DNA of 64,000 bases from Thermococcus gorgonarius (lineage in GTDB: Archaea; Methanobacteriota_B; Thermococci; Thermococcales; Thermococcaceae): contig NZ_CP014855.1 in the NCBI RefSeq assembly GCF_002214385.1, forward strand, positions 620,001 to 684,000, given 5' to 3'. How positions within the stretch are numbered: the stretch's first letter is position 1; every line of letters starts with the position of its first letter. The notes beneath the pieces were generated by a model that saw only the letters and a program-made list of their open reading frames with translations, was not told where the DNA came from and searched no databases. This document shows positions 1-64,000 of the stretch, in pieces. The translations under genes and the position numbers were made by a program.

Positions 1-398
1 TCAGTGAGAGAAACGAAGTGGAGAAGCAGGCTATATTGGCTCTGAAACACCTTGGGGATGTTATAATCTACATCTTTGATCCAAGTGAGTACTGTGGCTT
101 CCCGATAGAAGAGCAGATGCACCTGTTTGAGGAGATTCATTCAGAGTTTGGCGAGTTTCCCTTTGTGGTGGTTCTCAACAAGACGGACATAGCGGAGGAA
201 GAAAAAATTCAGAGGGTAGAAGAGTTCATCAGGAAGAAGGGCCTCAGGCCCATCAGGATATCGGCTTTAACTGGATCTGGTCTGGATGAGCTAAAGAAAA
301 CAGTAGTCGAACTGGTCAGGCCAAAGGCTGAAGAGCTCGCCAGGAAGATAATGGAAAAGGAACTGGAAAAATTCCGGGATGGGAGCAATTTTGTCTGA
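1..398 (+). CDS. NOG1-type GTPase, C-terminal part (5' end outside window)
   Basis: This is the C-terminal part of an archaeal NOG1/OBG-like GTPase, a family tied to large-subunit ribosome assembly. The reading frame is open from the first bases (SERNEVEKQA) with no start in view, so the gene begins upstream of the window. Visible are the end of the G3/switch region, the G4 motif NKTD that reads guanine, and a G5-like ISALTGSGLDEL segment. A basic, helical tail follows. It converges on the MarC gene with only a few bases between the stops. The family call rests on the NEVEKQAILALKHL context, typical of archaeal NOG1; another OBG-type GTPase is possible but less likely. Confidence 0.8.
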   Translation, partial: SERNEVEKQAILALKHLGDVIIYIFDPSEYCGFPIEEQMHLFEEIHSEFGEFPFVVVLNKTDIAEEEKIQRVEEFIRKKGLRPIRISALTGSGLDELKKTVVELVRPKAEELARKIMEKELEKFRDGSNFV

Positions 399-403
399 GT
401 TCC

Positions 404-1057
404 TCAGAGGCCAAAGGCTCCTTTGACTCCGTTTATTATCATCTGGACGGCCATCGAGGTCAGTATCAGACCCATCATCCTGGTCATCACCTTGATGCCG
501 ACCCTTCCAAGCCTCTTTTGTATCCTGTTCGAGGAGCAGAGGATCAGCCAGACGGTTAGCCCTATCGCCACGATGCTCGCCAGCACCGTGAGCTTCTTGG
601 GAATCTGGCCGCTCTTGGCCATGTAGAGCATCACCGTTGTTATCGCGCCGGGGCCGGAGATGAGCGGTATCGCCAGCGGTATTATAGCGACCTCCTCCAG
701 CGTGACCACTTCCTCACTGAACTCCTCAGTTTCCTCCGTACTTATCTTGACCGTCGAGAGCTTTCCGGAGAGCATCTCCATGGCCATCTTGAAGAGCAGT
801 ATGCCGCCGGCTATGGCGAAAGCGTCAGTGCTTGAGCCGAAGAACTTGAATATCCACTCACCGATGAGAGCGAAGACGACGAGCGTTATCACTACGGCTA
901 TAGAGGTCTTCGTCGCTATCTCGCGCCTTTCACGCCAGCTGAGGTCGTGGGTGACGCTCAGGAAAACAGGCACGGCTCCAACCGGGTTCGTTATCGCGAA
1001 CAGGCCGCCGTAAAGGATAATGAAATACTTCAGGTACTCAATCACGAGGCCCACCAT
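404..1057 (-). CDS. MarC/SnatA-family membrane transporter
   Basis: A 217-residue, very hydrophobic protein with about six membrane segments, the usual size of the MarC family. Marker stretches are the NPVGAVPVFLSVT segment near the N-terminus and PLAIPLISGPGAIT in the middle. One member from a Thermococcus strain (SnatA) was shown to carry neutral amino acids, so amino-acid transport is the likely but unproven role here. The start ATG has no strong ribosome binding site. The gene stands alone, convergent with the NOG1 gene and about 28 bp downstream of the OsmC gene, with which it may be co-transcribed. Confidence 0.85.
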   Translation of the reverse strand: MVGLVIEYLKYFIILYGGLFAITNPVGAVPVFLSVTHDLSWRERREIATKTSIAVVITLVVFALIGEWIFKFFGSSTDAFAIAGGILLFKMAMEMLSGKLSTVKISTEETEEFSEEVVTLEEVAIIPLAIPLISGPGAITTVMLYMAKSGQIPKKLTVLASIVAIGLTVWLILCSSNRIQKRLGRVGIKVMTRMMGLILTSMAVQMIINGVKGAFGL

Positions 1058-1085
1058 ACCGGCCGGATAACAAAGAGTTAAAAAG

Positions 1086-1496
1086 CTAATCCTCTCTCAC
1101 TATCTCAAAGGAATAGGCCAGCTTTGCCCCACTGAGCTTTATGTGGGCGCTTGCGGAGCAGTACTTGTCCTGGCTCAGCTCTATGGCCCTTTTGGCCTTT
1201 TCCTCACTTACATTGCCGTGGATCTTGTAGTGCAGGTGAACCTTGCTGTAAATCCTCGGGTACTCCTCGCGCCTCTCACCGCTTATCTCGACCTCAAGGC
1301 CTTCTATAGGTTCGCGCATTTTTTTGAGTATCATTACCACATCGTAGGCTGTACAGCCGGCAACGCTCAGAAGCAGGAGCTTCATCGGACTTATGCCACC
1401 CTCTCCAAGTATTACGGAGCACTTGTCACCCTCGATGTGTCCTATGAACTGATAATCCTTAAACCATTCTACTTTTCCCTTAACTGGCTCTGACAT
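1086..1496 (-). CDS. OsmC-family peroxide/thiol reductase-like protein
   Basis: A 136-residue OsmC/Ohr-family protein. These small dimeric enzymes reduce hydroperoxides with two cysteines. Both are present: Cys48 in the AGCTAYD helix and Cys113 in KYCSASAH. The ATG at 1496 is preferred over upstream starts because GGTGA lies 5 nt before it. The gene is divergent from the radical SAM gene, whose start is only 35 bp away, so the two promoters must overlap. The substrate is unknown; a general organic peroxide role is inferred from the family. Confidence 0.85.
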   Translation of the reverse strand: MSEPVKGKVEWFKDYQFIGHIEGDKCSVILGEGGISPMKLLLLSVAGCTAYDVVMILKKMREPIEGLEVEISGERREEYPRIYSKVHLHYKIHGNVSEEKAKRAIELSQDKYCSASAHIKLSGAKLAYSFEIVRED

Positions 1497-1531
1497 TTTT
1501 GTCACCATCACCAGTTCAAAAAGGGATTTAA

Positions 1532-2398
1532 ATGGATTTTCCCAAACTACACTCGATGTACATAAGACCGTTTGACCCCTGGAAGTCGAAGCTCTGCACA
1601 TGTCCATTCAAATACACACTAAACGTCTACACAGGCTGCGACCACGCCTGCGTTTACTGTTATATAACCAGTTACATACCCAATGCATTTCGCGTGAGGA
1701 TTAAGGAAGGACTTCTTCAGAAGCTTGAGAGAGAACTGCGGAACTTCGATAGAAGGTTTATAATAGCCCTCTCGTATTCTTCCGATCCGTATCCAACCAT
1801 CGAGCGTGAGCTGGGAATAACTAGAAAGGTCCTGGATCTGTTCAGGCGTTATGGTGTGCGCTGTCTTCTTCTCACAAAGTCGAACATCTTCGAGCGCGAT
1901 ATCGATATACTGAGCGAGCTGAAGTGCGCAGTGGGGATAACGGTAACTACCATCGACGAAAAGAAGGCAAAACTTCTTGAGCTCAATGCACCTTCCCCGA
2001 AAGACAGGATTAAGGCTCTAAAAAAGGCAGAGAAAGCTGGGATTCCAGTCTACGCTCGCATTGACCCAATAATACCTTTTTACACGTGGGAGGACTTTGA
2101 TAAAACGCTTGAGGCCCTTTCCTTTGTGCGTCACATAACCGTCTCTACACTGAAGCTCCGTCCCGATTCAAAGAAGAGGATGTTCGCCAAGTTTCCCGAG
2201 TTGATGGAAAAGCTGTGGCCCCTTTACGAGGAGGGGGAGCGGGTAGGTGGTTACTACTATCTTCCGCAAAGGATAAGGTTTGAGATCCTGCAAAAAGCGG
2301 AAAAGGAAATTCTGAAGAGAGGCATCACCTTTGGATCGTGCAGGGAAGGATACCGCTCTTACCCGACGTGCGACGGCTCACATCTCGTTCCCGGATAA
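1532..2398 (+). CDS. Radical SAM protein, SplB-like
   Basis: A 288-residue radical SAM protein. The [4Fe-4S]/SAM motif CxxxCxxC is seen as Cys36, Cys40 and Cys43 in the segment TGCDHACVYCY. The downstream layout with the ALSYSSDPYPTIE strand and KLRPDSKKRMFAKFP resembles archaeal SplB-like proteins, a group named after spore photoproduct lyase. There is no spore context here and the substrate is unknown. The first ATG is kept because AGGGAT lies just upstream, but Met9 (1556, MYIRPFDPW) is a credible alternative start. The 3' end overlaps the convergent amidotransferase-like gene by 21 bp. Confidence 0.8.
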   Translation: MDFPKLHSMYIRPFDPWKSKLCTCPFKYTLNVYTGCDHACVYCYITSYIPNAFRVRIKEGLLQKLERELRNFDRRFIIALSYSSDPYPTIERELGITRKVLDLFRRYGVRCLLLTKSNIFERDIDILSELKCAVGITVTTIDEKKAKLLELNAPSPKDRIKALKKAEKAGIPVYARIDPIIPFYTWEDFDKTLEALSFVRHITVSTLKLRPDSKKRMFAKFPELMEKLWPLYEEGERVGGYYYLPQRIRFEILQKAEKEILKRGITFGSCREGYRSYPTCDGSHLVPG

Positions 2399-3157
2399 GA
2401 GCTCTTCCTGCATTTCTGTGTTTTCTCTCTCAATCCTGCGGTACTGGCTTTCTCTGGCGGCGTTAATTAGAGCTTTGTAGAGCCCGATCATCTCTGGAAG
2501 ATACTCGGGCCTCCACTGAACGCCAACGTAAAATCCCTCTTCCCTTTCAATGGCCTCTGTTATACCGTCTATCGAAAACGCTATGGGCTTGAACCCTTCC
2601 CCGACCTTCTTAACTGCCTGGTGATGGAAACTGTTGACATGGATAAAGGTCTCGTTAGTGCTTGAGACCTCCAGGTAATCCTTTATTGCTTCATAAACCT
2701 TTGAGGCGGTTTTAAGCCTGATTCCGTGAAGGCGCTGGTGTGGATTGGTCTGCCTTATGTCCCAATCGTGTTTTATCGCTTTCGGGATCTCTGAAGCTAT
2801 ATCCTGATAGAGGGTCCCGTCCATGGCCACGTTCATTATGTGCATTCCTCTACTTATACCAAGAACGGGGACGTCCCGCTTAAGGGCCAGCTTGAACAGT
2901 TCTATCTCAAATTTGTCCCTGTCGTAATCAACGCTCCTGATGTAAGGTGATGGGTCAGCTCCGTAGAAGTAGGGATGAACATCGGGTCCATCGGTCAGCA
3001 CTATAGCATCGGCGATGTCCACTATGTCCTCTGGATCACCGTCGGGCAGAAAAACTCCAGGTATTCCTCCGGCATTCTTTATAACATTGAACTGCTGTTT
3101 GATGGAAATCCAGCTCGACTCTTCAGTTCCCACAATTATAGCTATGAATGGCTTCAT
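2378..3157 (-). CDS. Class I glutamine amidotransferase-like protein (C26 type) lacking catalytic Cys and His
   Basis: A 259-residue protein with the fold signature of peptidase C26/PuuD-like gamma-glutamyl hydrolases: LTDGPDVHPYFYG near residue 60, PVLGISRGMHIMNVAMDGTLYQD around residue 100, NSFHHQAVK near 175 and YVGVQWRPEYLP near 214. In active members the nucleophile elbow reads GICRGMQ and the last motif GVQWHPE. Here the nucleophile position is Ser102 (codon AGT) and the His is Arg216 (AGG), while Glu218 is kept. The Cys-His-Glu triad is therefore broken although the reading frame is intact. A binding or regulatory pseudoenzyme is inferred. The ATG at 3157 follows GGGGTG by a few bases. 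It is monocistronic. Confidence 0.8.
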   Translation of the reverse strand: MKPFIAIIVGTEESSWISIKQQFNVIKNAGGIPGVFLPDGDPEDIVDIADAIVLTDGPDVHPYFYGADPSPYIRSVDYDRDKFEIELFKLALKRDVPVLGISRGMHIMNVAMDGTLYQDIASEIPKAIKHDWDIRQTNPHQRLHGIRLKTASKVYEAIKDYLEVSSTNETFIHVNSFHHQAVKKVGEGFKPIAFSIDGITEAIEREEGFYVGVQWRPEYLPEMIGLYKALINAARESQYRRIERENTEMQEELLSGNEM

Positions 3158-3237
3158 AGGCACCCCTGATAAACTGAGGCAACCTCTATAAAAACATGTT
3201 GATTAAGAGAATAGAAAGAAAAATATTTGAGGCTTTC

Positions 3238-4497
3238 TCAAAGTTTTTTGAGTTCCTCCTCAACGGTCTCCGCCAGCCTCTTAACTCCTTCTCTAATCTT
3301 ATCCTCGGGAACGTATGTGAAATTAAGCCTCATGGTATTCTTGACGTCACGGTGGACGAAGAAAGCTTCACCAGGGACGTAAGCGACTCCCTTTGAAACT
3401 GCTTTTTCCAGCATGAGCTTCGTGTCAATACCCTCTGGAAGGGTTACCCAGACGAACATTCCTCCCTCGGGCTTTGTCCACCTAATGCCATCTGGCATGT
3501 ACTCCTCCAGTGCCTCAAGCATGGCGTCTCTGCGCGGTTTGTAGAACTCTATGATCTTTGGAATATGTTCATCTAAGTGACCCTCTTCCACATACTTCCA
3601 GGCTATTGTCTGGCCAAATGTGTTTGTACAGAGGTCGATGCTCTGCTTGGCTATCTCCATCTTCCTTATGAGATGTGGGTGAGCGGCCACCCATCCAACC
3701 CTGAATCCCGGGGCAAGAATTTTGGAGAACGTTCCGAGGTAGATAACCCTGCCCTCGTGATCGAAGTGTTTGATCGGCGGAACTGGTTTACCGGAATAGC
3801 GTAACTCGCTGTACGGGCCATCCTCAACGATCAGGAAGTCGTATTCACTAGCCAGTTCGATGAGCCTCTTTCTTCTCTCGACGCTCATGGTCACGCCCAT
3901 AGGATTCTGGAAAGTTGAAACCGTGTAGACTATTTTCACTCTCTTTCCTTGCCTTCTGAGCTCCTCAAGCTTTTCTTCAAGGATGTCAACGCGCATTCCG
4001 TCGTCGTCCATTGGAATCGAAATGAACTGGGGATCATAGTACTTGAATGCCTGTATCGCGGCTAGATAAGTTGGGGCCTCCACCACTATAATGTCCCCTG
4101 GATCTATGAAGACCCTGCCTATGAGATCGAGGGCCTGCTGTGAACCGGCGACGGTCATGATCTCAACTTTGCTTATAGGTATTCCGTAGCGCTTTTCCAT
4201 CCACCTTGCCAACGCAAGCCTGAGAGGTGTGAAGCCCTTGGTGGTTCCGTACTGAAGTGCTTTGTCAGCATGTTTTTCAAGAATTTCGACTGCTATCTTT
4301 TTTATAGTCTCAACAGGAAACGTCTCCGGTGCGGGCAATCCTCCGGCCAAACTTATAACGTCGCTCGTCTCAACGAGTTTTAAGAGTTCTCTAACCTCGG
4401 AAGCTTTTATTTCCATGGCTTTCTTCGAGAAAAATGACTCAAAGTTAATGGGCTGAGCGCTAAGTTTTTTCTCAAGTTTTTGGAGTTTTTCTTTCAT
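3238..4497 (-). CDS. PLP-dependent aminotransferase, class I (KAT/2-aminoadipate type)
   Basis: A 419-residue fold-type I aminotransferase closely resembling the Pyrococcus kynurenine/2-aminoadipate aminotransferase-like enzymes. PLP-binding features are seen: the GSQQALDLIGRVF cap, FQNPMGVTMS, VEDGPYSELRYSG, and the Schiff-base Lys259 in GTFSKILAPGFRVGW. It moves an amino group between an amino acid and a 2-oxo acid in the cytosol; aromatic or aminoadipate substrates are likely. The ATG at 4497 has GGTGA 5 nt upstream and is preferred to the ATG 30 bases earlier. A TATA-like box (minus strand, about 4568-4577) suits its promoter. Confidence 0.88.
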   Translation of the reverse strand: MKEKLQKLEKKLSAQPINFESFFSKKAMEIKASEVRELLKLVETSDVISLAGGLPAPETFPVETIKKIAVEILEKHADKALQYGTTKGFTPLRLALARWMEKRYGIPISKVEIMTVAGSQQALDLIGRVFIDPGDIIVVEAPTYLAAIQAFKYYDPQFISIPMDDDGMRVDILEEKLEELRRQGKRVKIVYTVSTFQNPMGVTMSVERRKRLIELASEYDFLIVEDGPYSELRYSGKPVPPIKHFDHEGRVIYLGTFSKILAPGFRVGWVAAHPHLIRKMEIAKQSIDLCTNTFGQTIAWKYVEEGHLDEHIPKIIEFYKPRRDAMLEALEEYMPDGIRWTKPEGGMFVWVTLPEGIDTKLMLEKAVSKGVAYVPGEAFFVHRDVKNTMRLNFTYVPEDKIREGVKRLAETVEEELKKL

Positions 4498-4850
4498 TTC
4501 CATCACCTGATGATCTTCTATGTCCATCCGTACTAATCTGTACAGGAGGATTTGGATGGTATAGGTTATAAAGTTTTCCTTAAAACCGCGCCCGAACTTT
4601 TCTATTTGTAAAGAAAAAGTTCGTAAAATCTCTATGTCTCTTAATGAGCTTTTTGGTGTTTTAGTGAACTTTGAGGGACTTTAATGTCGGTATTTTTAGA
4701 GAGATGGAACCATCTAAACAAATGCTCATGTCTCCTCATAGCTCCTGGATTTGGTTAACAGATGGGCTTAACTGAACATTTTGTGTAAATGCTTCATTTT
4801 TCGAAGGTCTTATATCCTTCGGGCCGAAAATCCTTCGAGGTGATTCTGGT
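4498..4850. other. Intergenic region between aminotransferase and FOR genes
   Basis: About 350 bp without a convincing gene. It holds the aminotransferase promoter on the minus strand and the FOR promoter on the plus strand. In the middle lies an AT-rich 8-bp inverted repeat, GAACTTTT (4594-4601) and AAAAGTTC (4615-4622), with a 13-nt loop. It may be a regulator site or chance. I see no RNA gene here. Confidence 0.6.
4809..4843 (+). promoter_or_regulatory. Promoter and ribosome binding site of the FOR gene
   Basis: The TATA box CTTATATCC (4809-4817) lies about 25-30 bases before the expected transcript start. GAGGTGAT (4838-4845 region) sits about 6 nt before the ATG at 4851. The perfect little palindrome TTCGGGCCGAA overlaps the stretch between them and may be an operator. 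Confidence 0.6.
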
Positions 4851-6722
4851 ATGGCAATGAAAGGGTGGTGGGGAAGAATCCTCAGAGTTGACCTGACCAA
4901 CAATAAGGTATGGGTACAGGAGTACCCCGAAGAGGTCGCCAAAAAGTTCATAGGCGGCAGGGGTCTTGCCGCTTGGATTCTCTGGAACGAGGCCAAGAAC
5001 GTTGACCCGCTCGGACCCGACAACAAGCTCGTTTTCGCTTCCGGCCCGTTCAACGGTCTTCCTACCCCAAGCGGCGGGAAGATGGTTGTCGCTGCCAAGA
5101 GCCCGCTCACCGGTGGCTACGGTGATGGTAACCTTGGAACCATGGCCACCGTCCACCTAAGAAAGGCCGGCTATGACGCTATAGTCGTCGAAGGCCAGGC
5201 CAAGAAACCTGTCTACCTCTATATTGAGGACGATAACGTTAGCATACTAAGTGCCGAGGGACTCTGGGGCAAGGGTACCTTCGAGACCGAGAGGGAGCTC
5301 AAAAAGATACACGGCAAGAACGTTGGAGTTCTCAGCATCGGCCCGGCCGGTGAGAACCTCGTTCGCTACGCAGTCGTGATGTCTCAGGAGGGTAGAGCTG
5401 CCGGAAGGCCCGGTATGGGTGCCGTCATGGGGAGCAAAAAGCTCAAGGCCGTCGTCATAAAGGGCACCAAAGAGATACCGGTTGCCGACAGGGAGAAGCT
5501 CAGGGAGCTCTCCCAGGAGGCTTACAACGCTATCCTTAACTCACCTGCCTATCCGTTCTGGAAGAGGCAGGGAACGATGGCAGCTGTTGAGTGGACCAAC
5601 GAGAACTCCGCCCTGCCGACAAGGAACTTCCAGGACGGTTCCTTCGAGTTCGCCCGCTCTATAGACGGCTACACCATGGAGGGTATGAAGGTCAAGCAGC
5701 GCGGCTGCCCCTACTGTAACATGCCATGTGGAAACGTCGTCCTGGACGCTGAAGGCCAGGAGAGCGAGCTTGACTACGAGAACGTTGCCCTTCTCGGTTC
5801 AAACCTTGGAATCGGAAAGCTCAACGAGGTTTCAGTCCTCAACAGGATTGCCGATGACATGGGTATGGACACCATTAGCCTCGGTGGGGCAATAGCATTC
5901 ATAATGGAAGCCAAGGAGAAGGGTCTGATTAAGGACGATGCTGCTCCGGAGTTCGGCGACTTCAAGAAGGCCAAACAGCTCGCCCTTGACATCGCTTACA
6001 GGCGTGGTGAGCTCGGAAACTTCGCGGCTGAAGGTGTCATGAGGATGGCCCAGAAGCTCGGTGACGACAGCTTCGCCATGCACGTCAAGGGACTTGAGGT
6101 CAGCGGATATAACTGTTACATCTACCCGGCAATGGCCCTCGCCTACGGTACTAGCTCGATCGGTGCCCACCACAAGGAGGCGTGGGTCATCGCCTGGGAG
6201 ATCGGTACAGCCCCGATAGAGGGCGAGCACGCCAAGAAGGTCGAGTACAAGATAACCTACGACCCGGAGAAGGCTGCCAAGGTCATAGAGCTCCAGCGCC
6301 TCAGGGGCGGCCTCTTCGAGATGCTCACCGCGTGTAGGCTCCCGTGGGTCGAGATCGGTCTCAGCCTAGACTACTATCCGAAGCTCCTCGAGGCCATTAC
6401 TGGTGTCAAGTACACGTGGGACGACCTCTACACTGCCGCCGACAGAGTTTACGCCCTCATAAGGGCTTACTGGGTCAGGGAGTTCGGCGGAAAGTGGGAC
6501 AGGCACATGGACTACCCGCCGAAGAGGTGGTTCACCGAGGGCCTCAAGAGCGGACCGTACAAGGGCCAGCACCTCGACAGGGAGAAGTACGACGGTCTGC
6601 TCAGCGAGTACTACCGTATGAGAGGCTGGGACGAGCGCGGAATCCCGAAGAAGGAGACCCTCAAGAAGCTCGGCCTTGACTTCGTGGTTCCTGAGCTGGA
6701 GCAGGTCACGAAGCTCGAGTGA
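4851..6722 (+). CDS. for: Formaldehyde ferredoxin oxidoreductase (tungsten enzyme)
   Basis: A 623-residue tungstopterin enzyme that matches what I recall of Pyrococcus furiosus FOR almost throughout ([17 protein letters not shown] at the N-terminus, then [21 protein letters not shown]). It oxidises short aldehydes to acids and passes electrons to ferredoxin. The [4Fe-4S] site is seen as [11 protein letters not shown] near residue 288 with the fourth Cys in TACRLPW near residue 493. The pterin-binding [20 protein letters not shown] loop is near residue 190. It has its own promoter and is followed 58 bp later by a MoaD-like gene that could serve its cofactor. FOR is favoured over AOR or GAPOR by this close similarity. 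Confidence 0.93.
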
Positions 6723-6780
6723 TTTTCCCTTCTTTTCAAAATTTTTATCCACGCGTGAGAAACCCTTTATGGTGGTGTGA

Positions 6781-7011
6781 ATGGTCAGGGTAAAGCTCAT
6801 GGGGGCTTTTGCTCATCTCGCGGGAGCGAGGGAGCTTCATGTTAAGCTTGAGGGCAAGAAGACCGTTGATGAGCTCCTCCGTGAGCTCATACCTCGATAC
6901 GACGAGTTCCATGATAAGATTATTATGATAAACGGCCACCCTGCAAGGGGCGACGCTGAAGTCGAAGACACCGATGAGATCAAGGTAATGCCCGTTTTGA
7001 GTGGAGGTTAG
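6781..7011 (+). CDS. MoaD/ThiS-family sulfur carrier protein
   Basis: A 76-residue ubiquitin-fold sulfur carrier ending in the diagnostic Gly-Gly (VLSGG). MoaD-type proteins carry sulfur as a C-terminal thiocarboxylate for molybdopterin, here probably tungstopterin, synthesis. The ATG has GGTGGTGTGA directly upstream, and a TATA-like ATTTTTATCC lies before that, so it may have its own transcript as well as read-through from the FOR gene. The position next to a tungsten enzyme supports a cofactor role. ThiS or a Urm1-like tRNA thiolation/SAMP role cannot be excluded from sequence alone. Confidence 0.8.
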   Translation: MVRVKLMGAFAHLAGARELHVKLEGKKTVDELLRELIPRYDEFHDKIIMINGHPARGDAEVEDTDEIKVMPVLSGG

Positions 7012-7094
7012 AACTTTCAAACTTCTTTTTACGAATTTCGTTCTTGATCTATGAAAAGTTTAACGGAAAACTAATTTTTTCATTAAAAAACCAA

Positions 7095-7108
7095 AAGCTT
7101 TATATTCT
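7095..7108 (+). promoter_or_regulatory. TATA box of the subtilisin gene
   Basis: AGCTTTATATTCTT lies about 50 bases before the ATG at 7151, in an AT-rich intergenic stretch. GGAGGGAG provides a strong ribosome binding site just before the start. Confidence 0.55.
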
Positions 7109-7150
7109 TATAATATCTAAACTACAGCCAGAAATATTGGAGGGAGTACT

Positions 7151-8605
7151 ATGAGAAAAGCCCTATTTACAGTTGCTTTGCTTGTGGTCTTGCTTGTGAG
7201 CACGGCAGCAGCTTCTACTGCCAGTGCAGCCAATGGAAATTCGCCAGAGCGCATTTTTGTAGAGGTTGACGGCCCCATAACCTCCGGAGTCCTTGACCAA
7301 TTAAAAGCCAATGGACTGAATGTTCTCTATGTCTTTGACGAGATAGGCTTTGTTGCGGGAATTGCAAATGACAAAGACCTTAAGAGAATCTCAAGGCTTA
7401 AGTTCGTGAAGAATGTAGGTGAGGACGTGCAAGTTTTTGCCACAAGCGAGACACTTCCAAGTGCAAGTCCATATGGGTTTGGAAGATACACCTGGAACCT
7501 CGACATGATAAACGTCCCCACAGTGCACGAAGAAATGGGATACACTGGCAAGGGAGTTTACGTGGCAGTTCTTGATACAGGGTTAGTTCCCAACTGGCGG
7601 GATTACTTTGAAGAGGATAGGATAGCCACCGAGTTTGGGAGGGCTTTTCTGGCGGTGTCGCTCAACGCCCACTACAACCCCAACGCATGGGAGGCTGACA
7701 CCCACGGGCACGGGACCCACGTCACGAGCACCATAATAGGCTTCTGGGTCTATGACTTTTATAGAGTAAGCGGAGTTGCTCCCGATGTAAAGATAATCCC
7801 CGTTAAAGTTCTCCACAACACAGGTTCTGGATGGACCACTGACATAGCGGCAGGAATACTCTATATCGCTGACCTTTACAAGAAAGAGAAGGAGAGTGGA
7901 GGAAAGGTTCTCCCACCGGAGGACGAGATCAATCCGATAGTCATAAGCATGAGCCTCGGTGGACCCGTGTTGAGCCAGATAGAGAAAGCTGCAATTGACT
8001 ACGCGATAGACCAGGGTGTTTTCATCGTCGCCGCTGCTGGAAACGATGGCGAGCTTGGAATGGACTATCCGGGCGCCTACGAGCCAGTCATATCGGTGGG
8101 AGCGGCCGGATGGGTTGGCGAATGGATATTTAACAATACGGTCAGTGGTGCATGGTGGATACGCTCTGATGTTCCCGAAGACCTCTATAAGCAGGTCTAC
8201 GTAACGGACTTCAGCGGAAGGGAGAAAGAGGGGCAGGACCTTGATGTTCTTGCCCCTGGAAGCTGGGTAGTCGGACCATACCCAGCATACGGTGCCGCCC
8301 ATCCGCCCTACTGGGCACAGGGAGTCCCTGGCCAGTACTACTTCCTCGGTGGCACAAGTATGGCTACACCACACGTGAGCGGAATAGTGGCTTTAATGCT
8401 CCAGAAGGACATGGAGGATGGAAAAATTGACCTCACTCAGGCAGAGGTTGAAAACATTCTCGAGAACACTGCAATGCCGATAACCTGGTACAGTGCCTGG
8501 GTCATTAACCCATCTACTGGGCAGCCAGAGGAAGTAACGTGGGGGCCTGATGCAGTAGGTTCGGGACTTGTACAGGCCGACGCCGCTGTGGGAGCGGTCG
8601 GCTGA
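7151..8605 (+). CDS. Secreted subtilisin-like serine protease (S8 family)
   Basis: A 484-residue exported protease. Residues 1-26 form a signal peptide ending in ASTASA. A propeptide follows to about residue 100 (ERIFVEVDGPITSGVLDQL...), acting as folding helper and inhibitor in this family. The catalytic triad is complete: Asp142 in AVLDTG, His187 in DTHGHGTHV, Ser403 in GGTSMATPHVSG; the oxyanion Asn is Asn298 in AAAGND. There is no large C-terminal extension, so it is nearer in size to Tk-subtilisin-type enzymes than to the longer archaeal subtilases. It acts outside the cell to degrade protein. It is monocistronic, with a T-rich stretch after the stop. Confidence 0.92.
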   Translation: MRKALFTVALLVVLLVSTAAASTASAANGNSPERIFVEVDGPITSGVLDQLKANGLNVLYVFDEIGFVAGIANDKDLKRISRLKFVKNVGEDVQVFATSETLPSASPYGFGRYTWNLDMINVPTVHEEMGYTGKGVYVAVLDTGLVPNWRDYFEEDRIATEFGRAFLAVSLNAHYNPNAWEADTHGHGTHVTSTIIGFWVYDFYRVSGVAPDVKIIPVKVLHNTGSGWTTDIAAGILYIADLYKKEKESGGKVLPPEDEINPIVISMSLGGPVLSQIEKAAIDYAIDQGVFIVAAAGNDGELGMDYPGAYEPVISVGAAGWVGEWIFNNTVSGAWWIRSDVPEDLYKQVYVTDFSGREKEGQDLDVLAPGSWVVGPYPAYGAAHPPYWAQGVPGQYYFLGGTSMATPHVSGIVALMLQKDMEDGKIDLTQAEVENILENTAMPITWYSAWVINPSTGQPEEVTWGPDAVGSGLVQADAAVGAVG

Positions 8606-8705
8606 TTTTCCCCTTCTTCTTTTCTAAATTGATATGGTTAGCTCTCATCTATAGCCGATTCAGAATAGAGAGAACTTTTTTGCGTTAATAGTGGCAAAAG
8701 GAGTT

Positions 8706-8792
8706 TGGCGCCGGGGCAGGGATTTGAACCCTGGCGGGCTAACGCCCACGGACTCTCCAGGCCCGCGCCTTCCCAGGCTAGGCTACCCCGGC
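8706..8792 (-). tRNA. tRNA-Ser (anticodon GGA)
   Basis: Read on the minus strand: acceptor GCCGGGG with 3' partner CCCCGGC, D arm with GCC/GGC, anticodon stem CGGGC/GTCCG, loop CTGGAGA giving anticodon GGA. A long variable arm TGGGC-GTTA-GCCCG marks a class II tRNA. The T arm is CAGGG-TTCAAAT-CCCTG, followed by discriminator G73 and an encoded CCA. It sits 17 bp after the S10 gene on the same strand, so it is probably transcribed with EF-1alpha and S10, an order also reported in Pyrococcus. Confidence 0.96.
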
Positions 8793-8808
8793 GCATAAAT
8801 GAGAGGGA

Positions 8809-9117
8809 TCAGGAGATGAGCTCAATCTCGATGGTAACATCCTCGGGAACGCGGATACGCATAATCTGGCGCATGGCCCTTTCGTCGGCCTCGATGTCAA
8901 CGAGCCTCTTGTGAACGCGGAGCTCGAACCTGTCAAAGGTTGCTGTGCCCTCTCCGTCAGGGCTCTTCCTTGTGGTGATCCTGATCCTCTTGGTCGGGAG
9001 CGGTATCGGTCCGCTCATCCTGACACCGGTTCTCTCGGCGATCTGCTTGATCTGGTCGGTGACCTCGTTGAGGGCCTTAATGTTAGTGCTTGCAAGTTTA
9101 ATCCTCGCCTTCTGCAT
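8809..9117 (-). CDS. rpsJ: 30S ribosomal protein S10 (uS10)
   Basis: A 102-residue protein of the size and sequence of archaeal uS10 ([19 protein letters not shown], then [13 protein letters not shown] and a C-terminal [12 protein letters not shown]). It sits in the head of the small subunit. The ribosome binding site AGGAGGGA lies 7 nt before the ATG. It follows the EF-1alpha gene by 52 bp and precedes tRNA-Ser, forming the tuf-rpsJ-tRNA transcription unit. Confidence 0.96.
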
Positions 9118-9169
9118 TTCAGTCCCTCCTAAAAGTTCAGGGAAGTAAATGAAAGGTCAGAGAAGGCCT

Positions 9170-10456
9170 TCAGTCGGCCTTCTGAATGGAGATAACCATA
9201 CCGGCGGCGACGGTCTGACCCATGTCACGGATGGCGAACCTGCCCAGCTGTGGGATCTCCTTGACAGGCTCGATGACCATTGCCTTGGTCGGCCTGAGGA
9301 TAACGATTGCTGAGTCACCGGTCTTAATGAACTGCGGGTTCTCCTCGACGACGTTACCGGTCCTCGGGTCAAGCTTAGCCAGGAGCTGCTCGAACCTGAC
9401 GGCAACCTGGGTGGTGTGGGCGTGGAGCACTGGGGTGTAGCCGACGGTGATAGCGGTCGGGTGGTTGAGGACGATGATCTGGGCCTTGAAGGTGTCCTTC
9501 GGCCTGACAACGGTCGGCGGGTTGGTGGTGTGTCCGGCGACGTCACCGCGCTTTATGTCGTTCTTACCAACACCACGGACGTTGAATCCGATGTTATCAC
9601 CCGGGTAAGCCTCCTGGAGTGGCTCGTGGTGCATCTCGATGGACTTGACCTCACCCTGGATCGGCTTGTGGAAGATCGTGCTGGCCGGCTCGAAGATGAC
9701 GACGTCACCGACGCGGAGGACACCGGTCTCGACACGTCCGACTGGGACGGTACCGACACCCTTAATTGAGTAGACGTCCTGGATCGGGATGCGGAGCGGC
9801 TTGTCGACCGGCTTCGGCGGCTCTGGGATCTGGTCGAGGGCCTCGATGAGGGTCGGGCCGTTGTACCAGGGCATCTTGTCGCTCCTCTTGACGACGTTGT
9901 CGCCCTCCCAAGCGCTGATCGGTATGACCGGGAAGTCCTTGTAGCCGAGCATCTTGAGGAGCTTCTCGACCTGAGCCTTAACCTTCTCGAAGACCTTCTG
10001 GTCGTAGTTGACCATGTCCATCTTGTTGATGGCGACGATTATGTGGTTGATACCGAGAGTCCTGGCAAGGAAGGCGTGCTCCTTGGTCTGGGGCATGACA
10101 CCGTCGGTGGCGGCAACCACGAGAACGGCGGCGTCAGCCTGGCTGGCACCGGTGATCATGTTCTTAACGAAGTCCCTGTGGCCAGGGGCGTCGATGATGG
10201 TGATGTACCTGTGCGGGGTCTCGAACTTGGTATGGGCGACGTCGATGGTAATACCCCTCTCGCGCTCCTCCTTGAGCCTGTCCATGACCCAAGCGAACTT
10301 GAAGGACTTACCCTTCTCACCCATCTCCTCGAACTTCTTGATGATGTTCTCCGGTATGTTGGCAGTGTCGAAGAGCAGTCTTCCGATGGTGGTGCTCTTT
10401 CCGTGGTCGACGTGTCCGATAAACACTATATTAACGTGTGGCTTCTCCTTTGCCAT
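9170..10456 (-). CDS. tuf: Translation elongation factor 1-alpha
   Basis: A 428-residue GTPase that brings aminoacyl-tRNA to the ribosome. GTP motifs are clear: GHVDHGKST near residue 13, DAPGHRDF near 91 and NKMD near 147. The three-domain length is standard. The ATG at 10456 (MAKEKPHVN) is chosen over an in-frame TTG two codons earlier because GGAGGTG lies 7 nt upstream. A TATA box (minus strand, 10503-10513) and a perfect 6-bp hairpin in the leader precede it. Codon use is strongly biased, as expected for a highly expressed gene. Confidence 0.97.
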
Positions 10457-10480
10457 TTCCAAACACCTCCATATTTTGGT

Positions 10481-10513
10481 CTAGTCTCGTTGACTAGGAT
10501 GGCTTTTTAAATC
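10481..10513 (-). promoter_or_regulatory. EF-1alpha promoter and leader hairpin
   Basis: On the minus strand GATTTAAAAAG (10503-10513) is the TATA box. The expected transcript start falls at the inverted repeat CTAGTC-AACGA-GACTAG (10481-10497), whose perfect 6-bp stem would sit at the very 5' end of the mRNA, about 25 nt before the start codon. Confidence 0.6.
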
Positions 10514-10526
10514 TTTCGAACCTCAG

Positions 10527-10560
10527 CCCCCTCGGGCGGGAAACCCGCCTTTTTCGGGGG
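10527..10560. other. Nested GC-rich inverted repeats upstream of EF-1alpha
   Basis: An inner perfect stem GGCGGG-AAA-CCCGCC (10535-10549) lies inside outer arms CCCCC (10527-10531) and GGGGG (10556-10560). On the plus strand the inner stem is followed by TTTTT. It may be a terminator, a small structured RNA or an upstream control element; I cannot tell which. Confidence 0.45.
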
Positions 10561-10630
10561 GACCTCATGAGTTCCGTGGGTTAACTCTGGTGGGAGGTTT
10601 AAAAAGTTAACTAGTGAGGTTTTGTCTGTA

Positions 10631-11317
10631 CTAATCCTTCCTCCAGACTTCAAGAACCATGAACCTTCTAACCAGTGGGTTCGGATAAAGTTCCCACTCT
10701 ATGCCCTCAGTATCGGCGGGGATCTTACCGAAGAGTCCTCCCTCTCTTGGATCAAGGCTTGCCCCGGCGATCTCCCCCGGCAGGATTTTGACTTCCATGT
10801 ACCTTGGTAGCCCCACAACCGCCTCACCGTTTTTCCTGGCGTACTCTATGGCCCACTTGGCGGTATAAAGGCCGGAGTATATCTCGGCTATTCTGACGGG
10901 AACGCTGGACTTTCCTATGGCTATTATTTCTATTCCCGTTTCTTCCCAGAATTTTCTCGCCAGAGGTTGGAGATCCTTTGCGAGGTCTTTCCACACTTCT
11001 TTTCCTCTATCGGTTATGCTCAAAGCCTCTATCGTTGGTTCGTCAAGCTTCCTGATTTCTATCCCCCCGATGGTGGAATCAAGGTGGACAACGTCGGGCT
11101 TTACTTCCCTTGCCAGCTCAACTGCCAGAACTGCCTCGTCCCTTATGGCCTGCCTGCCGCTCATGTCGTAGTTAAAAGGATCCGCGTACCTGACTCTGCT
11201 CACCGTTGCCGTCCGGTAGGGTTTTTCAACTAGAACTGCGGCCGTTGCTATGAGCCCGATTGGATTGTACTCCTCGTCGAGAAGTGCTCCTCCAGTGTCA
11301 GCGGCAACTATTCTCAT
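10631..11317 (-). CDS. DUF4152-family protein of unknown function
   Basis: A 228-residue archaeal protein beginning MRIVAADTGGALLDEE and ending in LVRRFMVLEVWRKD. It resembles the DUF4152 family as I remember it; an RNase H-like fold is suggested by the N-terminal strand followed by acidic residues (ADTGGA) and by VVHLDSTIGGIE further on. No enzymatic activity is known to me. The start at 11317 has GGAGGTGA 5 nt upstream; the C/D box RNA ends right at this ribosome binding site. The gene probably shares a transcript with the small gene upstream. Confidence 0.65.
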   Translation of the reverse strand: MRIVAADTGGALLDEEYNPIGLIATAAVLVEKPYRTATVSRVRYADPFNYDMSGRQAIRDEAVLAVELAREVKPDVVHLDSTIGGIEIRKLDEPTIEALSITDRGKEVWKDLAKDLQPLARKFWEETGIEIIAIGKSSVPVRIAEIYSGLYTAKWAIEYARKNGEAVVGLPRYMEVKILPGEIAGASLDPREGGLFGKIPADTEGIEWELYPNPLVRRFMVLEVWRKD

Positions 11318-11328
11318 GAATTTCACCT

Positions 11329-11394
11329 CCATGAAGGTCAGAGCCTTTTAGTCATCACTCTTCAGCACTCGGCAAACTCATCATCCCTTCATGG
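11329..11394 (-). ncRNA. C/D box small guide RNA (2'-O-methylation guide)
   Basis: Read on the minus strand, all elements are perfect. There is a terminal stem CCATGAAGG/CCTTCATGG (9 bp). C box is ATGATGA (11378-11384), followed by a 12-nt guide GTTTGCCGAGTG and D' box CTGA (11362-11365). After spacer AGAG come C' box TGATGA (11352-11357), a 10-nt guide CTAAAAGGCT and D box CTGA (11338-11341). Length, box order and spacing are those of Thermococcales C/D RNAs. It fills the gap between two minus-strand genes: the C box overlaps the stop codon of one, and the 3' stem touches the ribosome binding site of the next. The D' guide is complementary to ACTCGGCAAA, a string I recall from archaeal 23S rRNA. 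Confidence 0.93.
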
Positions 11395-11641
11395 CCTCAA
11401 AAAGCTGTTCGAGGCTTTTCCGGATATCTTCTTTCCTCCCAGTTTTAAAAGGTTCTAGGATGTCTCTCATCTCTGGAAACCTCATCTCCAGGAATGACAG
11501 CGCCTTTTCAAGAGACATAAGAATCCCGCTCTCTTTGTAGGCGTAAGCTCCTATCAAGAGCTCTCCAGCTTTTAAGTAGTCCCCTCTTTTGGTCATCTCC
11601 TCTGCCATGGAGATCAGCTCACTGATTAAGTTATCATCCAT
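11381..11641 (-). CDS. Small helical protein of unknown function
   Basis: An 86-residue acidic, mostly helical protein (MDDNLISELISMAEEMTKRG...) that I do not recognise. The repeated helix-turn look (KAGELLIGAYAYKESG, LSFLEMRFPEMRDIL) might be TPR-like, but one cannot tell from so little. The ATG at 11641 has GGTGGGAAC upstream and is preferred to a much longer extension that would run into the divergent permease gene. Its stop codon lies inside the C box of the guide RNA. Confidence 0.65.
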   Translation of the reverse strand: MDDNLISELISMAEEMTKRGDYLKAGELLIGAYAYKESGILMSLEKALSFLEMRFPEMRDILEPFKTGRKEDIRKSLEQLFEAMKG

Positions 11642-11701
11642 TATGTTCCCACCAGGGTTACTCTTATAACGTCGAGCGATTAAAACCTTTCCGGTGGGAA
11701 T

Positions 11702-12724
11702 ATGAAAACCAGGAGAGTGTGGCTGTTGTTTTTGTTCGCCACTGTCTTGATCACTCTGGTTATCTCGTGGAAGACTGTAAGTCCACTTGTGACTTCGATG
11801 TTCTTTGCCCTCACCCTGGCTTATATCATATATCCTGCTCATCGAAGGCTTGAAGCGAAAGTTGGTTCATTAAAATCTGCCCTTCTTCTGACCATACTTA
11901 TGATCATCCTGGGTCTTTTGATTCTTGCTGTTTTGGCGATGGTAGCTATAAACCTTCTCCAAACGTTTTACAGAAACGTTGGCGATGTATTCAACTGGCT
12001 TTTGTCCGTTGAGTTGCCTTCTTCGGTCTCCAGTTTCGTCCAGAACCTTAGGGCAAACCTGATGCCCATGCTGGCGGATTACGTTTCATCATTTACCTTC
12101 TCGGTTCCGGGATACATCCTCCAGCTCCTGGTCTTTTTGCTCACTTTCTATTATACCCTAGCGTATGCCCATGACATGGTTCCATTCATCCTCAAACTGG
12201 TGCCAGAAGAGCAGAAGGATTTCGTGTTCGAGCTTCTTGGGCACTTGGACAAAACGATGAACGCCCTCGTTAGAGCGTGGTTGCTTCTCAACGTCGTGAA
12301 GGGTGTCTTAATGGCTCTGGGATACATCATCTTTGGGGTTTCCGATCTGTACACTGCCCTGGTTGCGGGCTTTTTGACGTTCCTTTTCAGCTTCATTCCC
12401 CTACTTGAGGGGTGGATGCTGTGGGTCGCCGCGGCGATATACCTGTATCTTTCCGGATCACCCCTCCTGGCCATTGGAATTTCCATTTACGGCGCGGTTT
12501 TGGTCTCTCCACTGCCCGACTACACGATACGCCCAAAGCTGGTCGCAAAAGGTGCTGATCTTGATGAGACAATAGTCTTCATAGGTATGGTTGGAGGTAC
12601 CTGGGCTTTTGGTCTCAAGGGTATTCTTCTGGGCCCGATAATTTTGAGCATGGCCCTGGTGATCTTGAAGGGGTGGAAAAACAGACAGAGAGTGGTTAAA
12701 GATTCTCACACTCGATCAGCTTAG
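11702..12724 (+). CDS. AI-2E family (PerM/UPF0118) membrane transporter
   Basis: A 340-residue membrane protein with about seven or eight membrane segments. The N-terminal pair of helices, the long middle segment and the C-terminal motif around SPLPDYTIRPKLVAKGADLDETIVF followed by GGTWAFGLKGILLGPII are typical of the AI-2E/PerM permease family. Members have been linked to export of signal molecules or ion exchange; the substrate here is unknown. GGTGGGAATATG gives the ribosome binding site and start. The 3' end overlaps the convergent nicotinamidase gene by 29 bp. Confidence 0.85.
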   Translation: MKTRRVWLLFLFATVLITLVISWKTVSPLVTSMFFALTLAYIIYPAHRRLEAKVGSLKSALLLTILMIILGLLILAVLAMVAINLLQTFYRNVGDVFNWLLSVELPSSVSSFVQNLRANLMPMLADYVSSFTFSVPGYILQLLVFLLTFYYTLAYAHDMVPFILKLVPEEQKDFVFELLGHLDKTMNALVRAWLLLNVVKGVLMALGYIIFGVSDLYTALVAGFLTFLFSFIPLLEGWMLWVAAAIYLYLSGSPLLAIGISIYGAVLVSPLPDYTIRPKLVAKGADLDETIVFIGMVGGTWAFGLKGILLGPIILSMALVILKGWKNRQRVVKDSHTRSA

Positions 12725-13247
12725 CCCCGGCCTTCTGGAGCTCTTCCAGGGCTCTTTTTTCTCCCTCTGGGTCTATCCCCTTGATGGCGTCCACTATGAC
12801 GTATGTCTCGTAGCCGAGTTTGAGGGCGTCCATGGCCGTTGCCTTCACGCAGTATTCCGTCGCAACCCCGCAGACGTAAACCCGCTCAACCCCGTTTTTC
12901 CGCAGGATTTCATCGAGTTCTGTCCCCTCAAAACCGGAATATGCCTCCTTATCTGGCTCGGTTGCCTTGGAGATTACAACCGCGTTCTCTGGGATCTCGA
13001 CCACGAACTCTGCCCCTGGAGTGTTCTGAACACAGTGTTTTGGCCATGGGCCTCCCCGCTCTTTAAAGCTGATGTGGTTCTCCGGATGCCAGTCCCTTGT
13101 GGCAACTATTAGCGCGCCCCGCTTCTGGAACTTTTTGATGCATTCGTTTACCTTTGGGATTATTTTGTCTCCCTCTGGAACTGGGAGGGCTCCTCCAGGC
13201 ATGAAATCCCTCTGCATATCGACTACAATAAGGGCTTCCTGGGACAT
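12696..13247 (-). CDS. pncA: Nicotinamidase
   Basis: A 183-residue isochorismatase-fold hydrolase that converts nicotinamide to nicotinate for NAD recycling. The catalytic triad is in the expected places: Asp10 in VVDMQRDF, Lys94 in ISKATEPD and Cys133 in GVATEYCV, the same numbering as the structurally known Pyrococcus horikoshii enzyme as I recall it. Metal ligands lie in TRDWHPENH. The ATG at 13247 has GGTGA 5 nt upstream, so the GTG and ATG just before it are not the likely start. Confidence 0.93.
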   Translation of the reverse strand: MSQEALIVVDMQRDFMPGGALPVPEGDKIIPKVNECIKKFQKRGALIVATRDWHPENHISFKERGGPWPKHCVQNTPGAEFVVEIPENAVVISKATEPDKEAYSGFEGTELDEILRKNGVERVYVCGVATEYCVKATAMDALKLGYETYVIVDAIKGIDPEGEKRALEELQKAGAKLIECENL

Positions 13248-13292
13248 GCTCATCACCGCTGAATGTTGGGGAGGAGATTAATTAGGTTTTCG

Positions 13293-13694
13293 TTACTCCA
13301 GACTGAGCCTGTCCCTGAACTTTGACATGTCCAGCCCCTTGTCAAGTCCAAAGAGATATAGAACGAGCTTCCTGTCGAGGTTTCCGTACCTTTTTGAGAA
13401 CTCCTTGAGCTCGGCCATGAGTTCATCTCTCTCAAGCCCCAGAGAAGAAGAGACGAATTCAATCATTTCCTCAAAGAGGTCTTCACTCTTAATCGCCTCG
13501 TCCAGGGCTTCATCTTTCACCAGAAGGACGCCTTCTCTTTCCTCGAGGAGGCCCTGTTTTATCCACCTGTCAATGGACTCCTTGGCTTCCTTAACACTCA
13601 TTATCCTGAGTGTAAAAGCCAGCAGACCAACGAGCTCGTTTCGGGAAAACTCTTTGGATCCCTTAACGCTTATCGCTTTCTTAAGCGGGTGCAC
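13293..13694 (-). CDS. DUF2240-like archaeal protein
   Basis: A 133-residue, charged, helical protein with a probable winged-helix-like N-terminal half (FSRNELVGLLAFTLRIMSVKEAKESIDRWIKQGLLEEREG reads as helix-turn-helix plus wing). It resembles the archaeal DUF2240 family as I recall it; the function is unknown. The start is GTG with GGTGA 4 nt upstream. A TATA box (minus strand, about 13720-13730, TTTTTATATCTC) lies at the right distance. A DNA-binding role is only a guess from the predicted fold. Confidence 0.65.
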   Translation of the reverse strand: MHPLKKAISVKGSKEFSRNELVGLLAFTLRIMSVKEAKESIDRWIKQGLLEEREGVLLVKDEALDEAIKSEDLFEEMIEFVSSSLGLERDELMAELKEFSKRYGNLDRKLVLYLFGLDKGLDMSKFRDRLSLE

Positions 13695-13754
13695 AGGATC
13701 ACCGGGGTTAAATATGCCCTGGAGATATAAAAACCTGCCGGAGAAGAATGAATA

Positions 13755-13831
13755 TGGAGCCGGGACCGGGATTTGAACCCGGGACCTGGGGATTACGAGT
13801 CCCCCGCCCTGCCGAGCTAGGCTACCCCGGC
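13755..13831 (-). tRNA. tRNA-Thr (anticodon CGT)
   Basis: On the minus strand: acceptor GCCGGGG/TCCCGGC (last pair G-T), D arm GCCTAGCTCGGCAGGGC, anticodon stem GGGGA/TCCCC with loop CTCGTAA giving CGT, variable loop AGGTC, T arm CCGGG-TTCAAAT-CCCGG, discriminator T73 and encoded CCA. U73 fits archaeal tRNA-Thr. Its own promoter lies just upstream. Confidence 0.96.
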
Positions 13832-13856
13832 ACGACCGTTTGAAAGGTGGTTGAGG

Positions 13857-13867
13857 GGTTTATAAGT
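13857..13867 (-). promoter_or_regulatory. TATA box of tRNA-Thr
   Basis: ACTTATAAACC on the minus strand lies about 30 bases before the mature 5' end of tRNA-Thr, the normal archaeal spacing. Confidence 0.65.
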
Positions 13868-13876
13868 TTTTCTCGC

Positions 13877-14677
13877 TCAGGGTTTGGGGAGCGTTATAGC
13901 TAGGAACAGGATGACACCCCCAGCGAGAAAGCTCAGGACTGTGGCTTTCTGAATGAGTGATATGTGAATGTTTCTCAGTGTGGAGGGTACTGAAATCCTC
14001 CGTCCTCTGGCCACTCTGTTTATTATAACTGCCAGGATTATCCCGGCAAGAGCGTCGTAGATCCAGTGGTGGCCGAGGAATATCGTGGCAAAGGGAACCA
14101 GGGAATTCAGGCCTATGGCAAACTTCCCCCAGGCTTTCTCCCTGTATTTCCATAGAACCAGAATATTGATGGCTGCCACCGTGTTGTGGAGAGAGGGGAG
14201 GACGAACTCCTGCTGGGTTAGATAGGTTCTATCAGGATAGAACCCCGGGAGGTCGTAAACGTAGTGGGGGGCATGGATGTGGAAGATCGAGTAGACTACG
14301 CCGCAGGAGGTGTATGCCAGTAGATAGCTGAAGGCCAGTTCGTCGGCTTTTTCTAGATCTCTCCGGTATATCAGAACAAAAAAGACAGTCAGCGCTATAG
14401 AGCCAGAGAACCCGATGTAGTAGACCGCCTTCATTAGAAGATAAAAGATAGGTGCTGCCCTTGAGAGGTTTACCGTGTCCATAACGAAGTCGTAGGATGT
14501 AAAAGGTAGTTTAAGAAATTCATTCATGATGTCTCTGCTGTGGTATTTTATGGCGTGATTGTAGAGAACCGTAAAGCCTAGCCAGCCGAAGTAGAGGAGT
14601 ATAAAAGTATTGAGCCTGACCAGGACTTCGTGATCGTTTAGCGATTTGATTATACGGTTCAGAGGCTGAAGTTTCAT
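13877..14677 (-). CDS. PAP2-superfamily membrane phosphatase
   Basis: A 266-residue protein with about six membrane segments and the PAP2 active-site motifs: LPSLHNT (motif 2, with the catalytic His) near residue 160 and GHHWIYDALAG (motif 3) near residue 212. Motif 1 is poorly matched, as is common in the PAP2_3/inositolphosphotransferase-like branch. These enzymes remove or move phosphate on lipid phosphates at the membrane; the lipid here is unknown. GGAGGGGAC precedes the ATG. It is monocistronic. Confidence 0.8.
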   Translation of the reverse strand: MKLQPLNRIIKSLNDHEVLVRLNTFILLYFGWLGFTVLYNHAIKYHSRDIMNEFLKLPFTSYDFVMDTVNLSRAAPIFYLLMKAVYYIGFSGSIALTVFFVLIYRRDLEKADELAFSYLLAYTSCGVVYSIFHIHAPHYVYDLPGFYPDRTYLTQQEFVLPSLHNTVAAINILVLWKYREKAWGKFAIGLNSLVPFATIFLGHHWIYDALAGIILAVIINRVARGRRISVPSTLRNIHISLIQKATVLSFLAGGVILFLAITLPKP

Positions 14678-14826
14678 GGCGTCCCCTCCAGTTCGGCACA
14701 GATATCACTTCCAGTAAACCATAGATTTATTTAAACTTTTTGACTTTATGGAGTTGTATACCCTGAGTGCGGTATTCATCGGTAACGTTTTTAGCCCTTA
14801 CCGTTATGTTCTCCCCGGTGAATGAG

Positions 14827-15276
14827 ATGAAGCTTTCGATACCGAATCTTGAGGAGATACACTTTGAAGCAATTCTCTTCGACCTCAACGGAACCCTTGG
14901 TGAGAGTGGGAGAATCGGGGAGGAGGTAAAGCACCTCCTTAAGAGGCTCGTGGATAGATACACGGTGGTCGTCCTCAGCGCGGACACCTTTGGCACGCTT
15001 GAGGAAGAACTCAAGGGCCTGCCCGTGAGGGTTGAGAGAGTATCGAATGGAGTGGAGAAAGCAGAGATTGCAAAGGGTTACTCCCCATACGCGGCAGTTG
15101 GCAACGGCAACAACGACGTGGCGATGCTTGAAGGGGCAGAGTTGGCCTTTTGCGTCATCGGGCCTGAAGGTGCGACCATTGATGCACTACTCGCGAGCGA
15201 TATCATTGTAAATGACGTGAGAGATGCCATAGCGATGCTCCTCGACGAGAGAAAGCTCATAGCGACGCTGAGGGGA
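14827..15276 (+). CDS. HAD-superfamily protein, soluble P-type ATPase-like
   Basis: A 150-residue HAD-fold protein. Motif I is DLNGTL (Asp19-Leu-Asn21): the first, phosphorylated Asp is present but the second Asp of the usual DxD is Asn. Motif II is LSADT, and motif IV is GNGNNDVAML. The DxN pattern and small size match archaeal proteins described as soluble P-type ATPase-like. Autophosphorylation without fast hydrolysis is therefore plausible. The ATG at 14827 has GGTGA 5 nt upstream. The YigZ gene starts about 12 bp after its stop, so the two form an operon. Confidence 0.75.
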
Positions 15277-15290
15277 TGAGGTGAAGTCGA

Positions 15291-15908
15291 GTGGGTTACA
15301 GGACGCTGAAGGGCGTTGGAACGGCCCAGTTCATCGTCAAGAAGTCGGTCTTCATAGGTTACGCTTCCCCTGCAAACACGGAAGATGAAGCCAGGGCTTT
15401 CATAGCCAAGATAAAGGCACACCACAGCGATGCCACGCATAACGTCTCGGCCTATCTTATCAACGACGGAAAGAACTTCGCGGTTCGCTACGACGATGAC
15501 GGCGAACCAAAGGGCTCCGCCGGAAAGCCCGTCCTCAAGGTCATCCAGAACAGGGGCCTGAGCAACGTCGTGGTCGTGGTTACGCGCTACTTTGGAGGTA
15601 TAAAGCTCGGCTACGGCGGGCTGGTTAAAGCGTACAGCGACGCGGCAAGTCTCGCGATAGAGAACGCGGGAATCGTTGAGGTTTATGAGACGGAGCGCTT
15701 TGAGGTGACCTTTCCTTACAACCTCTTTCACACGGTTAAGGAGACCGTTGAGAAAGCGGGAGGAAAGGTGGTGGGCGAGGAGTACGGAGAGCTGGTGAAG
15801 TTCACGGTCGAGACGAGGGAGGGCGAAGCTGAACCCCTGATGGAGCTTTTGACGGAGAAGACGCGGGGCAGGGTGAGGTTGAGGCCGCTGTTTATGAGGT
15901 CGCTGTGA
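15291..15908 (+). CDS. YigZ/IMPACT-family protein
   Basis: A 205-residue UPF0029/YigZ protein. The family core DDDGEPKGSAGKPVLKVI is present, followed by VVVVTRYFGGIKLGYGGLVKAYSDA, and a C-terminal ferredoxin-like domain. Relatives of eukaryotic IMPACT bind ribosome-associated regulators; the prokaryotic role is not settled. The start is GTG with GAGGTGAA upstream, 12 bp after the HAD gene stop. The gene converges on the helicase gene with about 40 bp between. Confidence 0.85.
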   Translation: MGYRTLKGVGTAQFIVKKSVFIGYASPANTEDEARAFIAKIKAHHSDATHNVSAYLINDGKNFAVRYDDDGEPKGSAGKPVLKVIQNRGLSNVVVVVTRYFGGIKLGYGGLVKAYSDAASLAIENAGIVEVYETERFEVTFPYNLFHTVKETVEKAGGKVVGEEYGELVKFTVETREGEAEPLMELLTEKTRGRVRLRPLFMRSL

Positions 15909-15950
15909 TTTTTACACCCCATGTAAATTACATGGTATGTAAAAACGCTC

Positions 15951-18635
15951 TCACTTACCGTCTTCTTCAAAAATCATCTCCCAGACCCTTATGGCGCTCC
16001 ACTTGTCGAGGAACTCGTTGAAGGTTCCACACTTGGGCGAGAGGATGCAGACGGGACAACCGTCTTTGCAGGAGCAGCCCTTCAGGTGCTCTAGGCTCTT
16101 CTCCATCAGCTTCTCGATGTTCTCGTAGATAATTTCCGCCAGACCTGCTCCCCCTTCGTTGCCGTCGTAGATGAAGACCACGGGCATCCCAACGTAGGGC
16201 TCTCCCGGAAAGGCCGCGTAGCTGTAGCCACCAAGTTCTCTCGAATCAACGTAGGTGAATATTGGCGCTATCTTTATGAGGTTGTGCTCTATCGCGTGGA
16301 GCGCGGAGCCAATCCCGTCCTTGCTGTCCACCATCTTCTTTATCGCGAAGGCCAGCTCCTCGTCGTTTGTGCCCGCCTTCTGGAGGGCATCTCCTATCGT
16401 CTTCCTTATGATGAAGCTCGTGCTCCCGAGGTAGAGCGGGAAGAGCTTTCTCCTGTCGAGGGTCTCGTAGAGGTGGAACGCGATGTCTTCAAATCCTTTC
16501 TCAGCCGCCTTCCCGAGAAACTCTCGGAACTCCTCGGCCGGGACGTCCCTTATCGACTCCGGAAAGACGAGCCAAACTCCCTCGGTCTCGAACTCCCTCA
16601 CGTGCGGTTCCTCGAACTCGACCTTCGCGAACTTCTCCCAGTTGAGTATCGAGAAGTCCTCCTCGGCTTCCACCTTCTCCCCGCTCGCCGGAGAGAAGAT
16701 TTCGCCCTTTAGAATTCCCCTCTCCCTCAGCTTCACCAGCTCGGCCACGTAGTTGCCGGTATCAAGGCCTTTAACGGCGTAGCCCGTATAGACATGCCGG
16801 ACGCGAAGCCTTCCAAGGCCTATCGTTACTCCCCTGTGGGACTTCTCCTCCTTAACCTCGAGGATTTCAACGTCCTCGTGCTTGCTGGCGAAGGTCTCGA
16901 CGTCCCAGAGGCGGTTTAACTGCCTCGCGAAGACGAAGTGGAAGTTGCCTATGCTCAGCCTGTCCATCGCCATGTAGAGCTCCCCGCGCGAGAAGTAGGC
17001 CATTCCCGGCAAAAGCGAGCGGTGGTACTCGTCCGTGTCGACCTCCTCTATGACGTAGCCCTTCATCTTGAGCCAGTTGACGAAGTTGAGGAGCTCGCGC
17101 GTCGATGCCTTTTCCATTAGCTTGCCCCTTATCCACGGCCCGTCCTTCACCAGGAAGAAGCTCTCGTCGCTGGCCGTCCTCAGAGAGGAGTAGTTAAAGG
17201 CCGGCCTCCTGATGCGGAGTTCGAGCTTTCCGGTTAAGGGGTTCTTCTTCAAGTCTGCTTTGCGCTCGATGACGAGCCTTTCGGCAATTTTCCTTTCAAA
17301 CTCGTCCAGCTCGTCCCAGTCGAGGATTCCGAGCTCGGTGAGAAGATAATGGAGGTGCTTTTCCGCTATGCGCTCGTTGTCAACCTTAACCGGCATGTAC
17401 TCGATGATGCCCTTCTCAAGCCTCTCGACAAGTTCATCAAAGTGCTCGCGGTAGTAGTAATCGAGGCCGTTCTTCCTCAGGACGATGCCGTTGAGGGCCT
17501 CGCGGTCGGCCTTTCTTCCAGCTCTTCCGAAGCGCTGAATTAGGGAGAAGAGGCCGTCCGGCGGGATGCCGTAGTTTATCACCGCATCAAGGTCGCCTAT
17601 GTCTATTCCCAGCTCAAGGGCGTTGGTGGTGAGCAGAACCAAGAGTTTGCCGTCCTTGAAGTCCCGCTCTATCTCCCAGCGGACGTTTTTTGGCAAAGTC
17701 CCTTTATAGGTGCTCGTCCTCGAAAAGGCCGGCGAGTTGAGGAGGAAGCGCATTAGCTTTTCGGTCCCCTTCCTGCTGTCGAAGAAGACGAGGGTCTTGA
17801 TGCCCTTCTCGGCGAGCCTCTCGACAGCTGCCTTCAAAAGCTGTCTCTCCTCAAGGTTCCTCGGCTCGAAGAGCACCAGATACCTCCGCGGGAAGGGGTT
17901 GGTGGCCTCAGTTACCGCCTCGAACTTGGCCCTGAACAGCTTTTCCGCGAACTCCTTCGGGTTCCTTAGCGTTGCGGAGAGCGCTATTATCTGGGGCTTC
18001 ACTCCGAGGCGCTTTAGCCTGAAGAGTAAGCGTTTGAAAAGCCACGCCGCGTTGCTCCCGAAGACACCGCGGTAAACGTGGAGCTCGTCAACGACGAGGT
18101 AGCGCAGGTTCCTCAAAAGCCACTCGTAGTCCCTCCAGCGACGCAGGACGTTGTAGTGGAGCATGTCGGGGGTTGTGAAGACGACCCTCGGCTTCTCGCG
18201 GATTAGCTCCCTCCTCTCGTTCCAGGGAACGTCTCCCGTCAGAATCCTCGCGCTCACGCTCTTTCCCGTTATGCGGTAGAAGACTAGGTTTTGAAGGGAG
18301 AACTTCTCGAACTGGTTGTTTATCAAAGCTCTGGTGGGGTAAACGAGGAGGTAAGTCTTTCCCGGGTCCGAGAGGTAGGAGTCGAAGATGGCCAGCCTAA
18401 AAATCTCGCTCTTCCCGCTCGCCGTTGGAGTCGTCACGACGATGTTTTTGCCAGAATAGAGCTTTTCGAGGGCTTGAACCTGGTGCCTGTAGAGGGTGAA
18501 GCCGAGCTCCTCCAGAAGGGCGTTTATCTCGGGGTTGTTGAACCTGAACTCACCAAACTCTCCCTCGCTCGGCGGGAAGACATGGACTTTAGCTATCTCG
18601 GACTTCAGCGGCTTGAGGACTTCGAATATGGACAT
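15951..18635 (-). CDS. Hrq1-like DEAD/DEAH-box helicase with C-terminal cysteine cluster
   Basis: An 894-residue superfamily 2 helicase. Visible are the Q-like YRHQVQAL, Walker A TPTASGKSE near residue 70, DELH (motif II) near 168, SATLRNP (motif III), and ALELGIDIGDLDAV with QRFGRAGRKA (motifs V and VI). The C-terminal half carries the zinc or iron cluster CSCKDGCPVCILSPKCG typical of the MZB/DUF1998 domain. Archaeal Hrq1 homologues unwind DNA 3' to 5' and are thought to act in repair. GGTGAAGG lies before the ATG. No accessory nuclease or NurA-HerA gene lies beside it. Confidence 0.88.
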   Translation of the reverse strand: MSIFEVLKPLKSEIAKVHVFPPSEGEFGEFRFNNPEINALLEELGFTLYRHQVQALEKLYSGKNIVVTTPTASGKSEIFRLAIFDSYLSDPGKTYLLVYPTRALINNQFEKFSLQNLVFYRITGKSVSARILTGDVPWNERRELIREKPRVVFTTPDMLHYNVLRRWRDYEWLLRNLRYLVVDELHVYRGVFGSNAAWLFKRLLFRLKRLGVKPQIIALSATLRNPKEFAEKLFRAKFEAVTEATNPFPRRYLVLFEPRNLEERQLLKAAVERLAEKGIKTLVFFDSRKGTEKLMRFLLNSPAFSRTSTYKGTLPKNVRWEIERDFKDGKLLVLLTTNALELGIDIGDLDAVINYGIPPDGLFSLIQRFGRAGRKADREALNGIVLRKNGLDYYYREHFDELVERLEKGIIEYMPVKVDNERIAEKHLHYLLTELGILDWDELDEFERKIAERLVIERKADLKKNPLTGKLELRIRRPAFNYSSLRTASDESFFLVKDGPWIRGKLMEKASTRELLNFVNWLKMKGYVIEEVDTDEYHRSLLPGMAYFSRGELYMAMDRLSIGNFHFVFARQLNRLWDVETFASKHEDVEILEVKEEKSHRGVTIGLGRLRVRHVYTGYAVKGLDTGNYVAELVKLRERGILKGEIFSPASGEKVEAEEDFSILNWEKFAKVEFEEPHVREFETEGVWLVFPESIRDVPAEEFREFLGKAAEKGFEDIAFHLYETLDRRKLFPLYLGSTSFIIRKTIGDALQKAGTNDEELAFAIKKMVDSKDGIGSALHAIEHNLIKIAPIFTYVDSRELGGYSYAAFPGEPYVGMPVVFIYDGNEGGAGLAEIIYENIEKLMEKSLEHLKGCSCKDGCPVCILSPKCGTFNEFLDKWSAIRVWEMIFEEDGK

Positions 18636-18705
18636 GATCTTTCCTTCACCCGAATCCTCAAAAAGTTGGCGATGGCGGTTTGCCGGTGTCGTGAGGTCTT
18701 TCAGT

Positions 18706-18873
18706 ATGGCGGGGGAAGTTACAAGAGTGAAATTGTATAACGGTGGTTATACTAATGGCCATTATAGAAAGGTCGCCGAACTCGAGATAGTCCCTGACAA
18801 GGGCCTTCTCCCGAGAAAGCCCGAGAACGCGAAGGCCTTCGACTGGAGGGATGCTTTAACGCTCGCCCCATAA
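18706..18873 (+). CDS. Possible 55-residue protein of unknown function
   Basis: ATG at 18706 with GAGGT upstream opens a 55-codon frame (MAGEVTRVKLYNGGYTNGHY..., ending AKAFDWRDALTLAP). The composition looks protein-like, but I recognise no family. It is divergent from the helicase gene with about 70 bp between starts, and its 3' end overlaps the convergent cysteine-rich gene by 18 bp. Two perfect palindromes lie inside the 5' half, which may instead mean that this is a regulatory region rather than a gene. Confidence 0.35.
   Translation: MAGEVTRVKLYNGGYTNGHYRKVAELEIVPDKGLLPRKPENAKAFDWRDALTLAP
18735..18764. promoter_or_regulatory. Two adjacent palindromes upstream of the helicase gene
   Basis: GTATAAC-GGTG-GTTATAC (18735-18752) is a perfect 7-bp inverted repeat. 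It is followed at once by the perfect 12-bp palindrome TAATGGCCATTA (18753-18764). They lie 100 bp upstream of the helicase start and could bind a dimeric regulator. Confidence 0.45.
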
Positions 18874-19005
18874 CGGCTCCCAGTCGTCGCAAACGAAGTT
18901 CATGTGGACGGTCTTCATGTGCTTCCTGCATATTCCATAGGTCTGAAAGTATGAGTCAATCGGCCCGAACCAGCGGCAGTTCTTGCAGGCCTTGGACCCT
19001 TCCAT
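18856..19005 (-). CDS. 49-residue four-cysteine (zinc-finger-like) protein
   Basis: A small gene: ATG at 19005 with GGTGA exactly 5 nt upstream, and a TATA-like AACTTAATACG about 35 bases before that. The protein begins MEGSKACKNCRWFG and has Cys7, Cys10, Cys26 and Cys39, each in a conserved-looking setting (ACKNCRWFGP, GICRKH, FVCDDWEP). This CxxC...C...C layout suits zinc or an iron-sulfur cluster. Function unknown. Good translation signals and the cysteine spacing make it more convincing than its length suggests. Confidence 0.65.
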   Translation of the reverse strand: MEGSKACKNCRWFGPIDSYFQTYGICRKHMKTVHMNFVCDDWEPLWGER

Positions 19006-19077
19006 AAGGCTCACCAGGTGCCTCTGGTTGCCGGGCGTATTAAGTTTTTCTGAAAAAAGAAAAAGAAAAGAAAAAAA

Positions 19078-19314
19078 TCAGCGGAGGTTTTCGGCCTCCG
19101 CGTAAAGCTTGGCCTTCTCGACGAGAACCTTGAGGAGCTCAATGAACTCGCGGGCGTTCTTCTCCGAGTAGGGGAGGAGAAAGCTGAGAACCCCGCTGAA
19201 GCGGGCGTGGTCTTCGAGGAGTATAAGGGAGAGCTCGACCGGCCTGACCGACCTTCCGAAGAGCCCGTCGTGGGTGCTCTTCAAATAAACCTCATAACGT
19301 TTATGGGCCTTCAT
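19078..19314 (-). CDS. 78-residue protein of unknown function
   Basis: A small soluble protein (MKAHKRYEVYLKSTHDGLFG...) with an N-terminal beta-like half and a C-terminal helix (EKNAREFIELLKVLVEKAKLYAEAE). I do not recognise a family. GGAGGTGG lies just upstream of the ATG, supporting translation. It is one of a run of very small minus-strand genes between 18.8 and 19.9 kb; the next start upstream is the 77-residue gene at 19590, so they may share a transcript. Size and helical tail resemble small Thermococcales-specific proteins. Confidence 0.6.
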   Translation of the reverse strand: MKAHKRYEVYLKSTHDGLFGRSVRPVELSLILLEDHARFSGVLSFLLPYSEKNAREFIELLKVLVEKAKLYAEAENLR

Positions 19315-19359
19315 ACTACCACCTCCCGTGCGCGCCCCAAATGGGGCAAAAAAGAAAGG

Positions 19360-19590
19360 TTACCGGAGCAGGGCCCTTATCTCTTCCTCGCTGAGGATCC
19401 GCTCGATGTATTTGGAGAGAACGTAGGCGAGGAGGAAGACGTTCTCGGGCGTCAAGTCAACGGCCTCGTAGATGTAGCGGTCGTAGCCGTCGGCGATGAT
19501 GAAGCGGAAGCTTTCCGCCTCGAACTGCACCTCGACCCTGAGGGGCCCGTCCACGCTCTCTAACTCAAGAACGTAGTAATCAAAATCCAT
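19360..19590 (-). CDS. 76-residue acidic protein of unknown function
   Basis: A short acidic protein starting MDFDYYVLELESVDGPLRVE and ending in a helix, YIERILSEEEIRALLR. The length is 76 residues from the ATG at 19590, which has GTGGTG about 6 nt upstream; an upstream in-frame GTG is less well placed. A TATA box AATTTATAAACC (minus strand, about 19661-19671) would start a transcript covering this gene and the 78-residue one. No family recognised. The beta-rich first half with a C-terminal helix recalls its downstream neighbour, and the two might interact. Confidence 0.6.
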   Translation of the reverse strand: MDFDYYVLELESVDGPLRVEVQFEAESFRFIIADGYDRYIYEAVDLTPENVFLLAYVLSKYIERILSEEEIRALLR

Positions 19591-19695
19591 TGCATACACC
19601 ACGACCACCGCGCAGAAGAGTGAGGGCGCTCTCAGGCGGTTGCGATTCGCGCTTTCAGGTTTATAAATTTTTCGGTTTCAGCTGAAAAGGAAAGG

Positions 19696-19884
19696 TCACC
19701 GGCCGGCGATGAGCTTCGCCTGCTCCTCCATGAGCCTGCACTGCTCCTGCTTTTTGCGGATGGACATCACAAATTTGTAAAGCAGATAAAGGCCGAGCCC
19801 GAACACCGGAATCATGGCGATGCTCATGACAATGGCGACTGCGTAGCCAACCTTCTGGACGGTCGTGAAGCACCTTATCCCCAC
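19696..19884 (-). CDS. Small membrane protein of unknown function
   Basis: A 62-residue protein with two close membrane helices (VGYAVAIVMSIAMIPVFGLGLYLLYKFV) and a charged tail rich in Lys, Gln and Glu. The GTG at 19884 is preferred because GGTGA lies exactly 5 nt before it; the longer form from 19899 lacks such a site. It is followed by the TATA box of the next small gene. Function unknown. Confidence 0.6.
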   Translation of the reverse strand: MGIRCFTTVQKVGYAVAIVMSIAMIPVFGLGLYLLYKFVMSIRKKQEQCRLMEEQAKLIAGR

Positions 19885-21041
19885 GGGTATCACCGCCACA
19901 GTAGAACCGGGCTAGTGCTTTGGAAACTTTGGAGCCAAAGCGCGAGGTCCAGCAGGAGGGTCGGATGGTAGCCTCGGTTACGAAACGGTTCTAATTCTCA
20001 AAAAAGACGAATCGCATGACCCTGAAATCGGGTTCGGGGGTTTCCAAAGCCGTAGTTGGTTCTGAAACTCGTGAACTACTTCCTCAAGAAGTACGGCTGG
20101 AGTAAGGCGGCACTATTTCCAGAGCACTATGCTAGTTCTGAAACCATAGGCTTTTTTTGCCCCTTTGGGCAAACAAAGTAAGGAAAAACTCCTATATAAG
20201 CTTTTCGCTCTTCTACGACCGTGAAAAATTTGTCCTTAAAACGCTCTTCTCAAACTAACTCCCGTTGGAAAAAGTCAGGCCGGGATGTTTCATGGCCCTT
20301 CCGGATAATAGAAGGCTAACAAAACGGCCGTTTTTATTCAGCTGACTTTTGCAGACTTAAAAAGCTGAAATTCCCTAAATCCTCGGAATTTGCTCTACCT
20401 ATCTCCTCGGAAAATCTTACTCTACCCTCAAAAGCCCTTAAAAATGCCCCTTTTATCCCACTTTTAAAGACCTTTCCGCTTTTCTGTGCTAGGTAAATAA
20501 AAGTCTATCCTGCCGTTTTTAGTCGTTTTGGGCGATTTCTTTTCTCCTTTTACAAAACGTTCATTTGATTACCTTTATGTAGCGTAAAAATGCGAAGTCC
20601 GTTTTTCAGCAGTATTTTTCGTTTTTCAGCCACCAATGGCGAAATCGTTCTACCTATCTCGCCGGAGGTCCCCCTAAAACCTCGAAAAGGCCTTCTCTCG
20701 TCTTCTTTTTCAATGCACAGGTTTGGAAACAGGACAATCTTATCCATCAAATAAACTGAAAAAGCCCTATAAGGTCTTTTCTACTCAGAAAAAGCTGGTG
20801 CACCGTTAAACCCGAAAAAAGAAGGAAACCGCCGGAGAGGAAATGCACACTGTTACGCAAGTATGGGAACTTTAAAAAGTCCGACGGAAAGGCGAAGGTT
20901 TCCCTCAACATTATTGAAGCACTACACCATAAAGACCCCACCCAAGGCACGCCTTAAGTCTCCTCCTACTCCTCTTCTACCTTCTTTTGGCCCCATCAAT
21001 ACCCTTTTATCCTCTCTATCCAAGACTTCCACGGTGGTAGC
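19885..21041. other. 1.15-kb gene-poor region with repeats
   Basis: No credible long gene on either strand; the base composition is AT-rich and full of short T runs. Seen in it: a CTTTGG-AG-CCAAAG palindrome (19927-19940); the 11-bp inverted pair GCTTTGGAAAC (19917-19927) and GTTTCCAAAGC (20040-20050); GTTCTGAAAC twice (20059, 20135); a hairpin TTTGCCC-CTTT-GGGCAAA (20156-20173); TCTACCTATCTC twice (20394, 20649); CGTTTTTCAGC twice (20600, 20620). It also contains the orphan transcription unit listed separately. It looks like a decayed insertion or an old rearrangement site. Confidence 0.5.
20193..20338 (+). other. Orphan transcription unit: TATA box, leaderless 32-codon frame or ncRNA, terminator
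   Basis: A clean TATA box TATATAAG (20193-20200) lies 25 bases before a GTG at 20221 that opens a 32-codon frame (MKNLSLKRSSQTNSRWKKSG..., stop 20317-20319), a leaderless arrangement. Directly after the stop comes the perfect palindrome AAAACGGCCGTTTT (20321-20334) running into a T stretch, a good terminator. The product is either a very basic peptide or a small RNA of about 115 nt. Confidence 0.45.
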
Positions 21042-21920
21042 ATGGCACTTAGAAAATTTGGTGATTCTGCGTACCTCTATCCGGGAAGTCCCTCGACGCT
21101 AATCCGGGTTTTTGACGGGAAGGCTGTCCTAATCGACCCCGGCCACGGGAGCGGGCGACATAAAGATTTGAAAAGGGAGATCAGGAAGCTTGAATTTGAT
21201 GTCAGGGCCCAGCTGGCGACTCATGGGCACGCTGACCACGTAGCCGTTGCCCCAAAGATAAGCGCGCCGCTCTTCATACACCGCTTCGAGTTCTCGATAG
21301 CTGAAAGCCCGCTCAACAGGGAGCTTTTGACCTTCGGCTCAAAGGCACCAAAAGGCTTTCTCGTCTTCCAGTTTCCGGAGGAGGTGAAGGTTCACGCCGT
21401 CTTCGAGTGGGGCGATGAGCTTTTTGGAGCAAAGGCCATAAGGCTCAACGGCCACTCGCCGGGGATGACGGGCTTCCTGGATGATGAAAACGGGCTGATC
21501 TACGCCGGCGACTCCTTCTTCGGCGAGAGGCTCATCCAGTCCGTCGGGGTGCCGTACCTCGTCGATCCGGAATCATTTAAGGCCTCAATTAAAGAATTAC
21601 AGAATTATGTAAACAAAGGCTACCTGCTTATCCCCTCGCACGGTAAGCCGGTTGAGGAGGAAGAAGCGGTAAAACTGCTTGAGTTCAACCTCAAACGTGT
21701 GGAAGAAACCGAGTCCCTGATTCTGGATCTTCTGCAAAACCCGATGTCTGCCGACGAGCTGGCCTTCAGGATAATGGAGCACTACGGCGTAGCCATAACC
21801 CCCCAGAAGCTCGCCCTCAACCTCGTCCCGGTGAGAGCTTTCATAGCGGAGCTTTACAACAGGGGGGAGATAGAGGCCCTCGCGGATGGAGGACTTAAGT
21901 GGAGGACAAAGACCCGCTGA
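21042..21920 (+). CDS. MBL-fold metallo-hydrolase
   Basis: A 292-residue metallo-beta-lactamase-fold hydrolase. The zinc motif is THGHADH (His61, His63, Asp65, His66), with further ligands in NGHSPGM near residue 148, YAGDSFFG near 166 and SHGKP near 206. A helical C-terminal region of about 80 residues resembles the helix-turn-helix tail of LACTB2-like members (MSADELAFRIMEHYG...). It may hydrolyse a thioester or a nucleic acid; I cannot choose. GGTGG lies just upstream of the ATG and a TATA-like CTTTTATCC before that. It is monocistronic. Confidence 0.85.
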   Translation: MALRKFGDSAYLYPGSPSTLIRVFDGKAVLIDPGHGSGRHKDLKREIRKLEFDVRAQLATHGHADHVAVAPKISAPLFIHRFEFSIAESPLNRELLTFGSKAPKGFLVFQFPEEVKVHAVFEWGDELFGAKAIRLNGHSPGMTGFLDDENGLIYAGDSFFGERLIQSVGVPYLVDPESFKASIKELQNYVNKGYLLIPSHGKPVEEEEAVKLLEFNLKRVEETESLILDLLQNPMSADELAFRIMEHYGVAITPQKLALNLVPVRAFIAELYNRGEIEALADGGLKWRTKTR

Positions 21921-21943
21921 AGCCATGAACCAAAAACTTCAGG

Positions 21944-21961
21944 GGTATCTCTCTTGATACC
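21944..21961 (+). terminator. Possible hairpin after the MBL gene
   Basis: GGTATC-TCTCTT-GATACC forms a perfect 6-bp stem 24 bp after the stop codon, followed by a pyrimidine-rich stretch. It may end or protect the MBL transcript. Confidence 0.35.
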
Positions 21962-22045
21962 ACCTCTTTCAATAGCCGTCATGAAAACGATGGCCTGAAA
22001 AATAGAAGAATATACCAGCGATGACGGGCAAATTGTGAAAAGGGA

Positions 22046-23410
22046 TCAGCCGAAGAGCCACAGAACCGCTCCCGGGAACCTTTTGCCCCAGTAGTATTCG
22101 TTGTGCTCACCGCCCTCATCGATGACCACCTTGAGGTTCACCCCCTCCGTGTAGCCCCTGTTCTCAAGTATTTTGACCATTTTCTCGGCACCGCTGACTA
22201 TTTCCTGTGATTCAGCCGTTCCCCAGTCGATATATATCCTCTTCGGCCCCTTGCTGGCGTTCTTAACGAAGTCGTAAATTTGTGGGTTGAACCAGAACGC
22301 TGGACTCATGGCCCCAACGTACTGGAAGACGTCTGGATATAGGAACCCGGCATAGAGTGCCATCAGTCCCCCCAGCGAGGAACCCATGATGCCCGTCTTT
22401 TCCGGATCGGTTCGGTACTGGCTGTCTATGAACGGCTTGAGGTTCTCCACTATGAACTCAAGCGTGGCATTCCCGAGACCGCCCCGTCCGTACTTTTCGT
22501 TTACCCATGGGGCGTACTCGTCGATTCTCTTATCGCCTCCGTTGTCTATCCCGACGACGATTATTGAGAAGTTTTCTTCTCCATAGAGCTTTTCGAGGGC
22601 CTCATCGACACCCCACTCTTCCAGAAAAGCCGTTGCGCTGTCGAAGAGGTTCTGGCCGTCGAACATGTAGAGAACCGGGTACCTCTTTCTCGACGAGTTG
22701 TAATCCGGGGGAAGGTAAACCCATGTCCTTCTCGTGTCGTTCAGCTGTGGGATAAACCTCTTGAAAGTTCTGACGTCGCCCGTTATTGTGTGCTCCTTGC
22801 TGGACTCAACGTAGTCGCGCCAGTTGTGGACGGTAAACTCATAGGTGCCGGGCTCTTTGAAAACGAAGCGCCTGTTCGGGATCTCCTCCTCGTTGGGCCC
22901 TTTTTCAACCGTCTCCCACGAGCCTCTCGTGAACTTGAACTCTATGACCGTCCCGTAGGGAAAGGTCAGGTTTATGGCCCATCTACCGTCCGGGAGTTTC
23001 TTTAGTCTGTAACGCTCGTCTCCGGGGTTCCAGCCGTTGAAATCCCCTGCGATATAAACATAATCCCCATCCGGTGTGTACTCGGGCACCGAGACTATGA
23101 AGGCCACCGTTATTTCATTGACGGTGGTAGTTACAGTCAAAGGAGAAGTGGTTGTGGTAACTGGAAGTGTAATTCCAGTTCTGTGGCTGGTGGTGCTGGT
23201 TGACGTTGTGCTTGTGGTGGTTTGGAAAGTGGTATGTCCTGTCGCCTTAGTGCCAGCATTGTCCGGATTTCCACTGGATGTCGTCCCCGAAGTGTTTACG
23301 CCCGGGATATCTCCACTCTGAACGCCCGATCCATGATTAATACCAAAGTAGAGACCGGAAAGGGCCAGTATACCTATGATCATCAGCGCACCGATCAACC
23401 TCACGTCCAT
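22046..23410 (-). CDS. Membrane-anchored esterase with starch-binding-like domain
   Basis: A 454-residue exported protein. An N-terminal hydrophobic helix (residues 4-23) anchors it; there is no lipobox Cys. A Thr/Ser-rich linker follows to about residue 110. Next is a CBM20/CBM48-like beta domain ([19 protein letters not shown] and [20 protein letters not shown]). The rest is an esterase-D/CE1-type alpha/beta hydrolase with nucleophile Ser in [14 protein letters not shown] and the His in [12 protein letters not shown]. It probably removes ester groups from a bound polysaccharide outside the cell. The ATG at 23410 follows AGTGG; the divergent moaC starts 92 bp away. Confidence 0.82.
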
Positions 23411-23501
23411 GTTACCACTGGGTAAACTTGTATGGGGAGGTTTTATCCTTTTCCCCGCAACTGTTTTTAGGAAAGTCCAAAAATTTTCCACGGTGGTCTC
23501 A

Positions 23502-23978
23502 ATGAAAGAGCTGACCCATGTGGACGAAAGGGGCGTTAAGATGGTCGAAATCGGGCACAAGGACGTGGTTTTCAGGAGGGCAGTTGCAAGAGGGAGGATA
23601 AAGCTGAAACCGGAAACCATTCGCCTGATTCTTGAGGGAAAAACCAAGAAGGGAAACGTCATAGCCACTGCCCAGATAGCCGGAATTCTGGCGGTGAAAA
23701 AGACCTCCGAGCTGATCCCGCTCTGCCACCCGATACCCCTCACGGGCGTTGATATATCCTTTGAGTTCGGGGAGGACTATGTGGAGGCGGTATGCGAAGT
23801 CAGGGCTTACTATAAAACCGGTGTTGAAATGGAAGCGCTGACGGGTGTTACAGTTGCTTTGCTTACGATCTGGGACATGGTCAAGGCCGTTGAAAAGGAT
23901 GAGCGGGGACAGTATCCGAACACGAGGATTGAGGGGATAGAGGTAATAGTCAAGGAGAAGGGGGAATACATCCGATAG
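23502..23978 (+). CDS. moaC: Cyclic pyranopterin monophosphate synthase MoaC
   Basis: A 158-residue MoaC. It converts the GTP-derived MoaA product to cyclic pyranopterin, the first stable step toward molybdopterin/tungstopterin. Family marks are [56 protein letters not shown] and [20 protein letters not shown], including the active-site Lys and His. Start at 23502 with GGTGGT just upstream. Together with the MoaD-like gene at 6.8 kb it serves tungsten enzymes such as FOR. It is alone on its strand. Confidence 0.95.
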
Positions 23979-24149
23979 AGTTTCAATATCGAGTTCAGTG
24001 TGGACCCTTTTGGGCATCAATGATCAAAACCCCCCTTTAATTCCCTACGACTCTAGCTCGGAGAAATAGAGAGGACATCTGTGGCGTTTCCGCAACATTT
24101 ATTTATTTGCTTTCCCACCAAACATTGATTTCCCGTAAGTTGAGGTGAT
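23979..24149. other. Intergenic stretch upstream of the decayed beta-propeller gene
   Basis: No gene seen. A TATA-like TTTATTTATTTGC (about 24097-24109) lies about 45 bases before the broken start at 24150 and is probably its old promoter. Confidence 0.4.
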
Positions 24150-24411
24150 ATGCATAAAATCGAAAAAGATGGCATTCGTCCTTCTGCTGTTGGATGCCGT
24201 TCTGTTATTTGCCTCTTGAGCAAGTGCCCAGGAAGGACCTTACTATTACGTCAAAACTTATGGTGGTTCGGGATGGGACAGCGGTGATGCCATGGCTATA
24301 GCCCCCAACGGTGACGTTCTCGTTACCGGCTACACCGAGAGCTTGTGAACTAGCTTCCTGACATGGGCCTTTGGCTCTCTACCAGTCTACACCAACCTGG
24401 CGGAGAGCTGA
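24150..24411 (+). pseudogene. Decayed secreted SBBP/beta-propeller repeat protein
   Basis: GAGGTGAT followed by ATG (24150) still shows a ribosome binding site, but the first codons are out of frame with what follows. From the ATG at 24169 the frame reads KKMAFVLLLLDAVLLFAS, then TGA (24217-24219), then ASAQEGPYYYVKTYGG, SGWDSGDAMAIAPNGD and VLVTGYTESL, TGA again (24346-24348), and ends at TGA 24409-24411. The pieces are a signal peptide and one SBBP beta-propeller blade (GDAMAIAPNGDVLVTGYT). A frameshift, two stops and loss of all further blades mark a truncated, dead surface-protein gene. Confidence 0.75.
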
Positions 24412-24585
24412 AGTTTAATTCAACGGCATGCCAACTGGAAATCCCTAATTGAAAACTACAAAGCTTACTCCTCCTGAGGAGAAGATGAAACCTTCCCTTT
24501 TCTTCTAATTTTAGAGGTAAACATTTAAGAGGACAAAACCCTGTAGTACAAACGGACTGTTTTAAAGAGTGCCAAGGGTGATAGC
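24412..24585. other. Intergenic stretch before thiI
   Basis: I see no gene or structured RNA in these 170 bases. A TATA-like AACATTTAAG (about 24522-24531) may serve thiI. Confidence 0.4.
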
Positions 24586-25731
24586 GTGTTCAACGTAGTC
24601 GTGGTCAGATACGGAGAAATCGGAACGAAGTCGAGACAGACAAGGAAATGGTTTGAGAACATCCTTATGAACAACATCCGGGAGGCCCTGGTGAGCGAGG
24701 GGATTGACTTCAAGAAAGTCGAGGCCAAGCACGGCCGCGTTCTGGTGAGGACGAATAGGGCAAGGGAAGCAGTAGAAGTCCTAACCCGGGTTTTCGGCAT
24801 CGTCTCCCTCTCCCCGGCGATGGAAGTTGAGGCAGACATGGATAAGATAAACAAGACCGCACTCAGGCTTTTCAGGAAGAAAAAGCGCGAACTCGGGCTT
24901 GAGAAGCCCAGATTCAGGGTCACTGCGAGGAGGATAACCAAGGAGTTCCCGCTCAAGAGTCCCGAGATACAGGCGAAGGTCGGTGAATACATCCTCGAGA
25001 ACGAAGAGAGCGAGGTTGACCTGCACAACTACGATATTGAGGTTGGAGTGGAGCTGATGGAGGGGAAAGCATACGTTTTCGTCGATAAAATCAGGGCCTG
25101 GGGTGGTCTGCCGATAGGAACTCAGGGCAAAGTCGTGGCCTTACTAAGCGGCGGTATTGATTCTCCCGTTGCTGCTTTCCTCATGATGAAGCGCGGCGTT
25201 GAGGTGATTCCGGTTCACATCTACATGGGGGAGAAAACCCTCGAAAAGGTCAGGAAGATATGGAACCAGCTGAAGAAGTACCACTACGGCGGAAAGAGCG
25301 AGCTGATAGTGGTCAAGCCGAAGGATCGTGAGAAAATCATTCAAAAGCTCAAAGAGATGAAGAAGGAGAAGTACACCTGCGTCTTCTGCAAGTTTATGAT
25401 GGTGAGGAACGCCGACAAAATTGCCAAAGAGTTCGGTGCAAAGGGCATAGTCATGGGTGATTCGCTCGGGCAGGTTGCTTCCCAGACGCTCGAAAACATG
25501 TACATCGTCAGTCAGGCGACGGATCTGCCTATATACCGCCCGCTCATAGGCATGGACAAGGTGGAAATAGTCGAGATAGCCAAGAAAATAGGCACCTTCG
25601 AGCTCTCCACATTTCCTGAGGACGAGATACCATTCATACCAAAACACCCGGTCATAAGGGGCTCCTGGGAGGAGTTCAGGAAGATATACAAAGCGATATT
25701 CGGAGAGGAACCAAAGAAAAGGGAGTGCTGA
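24586..25731 (+). CDS. thiI: tRNA 4-thiouridine synthase ThiI
   Basis: A 381-residue ThiI. It has an N-terminal ferredoxin-like domain and THUMP domain (to about residue 165), then the PP-loop ATP pyrophosphatase with SGGIDSP near residue 184. A CVFCKFMM segment with two cysteines lies near residue 265 and GDSLGQVASQTLENM near 298. It adenylates U8 of tRNA and inserts sulfur. No rhodanese domain is present, as usual in archaea, so sulfur must come from another donor or the CxxC. The start is GTG with GGGTGA 4 nt upstream. Two further genes follow on the strand, including a ThiI-domain paralogue. Confidence 0.93.
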   Translation: MFNVVVVRYGEIGTKSRQTRKWFENILMNNIREALVSEGIDFKKVEAKHGRVLVRTNRAREAVEVLTRVFGIVSLSPAMEVEADMDKINKTALRLFRKKKRELGLEKPRFRVTARRITKEFPLKSPEIQAKVGEYILENEESEVDLHNYDIEVGVELMEGKAYVFVDKIRAWGGLPIGTQGKVVALLSGGIDSPVAAFLMMKRGVEVIPVHIYMGEKTLEKVRKIWNQLKKYHYGGKSELIVVKPKDREKIIQKLKEMKKEKYTCVFCKFMMVRNADKIAKEFGAKGIVMGDSLGQVASQTLENMYIVSQATDLPIYRPLIGMDKVEIVEIAKKIGTFELSTFPEDEIPFIPKHPVIRGSWEEFRKIYKAIFGEEPKKREC

Positions 25732-25740
25732 GGTGAGAAT

Positions 25741-26292
25741 ATGGAATTCGAAAAGCTATCCGCTTATATCTCGATCTTTCTTCCGGTGATATTCCTGGCG
25801 GGCCTCACAATCGTGCTCAGCAAAAACCCGTGGTTCTCCTTCACGGACAACGCCCTCAGCGACATGGGTTCGCTCAAAAACCCAGAGAGGTGGTACTTCA
25901 ACGGCTTTCTGATGACTTTCGCAGTTATAAGCTTTATAGCAGCCTTTGGAGCATTTAGAAGCGGTCTCAGCTACTTAATGATTTTTGCGTCGGTTTCACT
26001 CTTCCTCGTGGGCGTTTTCCCGGAGGAGTACGCGCCACATGCTCCAGCCGCGGTTCTCTTCTACGTTCTCGCACTGGCAGATATAGCCATCGTCGGGATT
26101 AAGCTCGGCCGCTCTGGGGTTTCTCTCGGGTACCTGTGGTCAGTTCTGGCACTTCTGACATTCGTTCTGATGCTTTACCTAGTCAAAGCTCGCGTCTTCA
26201 AGGGTTTAGCCATTCCGGAGATGGTCGGCGCAATAACAATACTCACTTGGTTCGTTTACATCGGGCTGCTCCGGCTGTGTTCTCAACCATAA
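25741..26292 (+). CDS. DUF998-family membrane protein
   Basis: A 183-residue protein with about six membrane segments. The N-terminal loop FSFTDNALSDMGSLKNPE is the hallmark of the DUF998 family as I recall it. Function unknown. The ATG follows GAGGTGAGAAT, only 9 bp after the thiI stop, so the two are co-transcribed, though the link between them may just be positional. Confidence 0.75.
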   Translation: MEFEKLSAYISIFLPVIFLAGLTIVLSKNPWFSFTDNALSDMGSLKNPERWYFNGFLMTFAVISFIAAFGAFRSGLSYLMIFASVSLFLVGVFPEEYAPHAPAAVLFYVLALADIAIVGIKLGRSGVSLGYLWSVLALLTFVLMLYLVKARVFKGLAIPEMVGAITILTWFVYIGLLRLCSQP

Positions 26293-26304
26293 GTTGGGAA
26301 AAAC

Positions 26305-26315
26305 TTCATATATCC
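26305..26315 (+). promoter_or_regulatory. TATA box of a leaderless gene
   Basis: TTCATATATCC is centred 25 bases before the ATG at 26335 and no ribosome binding site lies between, so transcription probably starts at or next to the start codon. Confidence 0.6.
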
Positions 26316-26334
26316 TTCTTCCCCTTCCCGAAAC

Positions 26335-26925
26335 ATGAAGGCAGTTGCACTCCTCAGTTCGGGCATCGACTCACCGGTCGCTATTTACCTCATGCTCCGG
26401 AAGGGGCTGGAGATAACGCCCGTCCACTTCAGGCAGAGCCCCAGAAAGGAATCCAAGGTGATAGAGCTATATGAGATTCTCAGGCGCTATGGAAAGCTCA
26501 ACGAGCCCGTTATCATAGACGCCTACGAGGAGCAGGTGCCGGTCTTTTCGAAGCTCGCCGAGCTCGGAAAGGCCAAGTGGACGTGTCTCTTCTGCAAGTG
26601 GACGATGGTGAGAAAGGCCTGTAGGATAGGGCATGAAATTGGGGCGAGGGCGATAGTTACCGGAGATTCACTCGGTCAGGTCGCTTCCCAGACCCTAGAC
26701 AACCTGGTGATAATAAGCTCCGCCAGCGACCTGCCCATACTGAGGCCGCTCATAGGGATGGATAAGGAGGAGATAGTTAAGATAGCCAGGGAGATAGGGA
26801 CGTTTGAGGTCAGCATCGAGCCCGAGGAACCGTGCCCCTTCGTACCCAAGCATCCCATCATAAGGGGCTCTCCCGGAGAGTTCCTGAGAATAAAGGAACG
26901 GCTTATGAGGAAAGGTGTTCTCTGA
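26335..26925 (+). CDS. Stand-alone ThiI synthase-domain paralogue (PP-loop protein)
   Basis: A 196-residue protein that matches only the C-terminal PP-loop half of ThiI. It has LLSSGIDSPVAIYLMLRKG at residues 6-24, KWTCLFCKWTMVRKACRIG near 82 and VTGDSLGQVASQTLDNL near 108, side by side with the same segments in the thiI gene 1.2 kb upstream. It lacks the THUMP tRNA-binding domain, and the first Gly of SGGxDS is Ser. It probably activates a substrate by adenylation for sulfur transfer, perhaps with a separate RNA-binding partner. Its own TATA box and leaderless start suggest independent expression. Confidence 0.8.
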   Translation: MKAVALLSSGIDSPVAIYLMLRKGLEITPVHFRQSPRKESKVIELYEILRRYGKLNEPVIIDAYEEQVPVFSKLAELGKAKWTCLFCKWTMVRKACRIGHEIGARAIVTGDSLGQVASQTLDNLVIISSASDLPILRPLIGMDKEEIVKIAREIGTFEVSIEPEEPCPFVPKHPIIRGSPGEFLRIKERLMRKGVL

Positions 26926-26977
26926 ATTTGAGAGGGACTTTAATAATAGCCTCGGGAATGTTTTGAAAACCACAAGC

Positions 26978-26986
26978 TTTTATACT
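26978..26986 (+). promoter_or_regulatory. TATA box of the H/ACA RNA
   Basis: TTTTATACT lies about 25 bases upstream of the first base of the first H/ACA hairpin, fixing the strand and the 5' end of the RNA. Confidence 0.65.
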
Positions 26987-27003
26987 GCATCTCTCAATTT
27001 ACA

Positions 27004-27220
27004 ATGCCCCCGCGCGAGGACCCCGGGGAGAATGAACCGGGGGGCGATGCGGGGGCCACAGCCCGGTCTCAGCGAGGTCCCCGCGGGAGGGCCTTCCGCG
27101 TTACGGAGCGCGATGACCGCGGGAAACCCAGACCGGGCACAGTTCTGGCCCGCCTGGGTTAACCCGTCCGATTCTGCCGTCTGGCTGAGATGAGGACGGG
27201 GGTTACGGGCGGGCCACAGC
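27004..27220 (+). ncRNA. Three-hairpin H/ACA guide RNA (pseudouridylation guide)
   Basis: Three consecutive H/ACA units, each with lower stem, internal guide pocket, upper stem, K-turn or K-loop (GA.../...TGA) and ACA. Unit 1: lower stem GCCCCCGC/GCGGGGGC, pocket GCGAGGA and GGCGAT, upper stem CCCCGG/CCGGGG, K-loop GGAGAATGAA, ACA 27058-27060. Unit 2: lower stem GCCCGGTCT/AGACCGGGC, upper stem CCCGCGG/CCGCGGG, tip with GATGA, ACA 27139-27141. Unit 3: lower stem GGCCCGCC/GGCGGGCC, upper stem CCCGTCC/GGACGGG, tip ending GAGATGA, ACA 27216-27218. All stems are perfect. Multi-unit H/ACA RNAs are known in Pyrococcus. It converges on the S27e gene. Confidence 0.93.
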
Positions 27221-27280
27221 TTTCACGATTTTCTAAAGAGAAAAGCCAGGGTCAAAACAGAGAGAAAAGATAGGTGAGAA

Positions 27281-27478
27281 TCACTCGAGAACCTCGAGTA
27301 TCTTCGCCTTGACGATGCCCTTACCGCCGGTCGGTTCGACTAGTGTGGCCCCGCAAACCAAGCACCTAACCGGTGTTGCGGGGTGGCTGAATACTATCTG
27401 TTCGTTTCCGCAGTCAATGCACTTAACTCGGAGAAACCTTGAACGAGGCATTGGGATGAGGTTCTTTGGAAGTGCCAT
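27281..27478 (-). CDS. rps27e: 30S ribosomal protein S27e
   Basis: A 65-residue ribosomal protein with one zinc ribbon: [16 protein letters not shown] then [10 protein letters not shown], two CxxC pairs 15-20 residues apart. Length and sequence are those of archaeal eS27. It starts 3 bp after the L44e stop, so the two form one operon, in the order common in archaea. Confidence 0.95.
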
Positions 27479-27481
27479 TGA

Positions 27482-27766
27482 TCACACCTCCACGAGTTCG
27501 AACTTCTTAACGCGGAAGCCCTTTCCTCTTGTGTGGGCCTTACCGCAGACAGTACACCTGAACCTCAGGTCGAGCTTCTTGACCGGCTTCTCTCTTCCAG
27601 CTGGGTTCGGCCTTGGGAAACCGTGGTAACCCTTCATGATTCTCCTAAAGCGCCTCTGGCCCTGACTGAGCTCGCTCCTAGGTCTCTTCTTGACCTTCTC
27701 TACTTTGTGAATTGTATGCTTCTTACAAAACGGACAGTATGTCCTTATCTGCTTCGGGTACTTCAT
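27482..27766 (-). CDS. rpl44e: 50S ribosomal protein L44e
   Basis: A 94-residue archaeal eL42 (L44e) that lies near the E site of the large subunit. Zinc ligands are in [13 protein letters not shown] and [10 protein letters not shown]. Basic middle part with [20 protein letters not shown]. The ATG at 27766 follows GGAGGTGGGAGC. A long, hairpin-rich leader separates it from its TATA box, which is unusual for this organism where leaders are short. Confidence 0.95.
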
Positions 27767-27878
27767 GCTCCCACCTCCAGCAGGGGCCCGGTAGGCTCCT
27801 ACCTGCTCGCTTCGGATGCCCCCGAGCCATGAGGCATGATCGCCTGCATCACCTGATAAAGCCGTCGCTTTAAAAACC
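27767..27878 (-). promoter_or_regulatory. L44e-S27e promoter and structured leader
   Basis: The minus-strand TATA box GGTTTTTAAAGCG (27866-27878) implies a leader of about 80 nt. It can form hairpins AGGC/GCCT (27832-27845), GCTCG/CGAGC (27805-27827), and either AGCAGG/CCTGCT (27779-27807) or GGTAGG/CCTACC (27790-27803). Some of these exclude each other, as in leaders that control ribosomal protein genes. Confidence 0.5.
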
Positions 27879-27949
27879 TTACCTAGCACAAAACAAAACA
27901 CAAAAATTTTAAAAAACTTTTTGTTACTTAAATCTTGGAGGTGGTGAGA

Positions 27950-28531
27950 ATGAAGGTCGTGGAAATCGTAAGGGATGCCAGGAACCTTGAGGACAACACT
28001 TTGAAGGAATACATCAAAGTACTGAAAAAACTCAAAAGCGCCGAATACACCGATTTAAGGGTTCTCCTCCTGAGAATGGCCATTGATACCCTCTTTCACA
28101 AGCATATAATGGAAGCCATAGAAAAGGCATACGAAGAGGCCCTGGATTTAATTAATGAGTTCGGATATACATCGGAGGACGAAGTTCCTGAGGACGCTCC
28201 TAGAAAACAGATTGAGTCAGGTCTAGTCATAATCCCCGGACTGCCGGCTTTAACGCTCCCGTTCTATGGAGTTCTCGGCTCAAGGATTCCGCCTGAGGAA
28301 GTACTGGACGAACTGCTGTCTACCATGAAAGATAACGTTGTAATACCTCCCGGTGAAGAGAAAAAGATAAAGGAAACCCTCAGGAAGTTCAAGGAAATGA
28401 GCGAGAAAATGAAAGCAAACTACGAGAAACTTGAAACAAAAGCCGTTCATCCAATAATAACTGCGGTTGCAAGAGAAACTCGGAGAAACGAAGAACAGCA
28501 CGAAGCCGTCCTTGAGAAGCTCATATCTTAG
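27950..28531 (+). CDS. Helical protein of unknown function, possibly ferritin-like
   Basis: A 193-residue, almost wholly helical protein. Helix 2 holds [20 protein letters not shown] and the last helix [15 protein letters not shown], giving paired Glu/His positions that could bind metal in a four-helix bundle as in ferritin-like proteins. Between them a Pro/Gly-rich segment ([14 protein letters not shown]) interrupts the helices, which is not usual for that fold, so the call is weak. The ATG at 27950 follows GGAGGTGGTGAG. It diverges from L44e; stop codons overlap the next gene by 4 bp. Confidence 0.55.
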
Positions 28532-28869
28532 ATTTTTGAGCCTTTCACTTTTCTGTCCCATTCTTCCAGCATTGTATCAAGGGCCAGAAGACTGTTGAGT
28601 CTCAATCTTACCCTGCCGTTTTCCCAGTCTATGGAACCCTTGAACTCGTTGAGTAGCTCGAAAACCTTTTCGGCTTCTTTCTCGGGAAGGGTTTTGCCAT
28701 AGAACTCCTCACCGCAGTGGGGACATTTGAAAACGAAGTCGCGGAGTTCGTTGAGAAATATTTCCTTGTCTAATAGGATCTTTTTCATTTCATTACCTCT
28801 TTTTGCCAGCATCTGCTCCATTAATTCCCTCCAGTCAAGTGGTTTGCCGCAGAGCGGGCATCTTGCCAT
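28528..28869 (-). CDS. Zinc-ribbon protein of unknown function
   Basis: A 113-residue protein with two CxxC pairs (RCPLCGKPLDW at residue 3 and KCPHCGEEFYGK near 48), which probably bind one zinc. A helical C-terminal half follows. I know no function. Its start lies 1 bp after the DHH phosphoesterase stop, so they are co-transcribed and may act together on nucleic acid or nucleotide. Confidence 0.65.
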   Translation of the reverse strand: MARCPLCGKPLDWRELMEQMLAKRGNEMKKILLDKEIFLNELRDFVFKCPHCGEEFYGKTLPEKEAEKVFELLNEFKGSIDWENGRVRLRLNSLLALDTMLEEWDRKVKGSKI

Positions 28870-28870
28870 T

Positions 28871-29854
28871 CTAGTCCACCTCCTTCAAAAACTTTTCAAT
28901 TTCCTTCAGGATAAACCTAACTGCTTCATCAAGATTCTTCTTCCCGTTCGCACCGGCGGCTCCGGCGTGTCCGCCGCCAGAGCCATCTATGATTGGCCCG
29001 ACCTTCTCCATTATCTTGCCCAGATGAAGGCCTTTCTTCACGAGGCTCTCCTTGGCCCTTGCGGAAATCCTGACGCCCTTCTTCTCGCTCCCCACTATAG
29101 CTATATCCGCCCCAAGGCTTAGAAACGTCTTGCAGGCGAGAGACTCGTAGGCAGAAACCTTTGAGACCGCTATGATGTACCTGCGGAACTTCTTTATTTC
29201 CAGCCTCTGGCATGCCTTCAGCATCGCTATTCTCTTTGCTTGGTCGATGTTCTCGTCGCTCACGGGTGCGACTAGCTGGAATATCTCCCCCATTTGGAGC
29301 GGGAAGCGCTCGAGCATCTCCGAAACAGCTTTGAAAGTTTTCGCGTTGGCAAAGCGAAAGTTTGCAGTATCTGTGACGATTCCAGCGAGCAGAGCCTTGA
29401 CAGCGGCCTCGTTATAGAATCCAAGATATTTGAAAAGCTCCCAAACTATTTCGGCCGTCGAGGTTCTGGAGGAATCAACCACTGCTATCTGGGCTTTAAT
29501 TGGCTTTTCCTTCTCCATGTGATGGTCGATAAGAACGACGGTTTTTCCCGTTGGAATCTCAACGGGTTCGAGCTGTTCGAGCGATGACGTGTCAAAAATA
29601 ACAACGACATCCTCTTCAACGGAGGGATTTTTCTCAACTGGAACCGGCGAGAAGGCCAGAAGTTTCTTCGCATAGGAGGATACGCTCTGGGCAACGCCTA
29701 TCCTAACTTTCTCAACGCCGACTGATTTTAGGTAGAGGGCAAAGGCTATGGCTGAGCCTAGGGAATCCGGATCGGCGTTATGGTGGCAGAGGAGGAGAAA
29801 GGACTTGCCTTTTGAGCTTCCAAGAAAGCGTTTAAGCTTTATTTTGCCTTTCAT
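28871..29854 (-). CDS. DHH/DHHA1-family phosphoesterase
   Basis: A 327-residue DHH-superfamily phosphoesterase. Metal motifs: HHNADPDSLGSA near residue 24, VIFDTSS near 86, the DHH itself in VLIDHHMEK near 110, and GIVTDTANFRF near 160. The C-terminal DHHA1 domain ends in the substrate motif GSGGGHAGAAG. Such enzymes degrade nanoRNA, pAp or cyclic dinucleotides; the exact substrate is not clear. The ATG at 29854 follows GGAGG by 7 nt. Confidence 0.85.
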   Translation of the reverse strand: MKGKIKLKRFLGSSKGKSFLLLCHHNADPDSLGSAIAFALYLKSVGVEKVRIGVAQSVSSYAKKLLAFSPVPVEKNPSVEEDVVVIFDTSSLEQLEPVEIPTGKTVVLIDHHMEKEKPIKAQIAVVDSSRTSTAEIVWELFKYLGFYNEAAVKALLAGIVTDTANFRFANAKTFKAVSEMLERFPLQMGEIFQLVAPVSDENIDQAKRIAMLKACQRLEIKKFRRYIIAVSKVSAYESLACKTFLSLGADIAIVGSEKKGVRISARAKESLVKKGLHLGKIMEKVGPIIDGSGGGHAGAAGANGKKNLDEAVRFILKEIEKFLKEVD

Positions 29855-29949
29855 TCCAGTTCCTCCAGAGCTTTTCAATCCTCCGCAAAGCGCCTCGCCA
29901 CCTCGCGGTAATCCATCCCTCTCACCGGATAAATTTACACCTTGAAAGT

Positions 29950-30264
29950 TTAATCCTTTATGGCAAGCGTTTTCAGCTTCTTCTCAACGCTCTCATAAGC
30001 TCTTTCCAGGGCTTCGTTGATAAGGGAATCAACGTTCACCTTGACGAAGACTGGAACCTCAAGATAAACCTCGATCTCGAGGTCGAGGGTTTCATCCCGG
30101 TTAATTCTCGTCGTAACTTCGATGTCCTTGACGTCACTTCTGTTCAGGACATCAAAGATATGCTTTATAATGACCTTTTGTGCCAGCTCACCGAGTTCAA
30201 TCAGTTCCTCCTCGCTCAGTTCGGGAAGACCTATGTGAATAACTTTCTTCTCGCCGCTGGCCAT
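29950..30264 (-). CDS. DUF3194-family protein
   Basis: A 104-residue protein (MASGEKKVIHIGLPELSEEEL...) with a helical N-terminus and a beta stretch LDLEIEVYLEVPVFVKVNVD followed by a long helix. I place it in the archaeal DUF3194 family, whose members sit next to prefoldin beta as here. Function unknown. The start at 30264 follows GGTGGTGA. It lies 26 bp after the prefoldin beta gene in one operon, which hints at a chaperone-related role. Confidence 0.68.
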   Translation of the reverse strand: MASGEKKVIHIGLPELSEEELIELGELAQKVIIKHIFDVLNRSDVKDIEVTTRINRDETLDLEIEVYLEVPVFVKVNVDSLINEALERAYESVEKKLKTLAIKD

Positions 30265-30289
30265 GGTCACCACCGAAAGAAAAGAGAAA

Positions 30290-30643
30290 TCAGCCGGCTG
30301 TCGGCGGCCTTAGGGCGGACTGTATCTGTGCAGTGAGCTCCTTGAGCTTCTCGTTGAGCTTCTTCTCCTGCCTCTCTAGGGCGTTGAGGCGAACCTCAAG
30401 GGTCTCTATCTTTTCCTTGAGCTCCTCGACGACCTTGGTCTTCTCGGTTTTAACGATGAGAGTCCCTACCGTCTTGTAGATGACTGCATCATCGGGCAGC
30501 TTTTCGATCTCCTCAAGGGCCTTCTTGGCCTCCGTCAGCTCAAGCTGAACCTTCTGCTTCTGCTGAACAACGAGCTGAAGCTGCTGCTGGTAACTCTCAA
30601 GCTGGCCCAGCATGGCCTGAACCTGCGGCGGAATGTTCTGCAT
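30290..30643 (-). CDS. pfdB: Prefoldin subunit beta
   Basis: A 117-residue prefoldin beta: two long coiled-coil helices (residues 5-50 and 72-110) joined by a short beta hairpin containing DAVIYKTVGTLIVKT. Six-subunit prefoldin holds unfolded proteins and passes them to the thermosome. MQNIPPQVQAMLGQLESYQQQ is the familiar start. The ATG at 30643 follows GGAGGTG by 6 nt. It lies between pcc1 and the DUF3194 gene. Confidence 0.95.
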   Translation of the reverse strand: MQNIPPQVQAMLGQLESYQQQLQLVVQQKQKVQLELTEAKKALEEIEKLPDDAVIYKTVGTLIVKTEKTKVVEELKEKIETLEVRLNALERQEKKLNEKLKELTAQIQSALRPPTAG

Positions 30644-30712
30644 CCCAAACACCTCCGTAATCGTAATGCCGGGTTAGAATAAGTTGGGGCCTTTAAATAG
30701 TTTCGGTGAAAA

Positions 30713-30958
30713 TCAGAGGTCTATTGAATCCAAAGCAACCTTAATCCATCTAAGGTAAGAGTTAAGGGTACCTCTCAACGCTGAGTTATCGGTGGCCTTG
30801 AACTCAAGCCTTATTTTTCTCCCGTTCAGGGTGAAACTGGCCCTCGTTCTCCTGTAAGGGACAGTCTCGTGCTCTATTCTGACGCTTTCATAGACAACCC
30901 TCGCCACTTCCTCCGTGGGGAATTCAATCTCTATGTAGCCCTCTATTGGCTCATTCAC
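30713..30958 (-). CDS. pcc1: KEOPS complex subunit Pcc1
   Basis: An 81-residue Pcc1, the dimerising subunit of the KEOPS complex that makes t6A37 in tRNAs. It reads EGYIEIEFPTEEVARVVYESVRIEH, then RASFTLNGRKIRLEFKATDNSALRGTLNSYLRWIKVA, the classic pattern with the ALRGTLNSYLRW motif. The start is GTG at 30958 after GGGGGGAGC; it overlaps the antiporter stop by 8 bp, so the two are translationally coupled. Confidence 0.9.
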   Translation of the reverse strand: MNEPIEGYIEIEFPTEEVARVVYESVRIEHETVPYRRTRASFTLNGRKIRLEFKATDNSALRGTLNSYLRWIKVALDSIDL

Positions 30959-32096
30959 TTTTGCTCCCCCCAAGATGGCTGATGACGAGCCCGATACTGG
31001 CAGAGACGAAGATTCCCAGTATACTTGACAGAGACGCCATGGCATACATGTGCTCGCTCAGCACGCCGTAGGAGTAGCCAACCTCCCCCACAAGTAGGCC
31101 GAGCACTCCGAAGCTCGCTATCCCAGCGGCGCGGGTCAGGGAAACCTTAACGTTGCGCTCCCAGACGAGCACCGTAGTCAGGAGCAACCTCACGAGATAT
31201 ATAACTGCAAAAAAGTAGAGCACCTCCAGGGAAAACTCCGTCTCTAGGTTTATCCCCCTCCATGCGAAGAATATTGGGGCAAAAATTCCGTAGGTAACCC
31301 CTGAAATGATTGTGTGGACTCTCTCAAACTGCTTCGTTCCCATAAGGTCGCTGTGGAGCATTAGACCGACCAAAAATGCCCCTATGCTGAAGTGCAGGCC
31401 AATCTCCTCACTTATCAGCGCAAGCGAAGTGGCCAGTATCATTACCATGCCAAAGACGGCTTCGTCGCTTCTGAGATTTCTAAGGGCCCGGATTATCTTG
31501 ACTTTCTGCTTTATCCCAAGTACATAGTTTATCCCGAGAACCACTGTCAGGAAGACCACATCCTTGACCAGCTCCAGGAAAAGCTCGAAGTAGCTAAGGT
31601 GGTGAAGTTCGAAGTTTATCACGATATACAGAATTGCTAGCGTTCCAACTTCGCTTATGACTGCGTATGAGAGCGCTATGTGGAGGAATTCCTGGCCAAA
31701 GAAGCGCGTGAGTCTTATGACTATGGGAGCAGATGCAACGGCCAGAATTGAGGCCACTATGAGGTTCTCGACCCCAAATTCATAGTTAGTGAACGGTAAA
31801 GTTAGCAAACCCATCGTGATCAGCGTTATAACGTAGATTGGGAAGCTCTTCTTCCCGCCTATGCGGACTTCCTCTGGAGTGAGCTCAAGACCAGCGTACA
31901 TCATGAGGAAGAAAACGCCTAACTCGGCCATGAGAGTTAAGTCATCACGTGGAAGGTCGTGGAGAAAAACTCCAAGCAGAAGACCTGCGGTTATCTCCCC
32001 CAGAAAGCCGGGATAACCAATCCTCTCAAAGACCTCTGCAAAAATCCTTGCAGTTGCTATTATGACGAAGACGTAGCCTATAACGTCAAACGTCAA
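30951..32096 (-). CDS. Cation:proton antiporter, CPA2 family
   Basis: A 381-residue protein with about twelve membrane segments and the CPA2 pattern: GFLGEITAGLLLG near residue 30, ELGVFFLMMYAGLEL near 60, SIGAFLVGLMLHSDL near 235 and APIFFAWRGINL near 272. No C-terminal TrkA domain. It exchanges Na+ or K+ for protons. The start is TTG: GGAGGTG lies 5 nt before it and no ATG is better placed. The Pcc1 gene overlaps its end by 8 bp. Confidence 0.85.
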   Translation of the reverse strand: MTFDVIGYVFVIIATARIFAEVFERIGYPGFLGEITAGLLLGVFLHDLPRDDLTLMAELGVFFLMMYAGLELTPEEVRIGGKKSFPIYVITLITMGLLTLPFTNYEFGVENLIVASILAVASAPIVIRLTRFFGQEFLHIALSYAVISEVGTLAILYIVINFELHHLSYFELFLELVKDVVFLTVVLGINYVLGIKQKVKIIRALRNLRSDEAVFGMVMILATSLALISEEIGLHFSIGAFLVGLMLHSDLMGTKQFERVHTIISGVTYGIFAPIFFAWRGINLETEFSLEVLYFFAVIYLVRLLLTTVLVWERNVKVSLTRAAGIASFGVLGLLVGEVGYSYGVLSEHMYAMASLSSILGIFVSASIGLVISHLGGSKSE

Positions 32097-32154
32097 GGGG
32101 ACACCTCCGAGTAAAGATTTCGGGAAGGAGAGAGGAACTTTTAGTAAGTCCTCA

Positions 32155-32781
32155 TCAGTCCTTTGGCTTGATACCGAGGGCCTCCTTGTAGTCCCATCTC
32201 CGGCCGTCTTCCATTATCCATATCTTGACCAGTATAAGCGGTCCAACGGCCCTTTCCTTGGTTATGTCAAGGCGGTAGAAGTTGACGGCCATTCCCCTTG
32301 GATAGTTCTCTATAACGCCGATTACATCCGTGTTGTTTTTGTCAGCTATTGTCTGAAGGCTCTTGTTGCCTCTGGGAACGAACTTACCGCCGGTGAGCTC
32401 TGCAAAGACTTGAGCGAAGGCGGTGTGATCGATTCCAACGCGCTTGGCCGTGGTTACAACGAAGGGCATCTCTTCCCTTATGGGAGGTATGTTCCTGAAG
32501 CCTATCTCACGCTGGAGTTTTATGCCGTGGAGGTAGAGATAGCCAAGGTAGCCCCAGTCCTCTGGATCGACCTTAATGAAAGTCATCTTGAGCGGGTTGC
32601 CCTTCCAGACGTTGATTATCAAAAGCCTCTCGTAGTTCCTGTCGTAGGCCTCCATGAGGAGGTCTTTGATAGTCTTCTTTCCCCTAGTCATGTAGAGTGA
32701 ATTGGGGAAGACCCTCTCCAGGTCGTGGCCAAAACTTCTCGTCCTTCTCGTCGGTCTGTGGGATGTTGTTATCAGCATCAT
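32155..32781 (-). CDS. Brix-domain ribosome biogenesis protein
   Basis: A 208-residue Brix/IMP4-domain protein beginning MMLITTSHRPTRRTRSFGHDL, the usual archaeal start. Core marks are SFGHDLERVFPNS and KGNPLKMTFIKV. Brix proteins bind rRNA during subunit assembly. The start at 32781 follows AAGGA by 5 nt; the frame is open further upstream but has no family resemblance there. It precedes the antiporter-pcc1-pfdB run on the same strand. Confidence 0.88.
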   Translation of the reverse strand: MMLITTSHRPTRRTRSFGHDLERVFPNSLYMTRGKKTIKDLLMEAYDRNYERLLIINVWKGNPLKMTFIKVDPEDWGYLGYLYLHGIKLQREIGFRNIPPIREEMPFVVTTAKRVGIDHTAFAQVFAELTGGKFVPRGNKSLQTIADKNNTDVIGVIENYPRGMAVNFYRLDITKERAVGPLILVKIWIMEDGRRWDYKEALGIKPKD

Positions 32782-32806
32782 TGCATTCCTTAGCTTTGAG
32801 ACATGG

Positions 32807-33076
32807 TTAAAAAGCTTTCTCATCGGCAGATTTTTTATTCCTGATCTCGCGGGGATGGGCACGAATCGAGAATGTGTCGAAACCCAATAACCTTGTACTG
32901 GTATGTCTATCTATGTCCTCAAACCTGTTCTTATAACGTTCAACATCTCGAGTTATCCAATACCTAGAATTCTTCCTAAGTACCTCATGCCCCCATGCCA
33001 AGGATATTTTTGGACCCTCAATATATAAAACCCTTTTTGTTTTATAAAAATCCAATAAATTTATAAGGTCGTGCAT
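32807..33076 (-). CDS. Possible AT-rich orphan gene or gene fragment
   Basis: An 89-codon frame (MHDLINLLDFYKTKRVLYIEG..., then AWGHEVLRKNSRYWITRDVERY) that reads like a real protein but is AT-rich and uses codons such as ATA, TTA and AGA unlike its neighbours. No ribosome binding site lies before the ATG. It overlaps the likely promoter of the + strand transporter operon. It could be the start of a transferred and truncated gene, or chance. No family recognised. Confidence 0.35.
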   Translation of the reverse strand: MHDLINLLDFYKTKRVLYIEGPKISLAWGHEVLRKNSRYWITRDVERYKNRFEDIDRHTSTRLLGFDTFSIRAHPREIRNKKSADEKAF

Positions 33077-33112
33077 AAATGATCATTACAGAAAATCATG
33101 TACACATGTACA
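33019..33112 (+). promoter_or_regulatory. Promoter region of the oligosaccharide transporter operon
   Basis: Two TATA-like boxes, AATATATAAAACC (33020-33032) and AAATTTATAAGG (about 33056-33067), lie before the operon. A perfect tandem repeat of CATGTACA (33097-33104 and 33105-33112), itself containing TGTACA palindromes, sits just before the ribosome binding site GGGGGAAG. Confidence 0.5.
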
Positions 33113-33125
33113 GGGGGAAGCAAAG

Positions 33126-35165
33126 ATGGTGAACAAAAAGAAAATTGGGGGCATGTTTTTACTTCTTGTTTTTGTGGGATCATTTTGGGGACTCCAGCCG
33201 GTAAGTGCACAGATTTCCCTTCCCAGGGAAGATACAGTCTTCGTAACTGGAGCCCAGTGGAGCCCGGCATCAACGTGGAACCTCTTTTCACCTTCCCAGA
33301 CCTGGGGAACATACACCAGCGGAGGCTTCATGTACCTTCCACTATTCCAGTATATAGCCGGTCTGAACGTCTGGGTGCCAATTATAGGGGAAAGCTTTGA
33401 GCTCGTAAACGAGACCACTCTCATAGTCCACCTGCGCCCTGAGGCCAAGTGGAGTGATGGAGAGCCAATAACCGCGGAGGATGTAGTGTATACTTTCGAG
33501 CTCTCGAAGAAAGTTGGTTCCGGACCCGCGGCCGGTTCTGAGCCTTATATCGGAGACGTTAAGGCAATTGACTCACACACGGTCCAGTTTACAATAGGGC
33601 CTGAGAAGAACCTCCCAATGTTCCTCCTCTATGCGCTCCAGTTTGCTCCCGCTCCGAAGCACATAATCGAACAGGTCTATCAAAAAGTCGGAAACCATAT
33701 CATAGAGTGGAGGAACTGTGGTGGAACCTGTGACGACGTTGTCTCTACCGAAAACGGCGACGTGACCATAAACGTCCCGCAGGTGGTTTCCGGGCCATAT
33801 AAGCTCTACTACTTCGACGAGCTCAGAATTGTTTATGAGAGGATAGACGACTGGTGGGGCAAGGACATCTTTGGCCTTCCGGGCCCAAAATACGTAGTTC
33901 ACAGGATCTACCTGAGCAACGAACAGGCGTTGCTGGACCTCAGACAGGGAAACGTTGACTGGTCAGGCATATTTATCCCCAACGTTGGCAACTTTAAGGA
34001 GATAGGCACGTTCTACAAGGGCAAGCCCTACTTCAGGCCGGGAGCGTTTGTCATGCTTTACTTCAACCACAAGGATCCAATCCTCCAAGATCCCAATTTA
34101 AGAAAAGCTATCGCCTATGCAATAAACTACCAAGAAGTCCTCACAAAAGCGTTCTATGACTACTCCCCACAGCCCTCAATGTCACTGGTGTTTACGGTGT
34201 TCCCCCACTACAGGATGTGGCTCAACACCACACTTGCCCAGGAGTATTGGGGCAACCCTGAGGGGAAGATACCCTATGATCCAGAGCGTGCCAAGCAGAT
34301 TCTTGCTCAGGCGGGATACAAAGATGTCGATGGGGACGGCTTCTTAGAGACCCCAAGCGGTGAGAAGATCGAGCTGAACATAATAGTCCCGACTGGATGG
34401 ACCGACTGGATGATAGCCGCAGACTTGATAGCACACGACCTTCAGAAGATTGGACTAAATGTAGTGGCAAACCCCGTTGACTACGGTGCCTACTGGGGCA
34501 TGATAAACGGCGCCGGATACACCCTTGCCCTGGGCTGGACAAACTCACCGTCATTCTACCACCCGTGGGACACATACAGATACGTCCTTGACCCAAGGCT
34601 CACACCTCCCACCGGAAATTGGGGCTTCTACAACAACTCCAAGGCCTTGGAGCTTCTCGTTGAAGCAGCAAAGGCAGAGTCTTCCGAGGAGCTGATGAAA
34701 TACTACACCGAGATTCAGAAGCTCATATACGAGGATATACCAGCCGTCCCAATTGCCTATTCAGTCCAGTGGTATGCCTACAGCGAAAAATACTGGACCG
34801 GATGGCCAAACGAAGATAACCCCTGGTGGACGGAGGTGGCACCGTACAGGGAGTACTCCCTACCGCTGTGGCTACTCTTTGGACTGAAAAAGAAGGGAGA
34901 GCCCGTTAGCCCGCCGCAGTGGGCAAAGCCCAAGGACGAAGGAGGTATATTGATACCAAACAAGGAAGTCCTCTCCCAGCTCAGCGGAGTTTTCGTGCCT
35001 GAAGTCAACGTAACTGAAACATTCACGACTTCTTCAACATCAGAAACTGAGACTCAACCACAACCACAGGCACCGGCGAGCAGCTCAAGATTCATTGTTG
35101 GAATTTTGGGAATCGTAATAGCCGTTATAGTCATTGTAATCGGGGCCAGGAAGCTGTCTAAGTGA
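33126..35165 (+). CDS. Family 5 extracellular solute-binding protein, probably for beta-gluco-oligosaccharides
   Basis: A 679-residue binding protein. A signal peptide ends near residue 28 (QPVSAQ). The SBP_bac_5 body follows (LRPEAKWSDGEPITAEDVVYTFE near residue 100). A Ser/Thr/Pro/Gln-rich linker leads to a C-terminal membrane anchor (GILGIVIAVIVIVIGA) and a short basic tail, the archaeal way of tethering such proteins. It is the first gene of a five-gene ABC transporter that ends with a beta-glucosidase, matching the layout of the Pyrococcus cellobiose transporter (Cbt). Family 5 also binds peptides; the sugar call rests on the context. Confidence 0.85.
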   Translation: MVNKKKIGGMFLLLVFVGSFWGLQPVSAQISLPREDTVFVTGAQWSPASTWNLFSPSQTWGTYTSGGFMYLPLFQYIAGLNVWVPIIGESFELVNETTLIVHLRPEAKWSDGEPITAEDVVYTFELSKKVGSGPAAGSEPYIGDVKAIDSHTVQFTIGPEKNLPMFLLYALQFAPAPKHIIEQVYQKVGNHIIEWRNCGGTCDDVVSTENGDVTINVPQVVSGPYKLYYFDELRIVYERIDDWWGKDIFGLPGPKYVVHRIYLSNEQALLDLRQGNVDWSGIFIPNVGNFKEIGTFYKGKPYFRPGAFVMLYFNHKDPILQDPNLRKAIAYAINYQEVLTKAFYDYSPQPSMSLVFTVFPHYRMWLNTTLAQEYWGNPEGKIPYDPERAKQILAQAGYKDVDGDGFLETPSGEKIELNIIVPTGWTDWMIAADLIAHDLQKIGLNVVANPVDYGAYWGMINGAGYTLALGWTNSPSFYHPWDTYRYVLDPRLTPPTGNWGFYNNSKALELLVEAAKAESSEELMKYYTEIQKLIYEDIPAVPIAYSVQWYAYSEKYWTGWPNEDNPWWTEVAPYREYSLPLWLLFGLKKKGEPVSPPQWAKPKDEGGILIPNKEVLSQLSGVFVPEVNVTETFTTSSTSETETQPQPQAPASSSRFIVGILGIVIAVIVIVIGARKLSK

Positions 35166-35190
35166 TAAATACCTGGGCAGGTGGTGATGA

Positions 35191-36198
35191 ATGCGACCGA
35201 TATACAGATACCTCCTCATTAAACTTTCTTTTTTACTTGCCACTTACTTTGTTGCTGTGACCATAGCATTTGTTCTTCCCAGAATAGCACCGGGCAATCC
35301 AGTGCAGCAAATCATAGCTGGACTTTCCCAGGGTTCGCTCTCTCCAGAGTTGCTGGATCAGTACCAAAGAAGACTTATAGAGGAATTTGGATTAAACAAA
35401 CCCCTCCACGTTCAATATTTTGAATTCCTTAAAAATGCATTCTCAGGAAATCTCGGAACCTCTATCTCCTCTTACAGACAGCCGGTAACAAAACTAATAG
35501 CATGGCATCTTCCATGGACTCTGCTTCTCCTTGTGCCAGCTACTCTGGTTGCATGGACAATAGGAAATTATCTGGGTGCGAGGGCCGCGTACAGAAGAGG
35601 TACCCTCTTCGAGAAGAGCGTTGTCTCAACGGGCATAATACTCTCCCAGATCCCCTACTACTGGATGGCGATGGTGCTCATATACGTCTTTGCAATTAAA
35701 TTAGGCTGGTTCCCTTCCGGTTCTGCATATGATCCCACTTTAGCTCCTTCCCTCAATTGGGAGTTTATAAAAAGCTACCTGCATCACTATATACTCCCAT
35801 TCCTTTCCATAGCCCTGGTTAGCACGGGCGGATGGATAATAGGGATGAGGGTTTTAGCGGCGATGGAGCTTGGGTCAACCTATGTCAAATTCTCCGAAAT
35901 GCTCAATGTACATGACGAGATTATATTTAGATATGTCCTCAGAAACTCCCTACTTCCGCAAGTGACAGGGATAGCTATTCAGCTGGGAACCGTCATGGCC
36001 GGACAGATAATTACAGAGCAGCTTTTCAATTATCAGGGAATGGGCATTTTACTCGCGAGGGCTCTAGGATCTAGGGATTATCCACTAATACAGGGAATAT
36101 TCCTGATTCTCATTGGAACACTGCTCCTTGCCAACTTCATAGTCGAGTTCATTTATGTGCTGATAGACCCGAGAATACGCTTGGGGGCTAGGGAGTGA
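35191..36198 (+). CDS. ABC transporter permease (oligopeptide/oligosaccharide type), first subunit
   Basis: A 335-residue DppB-type permease with six membrane segments. It begins RYLLIKLSFLLATYFVAVTIAF and has ARIAPGNPVQ-like RIAPGNPVQQ and the cytoplasmic loop ending in the EAA-type segment around RNSLLPQVTGIAIQLG. It forms half of the pore for the substrate brought by the binding protein 25 bp upstream. The ATG follows GGTGGTGA. Confidence 0.88.
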   Translation: MRPIYRYLLIKLSFLLATYFVAVTIAFVLPRIAPGNPVQQIIAGLSQGSLSPELLDQYQRRLIEEFGLNKPLHVQYFEFLKNAFSGNLGTSISSYRQPVTKLIAWHLPWTLLLLVPATLVAWTIGNYLGARAAYRRGTLFEKSVVSTGIILSQIPYYWMAMVLIYVFAIKLGWFPSGSAYDPTLAPSLNWEFIKSYLHHYILPFLSIALVSTGGWIIGMRVLAAMELGSTYVKFSEMLNVHDEIIFRYVLRNSLLPQVTGIAIQLGTVMAGQIITEQLFNYQGMGILLARALGSRDYPLIQGIFLILIGTLLLANFIVEFIYVLIDPRIRLGARE

Positions 36199-36207
36199 GG
36201 TGAGAAC

Positions 36208-37056
36208 ATGAACAAGGAAATATTTTATTTGCTCTTTAGGAACAAAAGGTTCGTGATAGGCTTCAGTATACTGGTATTCGAGATATTACTGTCACTGTTC
36301 GGAGCTTACCTGTACCCAATTGACCCCTTTGATCCCGCGGGGCCTCCAGCGTCTCCCCCAAACAGTTACTACCTCCTAGGAACTGACCAATTTGGTAGGG
36401 ACATCCTTGCTCAGGTGGTAGTTGGCATTAGAAATTCCCTTTATGTGGGAGTACTGACTGGAATCTTCTCCATTGCCATAGGCCTTACAATAGGAACAAT
36501 AGCGGGGATAAAGGGCGGACTAATAGATGAAAGCCTGATGGCATTCACCAACGTCGTCCTCACAATACCCAACGTGTTGCTGGCCATTATCATAGCTACC
36601 TACGTGGGTCTTGAAAATGCAGGGCTAACCCTTGTGGCAGTTATAATTTCTTTAACAGCCTGGCCATGGTTTGCAAGGGCAATAAGGGCACAGTTCCTGA
36701 GCCTTAGGGAAAGGGACTTTGTGCATTTCTCCAGGATGACAGGGTACGGAGACCTCAAGATAGCAGTTTTTGACCTGCTCCCCTACGTCACCACGTATAC
36801 CATAGTGGCTTTTGTGAATTTTATGAACATAGGAATAAACGCGGAAGTGGGTTTAAGCATACTGGGACTGACACCAATACACATAATGACCCTCGGAAAA
36901 ATGCTCTACTTCGCTGCAGTGACTCAATCATACTTCCTGGGCCACTGGTGGGTCTTCATACCTCCAGGAATTCTGCTCGTTGCGCTATCAACCTCCCTGC
37001 TTCTGATAGCCACTGGAATAGAGCAGGTGTTCAACCCAAGATTAAGGGAGATGTAA
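36208..37056 (+). CDS. ABC transporter permease (oligopeptide/oligosaccharide type), second subunit
   Basis: A 282-residue DppC-type permease. Marks include LLGTDQFGRDILAQVVVGIRNSLYVG near residue 56 and, in the middle, TGYGDLKIAVFDLLPYVTTY as the ATPase-contacting loop. About five to six membrane segments. GAGGTGAGAAC precedes the ATG 9 bp after the first permease gene. It pairs with that permease to make the membrane channel. Confidence 0.88.
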   Translation: MNKEIFYLLFRNKRFVIGFSILVFEILLSLFGAYLYPIDPFDPAGPPASPPNSYYLLGTDQFGRDILAQVVVGIRNSLYVGVLTGIFSIAIGLTIGTIAGIKGGLIDESLMAFTNVVLTIPNVLLAIIIATYVGLENAGLTLVAVIISLTAWPWFARAIRAQFLSLRERDFVHFSRMTGYGDLKIAVFDLLPYVTTYTIVAFVNFMNIGINAEVGLSILGLTPIHIMTLGKMLYFAAVTQSYFLGHWWVFIPPGILLVALSTSLLLIATGIEQVFNPRLREM

Positions 37057-37066
37057 GGTGATGGCA

Positions 37067-38083
37067 ATGAACAAAAGAATGGTGTTGGAAAATCTAAGGG
37101 CGTACTACCGACAGCTAAAGGGAACCACCGAGTATCTTGTAAAGGCGGTTGATGGCGTTAACCTGGAAATCTATGAGGGCGATATTTTGGGTCTGGTTGG
37201 TGAGAGCGGATGTGGAAAATCCACCCTTGCAAAAACCATGATGATGGACCTTACTCCGCCCCTGCAGTACATGGGAGGAAAACTACAGATTATAAGCAGA
37301 GATGGGGCCGTATTCGACATAACCCAGTTTAAAAGTAAAGACCAGGTCAAGAGAACTTTATGGGGAAAACACATAGCTTATGTTCCCCAGGATGCTTTGA
37401 ACGCCCTTATGCCAACGATAAAAATTAAGAAAATAGCCTATGATGTCCTTAGGTCTAATGAGAGCGGCATTACTTTCCAAGAAGCTGTTAAAAAAGCGAA
37501 AGAAAGGCTAACCGAGCTGGATCTCCCCGATTACGTAACCGAGCTTTATCCCTTCCAGCTAAGCGGAGGAATGAGGCAGAGGGCAGTGCTGGCTATGGCA
37601 ACACTACTGAACCCCGAGATTTTGATAGTGGACGAGCCGACCTCGGCACTTGATGTGACGACACAAAAAATAGTTCTGAAGTCTCTACTCAAGCTGAGGA
37701 AACTTGAACTCGTTGACAGTATAGTTTTCATAACTCACGATATATCCACGGTGAGGCAGATAGCAAACCGCATAGCCGTTATGTACGCTGGAAAAATCGT
37801 AGAGGTCGGGCCAACGGAATCAATCATCAAAGACCCACTTCACCCATACACCAAGGCCCTCATCGAGTCTGTGGCATCAATAGAACCGGAAGGGAGGGAA
37901 AAAGGCATTTCTTACATTCCTGGGCAGCCTCCCAACTTGATAAATCCCCCGACAGGGTGCAGGTTCCATCCAAGATGTCCCTACGCTATGGAGATTTGTA
38001 GAAAAGAGGAACCTGAGTTGGTAAAGATCAATGAAAGCTTGGTTGCATGCTGGCTGTACAAAGGGGGTAGGGAAAATGTCTAA
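37067..38083 (+). CDS. ABC transporter ATPase (DppD type)
   Basis: A 338-residue ATPase. Walker A is GLVGESGCGKST near residue 43, the signature is FQLSGGMRQRAVLAMA near 162, and Walker B is ILIVDEPTSALD near 184. The C-terminal oligopeptide-type extension includes PPTGCRFHPRCPYAMEICRKEEPEL with four cysteines, which in this subfamily can hold an iron-sulfur cluster. The ATG at 37067 has GGTGA 5 nt upstream and is chosen over the GTG at 37058. The next ATPase overlaps it by 8 bp. Confidence 0.9.
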   Translation: MNKRMVLENLRAYYRQLKGTTEYLVKAVDGVNLEIYEGDILGLVGESGCGKSTLAKTMMMDLTPPLQYMGGKLQIISRDGAVFDITQFKSKDQVKRTLWGKHIAYVPQDALNALMPTIKIKKIAYDVLRSNESGITFQEAVKKAKERLTELDLPDYVTELYPFQLSGGMRQRAVLAMATLLNPEILIVDEPTSALDVTTQKIVLKSLLKLRKLELVDSIVFITHDISTVRQIANRIAVMYAGKIVEVGPTESIIKDPLHPYTKALIESVASIEPEGREKGISYIPGQPPNLINPPTGCRFHPRCPYAMEICRKEEPELVKINESLVACWLYKGGRENV

Positions 38084-38894
38084 AGAAATGCTCGTCTGTG
38101 ACCATGTCACCAAAATCTTCACTTCCGGTTTCATAAAAAAGATCGAGGTCAAAGCCGTTGATGACGTATCTTTCACCGTGAGAGAGGGAGAGATAATATC
38201 ACTGATAGGACAGAGCGGTTCGGGAAAAACTACCCTGGGAAAGATTATCCTCAGACTGATACCTCCCACCTCTGGAAGAGTGCTCTTCTACGGTAAAGAC
38301 ATTTGGCGGGACATAAAAACGAAGGAAGAACTTAAAGAATACTGGAGACAGGTGCATGCAGTCTTTCAAAACCCCATGGGAAGTTTCAATGAGTTCTACA
38401 AGGTAGACAGAGTTCTTAACCAGGCCTTGGAGCTTATAGGCGTCGACCCTAAATCAGAAGAGGGGATGCTATTAAAGGAAGAATCCCTAAAGGCAGTGGG
38501 TCTGAACCCCGACGAAATCTTGGGAAAGTATCCCCACCAGCTTTCAGGAGGACAGCTTCAGAGGGTAATGATTGCTAGGAGCTGGATACTGAGACCCAAG
38601 CTCCTGATAGCAGACGAGGCAGTTTCGATGCTCGATGTCTCAACTAGGGGCAAGATAGTGGAAATTTTCAAGGAGCTCAGAAATAAACTGGGAAGCTCCA
38701 TCATTTTTATATCGCATGACATAGGCCTGTCTTACTTCATCTCAGACAGGATTTTCATAATGTACAAGGGGAAAATAATCGAAGAAGGGACTCCTCAGGA
38801 AGTAATTGACAACCCGAAGCATGAGTACACAAAAACCCTGGTGGAGAGTGTTCCGACGATATACAGAAAATGGGAGGACTTTCTGGAGGTATGA
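38076..38894 (+). CDS. ABC transporter ATPase (DppF type)
   Basis: A 272-residue ATPase. Walker A is SLIGQSGSGKTT near residue 46, the signature is HQLSGGQLQRVMIAR near 153, and Walker B is LLIADEAVSMLDVS near 175, where the usual DEPTS reads DEAVS, common in this subgroup. It pairs with the preceding ATPase to power uptake. The ATG at 38076 follows GGGGGTAGGG; the start overlaps the previous stop by 8 bp, a sign of coupled translation. It ends 4 bp before the beta-glucosidase gene. Confidence 0.9.
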   Translation: MSKEMLVCDHVTKIFTSGFIKKIEVKAVDDVSFTVREGEIISLIGQSGSGKTTLGKIILRLIPPTSGRVLFYGKDIWRDIKTKEELKEYWRQVHAVFQNPMGSFNEFYKVDRVLNQALELIGVDPKSEEGMLLKEESLKAVGLNPDEILGKYPHQLSGGQLQRVMIARSWILRPKLLIADEAVSMLDVSTRGKIVEIFKELRNKLGSSIIFISHDIGLSYFISDRIFIMYKGKIIEEGTPQEVIDNPKHEYTKTLVESVPTIYRKWEDFLEV

Positions 38895-38897
38895 AGA

Positions 38898-40361
38898 ATG
38901 TACAAGTTTCCCAGAGATTTTCTTTTTGGATATTCCTGGTCCGGATTCCAGTTCGAGATGGGACTCCCCGGGAGCGAGGTTCCGAACAGCGACTGGTGGG
39001 CATGGGTTCACGACATTGAAAACATAGCGGCAGGCCTCGTTAGTGGAGATCTGCCGGAGAACGGGCCTGCTTACTGGGATCTATATAAGAAAGACCACGA
39101 TATAGCGGAAAGCCTCGGAATGGACGCGATTAGGGGAGGAATAGAGTGGGCGAGAATCTTCCCCAAGCCAACGTTTGACGTGAAAGCCCGCGTTGAGAGG
39201 GATGAAAAGGGCAACATAGTCTCGGTGGAAGTTCCTGAAAGTTCAATTAAGGAACTCGAAAAAATAGCGGACATGAATGCTCTAGAGCACTACCGGGAGA
39301 TCTACGCGGACTGGAAGGAGAGGGGAAAGACTTTCATACTCAACCTCTACCACTGGCCATTACCCCTGTGGCTCCATGATCCTCTTAAGGTAAGAAAACT
39401 CGGACCCGACAGGGCTCCGGCGGGATGGCTTGACGATAAGAGCGTCGTTGAGTTCGCCAAGTTTGCGGCATTCGTTGCGTACCACCTCGACGACCTCGTT
39501 GAGGTCTGGAGCACGATGAACGAGCCAAACGTCGTGTACCAAAACGGCTATACAAGGCCGACTCATGGTTTTCCGCCGGGGTATCTGAGCTTTGAGGCCG
39601 AAAGAAAGGCAAAGATGAACCTCATCCAGGCCCATGCCCGGGCCTACGATGTTATCAAAGAGTACTCTGACAAAGACGTGGGGGTAATATACGCATACAC
39701 ATGGCCCGACCCGCTCAGGGAAGATATTGAGGAAGAAGTGCGGGCGATAAGGGAGAGGGAACTCTACAGCTTCGTTGATGCCGTCCACTTTGGAAAAGCT
39801 GCCGACGTCGAAGAAAGGGACGACCTCAAGGGAAGGGTAGACTGGCTCGGCGTGAACTACTACTCGAGGATTGCCTTTGACATGGTGAACGGCCACGTCC
39901 TCCCGGTGCCGGGTTATGGATTTTCCGGAGAGAGGGGTGGCTACGCCAGATCCGGAAGGCCCTGCAGCGACTTCGGGTGGGAGATTTATCCCGAAGGCCT
40001 TGAACAGCTCCTTAAAGACCTTGCAAAAAGATACGGCCTCCCCATGATGATAACGGAGAACGGCATAGCCGATGCCGCTGACAGGTACCGCCCCCACTAC
40101 CTTGTAAGCCACCTTAAAGCTGTTCACGAGGCCATGAAAGAGGGCGCCGATGTGAGGGGCTACCTCCACTGGTCGCTAACCGATAACTATGAATGGGCCC
40201 AGGGCTTCAGGATGAGGTTTGGGCTCGTATATGTGGATATGGAGACCAAGAAACGCTATTTACGTCCAAGTGCTCTGGTTTTCAGAGAAATAGCGACCAG
40301 AAAAGAGATTCCGGAAGAACTTGAGCACCTTTCCAGCTTAGACTTCCTCGTGAGGAGGTAG
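38898..40361 (+). CDS. celB: GH1 beta-glucosidase, CelB type
   Basis: A 487-residue intracellular GH1 enzyme very like Pyrococcus furiosus CelB (GYSWSGFQFEMGLPGSE at the start). Acid/base is Glu209 in STMNEPN and the nucleophile Glu387 in MITENGIAD. It splits cellobiose and other beta-glucosides, including laminaribiose, to glucose. There is no signal peptide. It is the last gene of the transporter operon (GAGGT just before ATG, 4 bp after the ATPase stop), so uptake and hydrolysis are expressed together. Its 3' end overlaps a convergent small gene by 24 bp. Confidence 0.95.
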   Translation: MYKFPRDFLFGYSWSGFQFEMGLPGSEVPNSDWWAWVHDIENIAAGLVSGDLPENGPAYWDLYKKDHDIAESLGMDAIRGGIEWARIFPKPTFDVKARVERDEKGNIVSVEVPESSIKELEKIADMNALEHYREIYADWKERGKTFILNLYHWPLPLWLHDPLKVRKLGPDRAPAGWLDDKSVVEFAKFAAFVAYHLDDLVEVWSTMNEPNVVYQNGYTRPTHGFPPGYLSFEAERKAKMNLIQAHARAYDVIKEYSDKDVGVIYAYTWPDPLREDIEEEVRAIRERELYSFVDAVHFGKAADVEERDDLKGRVDWLGVNYYSRIAFDMVNGHVLPVPGYGFSGERGGYARSGRPCSDFGWEIYPEGLEQLLKDLAKRYGLPMMITENGIADAADRYRPHYLVSHLKAVHEAMKEGADVRGYLHWSLTDNYEWAQGFRMRFGLVYVDMETKKRYLRPSALVFREIATRKEIPEELEHLSSLDFLVRR

Positions 40362-40565
40362 TCCAGCCATCTCTTCTCTTATCTTTCTTCGGAGTTTTAT
40401 CGCAGTTCTCACAATCCCCACCAGGGTGAGGAAAAATACTGTCAAGGCAACTTTGAAAGTCACTGTCCCGGTCTCTCCCCTCAATACTATAAGGGCAAAC
40501 AGGCTCAGCAGGAAAAACCAGGTCAGGAAAAAGAGCAGTTGTCTGTACTTATCAAATCCGTCCAT
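40338..40565 (-). CDS. Small membrane protein of unknown function
   Basis: A 75-residue protein with two membrane helices (LLFFLTWFFLLSLFALIVL and VALTVFFLTLVGIVRTAI) and a basic tail. GGGGGAG lies just before the ATG at 40565. It converges on and overlaps the end of celB. No family recognised. Co-regulation with the sugar locus is possible but not shown. Confidence 0.6.
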   Translation of the reverse strand: MDGFDKYRQLLFFLTWFFLLSLFALIVLRGETGTVTFKVALTVFFLTLVGIVRTAIKLRRKIREEMAGLPPHEEV

Positions 40566-40634
40566 AACTCTCCCCCTGCAAAAGTTTAAGCATGGGAATA
40601 TTAAACTTTCGATGTGTAGGATAGGTGGAAAACA

Positions 40635-40667
40635 ATGAAGGTCTGTCTGATTATGGCGCCAAGCTGA
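40635..40667 (+). pseudogene. Ten-codon remnant of a gene start
   Basis: GGTGG is followed by an ATG that opens MKVCLIMAPS and then TGA (40665-40667). A TATA-like GAATATTAAAC lies upstream. Promoter, ribosome binding site and a natural-looking N-terminus suggest a truncated gene rather than chance, but the piece is very short. Confidence 0.3.
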
Positions 40668-40763
40668 AGGTAACAAGGCTGAAAAGCTACAGGTTTTCTT
40701 CTGTTTACCCTTTAGTACAATATGGTGAACACCCAGAAAAATCGAGAAAAAAAAGTGCTGGTG

Positions 40764-41450
40764 TCAGTAAATTGACCTGAACAGCACTTCCTCCACTAAA
40801 ACGTGCTTTGGAAGCTTCAGCAGTGCCACAAGGAGCTCCGCAACGTCTTCAGGCTTCATAAAGCCTTCCTCTATCTTCCTTCCCGGCCTGCCGTAGAAGT
40901 AGGTGTCCACCATGCCCGGGCGGAGTTCGATAAACTTTACCTCAGGATTTTCCATCTGGAATGTCTTTGTAAAGGCCCTCGCCGCCCACTTGCTCGCCAC
41001 GTAGGCCCCTGCATTGGCCAGTATCATCGTTGAGATGTAGGACGTGACGACCGCCACGGTTCCCCGTCTCTCCTTTAGGCTCGGCAGGAAGAGTTTTATA
41101 GTCCTCCAGACGCCGAGAGCGTTCACCTGGAAGACCCGCTCCATGTCCTCTTCACTCACCTCATCGAGCCTGCCGCCCATTGGTATCCCTGCGTTCGCTA
41201 CGAGAAGGTCAACTCCCCCGAACTCCTCCAAAACTGCTTCAGCGAACTCCTTCAAGCTCTGGGGACTTGAGACATCTAGATAGCGGTAGAGGACTTTAAC
41301 ACCGTGCTTTTCCTCCAGCTCCTTTGAAAGCTCTTCCAAGAGGTCAACACTCCTCGCACCAAGGGCCAAGTTATAGCCCTCCCGTGCAAGTGCTTCCGCA
41401 ATTGCCCTACCAATACCCTTTGAAGCGCCGGTAACGACGGCCACCTTCAT
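40764..41450 (-). CDS. Short-chain dehydrogenase/reductase
   Basis: A 228-residue SDR. The cofactor motif TGASKGIG begins near residue 8, NAG lies near 87, and the catalytic Ser-Tyr-Lys are in VVTSYIST and AYVASKWAA. An Arg and Ser after the second strand (GARSVDL) favour NADP(H). The substrate is unknown; it is the last gene of the beta-glucan run on this strand, 26 bp after the phosphorylase-like gene, so a sugar-derived alcohol or aldehyde is conceivable. The ATG at 41450 follows GGGAGGTGG. Confidence 0.85.
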   Translation of the reverse strand: MKVAVVTGASKGIGRAIAEALAREGYNLALGARSVDLLEELSKELEEKHGVKVLYRYLDVSSPQSLKEFAEAVLEEFGGVDLLVANAGIPMGGRLDEVSEEDMERVFQVNALGVWRTIKLFLPSLKERRGTVAVVTSYISTMILANAGAYVASKWAARAFTKTFQMENPEVKFIELRPGMVDTYFYGRPGRKIEEGFMKPEDVAELLVALLKLPKHVLVEEVLFRSIY

Positions 41451-41475
41451 TTTTCCACCTCCCAAAAATGGAAGA

Positions 41476-44400
41476 TTAACCCGCCGGAAAATAAACGTCT
41501 ATCGAGGCCACCTTTCCGTCCCTGACAGCCCTGGCAAGCTCCCCTTTAACCTTGTTGCCCTCTACCTCAACTTTCCTCCCGTCGTTGAGGTGGAGGAGGA
41601 TTCTGACTTTTCCGAGGTTCAGCTTCCAAGTGTCCACTTTAGCTGGATTGTGGTAGGTAACCCTGCACCTCGAGAACAGATTGAAGCTCACCTTCCTCTC
41701 CTCGTCAAACAGCCAGCCAGGCAGTGCGGGCCTGAAGGAAAGCACGAACTCGCCGTTTTCTGTATCAAATGGCTTCTCCCCTATGAACATGTTCTTCCAG
41801 ATGCTCAGGAACTCCGCATTTGCACCAGTAAGCCGGGCATAGAACCCCGCCCCGTGTAGGGACTCGTCGGGATAGGCGCTGCTGACTATGAAGGATGTGT
41901 TTTCAAGCGGACTCCTTCCGTAAACGGCCGGGTCAAGGAAGGCAACGATGACATTCCGGAAGTCCTCGTAAAACTCCTCGTAAAGTCCACTTCTTATAAG
42001 TTCGAGCATGTATTTGTACTCCATGTGTAGCCAGATGGACTCGTTCTCAAGCCACCCCGGGGTGAAGGCCCTTGCCCTGCCTATCTCTATTGGCTGGTCT
42101 TTCAGGGAAGCGTTGAGCTTGTACATCTTCAACTTTTTGTCATAGAGGTCGCTCTCCTTGACCTTTTTGTAAACCTCCTTCAAAAGTTCCTTGTCATTCC
42201 TGAAGATTTTGAATTGCTTGACGGCACCTTCAAGGAAGAGCGGCATTCTCTTCTGCTCGAACTTCAGAATCCTGGTCTCACCCTTTTCATTGACCTCATA
42301 CTCCACTGGTTCATAGTAGAAGTACATCGGCATTATGCCGTTGTTCTCCTCTATGGCCCTCTCGAGGCCTGCCCTGAGCTTATCGTGGAGGAGCTTCAGA
42401 CCATCGAGGAGTTCTCTGGCTTTAACTTCCACTTCTTTTCCGTCAAAACCAAGCTTTGTCCTGTCCCTGTACCTTTCCCGGAGCTCTGAAAGTGAATCCC
42501 ACAGCCAGTGATCCCTGTCTTCATCCTCCCTGCCCTTGTATTCTTTAACGAGCCTGACTTCCTCCTCAAAGAGCTCCCATACCTCAACGGGGATTCTAAG
42601 TTTAATCTCGGGAAACTCCTCAAGGGAGTCTATTAAAAACTCAAAGAGCCTCACTAACTCTGCAGCCTCTCCTACCGACGAGCCAAAGAGCCCCGGAAGT
42701 CCGTTGAGGGCATCGTACCAGCCCGGCTTCCCCGCTTCCATCTCTATTCCCATTCCAGCCGGATCGAGTGTCGCGAACTTGATGAATGCAAGGTTGAGGA
42801 GCTTGGTGATAAGGTTCGTGCGGTATATCTCTCCCCTTCCGTTCTCCCTCCTCATGAGGTGCCTGTACTCCTTCCGGGACTCAATGAGGGCCTTCTTCTC
42901 TTTGTCCTCGACGAGGGAGTTGTACTGCCTCACCCTGCCGTTTTCGAGCACGTACCTCTTTGACCTCGGGAGCACCACCATGGCGTTGTCGTAGTAGGTG
43001 TAGCTGTAATCCTCAAACAGGAGCTCCCTCTTCTTCTCGGGGTACACTCCAAGGTAGCTCTCTATCAGGTCGAGGTTGTACGTCCAGTGGTCGCACCAGT
43101 AGCCCTCCCCGTGAACCGCATCAACCTCCTCCTCGCAGTGTTCAAGGACTCTGCGGAGGAACTCCTCTTCGGAGACCTTCAGGTCTATTCCCTTCTCCTC
43201 CACGAACATCATCAGTCTTCCGGGGGTGAACGGCTCCTTCAGGAACTCTTCAAGGGGTTCCGGATTGTCCACAAGCTCCTTCAGGAAGTCCATCCTTTCA
43301 GCTTTCATGCGGTATTTCACACCGTTGATCACGAGCGGGTTGTAGCCGTCGGCCTGTATGAGGTTCATGAAGAACTTGACGTCGTAGTCCCTTATCTCGG
43401 GGTGGAAGAAGACGTTCTCCCTCCTGTTCTGGTTAACGTCCCTGAAGTTCCCGTTTCCGGTCGAGTAGTATTCCGGAACGAGCACGAAGTAGTTGTAGTC
43501 CCTCTCCTGGTCGCCGTGCTTTCTCAGGTAGATGTAGTACACAAAGGGATTTTCTTCCTCAAGGAGCAGGGGGTAGCCTCCCCTGAGGACGTTGTCAAGG
43601 TAGCACTGCTTCGAGTACTCGTCAAAGAGCCTGGAAGAGGTTTGCGTCCAGATGTCTTCAACAATCTCCTCTATTATCTCGCTGTTCTCAAGGTACTTCT
43701 TCTCAAGGTACTCTTCGCTGGCGAACTTCTTCTCGTATTCTTCGAGGAGGGCTATGTGTGGAACATAGCCTATAACGGAGTGTATTTTGACCTCCTCACC
43801 GGGCATGAGCTCGGTTTCGAGGGGCGTGAAGGCGGAGGGTATCTTGTTGAAGGTCACCTGCTTTTCACGGACCAGCTCACTCAGGGGTTTCCTGATGAAG
43901 TTCTCAGGGGAGAGTAACGAGCTGTCCGTCCCAAACACTATATCGGGGTCAACTATCGGCCTCACGAGCTCGCTCGTCTCACCCTTCTTCACGAGGGAGA
44001 TGTAGAACGTCCCCTCCGTGAGCTCCGTGACCTTTGGAACGTCCTCCGTTGACGACTTCAGCTTGAAGAAGGGCATCTTTTTGTCGAGGTTGTAGACCTC
44101 CATCCATGCCTTAATGAGCGTGGTCATGTGCTTTATGACGTAGTCGTTGACGCCATAGGGGATTATCATGGGCATTCCGTCAAGGAGCTCAACCTTCTTC
44201 GGGGAGTCAGAGATGTTCCTTATCCTGACCCTCCTGATGAGGGCGGGTATTCTCTCTCCGGGGAGCGTGTAGTAGAGCACGCTGATCCTGAGTCCCAGTT
44301 CTTCGTTTATCTCCTCTATTTCGAGCTCGTTTCTCCCTATGTACATCCTCTGCTTTACCCTTCCCTCCGAGGGAGTGAAGGCCTCATAGGTTACTCCCTC

Positions 44401-44661
44401 ATCCGGGAGCTTGATGAAAGTCCTGAATCCGAGGGTTCTAACCGTCTGGTAGGCCCTTATTGCGGAGTTGAACTCCATTATCGGGTGGTCCTTGTCCTGC
44501 ACGCCGAAGGAGCTCACGCATTGTCCTCTATTCACGTAAAATACCCACATGGGTATGCCTTTCTTCCCCGCTATTCCGGGTAAGAAGCTTGCGAAAGGCC
44601 TTAAGCGGTTGTAGTCCTCGATAACAAACCTGCCCTTTTCATCGAACCTGTACTTTTCCAT
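41476..44661 (-). CDS. GH94-like glycoside phosphorylase, putative beta-glucan phosphorylase
   Basis: A 1061-residue protein with the layout of the GH94/GH149/GH161 phosphorylases: an N-terminal beta-sandwich (to about residue 330), a linker, an (alpha/alpha)6 barrel and a C-terminal beta domain. The candidate acid/base is Asp650 in GKPGWYDALNGLPGLFGSS. No signal peptide, so it acts inside the cell. These enzymes split beta-glucosidic bonds with phosphate, giving glucose 1-phosphate and saving ATP. Length nearer 1100 than 800 residues and the laminarinase gene 41 bp upstream favour a beta-1,3-glucan substrate. The ATG at 44661 has GGGGTGA 5 nt upstream. Confidence 0.75.
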   Translation of the reverse strand: MEKYRFDEKGRFVIEDYNRLRPFASFLPGIAGKKGIPMWVFYVNRGQCVSSFGVQDKDHPIMEFNSAIRAYQTVRTLGFRTFIKLPDEGVTYEAFTPSEGRVKQRMYIGRNELEIEEINEELGLRISVLYYTLPGERIPALIRRVRIRNISDSPKKVELLDGMPMIIPYGVNDYVIKHMTTLIKAWMEVYNLDKKMPFFKLKSSTEDVPKVTELTEGTFYISLVKKGETSELVRPIVDPDIVFGTDSSLLSPENFIRKPLSELVREKQVTFNKIPSAFTPLETELMPGEEVKIHSVIGYVPHIALLEEYEKKFASEEYLEKKYLENSEIIEEIVEDIWTQTSSRLFDEYSKQCYLDNVLRGGYPLLLEEENPFVYYIYLRKHGDQERDYNYFVLVPEYYSTGNGNFRDVNQNRRENVFFHPEIRDYDVKFFMNLIQADGYNPLVINGVKYRMKAERMDFLKELVDNPEPLEEFLKEPFTPGRLMMFVEEKGIDLKVSEEEFLRRVLEHCEEEVDAVHGEGYWCDHWTYNLDLIESYLGVYPEKKRELLFEDYSYTYYDNAMVVLPRSKRYVLENGRVRQYNSLVEDKEKKALIESRKEYRHLMRRENGRGEIYRTNLITKLLNLAFIKFATLDPAGMGIEMEAGKPGWYDALNGLPGLFGSSVGEAAELVRLFEFLIDSLEEFPEIKLRIPVEVWELFEEEVRLVKEYKGREDEDRDHWLWDSLSELRERYRDRTKLGFDGKEVEVKARELLDGLKLLHDKLRAGLERAIEENNGIMPMYFYYEPVEYEVNEKGETRILKFEQKRMPLFLEGAVKQFKIFRNDKELLKEVYKKVKESDLYDKKLKMYKLNASLKDQPIEIGRARAFTPGWLENESIWLHMEYKYMLELIRSGLYEEFYEDFRNVIVAFLDPAVYGRSPLENTSFIVSSAYPDESLHGAGFYARLTGANAEFLSIWKNMFIGEKPFDTENGEFVLSFRPALPGWLFDEERKVSFNLFSRCRVTYHNPAKVDTWKLNLGKVRILLHLNDGRKVEVEGNKVKGELARAVRDGKVASIDVYFPAG

Positions 44662-44702
44662 GTCCATCACCCCGGAATATTGAATAAAAGTGAAAAGGAC
44701 AT

Positions 44703-45713
44703 TCAGTCCTCAACGAGCTTATAGACCCTCACGTAGTCAACATACATCCTTGCCGGGAACTTTGTTGTGGCATCAGGCGGTCCCGGCAAGTTGCCTCCAA
44801 CTGCCAGGTTCAGGATTATGTAAAAAGGCTTGTCAAAGACCCACTCCTTGCCCATGGCCTCAACCTGCTCCTTCGTGACCACGTGATAACGTGTACCATC
44901 AACGTACCACTCTATCCTGTCCGGGAACCAGTCAATGGCAAAAACGTGGAATTCTTCCGTGAAGTCCGGAACCCCTTCTGGGAGGGTGTAGCTCTTGGTT
45001 ATACCGCGACTTCCTGAATATCCTGGCCCGTGAACGGTGCCGTGAACGATCCTTGGCTCATGGCCGAGGAACTCCATTATGTCTATTTCACCGCACTGGG
45101 GCCACCCGACTTCCCTTATGTTGCTTCCCAGCATCCAGAATGCCGGCCAGAGCCCCTTGCCCTTCGGTAGCTTCATCCTAGCTTCCACTCTCACGGGTGG
45201 GGAAAATTCTACCTTCCCCTCGGTTTTGAGCCTTGAAGAGGTGTACATGTATGCGCCGTACTCGTCGGTAACCCATTCCTTTCTGGCCTCTATCACGAGT
45301 ATGCCATTTTCTATCCTCGTGTTGTTTGGTGAGTAGTATTCTAGCTCGTTGTTCCCCCATCCGGGGATTCCATACGCTGCTCCGTTCCCTATCTCAAACG
45401 TCCAGTAGTCTTCGTTTACCTTTTCACCGTCAAACTCATCGTGCCATATGAGTTTCCACCTTCTCCCATTCTCCTGGATTTCAGCGGGCACTTGTGCTGT
45501 GGAGGTGGTAGTCGTAGTGGTGGTTGCTTTGCTCGCTGTGGTAGTTTTAGTGATAGTGGTGGAGGTCTGAGTTGTGGAAGTGCCGTTAAGTGTTTGAGTG
45601 GTTGAGGTCCGGGATGAAGAAGGTGTAGTCTGTGTTTCTCCTCCTATGCACCCGCTTATGAAACCGCCAAGCATCACGACCAGAATTAAGAGGCCCAGAA
45701 GTTTTTTGTCCAT
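44703..45713 (-). CDS. lamA: GH16 endo-beta-1,3-glucanase (laminarinase), lipoprotein
   Basis: A 336-residue exported GH16 enzyme. The lipobox is ISGC with Cys22, so it is probably lipid-anchored. A Thr/Ser-rich linker runs to about residue 75, then the beta-jelly-roll domain. The catalytic ExDxxE motif is GEIDIMEFLG (Glu209, Asp211, Glu214). The GNNELEYYSPNN and LWPAFWMLGS stretches are those of Pyrococcus LamA-like laminarinases. It cuts beta-1,3 glucans outside the cell. It starts right after the vapC stop (GGAGGGG just before the ATG), so its expression is tied to the toxin-antitoxin pair. Confidence 0.93.
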   Translation of the reverse strand: MDKKLLGLLILVVMLGGFISGCIGGETQTTPSSSRTSTTQTLNGTSTTQTSTTITKTTTASKATTTTTTTSTAQVPAEIQENGRRWKLIWHDEFDGEKVNEDYWTFEIGNGAAYGIPGWGNNELEYYSPNNTRIENGILVIEARKEWVTDEYGAYMYTSSRLKTEGKVEFSPPVRVEARMKLPKGKGLWPAFWMLGSNIREVGWPQCGEIDIMEFLGHEPRIVHGTVHGPGYSGSRGITKSYTLPEGVPDFTEEFHVFAIDWFPDRIEWYVDGTRYHVVTKEQVEAMGKEWVFDKPFYIILNLAVGGNLPGPPDATTKFPARMYVDYVRVYKLVED

Positions 45714-46205
45714 TTAGATCCCCTCCGAAAGCTGTTTTGAAATCGCCTCAGAGCTATCTTTTGAGAGCCCGAGAGCGACCTGTTCGAGCTCTCCAATAAA
45801 CTTTTCAGTGCTTATCACGTCCAGCCCGTATTTCTTGAGAGGCTTATACTGCTCGGGGCTGTCCGTTATCAGGAGGGCGTTTTTTACTATGGCCGTAACC
45901 CCGACGAGGATGTCGGTGGTGAGCATCTTGGTCCTGCTTTTCAGGAGGTTTTTCGTGATTATTGCGCCCTTGACGATTATCTCGTCATCTAGGGGGACTA
46001 TATGGTAGAGCTCCTTTAACACGGCCATCACATGATCTGGATTTTTCCCCAGAAATACCTTCGTGAAGAGATACTCGTATACACTGATCTGCGGGACGAG
46101 GATTTCAAACCTCATCAGGGCAAGCTCAAGGAGGTCTTTGTTTCTTTTGGTGTGCATACGCAGGAGGGCGGAGCTGTCGAAAATTATTCTTTTGGGCATT
46201 TTCAT
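45714..46205 (-). CDS. PIN-domain toxin (VapC-like)
   Basis: A 163-residue PIN-domain protein. Acidic metal ligands are seen in IIFDSSALL (Asp near residue 9), the EYLF helix near 43, and TTDILVG (Asp near 98) with LITDSPEQ (Asp near 114). PIN toxins are Mg2+ RNases that cut tRNA or rRNA. The antitoxin gene lies 4 bp upstream. GGAGG lies 9 nt before the ATG. The pair sits between two glycoside hydrolase genes with no promoter of its own visible. Confidence 0.82.
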   Translation of the reverse strand: MKMPKRIIFDSSALLRMHTKRNKDLLELALMRFEILVPQISVYEYLFTKVFLGKNPDHVMAVLKELYHIVPLDDEIIVKGAIITKNLLKSRTKMLTTDILVGVTAIVKNALLITDSPEQYKPLKKYGLDVISTEKFIGELEQVALGLSKDSSEAISKQLSEGI

Positions 46206-46209
46206 TACT

Positions 46210-46419
46210 CTATTCCTCCTTTAGCTTTTTCAGGACCTCCAGAGCAAGCTCGCTTTCCTCTTCGTCGAGACTTAGCTCTTTGAGTTTCTTGTCCAAGTTT
46301 GTGGAATGCCAGGTCTCTATCAGGATCTTGAGGACCTCGTCGTATGACCTTGCATCGAGCTTGGCCTTGAGCTTCTTTATCGCGTTCCAGGTCTCCTCAT
46401 CAACGGCTATCGTCTTCAC
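46210..46419 (-). CDS. VapB-like antitoxin
   Basis: A 69-residue protein: MKTIAVDEETWNAIKKLKAKLDARSYDEVLKILIE is a ribbon-helix-helix-like N-terminus, followed by an acidic helical tail that would wrap the PIN toxin. The start is GTG after GGGGTGAGGGG. Its first 20 bases overlap the end of the GH1 gene, so it is translated from the glycosidase mRNA, and vapC follows 4 bp later. Confidence 0.8.
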   Translation of the reverse strand: MKTIAVDEETWNAIKKLKAKLDARSYDEVLKILIETWHSTNLDKKLKELSLDEEESELALEVLKKLKEE

Positions 46420-47923
46420 GGCCCCTCACCCCGAGGTATTCCCTCTTAATCCTCTCGGTTAAGCCGCCGTTTTCAACGATCTCTCTGTAAACCTCCAAGC
46501 TTTCCTTCCTCGGGAGTCTCTCTTTTGTGATCATGTCAACGGAATACAGGCCAAACCTCATCCTAAAGCCCATCGCCCATTCGTAATTATCCGTAAGTGC
46601 CCAGTGGAAGTAACCCCTGACGTCGAAGCCAGACTCGAGAGCCCTCTCTATGTAAGCCACGTGTGAGGCGATGAAATAAGGTCTTAGCAAGTCTTTGGAA
46701 TCGGCGATTCCGTTCTCCATTACATAAACGGGCTTTCCATACTCTGAAGCGGCCTTTATGCTGTTGTATATCCCCTCAGGATACACTTCCCATCCAAGGT
46801 CGCTCACGGGGTACCCATCCTTTGAAAGCTCGTTTGGTGGACAGGAGTACCCATAGCCGGGGACGCCCCTGAACCCCGTTATTGGGATTTCGGGGAACTT
46901 GGGCTCGGAATGAGTGACCACTTCCCTTGAGTAGTAGGTAATCCCTATCCAATCGAGCCTCTTTAGATGAGGCACCTTTATCGTGGTCTCCATGTCGAAC
47001 TCGATGTTGAGGTCACCCCTTGTTAATGCCTGGAGCAAAAGACCGCTGTGGAAGAAATCGGTCATCTGAGCCGCTTTAATGTCCTCAGGGTCATTGGGGT
47101 CCTTTGGATACGAGGTTCCAACGTTGTTGGCAATTATCCCTATGGGTGCTTCTTTCTCAAACTCCCTTATGGCGTCGTAGGCCCTTGCGTGGGCGTTTAT
47201 TATGTTTATGATGGCTTCCTTTGCACGCTGCGGGTTAACAACACCCGGTGGGAACCCCGAGTAGGGGGCAAGATATCCGAGCTCCACCATCACCATCGGT
47301 TCGTTAAAGGTCGCCCAGATGTCCACGAGGTGTCCGAACTTGTACGCGAGGTAGGCCGCAAATTTGGCGAACTCGAGAACAGACCTCTGGCTCACCCACC
47401 CGTTTCTCTCGTTTTGCAGGTTTGTATCGCGGGACTCAATGGGGTCGTGAAGCCATAGGGGGTGGGTGTAGTGGGTAAGGGTCAGGGCGACCTTGAAGCC
47501 GAGCTTCTTCAGGTTCGTGAGGACGTGAGTGTAGTGGTAAACCTCATTTTTGTTTGCTATCTCGTCAAGCTCCCTGAGGGTCTCTTTGGTTATTTTTACC
47601 CTCTTAATGAGCCCGTTGCCGTCGAGCTCGTAGTCAACTTCAACCCCATAGGTGGGACAGGGAAATATTCTACTCCACTCCAGGTTTAGGGAGTAGGCGT
47701 TGAGCCCGAGCTCCTTGGCCAGTGAATGGTCGAGAGGATAAAGTTCGTAGTTGTTGATGCCTTCCTCAGGTAGATCTCCACTTACGAGCTCTTTCTTCAG
47801 GTTAACGGGGTCTCTTACCCAGTGCCACCAATCGCTCCTTGTGTCCAGGTTCCTGTTGAACCTGTCACCCATTTCAAACTGGAAGCCCGATTGCGAAACT
47901 CCCCAGAGGAACTCTTTTTTCAT
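46400..47923 (-). CDS. GH1 beta-glycosidase, BmnA-like
   Basis: A 507-residue intracellular GH1 enzyme resembling Pyrococcus furiosus BmnA (WGVSQSGFQFEMGD start, then TRSDWWHWVRDP). Acid/base is Glu208 in ATFNEPM and the nucleophile Glu403 in YVMENGIAD. Substrate may be beta-mannosides or beta-glucosides; sequence alone does not settle it. The C-terminus overlaps the vapB start by 20 bp, and the gene begins 2 bp after the GH-A lipoprotein stop, so all are one operon. GAGGGTT precedes the ATG. Confidence 0.9.
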   Translation of the reverse strand: MKKEFLWGVSQSGFQFEMGDRFNRNLDTRSDWWHWVRDPVNLKKELVSGDLPEEGINNYELYPLDHSLAKELGLNAYSLNLEWSRIFPCPTYGVEVDYELDGNGLIKRVKITKETLRELDEIANKNEVYHYTHVLTNLKKLGFKVALTLTHYTHPLWLHDPIESRDTNLQNERNGWVSQRSVLEFAKFAAYLAYKFGHLVDIWATFNEPMVMVELGYLAPYSGFPPGVVNPQRAKEAIINIINAHARAYDAIREFEKEAPIGIIANNVGTSYPKDPNDPEDIKAAQMTDFFHSGLLLQALTRGDLNIEFDMETTIKVPHLKRLDWIGITYYSREVVTHSEPKFPEIPITGFRGVPGYGYSCPPNELSKDGYPVSDLGWEVYPEGIYNSIKAASEYGKPVYVMENGIADSKDLLRPYFIASHVAYIERALESGFDVRGYFHWALTDNYEWAMGFRMRFGLYSVDMITKERLPRKESLEVYREIVENGGLTERIKREYLGVRGREDDSR

Positions 47924-47925
47924 TT

Positions 47926-49425
47926 CTAACCCTCCTCATAACCCTTCATGTGTATCTCTTCAATGTTTCTATTCAGCTCGCTGAACATCCTGACCATTTC
48001 CTCGTAGGGCTCATCCTCAATGTTTACGAGGCCGTAGTTGCTGTTTTCCCCGTCCCATCTTCCCTCTTTGGGCTCATCAGACCATTTGAACCAGTGATAT
48101 CCAACGGCATACGGAAGTTTCATAAAACTCTCTATGAAGCGCTTTGTGTATTCGGCCCTTTCTTTTTGAGTCTGAACGGTGATTCCTGCCCCAACAGTAT
48201 TGGGAAGCCCAGAATCCATCGCCCTGAACGAGAACTCGGTTATCATTATAGGTTTCCCCGTAATTTCATGTATGTGGTCCAAGTACTCCTTCGGTGCCAC
48301 TTGGAAGTTATAGAGATTCAGTGAGATAACATCAACGTACTTTCCGGCGACTTCAAAGACAACCTCGGGTGGCCTGATGAAAGGAGAAACCGCAAACCTC
48401 ACCCCAAGTATTAGGTGGTTTTGATCCACCTTCCTTATGGCAGTTGTTGTCACATTAAAATACCGCTCAGCGTATCTCCTCAAAAACTCCTTTCTTGCTT
48501 CCATAAACAGGGGTGTTGATGGGAGGTCACCGGTATAGGTAAGCAGGTCATCAAAAGATTCATAGCTTGTCTTGAGCTCCTCGTTAACCCGGGTAATGCT
48601 CCCATTAAAGGTCTCTTTCAAAACTTCCACTGCCACTCTCTTTCCGGGGGCCTCAGGGGGTAACTTCATGAAATCATCCAAGAGGTGATTGCCCGATCTC
48701 CAGTCCGGCCCCCAGCGAAGTTCGTTGTCTGTAAAGAAGCCGATTATCATGGGGTTGTCCTTCAACGGTTCAACATTGAAGTACACTGCTTTCCTCACGT
48801 ACTCCTCAAAATCATCCTTGAAAATGTCGGGCATGGTGCCGTGTTCCCAGTTAAACCCATATTTTGCCCCTATATCCAGAAGAACGGTATACGGGAAATA
48901 TTCGTACAGTTCCGGAGAAGACCAGCTCCCCACAGTATTGAAACCCCACTCAACCATCCTATTAACTGTGACATTGATCCACAGGCTTACATCCCCATAC
49001 TTTCTCAGTACATTGGCATAATATGGGGAATAACCTAACTTGGGAGAGTGATCGCCCAAATAATTTATGGCATTTACCCCCTTAGAGACAAAAAGGTAGC
49101 CTTCCGGATCAACAAGCCAGTATGTCCCGTTCACCACTTCAACCCTAAAAAATCCTGACGATTCAACCCGCACCTTTTTCCATCCCCCAAAATCAGAATA
49201 TTCCCCAGGAAAATTCGCTTTAGGTTTGGGGGAGTTGGTCACGGCAGGTTCGGTGGGGGAGGATGAATTAATACTCTCGCTAGAAGAACTAGTTGTGGTG
49301 GGCTGGGCGTAAGAGGACGAACCCATACCCTCATTCCCTGTCTGTGCGTTGTTTCCAATACATCCCAAGATCATAGTGGAAGCAAGTACTAAACCAAGAA
49401 TCTTGAGGAATGACGTACTCTTCAT
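47926..49425 (-). CDS. Clan GH-A glycoside hydrolase lipoprotein (agarase-like)
   Basis: A 499-residue exported lipoprotein. The lipobox is ILGC (Cys22), followed by a Ser/Thr/Pro linker to about residue 70. The catalytic domain starts with YWLVDPEGYLFVSKGVNAI, a phrase common in agarase-like (GH50/GH42-neighbour) enzymes. The acid/base is probably Glu235 in FFTDNELRWG and the nucleophile Glu397 in IMITEFSF, the spacing of clan GH-A TIM barrels. The family is not certain; context suggests a beta-glucan. A 28-bp inverted repeat covers its start. It is the first gene of the run that includes GH1, VapBC, LamA and the phosphorylase. Confidence 0.75.
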   Translation of the reverse strand: MKSTSFLKILGLVLASTMILGCIGNNAQTGNEGMGSSSYAQPTTTSSSSESINSSSPTEPAVTNSPKPKANFPGEYSDFGGWKKVRVESSGFFRVEVVNGTYWLVDPEGYLFVSKGVNAINYLGDHSPKLGYSPYYANVLRKYGDVSLWINVTVNRMVEWGFNTVGSWSSPELYEYFPYTVLLDIGAKYGFNWEHGTMPDIFKDDFEEYVRKAVYFNVEPLKDNPMIIGFFTDNELRWGPDWRSGNHLLDDFMKLPPEAPGKRVAVEVLKETFNGSITRVNEELKTSYESFDDLLTYTGDLPSTPLFMEARKEFLRRYAERYFNVTTTAIRKVDQNHLILGVRFAVSPFIRPPEVVFEVAGKYVDVISLNLYNFQVAPKEYLDHIHEITGKPIMITEFSFRAMDSGLPNTVGAGITVQTQKERAEYTKRFIESFMKLPYAVGYHWFKWSDEPKEGRWDGENSNYGLVNIEDEPYEEMVRMFSELNRNIEEIHMKGYEEG

Positions 49426-49456
49426 ATTTTACCCTCCTTTGGGTAAAATATAAAGC
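49424..49456 (-). promoter_or_regulatory. Long perfect inverted repeat at the start of the GH-A gene
   Basis: ATATTTTACCC (49424-49434) and GGGTAAAATAT (49441-49451) are perfect 11-bp arms around TCCTTT. On the minus strand the TATA box TTTATATTTT overlaps the outer arm, the ribosome binding site AGGAGGG lies in the loop and inner arm, and the start codon touches the far end. It is an operator, an mRNA hairpin hiding the start, or both. Confidence 0.65.
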
Positions 49457-49480
49457 AAGGAAAACAAAATAAAACTCAAA

Positions 49481-50725
49481 TCAACGCCTCTTTCTTAGGA
49501 GGAGTGGAACTACTGCCAGGCTGATTATGGTTGCTGGGCCGCAGAGTCCTCCACCGCTGGTGGTTTCGGTCTTGGTTTCTGTTTTTGTTTCAGTTTTAGT
49601 CACCGTCTCAGTCTTGGTTTCAGTCTCAGTCTTCGTCGTAGTACGAGTAACAGTCTCAGTAGTAGTCTTAGTCACCGTCTCAGTCTCCTTCACCAACACA
49701 TACTTAGTCACAGTCTTAGTACCCTCACACGAAGACGTAGTCGTGTTTGTTGGGGTAGTCGTAGTGGGAGGTGCCAGGAGCTCGGAGACCTCCTCGGGGG
49801 ACAGGACCCTTGCATCGTGGAGTATCCAGCCGTAGTTGAAGGCTGTGCCTTCGCTTCCGCTGTAAGAGCCTATGGATATTGAAGTCCACTGCTGGTTCTC
49901 AACGGGTATGCCGAAGAAGTCAGAGAGCTGCTCGATAACCTTGTCGATCATGGGCTTTATGTCAATTATGACGTCTCCGGAAGCTGGAAGCTGCTCCTGC
50001 GGCATGAAGAGAAGGACTCCCCATCCTCCTCCGGACAGGGCTCTCTGGATCGTGAAGTTCATATCTTTCATTTCTCCGTTCAAGATCACTGTGGAGGTAA
50101 CTTCTCCCACCACTGTGTAGTCACCAACTATTCCTCCAAAGTCGTCGAAGAACGGGATGTAGATTTCCCCTATAGGTGCTCCCGAACTGCTGTCTTCAAA
50201 CCAGATGTTTATACCGTATCTTACAAGGGTGTCATCTCTTCTGGCTACATCGTATTTCGCTTTCACCCATATGCTGTCGTACGTTGACACGTCGGAAGCC
50301 GGAAGCGGCAACTGGAGATATGAATATCCTCCAACTGGTGGTTTGTCTCCCCACCACTGGGCCGGGGCCCTTCCGTCGATGATAACCTCTGGCGTTGCCC
50401 AGGCTATTCCGCCCCACTGCGTGCTTACATTGCTTAGGTCAACGTAGAAGGCAACTTCTTCCGTGCTTTTGATGAACCTCATGAAAACTTCTCCCTGGCC
50501 ACCAACTATGTTCCAGAAGTTGGTCTGCATCCAGATGGTTCTTCCATCACTAAGCTGGATGGCGCTGTCAAGGAACTGGTCCCACCAAGTAAACTGAATA
50601 TCGCCCTCTTGAGGTTCAGCTGCTGCGATTTCTCGTATTTCCTCTAAGGTCATTGCTGAAACAAACCCCAAAAACACTAACGACATAACAAAAACGCTTA
50701 CGGCTTTTGTCGCCCATCTGGCCAT
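49481..50725 (-). CDS. GH12-family endoglucanase with CGP-CTERM anchor signal
   Basis: A 414-residue secreted protein. The signal peptide ends near residue 24 (GFVSA). The middle resembles the GH12 endoglucanase EglA of Pyrococcus furiosus (WMQTNFWNIVGGQGE, then WATPEVIIDGRAPAQWWGDKP). A Thr/Glu/Lys-rich stalk (KTETETKTE...) leads to a C-terminal SGGGLCGPATIISLAVVPLLL plus basic tail, the CGP-CTERM signal found in Thermococcaceae surface proteins. It would cut beta-1,4 glucans at the cell surface. The ATG at 50725 has GGTGA 5 nt upstream; two TATA boxes lie at about 50757 and 50777 on this strand. Confidence 0.85.
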   Translation of the reverse strand: MARWATKAVSVFVMSLVFLGFVSAMTLEEIREIAAAEPQEGDIQFTWWDQFLDSAIQLSDGRTIWMQTNFWNIVGGQGEVFMRFIKSTEEVAFYVDLSNVSTQWGGIAWATPEVIIDGRAPAQWWGDKPPVGGYSYLQLPLPASDVSTYDSIWVKAKYDVARRDDTLVRYGINIWFEDSSSGAPIGEIYIPFFDDFGGIVGDYTVVGEVTSTVILNGEMKDMNFTIQRALSGGGWGVLLFMPQEQLPASGDVIIDIKPMIDKVIEQLSDFFGIPVENQQWTSISIGSYSGSEGTAFNYGWILHDARVLSPEEVSELLAPPTTTTPTNTTTSSCEGTKTVTKYVLVKETETVTKTTTETVTRTTTKTETETKTETVTKTETKTETKTETTSGGGLCGPATIISLAVVPLLLRKRR

Positions 50726-50941
50726 GGAAATCACCAATTTGGAATTGCAGAACAATTCTATATAAGCCTTTCGCCTTTTATATAGCCCGCTTAAGATTAT
50801 AAAACATGACGATAAATATAACATCCCCACAATTAGGGCATTGAGACTTCTCTGCAGGAGGGGTATAAATGGATCTATCTCGCCGTGAAGAGCGTGAAGA
50901 GTGAGGCTTCCGGAAGAAAAAGGTGAAGATAGAGAGTTGGC
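50726..50941. other. Intergenic region upstream of the endoglucanase gene
   Basis: It holds two minus-strand TATA boxes, GCTTATATAG and CTATATAAAAGG (about 50757-50786), for the endoglucanase gene. On the plus strand a GGAGG site is followed by an 11-codon frame (50869-50904, MDLSRREEREE) that looks like a gene remnant or chance. Confidence 0.45.
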
Positions 50942-51610
50942 TCAGAACTTGAGGTACGTCTCTATAAAGCGGATGACGTCCCTAAAACCAAAGCGCCCCT
51001 CCCGGTTTGCATCGTATATCACACCCACGGGAACTTCCATTATTCTCGCCCCCATCTTCGCGGCCTTTAGCAGCATTTCCGTCTCAACCTCGTAGCGGTC
51101 GCTCTCTATCTCCGGCAGAAACTCCCTTCTGTAAGCCCTGAAACCGCTCTGGGTGTCGTAGACATAAGTCCTGAGCTTGAGGCGTATCATCCGGGTCGTT
51201 ATCACGTTGCTCAGCCGCCTTAGGAGGGGCCTTTTGCCAGCTTTCTCAATCTTGCGGGCCCCTATTACCATGTCGGCATCTCCATCAACTATGGGCTCAA
51301 CGAGCTTGATGATGTCCTCGGGCTTGTGCTGGCCGTCGGCGTCCATGAAGACAACGACGTCGCCCGTGGAGTTTTTCACTCCCTCACGCATCGCGCAGCC
51401 CTTTCCACAGTTCTTTTCCAGCCTGATGGTCTTTATCCTTTCATCTTTCTCTGCAAAGGCCCTTGCCACTTTGTAAGTTCCATCCAGAGAGCCGTCATCC
51501 ACAACTATAACTTCGTCTACGAAGTTTGGAATCTTCTCCAGCACTTTGGGGAGGCGTCTTTCCTCGTTGTAGGCGGGGATAACAACGCTTATCTTCTTAC
51601 CCTTAAGCAT
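50942..51610 (-). CDS. Family 2 glycosyltransferase (dolichol-phosphate mannosyltransferase-like)
   Basis: A 222-residue GT2 enzyme without membrane helices. It begins ISVVIPAYNEERRLPKVLEKIP, has the nucleotide-binding VVDDGSLDGT and the metal-binding FMDADGQH near residue 88, then VIGARKIEK and DTQSGFRAYRRE, as in DPM1-like enzymes. It would move a sugar from a nucleotide to a lipid phosphate. It starts directly after the panB stop, so the two are co-transcribed although the pathways are unrelated. Confidence 0.88.
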   Translation of the reverse strand: MLKGKKISVVIPAYNEERRLPKVLEKIPNFVDEVIVVDDGSLDGTYKVARAFAEKDERIKTIRLEKNCGKGCAMREGVKNSTGDVVVFMDADGQHKPEDIIKLVEPIVDGDADMVIGARKIEKAGKRPLLRRLSNVITTRMIRLKLRTYVYDTQSGFRAYRREFLPEIESDRYEVETEMLLKAAKMGARIMEVPVGVIYDANREGRFGFRDVIRFIETYLKF

Positions 51611-52465
51611 TCACTTCTCCTCCAGCCTCTCACGGGCTTTTTGGGCCTTTCTTCTGAAGTCGTCCTTGTCGAGGAACTCCCAGTAGTGTTCTCTTCCCGG
51701 GAATTCTCCGGCCTTGACTTCTCGGTTGTAGCTCTGAAGGGCTTTCAGTATTATCTCACCGAGGTTCGCATAGCGTTTCGCAAAGGGCGGTGAGTTCTCA
51801 TAGATTCCAAGGAGGTCGTGCCAGACGAGAACCTGGCCGTCGACCCACGGCCCGGAGCCTATGCCTATCGTTGGAATCGAGACCTCCTCGGTCACGAGCT
51901 TTGCGACGTCAGCGAGGGTGAACTCTATGACAACGGCGAAAGCTCCAGCCCTCTCAAGGGCCTTCGCATCCTTGAGTATTTCCTCTATCTCCTCTTCGGT
52001 TTCCCCCATAATCCTGTAGCCGCCGAGCCTTAGGTAGCGCTGGGGCGTCAATCCTGTGTGCCCCATAACTGGAATTCCCATCCTGACCAGCTTCCTGACG
52101 AGTTTCTCGTGGTCGGCACCGCCCTCAATCTTTACCGCGTCGGCCCCAGCCTGAATTAGCCTGATGGCGTTTTTTACGCCCTCTTCAACGCTAACCTCGT
52201 AGCTTCCGAAGGGCATATCTGCCAAAACCAGAGCCCTCTTTACGGCCTTCGCGACTGCCCTCGTGTGGAAGACCATCTGCTCCATGCTTACGTTGAGTGT
52301 GTTGGGCTCGCCGTAAACCACCATGCCGAGTGAATCGCCGACGAAGACGATGTCGATTCCCGCTTTATCTGCCAAAAGTGCCGACGGGTAATCGTATGCT
52401 GTAATCATCGTGATTTTTTCCCTTCCCTTCATCTCGCGAATCTTCTTCGGCGTAACCTCCCTCAT
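51611..52465 (-). CDS. panB: 3-methyl-2-oxobutanoate hydroxymethyltransferase PanB
   Basis: A 284-residue PanB that adds a hydroxymethyl group to 2-oxoisovalerate, the first step to pantoate and coenzyme A. Family marks are [59 protein letters not shown] and [22 protein letters not shown] barrel with the metal-binding Asp and catalytic Glu is expected. The ATG at 52465 follows GGTGGTGG. It is divergent from vapB and shares the TATA segment at 52516-52523. Confidence 0.95.
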
Positions 52466-52510
52466 GCCACCACCCACCTCATTTCGAGGCTGGTCTAATT
52501 AACGGTTTCG

Positions 52511-52535
52511 ATTGGTTTATATACCAATGTTGGTA
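52511..52535. promoter_or_regulatory. Shared divergent promoter with overlapping palindromes
   Basis: TTTATATA (52516-52523) reads as a TATA box both ways, for vapB and for panB. It is covered by ATTGGT...ACCAAT (52511-52528) and TACCAA-TG-TTGGTA (52522-52535), likely sites for autoregulation by the ribbon-helix-helix antitoxin. Confidence 0.55.
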
Positions 52536-52554
52536 ATTACCTACAGGTGGTAGA

Positions 52555-52815
52555 ATGGGGAAGGTGAAGACCAGTGTTTACATCGATGAGGAACTGTGGA
52601 GAGAGTTCAAAGAGCTGGCCCAGCGGGAGAAGAGCGAAGTCAGCAAGCTCCTTGAGGAAGCGCTGGTGAACTACCTTATAAACGAAGTTTTGAAGGACGT
52701 CGATGACTCTGAGGTGCCCCTGTGGTTTGAGCCCCTGAAAGTCAAGGGAGAGAGCAGTGAGAAGCTTGTGAGGGAGATGAGAGATGAGAGGGAAAAGCGT
52801 TTACTTGGATACTAG
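52555..52815 (+). CDS. VapB-like ribbon-helix-helix antitoxin
   Basis: An 86-residue protein beginning KVKTSVYIDEELWREFKELAQREKSEVSKLLEEAL, a classic ribbon-helix-helix DNA-binding domain, with an acidic C-terminal part. It neutralises the PIN toxin whose gene overlaps it by 32 bp and probably represses its own promoter. GGTGG lies just before the ATG. The unit continues without a gap into the archease gene. Confidence 0.87.
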   Translation: MGKVKTSVYIDEELWREFKELAQREKSEVSKLLEEALVNYLINEVLKDVDDSEVPLWFEPLKVKGESSEKLVREMRDEREKRLLGY

Positions 52816-53245
52816 CGTGATTCTTAAGAGATACCTGGACGAAGAGGGCAGCGACGTCGCGAAGAAGCTCTTCAGGGATGCATACAGGGGGGAAGTGAAG
52901 CTGGCCTTCAGCTTCTGGAATATCGGAGATGTGATTGGCGTGCTCGATAAAAGGCTGAGGAGGGGACAGTTCAGCAAAGACGAGTTCGACTTCCTGAAAA
53001 AAGGCTTCCTGGCGGAGGTAAAGCGGTTCACGAGGCTGGGCGTCTTGGAGGTCGTTCCCGTCCACTCCTTAATCCTGGCAGACGCCTGGAAGCTAATTGA
53101 GAAATATCACCTGTATCAGGCCGATGCCCTGCAGATAGTCTCGGCAAAGTACGTGGGGGCGGGGAGCTTTTATACTGCAGACAAGAGGCTCCATCAGGTG
53201 GCAATCGAGGAAGGTCTAAACTCAATACTCCTTGGAGGTGAGTGA
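52784..53245 (+). CDS. PIN-domain toxin (VapC)
   Basis: A 153-residue PIN-domain RNase. Metal ligands: [13 protein letters not shown] (Asp near residue 9), [12 protein letters not shown] (Asp near 49), [12 protein letters not shown] (Asp near 110) and YTADKRL (Asp near 129). GGGAGATGAGAG is the ribosome binding site inside the vapB gene. The stop is 1 bp before the archease ATG, an unusually tight join of toxin and RNA-repair genes. Confidence 0.87.
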
Positions 53246-53246
53246 A

Positions 53247-53672
53247 ATGAGGGAGTGGGAGCACTATGAGCACACTGCCGATATAGGCGTTCGCGGTTAC
53301 GGCTCAACGCTTGAGGAAGCCTTTGAGGCGGTTGCTTTGGGACTTTTCGACGTTATGGTGAACGTGAGGAAGGTCGAGCCGAAGGAGTGCAGGGAAGTTG
53401 AGGTTGAGGAAGAGGACTTAGAGGCCCTTCTGTATTCATTCCTCGAGGAGCTCCTCGTGTTGCACGACATGGAGGGCCTCGTCTTTGGAGACGTTAGGGT
53501 GAAGATAGAAAAAACCAGAAACGGCTACAAACTCAAAGCGAAAGCCTGTGGAGAGCCGTTGAGCGAGAAGCACGAGCCGAAGGAGGAAGTGAAGGCGATA
53601 ACCTACCACGACATGAAGATTGAGAAACTGCCCGACGGCAGGTGGATAGCCCAGTTCGTTCCTGACCTGTGA
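53247..53672 (+). CDS. Archease
   Basis: A 141-residue archease, beginning [19 protein letters not shown] with the metal-binding His and Asp, and ending in [19 protein letters not shown], both family hallmarks. Archease speeds GTP-dependent activation of the RNA ligase RtcB and was reported to affect an m5C tRNA methyltransferase in Pyrococcus abyssi; both partner genes lie directly downstream. GGAGGTGAG precedes the ATG at 53247, within the toxin stop region. Confidence 0.93.
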
Positions 53673-53681
53673 GGTGGTCGA

Positions 53682-54620
53682 ATGAGCGCCAGGGATGTGA
53701 TTAAAGAGGCAAATCCGGCCTTTTACGGGCGATATTCTAAGCTCGAAGACACCGACGAGTTCTGGGAGTTCATCATAAAACCGCTGAGGCAGAGTATAAG
53801 GGTGAACACCCTCAAGGCCCCGCTTGAGATCGTGGTTGAGAGGCTCAAAGAGGAGTTCGAGCTTGAACCCATACCGTGGGTCAGGGAAGGCTTTTTCATC
53901 AACGTTGAAAACCTCGCGAAGGTTCCGGAGCACGGCCTTGGCCTTATCTTTGGCCAGGAGGCAAGTTCGATGATTCCGCCCGTTGTCCTTGACCCGAAGC
54001 CGGGGGAGCTGGTTCTGGACATGGCGGCGGCGCCCGGCTCAAAGACCGGACAAATAGCACAGTACATGGAAAACGAGGGCTGCATCATAGCGAACGACCC
54101 GAACAGGGACAGGGCGAACGTCCTCATAGCCAACCTCAACAGGATGGGCGTTTTGATAGCCAGAGTCACAACCCGGGACGGGGCGAGGTTCGCGCGCTTC
54201 GAAAATACCTTTGACAGGGTCCTGCTCGACGCTCCCTGCTCCTCCGTCGGGATGATAAGGAAGAGCTGGCGTTTCCTGAGGGAGTGGCGCGAGAAAGCGG
54301 TCGTCAAGTACATGAACATCCAGAAGAGGCTCATCTTAGCTGGCTACAAAGCGCTGAAGCCGGGCAGGACGCTCGTTTACTCCACCTGCACGATAGACCC
54401 GCTGGAGAACGAGGAAGTGGTTGATTACCTCCTCAGGAAGACGGACGCGAGGCTGGAAAAAATAGACCTCCCAGTTAAAACAAGCGAGCCAGTCCTAGAA
54501 TGGGAGGGGAAGGAGTATTCTCCAGAGCTGAAGAAGGCTTTGCGCATACACCCGAACGACAACGACACCGAGGCCTTCTTCATAGCGAAGATAGTCAAGC
54601 CGGGTGATGGAGATGGCTGA
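53682..54620 (+). CDS. NOL1/NOP2/Sun-family m5C RNA methyltransferase
   Basis: A 312-residue enzyme with the NSUN/RsmB fold. SAM is bound by LDMAAAPGSKTGQIAQYM near residue 110 and the next strands (IIANDPNRDR). The two catalytic cysteines are in DAPCSSVG (nucleophile region) and YSTCTIDPLENEE. It makes 5-methylcytosine in RNA, probably tRNA as in the Pyrococcus homologue. GAGGTGGTCG precedes the ATG 9 bp after archease. The C-terminal RNA-binding domain common in RsmF-type enzymes is missing and appears as the next gene. Confidence 0.92.
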   Translation: MSARDVIKEANPAFYGRYSKLEDTDEFWEFIIKPLRQSIRVNTLKAPLEIVVERLKEEFELEPIPWVREGFFINVENLAKVPEHGLGLIFGQEASSMIPPVVLDPKPGELVLDMAAAPGSKTGQIAQYMENEGCIIANDPNRDRANVLIANLNRMGVLIARVTTRDGARFARFENTFDRVLLDAPCSSVGMIRKSWRFLREWREKAVVKYMNIQKRLILAGYKALKPGRTLVYSTCTIDPLENEEVVDYLLRKTDARLEKIDLPVKTSEPVLEWEGKEYSPELKKALRIHPNDNDTEAFFIAKIVKPGDGDG

Positions 54621-55059
54621 GAACCCGAGGAAGGAGATAGGGAAGACGAACGATGCTGAACTCGTGAAAAAGCTCCTCCTTGAGAACTATGGCTACGCTC
54701 CCGAGCTAATCTACGAAATCAGGGGCAACCATCAGAAAGTTTACGCCTACAAGCCCTGTCAGTTGAGGATAAGCGACACCGGGCGGAGGGGCGTTTACTT
54801 CGGAAGGATCGAGAGCGATGGCATAAGGCTCACCATAGAGGGAAGCTTTCTGGTAGGCCCTAAAGCGACCAAAAACGTGGTTGAGCTCGATGACGAGAAA
54901 GCAAGGCGCTATTTGGCAGGGGAGAATGTCGAAATAGAGGAGGAGCTCTACGGCTGGATGATAGTAAAGTGGCGCTCCTACTTCCTCGGCTCGGCGAAGG
55001 CCAAGGGGGGAAGGCTCATCAACTACGTGCCGAAGGAGAGGAGGTTAAGGCTGGAGTGA
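54613..55059 (+). CDS. RsmF-like C-terminal RNA-binding domain protein (PUA-like)
   Basis: A 148-residue protein whose second half, [19 protein letters not shown] followed by [24 protein letters not shown], matches the pattern of the C-terminal domain fused to RsmF-type methyltransferases in bacteria. It overlaps the methyltransferase stop by 8 bp and has GGGTGA 5 nt before its ATG, so the two are coupled. It probably guides that enzyme to RNA. The split of one polypeptide into two genes is an inference from the family pattern. Confidence 0.72.
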
Positions 55060-55120
55060 CGTTTTTGTTCCGCGAAACCTTAAAATAATTTTAGGGAGAC
55101 CTAAGGGAGGGGTGAGAAGG

Positions 55121-56560
55121 ATGGTGCCGCTGAAGAGGATAGACAAAATCAGGTGGGAGATACCGAAGTTCGACAAGAGAATGCGCGTTCCGGGAAGGGT
55201 TTACGCTGACGACGCGCTCATAGAGAAGATGCGCCAAGACAGGACGCTTGAGCAGGCGGCAAACGTTGCAATGCTCCCGGGCATTTACAAGTACTCCATC
55301 GTAATGCCGGACGGACATCAGGGCTACGGCTTCCCAATCGGTGGAGTGGCGGCCTTTGACGTAAAGGAAGGTGTAATAAGCCCCGGAGGGGTGGGCTATG
55401 ACATCAACTGTGGAGTACGGCTAATCCGAACAAATTTACGTGAGCAAGAAGTAAGACCTCGCATCAAGGAGCTCGTCGACACTCTCTTCAAGAACGTGCC
55501 AAGTGGCCTGGGAAGCCAGGGCAGGGTGAAGCTCCACTGGACACAGCTGGACGATGTCTTAGCTGACGGTGCAAAGTGGGCCGTCGAGAACGGCTACGGC
55601 TGGGAGGAGGACCTTGAGCACCTCGAAGAAGGCGGAAGGATGGAGGGGGCGGACCCAGAGGCAGTAAGCCAGAAGGCGAAGCAGAGGGGCGCTCCCCAGC
55701 TCGGCTCCCTCGGTTCAGGAAACCACTTCCTAGAGGTTCAGGTGGTCGACAAGATATTCAACGAGGAGATTGCCAAAGCCTACGGCCTCTTTGAGGGCCA
55801 GGTCGTGGTTATGGTCCACACTGGCAGCAGAGGCCTTGGCCACCAGGTGGCGAGCGACTACCTCAGGGTAATGGAGAAGGCCAACAGGAAGTACGGAATT
55901 CCGTGGCCCGACCGCGAACTGGTAAGCGTCCCCTTCCAGAGCGAGGAGGGGCAGAGATACTTCAGCGCAATGAAGGCAGCTGCAAACTTCGCCTGGGCCA
56001 ACAGGCAGATGATTACCCACTGGGTCAGGGAGAGCTTCGAGGAGGTCTTCAAGAGGAAAGCCGAGGACATGGAGATGCACGTAGTCTACGATGTGGCGCA
56101 CAACATAGCGAAGGTCGAGGAACACGAGGTTGACGGTAGGAAGGTCAAGGTCGTCGTCCACAGGAAAGGTGCAACGAGGGCCTTCCCGGCAGGCCACCCG
56201 GACGTTCCCAGAGCGTACCGCAACGTCGGTCAGCCTGTATTAATTCCAGGCTCGATGGGAACGGCAAGCTACGTCCTTGCTGGGGCCGAAGGCTCGATGA
56301 AGGAAACCTTTGGCTCGACCTGTCACGGTGCTGGAAGGCTCCTCAGCAGGAAGGCAGCAACGAGACAGTACCGCGGCGACAGGCTCAGGAACGAGCTAAT
56401 GCAGAGAGGAATCTATGTCAGAGCAGCTTCGCTGAGGGTTGTGGCGGAAGAAGCTCCCGGAGCCTACAAGAGCGTTGACAACGTCGTCAACGTTGTTCAC
56501 GAGGCTGGAATAGCGAACCTCGTCGCTAGGATGAGGCCAATGGGTGTCGCTAAAGGCTGA
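55121..56560 (+). CDS. rtcB: RNA-splicing ligase RtcB
   Basis: A 479-residue RtcB that joins tRNA exons with a 2',3'-cyclic phosphate or 3'-phosphate end to a 5'-OH, using GTP and Mn2+. GMP is held on His402 in [13 protein letters not shown]. Metal ligands are Cys97 in DINCGVR, His202 in GSGNHFLE, His233 in VMVHTGSRG and His327 in DVAHNIA. No intein is present, unlike some Pyrococcus rtcB genes. The ATG at 55121 follows GGGGTGAG; a weak TATA box (CTTAAAATAATT) lies upstream, so it may have its own promoter besides the archease operon. Confidence 0.96.
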
Positions 56561-56639
56561 AGCTTTTGTTCTTTCAAATTTCATTCAAAGCTGAAATTTT
56601 CGAAAAGAGGATTTTGAAAAAGGGAAACCCAGAAAAACC

Positions 56640-58874
56640 TTACCTTATCCTCGCTCCAAGTTTAACTTCCTTGTCCGGCATGAGCAGGGCGACGTTTTCT
56701 CCATCGTCGGCAGCGAGGAGCATTCCCTGGCTCTCAACGCCGCGGAGCTTCTTGGGCTCGAGGTTCGCTATGATGACGACGTAGCGGTTTAGCAGCTCTT
56801 CCGGCTTGTAGTACTTCTTCAGCCCGGCGACGAGCTGCCTGACCTCGTCTCCGAGGTCGACCTTTACCACGTAGAGCCTGTCAGCGTTGGGGTGGTCTTT
56901 CACCTCTATTATCTTCCCGACGCGAAGGTCGAGCTTCGCGAAGTCGTCAAAGCTTACGTACTCCATCTTTTTACCCTCCTTTTTTGCCTTCTCCTTCTTT
57001 CCGGAGGATTTAGCATTTTCGGCCTTTCCACCTTTTACCTCGGGAGCTTCCCCGTAGATGCTCTTGAGGAGAGCCAGAGCTTCCTCCTTTCTCTTCTCTC
57101 CGAAGCGCTCCAGAATGACCTTGAAGACGTCGTCCCTTTTGTAGTACTTCTCGAGGAGCAGTTTGGCGCTCTCGGGATTGCCCCTTCCGATGTAGTTCAC
57201 GATGAAGTAAATGATTTCATCGTCGGTCACCTTTCTGAACATCGGGAAGGCCTTTCTGACGCGGTGGCCGGCTTTAAGCTCGTTGAAGGCCCAGCTCTTG
57301 GACTTCTCAATGTTGAGGAGGTGCCATATTTTCTCGCTGGCATCTGGCAGGAACGGCTCGAGGAGGATTCCAAGGGCCTTGACTATCTGGAGCGAGACGT
57401 TTACGGTTGTGGCAGTCCTCTCGCGGTCGGTCTTGGCAGTCTTCCAGGGCTTCTGGTGGTCGAAGTAGCGGTTTCCGAAGATTGCCAGCTCCATAACGCG
57501 CTTCAGCGCGTCCTTGAAGCGATAGTTCATTATGAGCTCGCCGACCTCCTCGAACGCCTTCTCAATCTCCTCGAAGGCCTGCCTGTCGAGTTCGTTGAGT
57601 TCTCTCCTCTCCGGAACTACACCGTCAAAGTAGCGGTTGACGAACGTCATCGCCCTGTGCACGAAGTTGCCGAGGTTGTTCACAAGCTCCTCGTTTATCT
57701 TCTTCTTGAAGTCGGCGAAGTTGAAGTCACTATCGCGAGTCTCGGGCATTATGGCGGTAAGGTAGTAGCGCAGGTAATCTGCCGGCCAGACGTCGAGGAA
57801 CTCGTGAACCCATATGGCCCAGTTCCTGCTCGTCGAGAACTTCTTGCCCTCGAGGTTGAGGTACTCGTTTGCCGGGATGTCGTAGGGGAGGTTCCATTCC
57901 GCTTCGACTTCCTCATCCTTGTATTTGCCGTAGGCCATCAGGAAGGCCGGCCAGAATATCGCGTGGAAGGGTATGTTGTCCTTTCCGATGAAGTGAATAA
58001 CCCTTGTCTGCCCATCGAGGTTGAGCCAGAACTTCTTCCACTCGTTCTCCTTTCCTTCCCTCTTCAGGTGCTCGATAGTGATGCTGATGTAGCCTATCGG
58101 CGCCTCGAACCAGACGTAGAGGACTTTGCCCCTAACGTCCTCGTCGTCAAGTGGAACTGGGATCCCCCAGTCGAGGTCGCGCGTTATGGCCCTCTCCTCA
58201 AGCCCCTCGTTTATCCACCCGAGGACGGTGTTTCTAACGTTCGGCTTCCAGTGCTCCTGGCTCTCGACCCACTTCTTGAGTCTCTCCTGGAAATCTTGCA
58301 TTTTTATGTAATAGTGGGCGGAGTCCTTGAAGGTTATCGGATTGCCGCAGATGTTGCAGCGCGGGTTGATGAGTATCTCAGGCGTGAGGGGATGGCCGCA
58401 GACCTCACACTGGTCTCCCCTCTGGTTTTCCGCTCCACAGTAGGGGCAGGTTCCGATGACGTATCTGTCCGGCAAAAACATCTTGTCATGCTCGCAGTAG
58501 GCCTGCTTGCTGACCTTCTTCACGAGGTGGCCGTTTTCGAGCGCTTTTAGAAAGAACTCCTGGCTGAGTCTGTAGTGGACGGGCAGTTCAGTCCTTCCAA
58601 AGTAGTCGAAGCTTATCTTCGCCCTCTCGAAGGTCGTCTTTATGTGTTCGTGGAACTCATCGACGATCTCCCTTGGGCTCCTGCCCTCCTTCAGCGCGCG
58701 GAAGGTTATTGGGGTTCCATGCTCGTCGGTTCCGCAGATGAAGAGAACTTCCTCGCCCTTGAGCCTTAAATAGCGCACGAAAATGTCCGCCGGAAGGTAA
58801 GCCCCAGCGAGATGCCCCGCGTGAATTGGTCCGTTAGCGTATGGAAGAGCGGAAGTGACCATGTACCTGACCAT
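56640..58874 (-). CDS. metG: Methionyl-tRNA synthetase
   Basis: A 744-residue MetRS. The HIGH-type motif is GPIHAGHLAGAYLP near residue 15, zinc knuckles are CPYC, CEVC and CNIC between residues 143 and 175, and the KMSKS-type motif is KFSTSRNW near 340. After a Lys-rich linker (about residues 600-640) the C-terminal tRNA-binding OB domain starts FAKLDLRVGKIIEVKDHPNADRLY. One polypeptide carries both parts, unlike archaea with a separate MetG-beta. The ATG at 58874 follows GGTGG. Two minus-strand TATA boxes with CGGGTT repeats lie upstream. Confidence 0.96.
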   Translation of the reverse strand: MVRYMVTSALPYANGPIHAGHLAGAYLPADIFVRYLRLKGEEVLFICGTDEHGTPITFRALKEGRSPREIVDEFHEHIKTTFERAKISFDYFGRTELPVHYRLSQEFFLKALENGHLVKKVSKQAYCEHDKMFLPDRYVIGTCPYCGAENQRGDQCEVCGHPLTPEILINPRCNICGNPITFKDSAHYYIKMQDFQERLKKWVESQEHWKPNVRNTVLGWINEGLEERAITRDLDWGIPVPLDDEDVRGKVLYVWFEAPIGYISITIEHLKREGKENEWKKFWLNLDGQTRVIHFIGKDNIPFHAIFWPAFLMAYGKYKDEEVEAEWNLPYDIPANEYLNLEGKKFSTSRNWAIWVHEFLDVWPADYLRYYLTAIMPETRDSDFNFADFKKKINEELVNNLGNFVHRAMTFVNRYFDGVVPERRELNELDRQAFEEIEKAFEEVGELIMNYRFKDALKRVMELAIFGNRYFDHQKPWKTAKTDRERTATTVNVSLQIVKALGILLEPFLPDASEKIWHLLNIEKSKSWAFNELKAGHRVRKAFPMFRKVTDDEIIYFIVNYIGRGNPESAKLLLEKYYKRDDVFKVILERFGEKRKEEALALLKSIYGEAPEVKGGKAENAKSSGKKEKAKKEGKKMEYVSFDDFAKLDLRVGKIIEVKDHPNADRLYVVKVDLGDEVRQLVAGLKKYYKPEELLNRYVVIIANLEPKKLRGVESQGMLLAADDGENVALLMPDKEVKLGARIR

Positions 58875-59218
58875 TTTAACCACCGTCCGCCAATGGTTCT
58901 GCCTCCTTATAAGTACTGCGGGTTTTAAATATTACGGCGGGTTATTAAGCGGTGGAAAAAAATATGTAGATTTTGATATAAATCACTCCCCAACGAGATT
59001 ATCCAACCATCACGAGCGGCCTCTCCTTCTGCTTGAGGAACTTCTTGAAGACGTCCGGTTCAACAAAGACGAGAACCACACCGGCTATAACGCGGTTGGC
59101 ATCGACGGCCATGACGCAGCCTATGGGCACCCCCCTAAAGGTTTAAGACGTTGAGACTGATCTGGTTTTCGGTGGGAAGGTTTATTAAATGCCGGGTGAA
59201 CTCTCTACGGTGTGGAAA
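58875..59218. other. Intergenic region between metG and the vapB remnant locus
   Basis: It contains the metG promoter (TATTTAAAACCC and ACTTATAAGG on the minus strand, about 58905-58935), the possible 43-codon gene listed separately, and AGGTTTATTAAATG (about 59177-59190), a TATA box for vapB. Confidence 0.45.
58999..59130 (-). CDS. Possible 43-residue protein or gene remnant
   Basis: A minus-strand frame from GTG at 59130 reads VPIGCVMAVDANRVIAGVVLVFVEP, then DVFKKFLKQKERPLVMVG and stop. Strand-turn-strand plus basic helix is convincing protein sequence, and the codons match neighbouring genes. AGGGGGG lies directly against the GTG, too close for a good ribosome binding site; ATG at 59112 is another possible start. 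It may be an intact tiny gene or the C-terminal end of a lost one. Confidence 0.45.
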   Translation of the reverse strand: MPIGCVMAVDANRVIAGVVLVFVEPDVFKKFLKQKERPLVMVG

Positions 59219-59398
59219 ATGGAGGCCTCCAGGGGAGTTACGGTAAACCGGGAGTGGCGGGCCAAGATGGATGAGCTGAGGGCAAAAGCTCGGAAAAACG
59301 TTGATGAAGTCCTCAAGCGCGCCTTCGGGTCGATAAAGTCGGAGAAGTCCTGGCGCGAGCTGGAGGCTGAGCTTTATGATGAGCTTTCTCGTGGATAG
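59219..59398 (+). CDS. VapB-like antitoxin, toxin partner lost
   Basis: A 59-residue charged helical protein (MEASRGVTVNREWRAKMDEL...), of the kind that precedes PIN toxins. GGTG lies about 6 nt before the ATG at 59219, and a TATA box about 35 bases before. Its end overlaps the start of a vapC stub, exactly as in intact pairs, but that stub stops after 15 codons. An earlier in-frame ATG at 59189 lies within the TATA segment and is unlikely. Confidence 0.65.
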   Translation: MEASRGVTVNREWRAKMDELRAKARKNVDEVLKRAFGSIKSEKSWRELEAELYDELSRG

Positions 59399-59426
59399 CA
59401 ACGTGTTTGTGGAGGCTCTTCTATGA
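59379..59426 (+). pseudogene. Truncated vapC toxin (15 codons)
   Basis: ATG AGC TTT starts MSFLVDSNVFVEALL followed by TGA. This is the typical first strand and Asp of a PIN domain (LVDSNVFVEAL), then the coding sequence ends and queD begins inside it at 59423. The rest of the toxin has been deleted. Confidence 0.7.
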
Positions 59427-59770
59427 AATCCCGCGTCGTCGAGTGCTTCAAATTTGAGGCGGCCCACGCCGTGATAATCGACGGCCAAACCGAGGAGATA
59501 CACGGGCACACCTTCCGGCTTGAAGTAGCTGTTGAAGGCCCGCTCAGAAACGGCTACGTCATCGACTTTCTCCAGCTGAGAGCGATCGTTGAGGAAGTCA
59601 TCAAGAAACTCGACCACAGAAACCTCAACGCTCTTTTTGAGAACCCGACGACGGAAAACATTGCCCTCTGGATTGCCGAGGAAGTTGAAAAGAGACTGCC
59701 GGAGGGAGTTAAGCTCCACCACCTGAGGCTCTGGGAAGGGGACGAGAACGGCGTTGAGTTCGAGTTTTAG
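59423..59770 (+). CDS. queD: 6-pyruvoyl-tetrahydropterin synthase/QueD family protein
   Basis: A 115-residue PTPS/QueD-fold protein. Zinc His residues are in FEAAHAV (His15) and IHGHTFRLEV (His27 and His29 region); DHRNLN and PTTENIALWIAEE with the active-site Asp/His and Glu are in place. The usual catalytic Cys before the HGH is not seen, so the reaction may differ (PTPS-III-like or archaeosine-pathway QueD). Its ribosome binding site GGAGG lies inside the vapC stub, and its ATG overlaps the stub's stop. Confidence 0.82.
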   Translation: MKSRVVECFKFEAAHAVIIDGQTEEIHGHTFRLEVAVEGPLRNGYVIDFLQLRAIVEEVIKKLDHRNLNALFENPTTENIALWIAEEVEKRLPEGVKLHHLRLWEGDENGVEFEF

Positions 59771-59814
59771 GATTTAGAAGACACTCTTAGAAGGGTTCTA
59801 TTTAGCACAAAAAA

Positions 59815-60345
59815 TTAAACGTGGCAATCCGGAGACCTCGGATTTATCTCGGCCATTAACCTCTCTTCTTGCCGAAGTGAATTGACTTTAACTTCCTTCA
59901 CGCTTTCAATCATGGTCGCGCCGTTGCCTGATCCGCTCAGGTCAATCTTCCCCGGAATCAGAGACTTAACTGGAACTGCCTTTCTCTTTTTCCCGGTTGG
60001 ATACCAGCTTATTAAATCGCCTTCCTCAACGTCGAGGACCTTTATAAGCCCAACGGGGCCTTCAATAATATATCTTGCAGGGTTTTTGGGTGAATACAGG
60101 CGCCATTTCTTTGCTTTCCTAAAGTCCACGACTTTTCTAGAAGAATCCAGCCAAATTACGTCTATCTCTTCCAGCATAAAAAAGGTGTGAATTGCCGCAT
60201 TTACTCTTGTCTCGGATGGCAGATAAAATACAAGGGCATACCCGATGTTTTTTACCATCATTAATCCTCGAAAGCGCTTGAGAAAGCTGTCCGCAACCTT
60301 AACTGTTCCTGGCCATTCCTTTCCCTTGGTTTCGTTTATTATCAT
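59815..60345 (-). CDS. DUF192-family protein
   Basis: A 176-residue protein whose first 115 residues form a DUF192 domain: [21 protein letters not shown], then [27 protein letters not shown] and [23 protein letters not shown]-terminal tail of about 60 residues rich in Lys, Ser and Glu is not part of the domain. Function unknown, though DUF192 proteins are often exported in bacteria; no signal peptide here. It is monocistronic. Confidence 0.82.
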
Positions 60346-60546
60346 GGCTGAAGGTTGAGATCATTTCCTAATAAACTTTGCCGGCCGGGTTGTTATTTTA
60401 TCTGTCGCACAAAATGATGTTCGGAAGGAAAAATTTAAGTTCTGGAGGCGCATTAACTTTCAAGAGAATGGAACCTTGACGGTTGGCATTTCATCAAATT
60501 CCGTTATGTTTTAAAAAGCCTTGAGAATCTAGCCGGGGGTGGTCTT

Positions 60547-60828
60547 ATGGAAAAACTTGATAAGGTAATTAAAGAATTCAATAAACTTCACGGCAGTGAG
60601 GCGAAAGTAAAGGTAAGGGAAGTAAGGGGGGAGGAGGTTATTTTGGAGTTTGAAGGGTCGTTTTGCGCCACCTGTGGGCTCTACGACTACTTCGACGACA
60701 TAAAATGGGAAGCGATGGAGTTCGGACTTAATATCGAACCCGTAGAGGTTCTTGAGGCTGAGGAAGATGATTTTGAACATGGGCGATACGTTGTGAAGTA
60801 CAGACTAATGTCTTCCAGTGATAAATAG
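60547..60828 (+). CDS. Conserved small protein with CxxC motif
   Basis: A 93-residue acidic protein. A beta-strand pair leads to GSFCATCGLYDYFDDIKWEA (residues 38-57), then EFGLNIEPVEVLEAEEDDFEHG. The CxxC after a strand recalls the C-terminal domain of NifU-like iron-sulfur scaffolds, but the fit is loose. GGGGGTGG precedes the ATG and GTTTTAAAAAGCC (about 60509-60521) is a good TATA box. Confidence 0.6.
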   Translation: MEKLDKVIKEFNKLHGSEAKVKVREVRGEEVILEFEGSFCATCGLYDYFDDIKWEAMEFGLNIEPVEVLEAEEDDFEHGRYVVKYRLMSSSDK

Positions 60829-60871
60829 CGGTGTCTCTTCTCCAAGTTACCGTCCAAGTCCTTTTTTCAGG

Positions 60872-60912
60872 GATAAACCTGATAAACCTTTGGTTTGGAA
60901 AACCGTTATATA
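60872..60912 (+). promoter_or_regulatory. Promoter and repeat elements of the rubrerythrin operon
   Basis: A perfect tandem repeat GATAAACCT (60872-60880, 60881-60889) is followed by the inverted repeat GGTTT-GGA-AAACC (60892-60904), which touches the TATA box GTTATATA (60905-60912). Such packing at the core promoter suggests control by a redox or stress regulator. Confidence 0.55.
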
Positions 60913-60959
60913 TGCTCACGCTTTAAATCATATCGCAGTGCACTATTCGGTGATTGGAT

Positions 60960-61475
60960 ATGGTAGTGAAGAAGAAAATGACCCGGAAGTTTTTGGAGGA
61001 TGCCTTCGCCGGCGAAAGCATGGCCCACATGAGATACCTGATTTTCGCAGAGCAGGCCGAGAAGGAGGGCTTTCACAACATAGCCAAGCTCTTCAGGGCT
61101 ATCGCGCACGCTGAATTCGTTCACGCGAAGAACCACTTCATAGCCCTCGGAAACCTGGGCAAGACCCCTGAGAACCTTCAGGCAGGAATAGACGGTGAGA
61201 CCTACGAGGTCGAGGAAATGTACCCGGTCTTCAAGAATGCCGCCGAGTTCCAGGGCGAGAAAGACGCAGTGAGAACTACCCACTACGCCCTCGAGGCCGA
61301 GAAGATACATGCGGAGCTTTACAAGAAGGCCAAGGAGAAGGCCGAGAAGGGTGAGGAGATCGAGATAAAGAGGGTCTACATCTGCCCGGTCTGCGGCTAC
61401 ACAGCCGTCGACGAGGCCCCTGAGTACTGTCCTGTCTGCGGGGTCCCGAGGGACAAGTTCGTGGTCTTCGAGTGA
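60960..61475 (+). CDS. Rubrerythrin
   Basis: A 171-residue rubrerythrin. The four-helix diiron domain has Glu and ExxH ligands (EDAFAGESMAHMRY, HAEFVHAKNH, EAEKIHAELY), and the C-terminal rubredoxin-like iron site is CPVCGYTAVDEAPEYCPVCG. It reduces hydrogen peroxide to water with electrons from rubredoxin, encoded next. GGTGA lies 6 nt before the ATG at 60960. The set rubrerythrin, rubredoxin, superoxide reductase matches the Pyrococcus oxygen-defence cluster. Confidence 0.95.
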   Translation: MVVKKKMTRKFLEDAFAGESMAHMRYLIFAEQAEKEGFHNIAKLFRAIAHAEFVHAKNHFIALGNLGKTPENLQAGIDGETYEVEEMYPVFKNAAEFQGEKDAVRTTHYALEAEKIHAELYKKAKEKAEKGEEIEIKRVYICPVCGYTAVDEAPEYCPVCGVPRDKFVVFE

Positions 61476-61527
61476 GCCTTTCGTTTTTTGGTTTCCCAAG
61501 TTTGAACCGCAAACCTTATAAGGACGA

Positions 61528-61542
61528 CCTAATAACATTAGG
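61528..61542 (+). promoter_or_regulatory. Internal promoter palindrome before rubredoxin
   Basis: A TATA box CTTATAAGG (about 61515-61523) is followed by the perfect palindrome CCTAAT-AAC-ATTAGG (61528-61542), which covers the expected transcript start for rubredoxin and superoxide reductase. Confidence 0.5.
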
Positions 61543-61555
61543 ATGGTGAAAGAAA

Positions 61556-61717
61556 ATGGCGAAGTGGAAGTGCATAGTTTGTGGCTACATCTACGACGAA
61601 GACGAGGGCGACCCCGACAACGGGATAGAGCCCGGAACCAGGTTTGAGGACCTCCCGGACGACTGGGTCTGCCCGCTCTGTGGCGCGCCAAAGGATATGT
61701 TTGAAAAAATAGAGTGA
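61556..61717 (+). CDS. Rubredoxin
   Basis: A 53-residue rubredoxin: [21 protein letters not shown] at the start and [19 protein letters not shown] at the end, with the four iron-binding cysteines in two CxxC pairs. It carries electrons from NAD(P)H:rubredoxin oxidoreductase to superoxide reductase and rubrerythrin. GGTGAAAGAA precedes the ATG. It lies between the two genes it serves; the superoxide reductase starts 10 bp after its stop. Confidence 0.97.
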
Positions 61718-61727
61718 GGTGGTCGAG

Positions 61728-62075
61728 ATGCTTAGCGGAACCATTAAAAGCGGAGACTGGAAGGGGGAGAAGCACGTCCCCGTTATAGAGTACGAGAAGG
61801 AAGGGGACCTCGTCAAGGTCGAGGTCAGCGTCGGCAAGGAGATACCACATCCGAACACCCCGGAGCACCACATTGCCTGGATACAGCTCTGGTTCCACCC
61901 CGAGGACGGCAACTTCCCGATCCTAGTTGGCAAGGTGGAGTTCAGCAACCATACCGACCCGCTCACCGAGCCGAGGGCGGTCTTCTTCTTCAGGACGGAG
62001 AAAAAAGGAAAGCTCTACGCTCTCAGCTACTGCAACATCCACGGCCTTTGGGAGAACGAGGTCCAGCTTGAGTGA
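61728..62075 (+). CDS. Superoxide reductase (neelaredoxin type)
   Basis: A 115-residue one-iron superoxide reductase. The iron ligands are His16 (GEKHVPVI), His41 and His47 (HPNTPEHHIAW), Cys102 and His105 (YCNIHG); Lys/Glu near residue 14-15 is the usual sixth-site residue. It reduces superoxide to peroxide without making oxygen. GAGGTGGTCGAG precedes the ATG at 61728. Stop is close to the convergent membrane-protein gene. Confidence 0.96.
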   Translation: MLSGTIKSGDWKGEKHVPVIEYEKEGDLVKVEVSVGKEIPHPNTPEHHIAWIQLWFHPEDGNFPILVGKVEFSNHTDPLTEPRAVFFFRTEKKGKLYALSYCNIHGLWENEVQLE

Positions 62076-62090
62076 TCTCTGCCCTCATTT

Positions 62091-63059
62091 TTACCTTGAT
62101 AGTTCAAACGTCACGTTTTTCCAGTTCTCGACTTTCTCAGCAATGTACCCCTCACCACTCCAGGAGTATTCGAAGCCCTCCTCGCAGAGCTTTACGGTTA
62201 CGTTATTTGGTTTCTTTGGAAGTTCAAAGTGGTACCTTATTTCCCCCTCTCCAGGTAGACCAAGGAGGAGCTCTAGCGGACCCCATGTGACCATGTCTTC
62301 ATATTTTGCTGGTTTCATTTCCACCCCATCGATGTAAATTCTAACCCCGCAGAATTCCTCGGGAACCTTCACAAGAATATCGGCGGTTGTTACCGACTCT
62401 GAGGTCTTGAGGTAAAGGGCAACCCCGTCAGCTCGTTTGGAAATGTCGTAGTTGGTGAATGGAACATTGGCTAACACCGGTGTGAGGATGAGAGAAACCA
62501 CGAGAACACCAAGGGCCTTTGTCTTTGAGAAGTTCAGAGGAACATTTCTTTTGGCGGCTAGGGGTAGCGTCCAGTAGGAGTAAGCCTCAACGAAGCGGGC
62601 AAGGTCCATTAGAACAACACCTATCACTACCGGAAACAAGAGGGCACCGATGAGGTATAGATTTCCTGCGAGATTGAAGTTTAACTCTCCGGTTGATTCG
62701 GCAAACAGGCCCATTCTAAATCTGTACACAATAGCACTGGCAACGATCAGCGGATAAGCCGGTGCCAGCGAGTTTATGATGTTGTAAATTCCCCACGATG
62801 GTTTGAGGAGAACCCACTTTATGCTCCAGCTGAGGACGAAGAGAGCAGCTACCAGCAGGGCAGCCTCGACCAGAAACAGTTTTAGCGGCCTCGAATCCAC
62901 TTCGACGCTCCAGAAGTACAGGCCGAGCAAATAGACTACTATTCCCAAACCGAAAGCGAGGAGTGAAAAAGGACCAAAGAACCTTGAGACTATTATTAGC
63001 AAGCTTCCTGCTATTAAGTATTCTTTTCCACCTATAGGGCCATACTTTTCTTTGTCCAC
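62091..63059 (-). CDS. DUF996-like membrane protein with C-terminal extracellular domain
   Basis: A 322-residue protein. The first about 190 residues hold five or six membrane helices with IGGKEYLIAGSLLII and GELNFNLAGNLYLIGALLFPVVIGVVLMDLARFVEAYSYW, like DUF996. After a final helix the last about 120 residues form a soluble, beta-rich part (ADILVKVPEEFCGVRIYIDGVEMK) probably outside the cell. Function unknown. It is monocistronic. Confidence 0.65.
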   Translation of the reverse strand: MDKEKYGPIGGKEYLIAGSLLIIVSRFFGPFSLLAFGLGIVVYLLGLYFWSVEVDSRPLKLFLVEAALLVAALFVLSWSIKWVLLKPSWGIYNIINSLAPAYPLIVASAIVYRFRMGLFAESTGELNFNLAGNLYLIGALLFPVVIGVVLMDLARFVEAYSYWTLPLAAKRNVPLNFSKTKALGVLVVSLILTPVLANVPFTNYDISKRADGVALYLKTSESVTTADILVKVPEEFCGVRIYIDGVEMKPAKYEDMVTWGPLELLLGLPGEGEIRYHFELPKKPNNVTVKLCEEGFEYSWSGEGYIAEKVENWKNVTFELSR

Positions 63060-63183
63060 TTATACCACCGATAAAACTCAGAGTTTTAACATTTAAATAT
63101 TCCGATCTGATTAGCGGTTAAACCCCCAAATCTGCCCAGGAAAGCCTTATAACCGTGCATCCTTATGAAGAACGGTGAGAAAA

Positions 63184-63552
63184 ATGAAAGTTTACATGCC
63201 GGACCGCGAGTGGCCCGAGCCCTATAAAGCCGTCATTGAGGAGCTGAAAAAAATAACCGACCCCATAACGGGCGGGGATATCCTTGACTCCGGTGTTGTT
63301 GCCGGACTCGAGGTTAGCGAGGATACCCTCAAGATATGGCTCAAATTTGAGAGCCACGCGGAGTACAACATAACGGGCGAGAGCGCGATAGCATACTCCA
63401 AGATAATCGGCGACATAATGGAGCGCTTCGCCCTCGTGAAGTTCGACAACGTTTACGTTTACGACCTCGCGAACAACATTGTTGGAAAGTTCGAGAACAA
63501 GAGGGGTTATACTGCCGAGGATGTCTTATCGGGGGCCGGAAGGAAGAAGTAA
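63184..63552 (+). CDS. MIP18/DUF59-family protein
   Basis: A 122-residue protein with the DUF59 signature VIEELKKITDPITGGDILDSGVVAGLEVSEDTLKIWLKF. Such proteins help iron-sulfur cluster assembly or transfer. The usual DUF59 cysteine is not obvious here. GGTGA lies 5 nt before the ATG at 63184. A TATA-like CTTATAACC lies upstream. The C-terminal part (NNIVGKFENKRGYTAEDVL) seems specific to this group. Confidence 0.78.
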   Translation: MKVYMPDREWPEPYKAVIEELKKITDPITGGDILDSGVVAGLEVSEDTLKIWLKFESHAEYNITGESAIAYSKIIGDIMERFALVKFDNVYVYDLANNIVGKFENKRGYTAEDVLSGAGRKK

Positions 63553-63666
63553 AGGAGTTCGGGTTTTCTCTTCTCCTGTTCTACCTGAGAGTGTCGCTCC
63601 TGCCAGATTCTACCCGCCAAAGGAAAGGTATAAGTACGTCAAAGTTCAACCGCAGTAGAAGTATGA

Positions 63667-63684
63667 CCGGCTGATATAAGCCGG
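63667..63684 (+). promoter_or_regulatory. Leader hairpin of the tautomerase gene
   Basis: CCGGCT-GATATA-AGCCGG is a perfect 6-bp stem about 23 bases before the ATG. A TATA box AGGTATAAG (about 63626-63634) would place it inside the mRNA leader. Confidence 0.4.
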
Positions 63685-63706
63685 AACTGTGTCCGGGGGT
63701 GGTCCG

Positions 63707-63904
63707 ATGCCGACCATTATAGTTGAGGGCCCAAGGGCAGATAAGGAGACGAAGAGGGAGCTTGTTAAGAGGCTCACCGAGGTTGTTAGGGAAGTTTACG
63801 GCGTCCACCACGTCAGCGTGATAATCCACGAGAACGAGACCGAGAACGTCGGCGTTGACGGGGAGCTTCTCTCCGACATTCTAGAACGGAGGCGCGGTAA
63901 GTGA
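63707..63904 (+). CDS. 4-oxalocrotonate tautomerase-family protein
   Basis: A 65-residue tautomerase-fold protein. After Met removal the N-terminal residue is the catalytic Pro (PTIIVEGPRADKETKRELV). Small hexameric tautomerases move a proton between keto and enol forms; the substrate here is unknown. The start at 63707, after GGGGGTGG, is fixed by the need for that Pro. The next gene overlaps its stop by 4 bp (GTGA). Confidence 0.85.
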   Translation: MPTIIVEGPRADKETKRELVKRLTEVVREVYGVHHVSVIIHENETENVGVDGELLSDILERRRGK

Positions 63905-64000
63905 AGGCCCTGGTGGTCTACTACTCAAGGGACGGGCACACGAGGGAGGCCGCCCGGAGGATTGCCGAAGCTCTGGGGGCGGACATTGACGAGGTCATTG
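63901..64000 (+). CDS. Flavodoxin-family protein, N-terminal part (runs off the window)
   Basis: GTG at 63901 opens MKALVVYYSRDGHTREAARR and continues IAEALGADIDEVI to the window edge. The YYSRDGHT loop is an FMN-phosphate-binding loop of flavodoxin-like proteins. The 4-bp GTGA overlap with the tautomerase stop shows translational coupling. Only 33 codons are visible. Confidence 0.8.
   Translation, partial: MKALVVYYSRDGHTREAARRIAEALGADIDEVI

Follow-up and report, generated by a model that had tools for sequence, protein, structure and literature searches.

A predicted GH161 beta-1,3-glucan phosphorylase in a laminarin operon of the archaeon Thermococcus gorgonarius

Introduction

Laminarin use by Pyrococcus furiosus (LamA, CelB) is known as a hydrolytic route, and we know of no GH161 enzyme in that species. 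The locus described here shares with it a laminarinase of the same type as structure 2vy0.

A phosphorolytic route is offered by glycoside hydrolase family GH161. Published GH161 enzymes phosphorolyze beta-1,3-glucooligosaccharides of DP at least 3, and not laminaribiose or cellotriose; a conserved catalytic Asp and a phosphate-recognizing His are features of the family (PMC6484121). PapP from Paenibacillus polymyxa and TaCDP from the thermophile Thermosipho africanus both phosphorolyze laminaritriose and not cellotriose, and TaCDP does not act on laminaribiose (PMC6484121). Archaeal members have been predicted from the genomes of curdlan-grown HArc strains; they occur with a beta-1,3-glucanase and a beta-glucosidase (PMC9726719).

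The protein examined here resembles bacterial GH161 enzymes (PapP; 9gy9, 9h8v, 9qqk) in its catalytic and phosphate-site residues and in its clustering with an ABC transporter and GH1 or GH16 genes, and the solved chains match it in full-length sequence and fold. Unlike these solved enzymes, to which it is 43–44% identical, it is archaeal and presumably hyperthermophilic; TaCDP likewise differs in having a bacterial host. The haloarchaeal proteins, named from the genome, belong to halophiles and have GH81 in place of GH16 (PMC9726719). The GH161 family, its thermophilic bacterial member TaCDP, and predicted haloarchaeal members are already known. What is new is a predicted hyperthermophilic archaeal GH161 within a laminarin operon. 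A preliminary description of the locus had regarded any hyperthermophilic member as novel, which holds for the archaeal protein in its laminarin operon but must be set against the thermophilic bacterial enzyme already characterized.

Gene Locus and Neighborhood

The window analyzed was a stretch of 64,000 nucleotides from the T. gorgonarius genome, which consists of one contig of 1,674,122 bases. An open reading frame was confirmed on the minus strand at 41476–44661, encoding 1061 amino acids from an ATG at 44661. An alternative GTG start upstream would give 1064 amino acids; the ATG, preceded by GGGGTGA, is the preferred start. Residue numbers in the shorter form equal those in the longer form minus 3 (Asp650 = Asp653). 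The plus-strand frame over the same interval is interrupted by stops. Full-length homologs, three intact orthologs from the same genus, and dN/dS values of 0.12, 0.10, and 0.09 against three orthologs, indicating purifying selection, show that the reading frame is not a chance one. The N terminus was examined and has no evident signal peptide, in agreement with an intracellular location. The preliminary description had the coordinates, the length, and the 41 bp spacing to the laminarinase gene right, though it gave no strand; its placement of the protein inside the cell is consistent with the N terminus, and its naming of the neighbor as a laminarinase was borne out by a match to endo-beta-1,3-glucanase 2vy0. 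The features of the locus are as follows:

33126..35165, plus strand: solute-binding protein of a dipeptide/oligosaccharide-type ABC importer (best match 2o7i)
35191..38894, plus strand: two permeases and two ATPases of the same importer (from sequence, by inspection)
38898..40361, plus strand: second GH1 beta-glycosidase
40764..41465, minus strand (likely start 41450): short-chain dehydrogenase (SDR), downstream of GH161
41476..44661, minus strand: predicted GH161 beta-1,3-glucan phosphorylase, 1061 aa (PDB match, residues, fold)
44703..45713, minus strand: GH16 endo-beta-1,3-glucanase (laminarinase, LamA type), 2vy0-like at 487 bits; predicted lipoprotein (lipobox SGC, by inspection)
45714..46205, minus strand: PIN-like domain protein, below the Pfam cut-off, position conserved
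46400..47923, minus strand: GH1 beta-glycosidase of archaeal BgaS type, which likely cleaves laminaribiose
47926..49425, minus strand: GH50-agarase-like glycoside hydrolase, secreted
49481..50830, minus strand: GH12-like endoglucanase, secreted, with a CGP-CTERM anchor

Read 5' to 3', the minus-strand operon runs GH12-like, GH50-like, GH1, PIN-like, GH16 laminarinase, GH161, SDR, and it diverges from the plus-strand block of ABC transporter and GH1 genes. Three further genomes of the genus (four with this one) share the minus-strand order, and in two of these three loci (L086, L087) the stretch covered also contains transporter genes that diverge from the operon. Among 61 genomes of the genus, GH161, laminarinase, and GH50-like genes have an identical distribution, all three being confined to the same 4. 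Their linkage is strong; given inheritance as one block, the four occurrences do not count as independent events.

Several neighbors are of interest in their own right. The GH50-like gene (47926–49425, minus strand) encodes a secreted lipoprotein in a hyperthermophilic archaeon that resembles beta-agarases (4bq2, which we take to be GH50; E 2e-54). In each of the four same-genus loci, the PIN-like gene (45714–46205, minus strand) has GH1 on one side and laminarinase on the other; it is diverging fast, being 35% identical in L086. The GH12-like gene (49481–50830, minus strand) is seemingly duplicated side by side in L085 (3–1544 and 1639–2883). The SDR (40764–41465, minus strand) is near the solved alcohol dehydrogenase 3l77/3tn7; it follows GH161 in 4/4 same-genus loci, and the Staphylothermus MAG L001 has part of it in that place too.

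The secreted GH12-like and GH50-like enzymes suggest that the cluster may serve more than beta-1,3-glucan. They could also point to a GH161-fold phosphorylase with another natural substrate, either mixed-linkage beta-1,3/1,4-glucan oligosaccharides or cellodextrins, and TaCDP was itself initially described as a cellodextrin phosphorylase (PMC6484121). We consider this unlikely: on re-assay TaCDP acted on laminaritriose and not on cellotriose (PMC6484121), the GH161 structure 9qqk contains a bound beta-1,3-glucooligosaccharide, and the laminarinase is both the immediate neighbor and identical in genome distribution. Still less probable is an enzyme running mainly in the synthetic direction, building beta-1,3-glucan from glucose 1-phosphate for storage or matrix. 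The reaction is reversible, and TaCDP forms insoluble beta-1,3-glucan from glucose 1-phosphate (PMC6484121), but the close neighbors of clear function are all degradative or import genes.

Family Assignment

Because Pfam searches placed the protein in no family, it was assigned from PDB sequences, fold, and residue mapping. Using phmmer against PDB sequences, the GH161 chains 9h8v and 9qqk/9sr2 matched residues 14–1059 at ~931 bits (931.7 and 930.6 bits for the top full-length matches), compared with 47 bits for GH149 (6hq6) and 10 bits for GH94 (6ggy). The cut-off of the NCBIfam GH149 model, an equivalog, is 1150 bits, and the protein scored 107, which rules out a GH149 identity. GH94 was ruled out by the Pfam GH94 catalytic domain, which had no match in the protein or anywhere in the whole genome; the Thermotoga maritima genome, used as a control, gave a match.

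An AlphaFold model built with 54 aligned sequences had a mean pLDDT of 91.7 and a pTM of 0.92. Foldseek ranked two GH161 structures, 9gy9 and 9qqk, first and second (TM 0.92–0.93, E down to 5e-102), and the fold alignment gave the identity to the solved bacterial enzymes stated above. Similarity was far lower for GH149 (TMq 0.75) and GH94 (TMq 0.68). That the protein is a phosphorylase of GH94 or GH149, able to cleave the disaccharide as well, is hardly credible against these scores, the family part of this reading being already refuted, even granting the weak NCBIfam match to GH149 and a clan-level similarity to GH94.

Taken on sequence and model, the protein is a clear member of GH161, and of neither GH94 nor GH149. 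It combines full-length similarity, the phosphorylase fold of clan GH-Q, the conserved Asp and His, and a genomic context of ABC transporter with beta-glucosidase or laminarinase that is common in GH161 and not defining. The preliminary description had proposed a GH149/GH161-type beta-1,3-glucan phosphorylase, and the profile, sequence-to-structure, and fold comparisons support this, specifically as GH161. Its term "GH94-like" stands at the level of the clan and fails below it, where no Pfam GH94 match was found and profile-profile identity to GH94 is 20%.

Active-Site Residues

The 54-sequence alignment (1064 numbering) shows no variation at Asp653, His882, Arg410, Asp411, Gln414, Arg865, Glu875, and Gly949, and either Ser or Thr at position 948. 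For comparison, GH94 enzymes from tandem GH161-GH94 loci of relatives were aligned as a profile (Pfam GH94 for the one from L004). In this alignment, Asp653 fell on GH94 D530 of the ADWND motif, His882 on H744, Thr948-Gly949 on T801-G802, and Arg410-Asp411-Gln414 on R378-D379-Q382, positions which we take to be the general acid and the phosphate site of GH94. The Asp and the phosphate-site His and Arg thus align with GH94, and Asp650 indeed lies within GWYDALNGLPG, as had been noted earlier. The predicted functional residues, in 1061 numbering with 1064 numbering in brackets, are as follows:

Asp650 (653): general acid
His879 (882): phosphate site
Thr945-Gly946 (948-949): phosphate site

The histidine of the HGAGF motif (939) was considered as a phosphate ligand and rejected, as it is His in just 41 of 54 sequences. 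His882 was preferred because it is invariant and aligned with the GH94 histidine.

Relatives and Phylogeny

Outside the genus, the nearest GH161 sequences are from Thermoproteota (73–76%), namely a Staphylothermus MAG, a Thermoprotei MAG, and one single-contig genome. Thermobrachium and Caloramator follow at 60–62%, and further relatives, at 40–46%, are mostly gut Clostridia, many with GH94 in tandem. In a quick maximum-likelihood tree, the archaeal sequences formed one group (SH-aLRT 100), sister to the thermophilic Clostridia Caloramator and Thermobrachium (grouping support 100). Thermoproteota sequences were nested among those of Thermococcus (inner support 88–100), which suggests transfer between archaeal phyla; with its midpoint root, and with Thermotogae, Paenibacillus, and haloarchaea absent, the tree gives no direction of transfer.

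GH161 is rare in Thermoproteota, with 4 strong carriers among 398 sampled genomes, and in one of the four (G329) the gene looks decayed. In L102 (8240–8620), a Thermoproteota copy is interrupted near residues 72–98 by an in-frame stop together with a frame change. This copy is apparently decayed, and that of the related genome L101 is intact. Programmed frameshifting was considered for two archaeal relatives and rejected, since L102 has a stop plus a frame change, like a decayed gene, and the break in L103 falls at an NN gap.

Proposed Pathway

We hold it very probable that the gene encodes a cytosolic, inverting GH161 beta-1,3-glucan phosphorylase that converts imported laminari-oligosaccharides into glucose 1-phosphate and laminaribiose and leaves the last step of degradation to GH1. 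Family membership and residue conservation come from the comparisons above, and the activity, linkage, chain-length limit, and flux would be those expected of the family. The membrane-anchored GH16 laminarinase would cut laminarin outside the cell, and the adjacent ABC importer would take up the resulting laminari-oligosaccharides. With inorganic phosphate, and with Asp650 as general acid, GH161 would then split off glucose at the non-reducing end in the form of alpha-glucose 1-phosphate. It would act on chains of DP at least 3 and halt at laminaribiose, which a GH1 enzyme would hydrolyze. Laminaribiose and cellobiose, both suggested earlier as substrates, are probably not used, because characterized GH161 enzymes need DP of at least 3 and beta-1,3 linkages (PMC6484121).

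A phosphoglucomutase-type enzyme would convert glucose 1-phosphate to glucose 6-phosphate, bypassing ADP-dependent glucokinase. PGM/PMM-family genes are present in the genome, one of them near an ADP-kinase gene, as are two ADP_PFK_GK genes. Because of the latter, the energy saved would be the ADP spent by ADP-dependent glucokinase. The earlier suggestion that phosphorolysis saves ATP is therefore right in that there is a saving, though ATP is not saved directly.

Discussion

GH161 genes are easily mistaken for cellobiose phosphorylase genes, and the solved GH161 chain 9h8v bears such a name. For Pyrodictium delaneyi, a claim of growth was founded on a gene called "cellobiose phosphorylase" (PMC5556600), and it may merit a recheck. 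A literature search of limited journal coverage found no assayed archaeal GH161.

We lean slightly toward a broader reading, in which a distinct hyperthermophilic archaeal branch of GH161 would make phosphorolytic use of laminarin possible in Thermococcus and Desulfurococcales-type archaea and carry glucose 1-phosphate past ADP-dependent glucokinase. This branch may have entered the archaea once, from thermophilic Clostridia, and later moved between the two archaeal phyla. We know of no earlier hyperthermophilic archaeal beta-1,3-glucan phosphorylase, and if active, the T. gorgonarius enzyme would be the first. It would also give Thermococcales a phosphorolytic alternative to the hydrolytic laminarin route and provide a heat-stable catalyst for beta-1,3-glucan synthesis.
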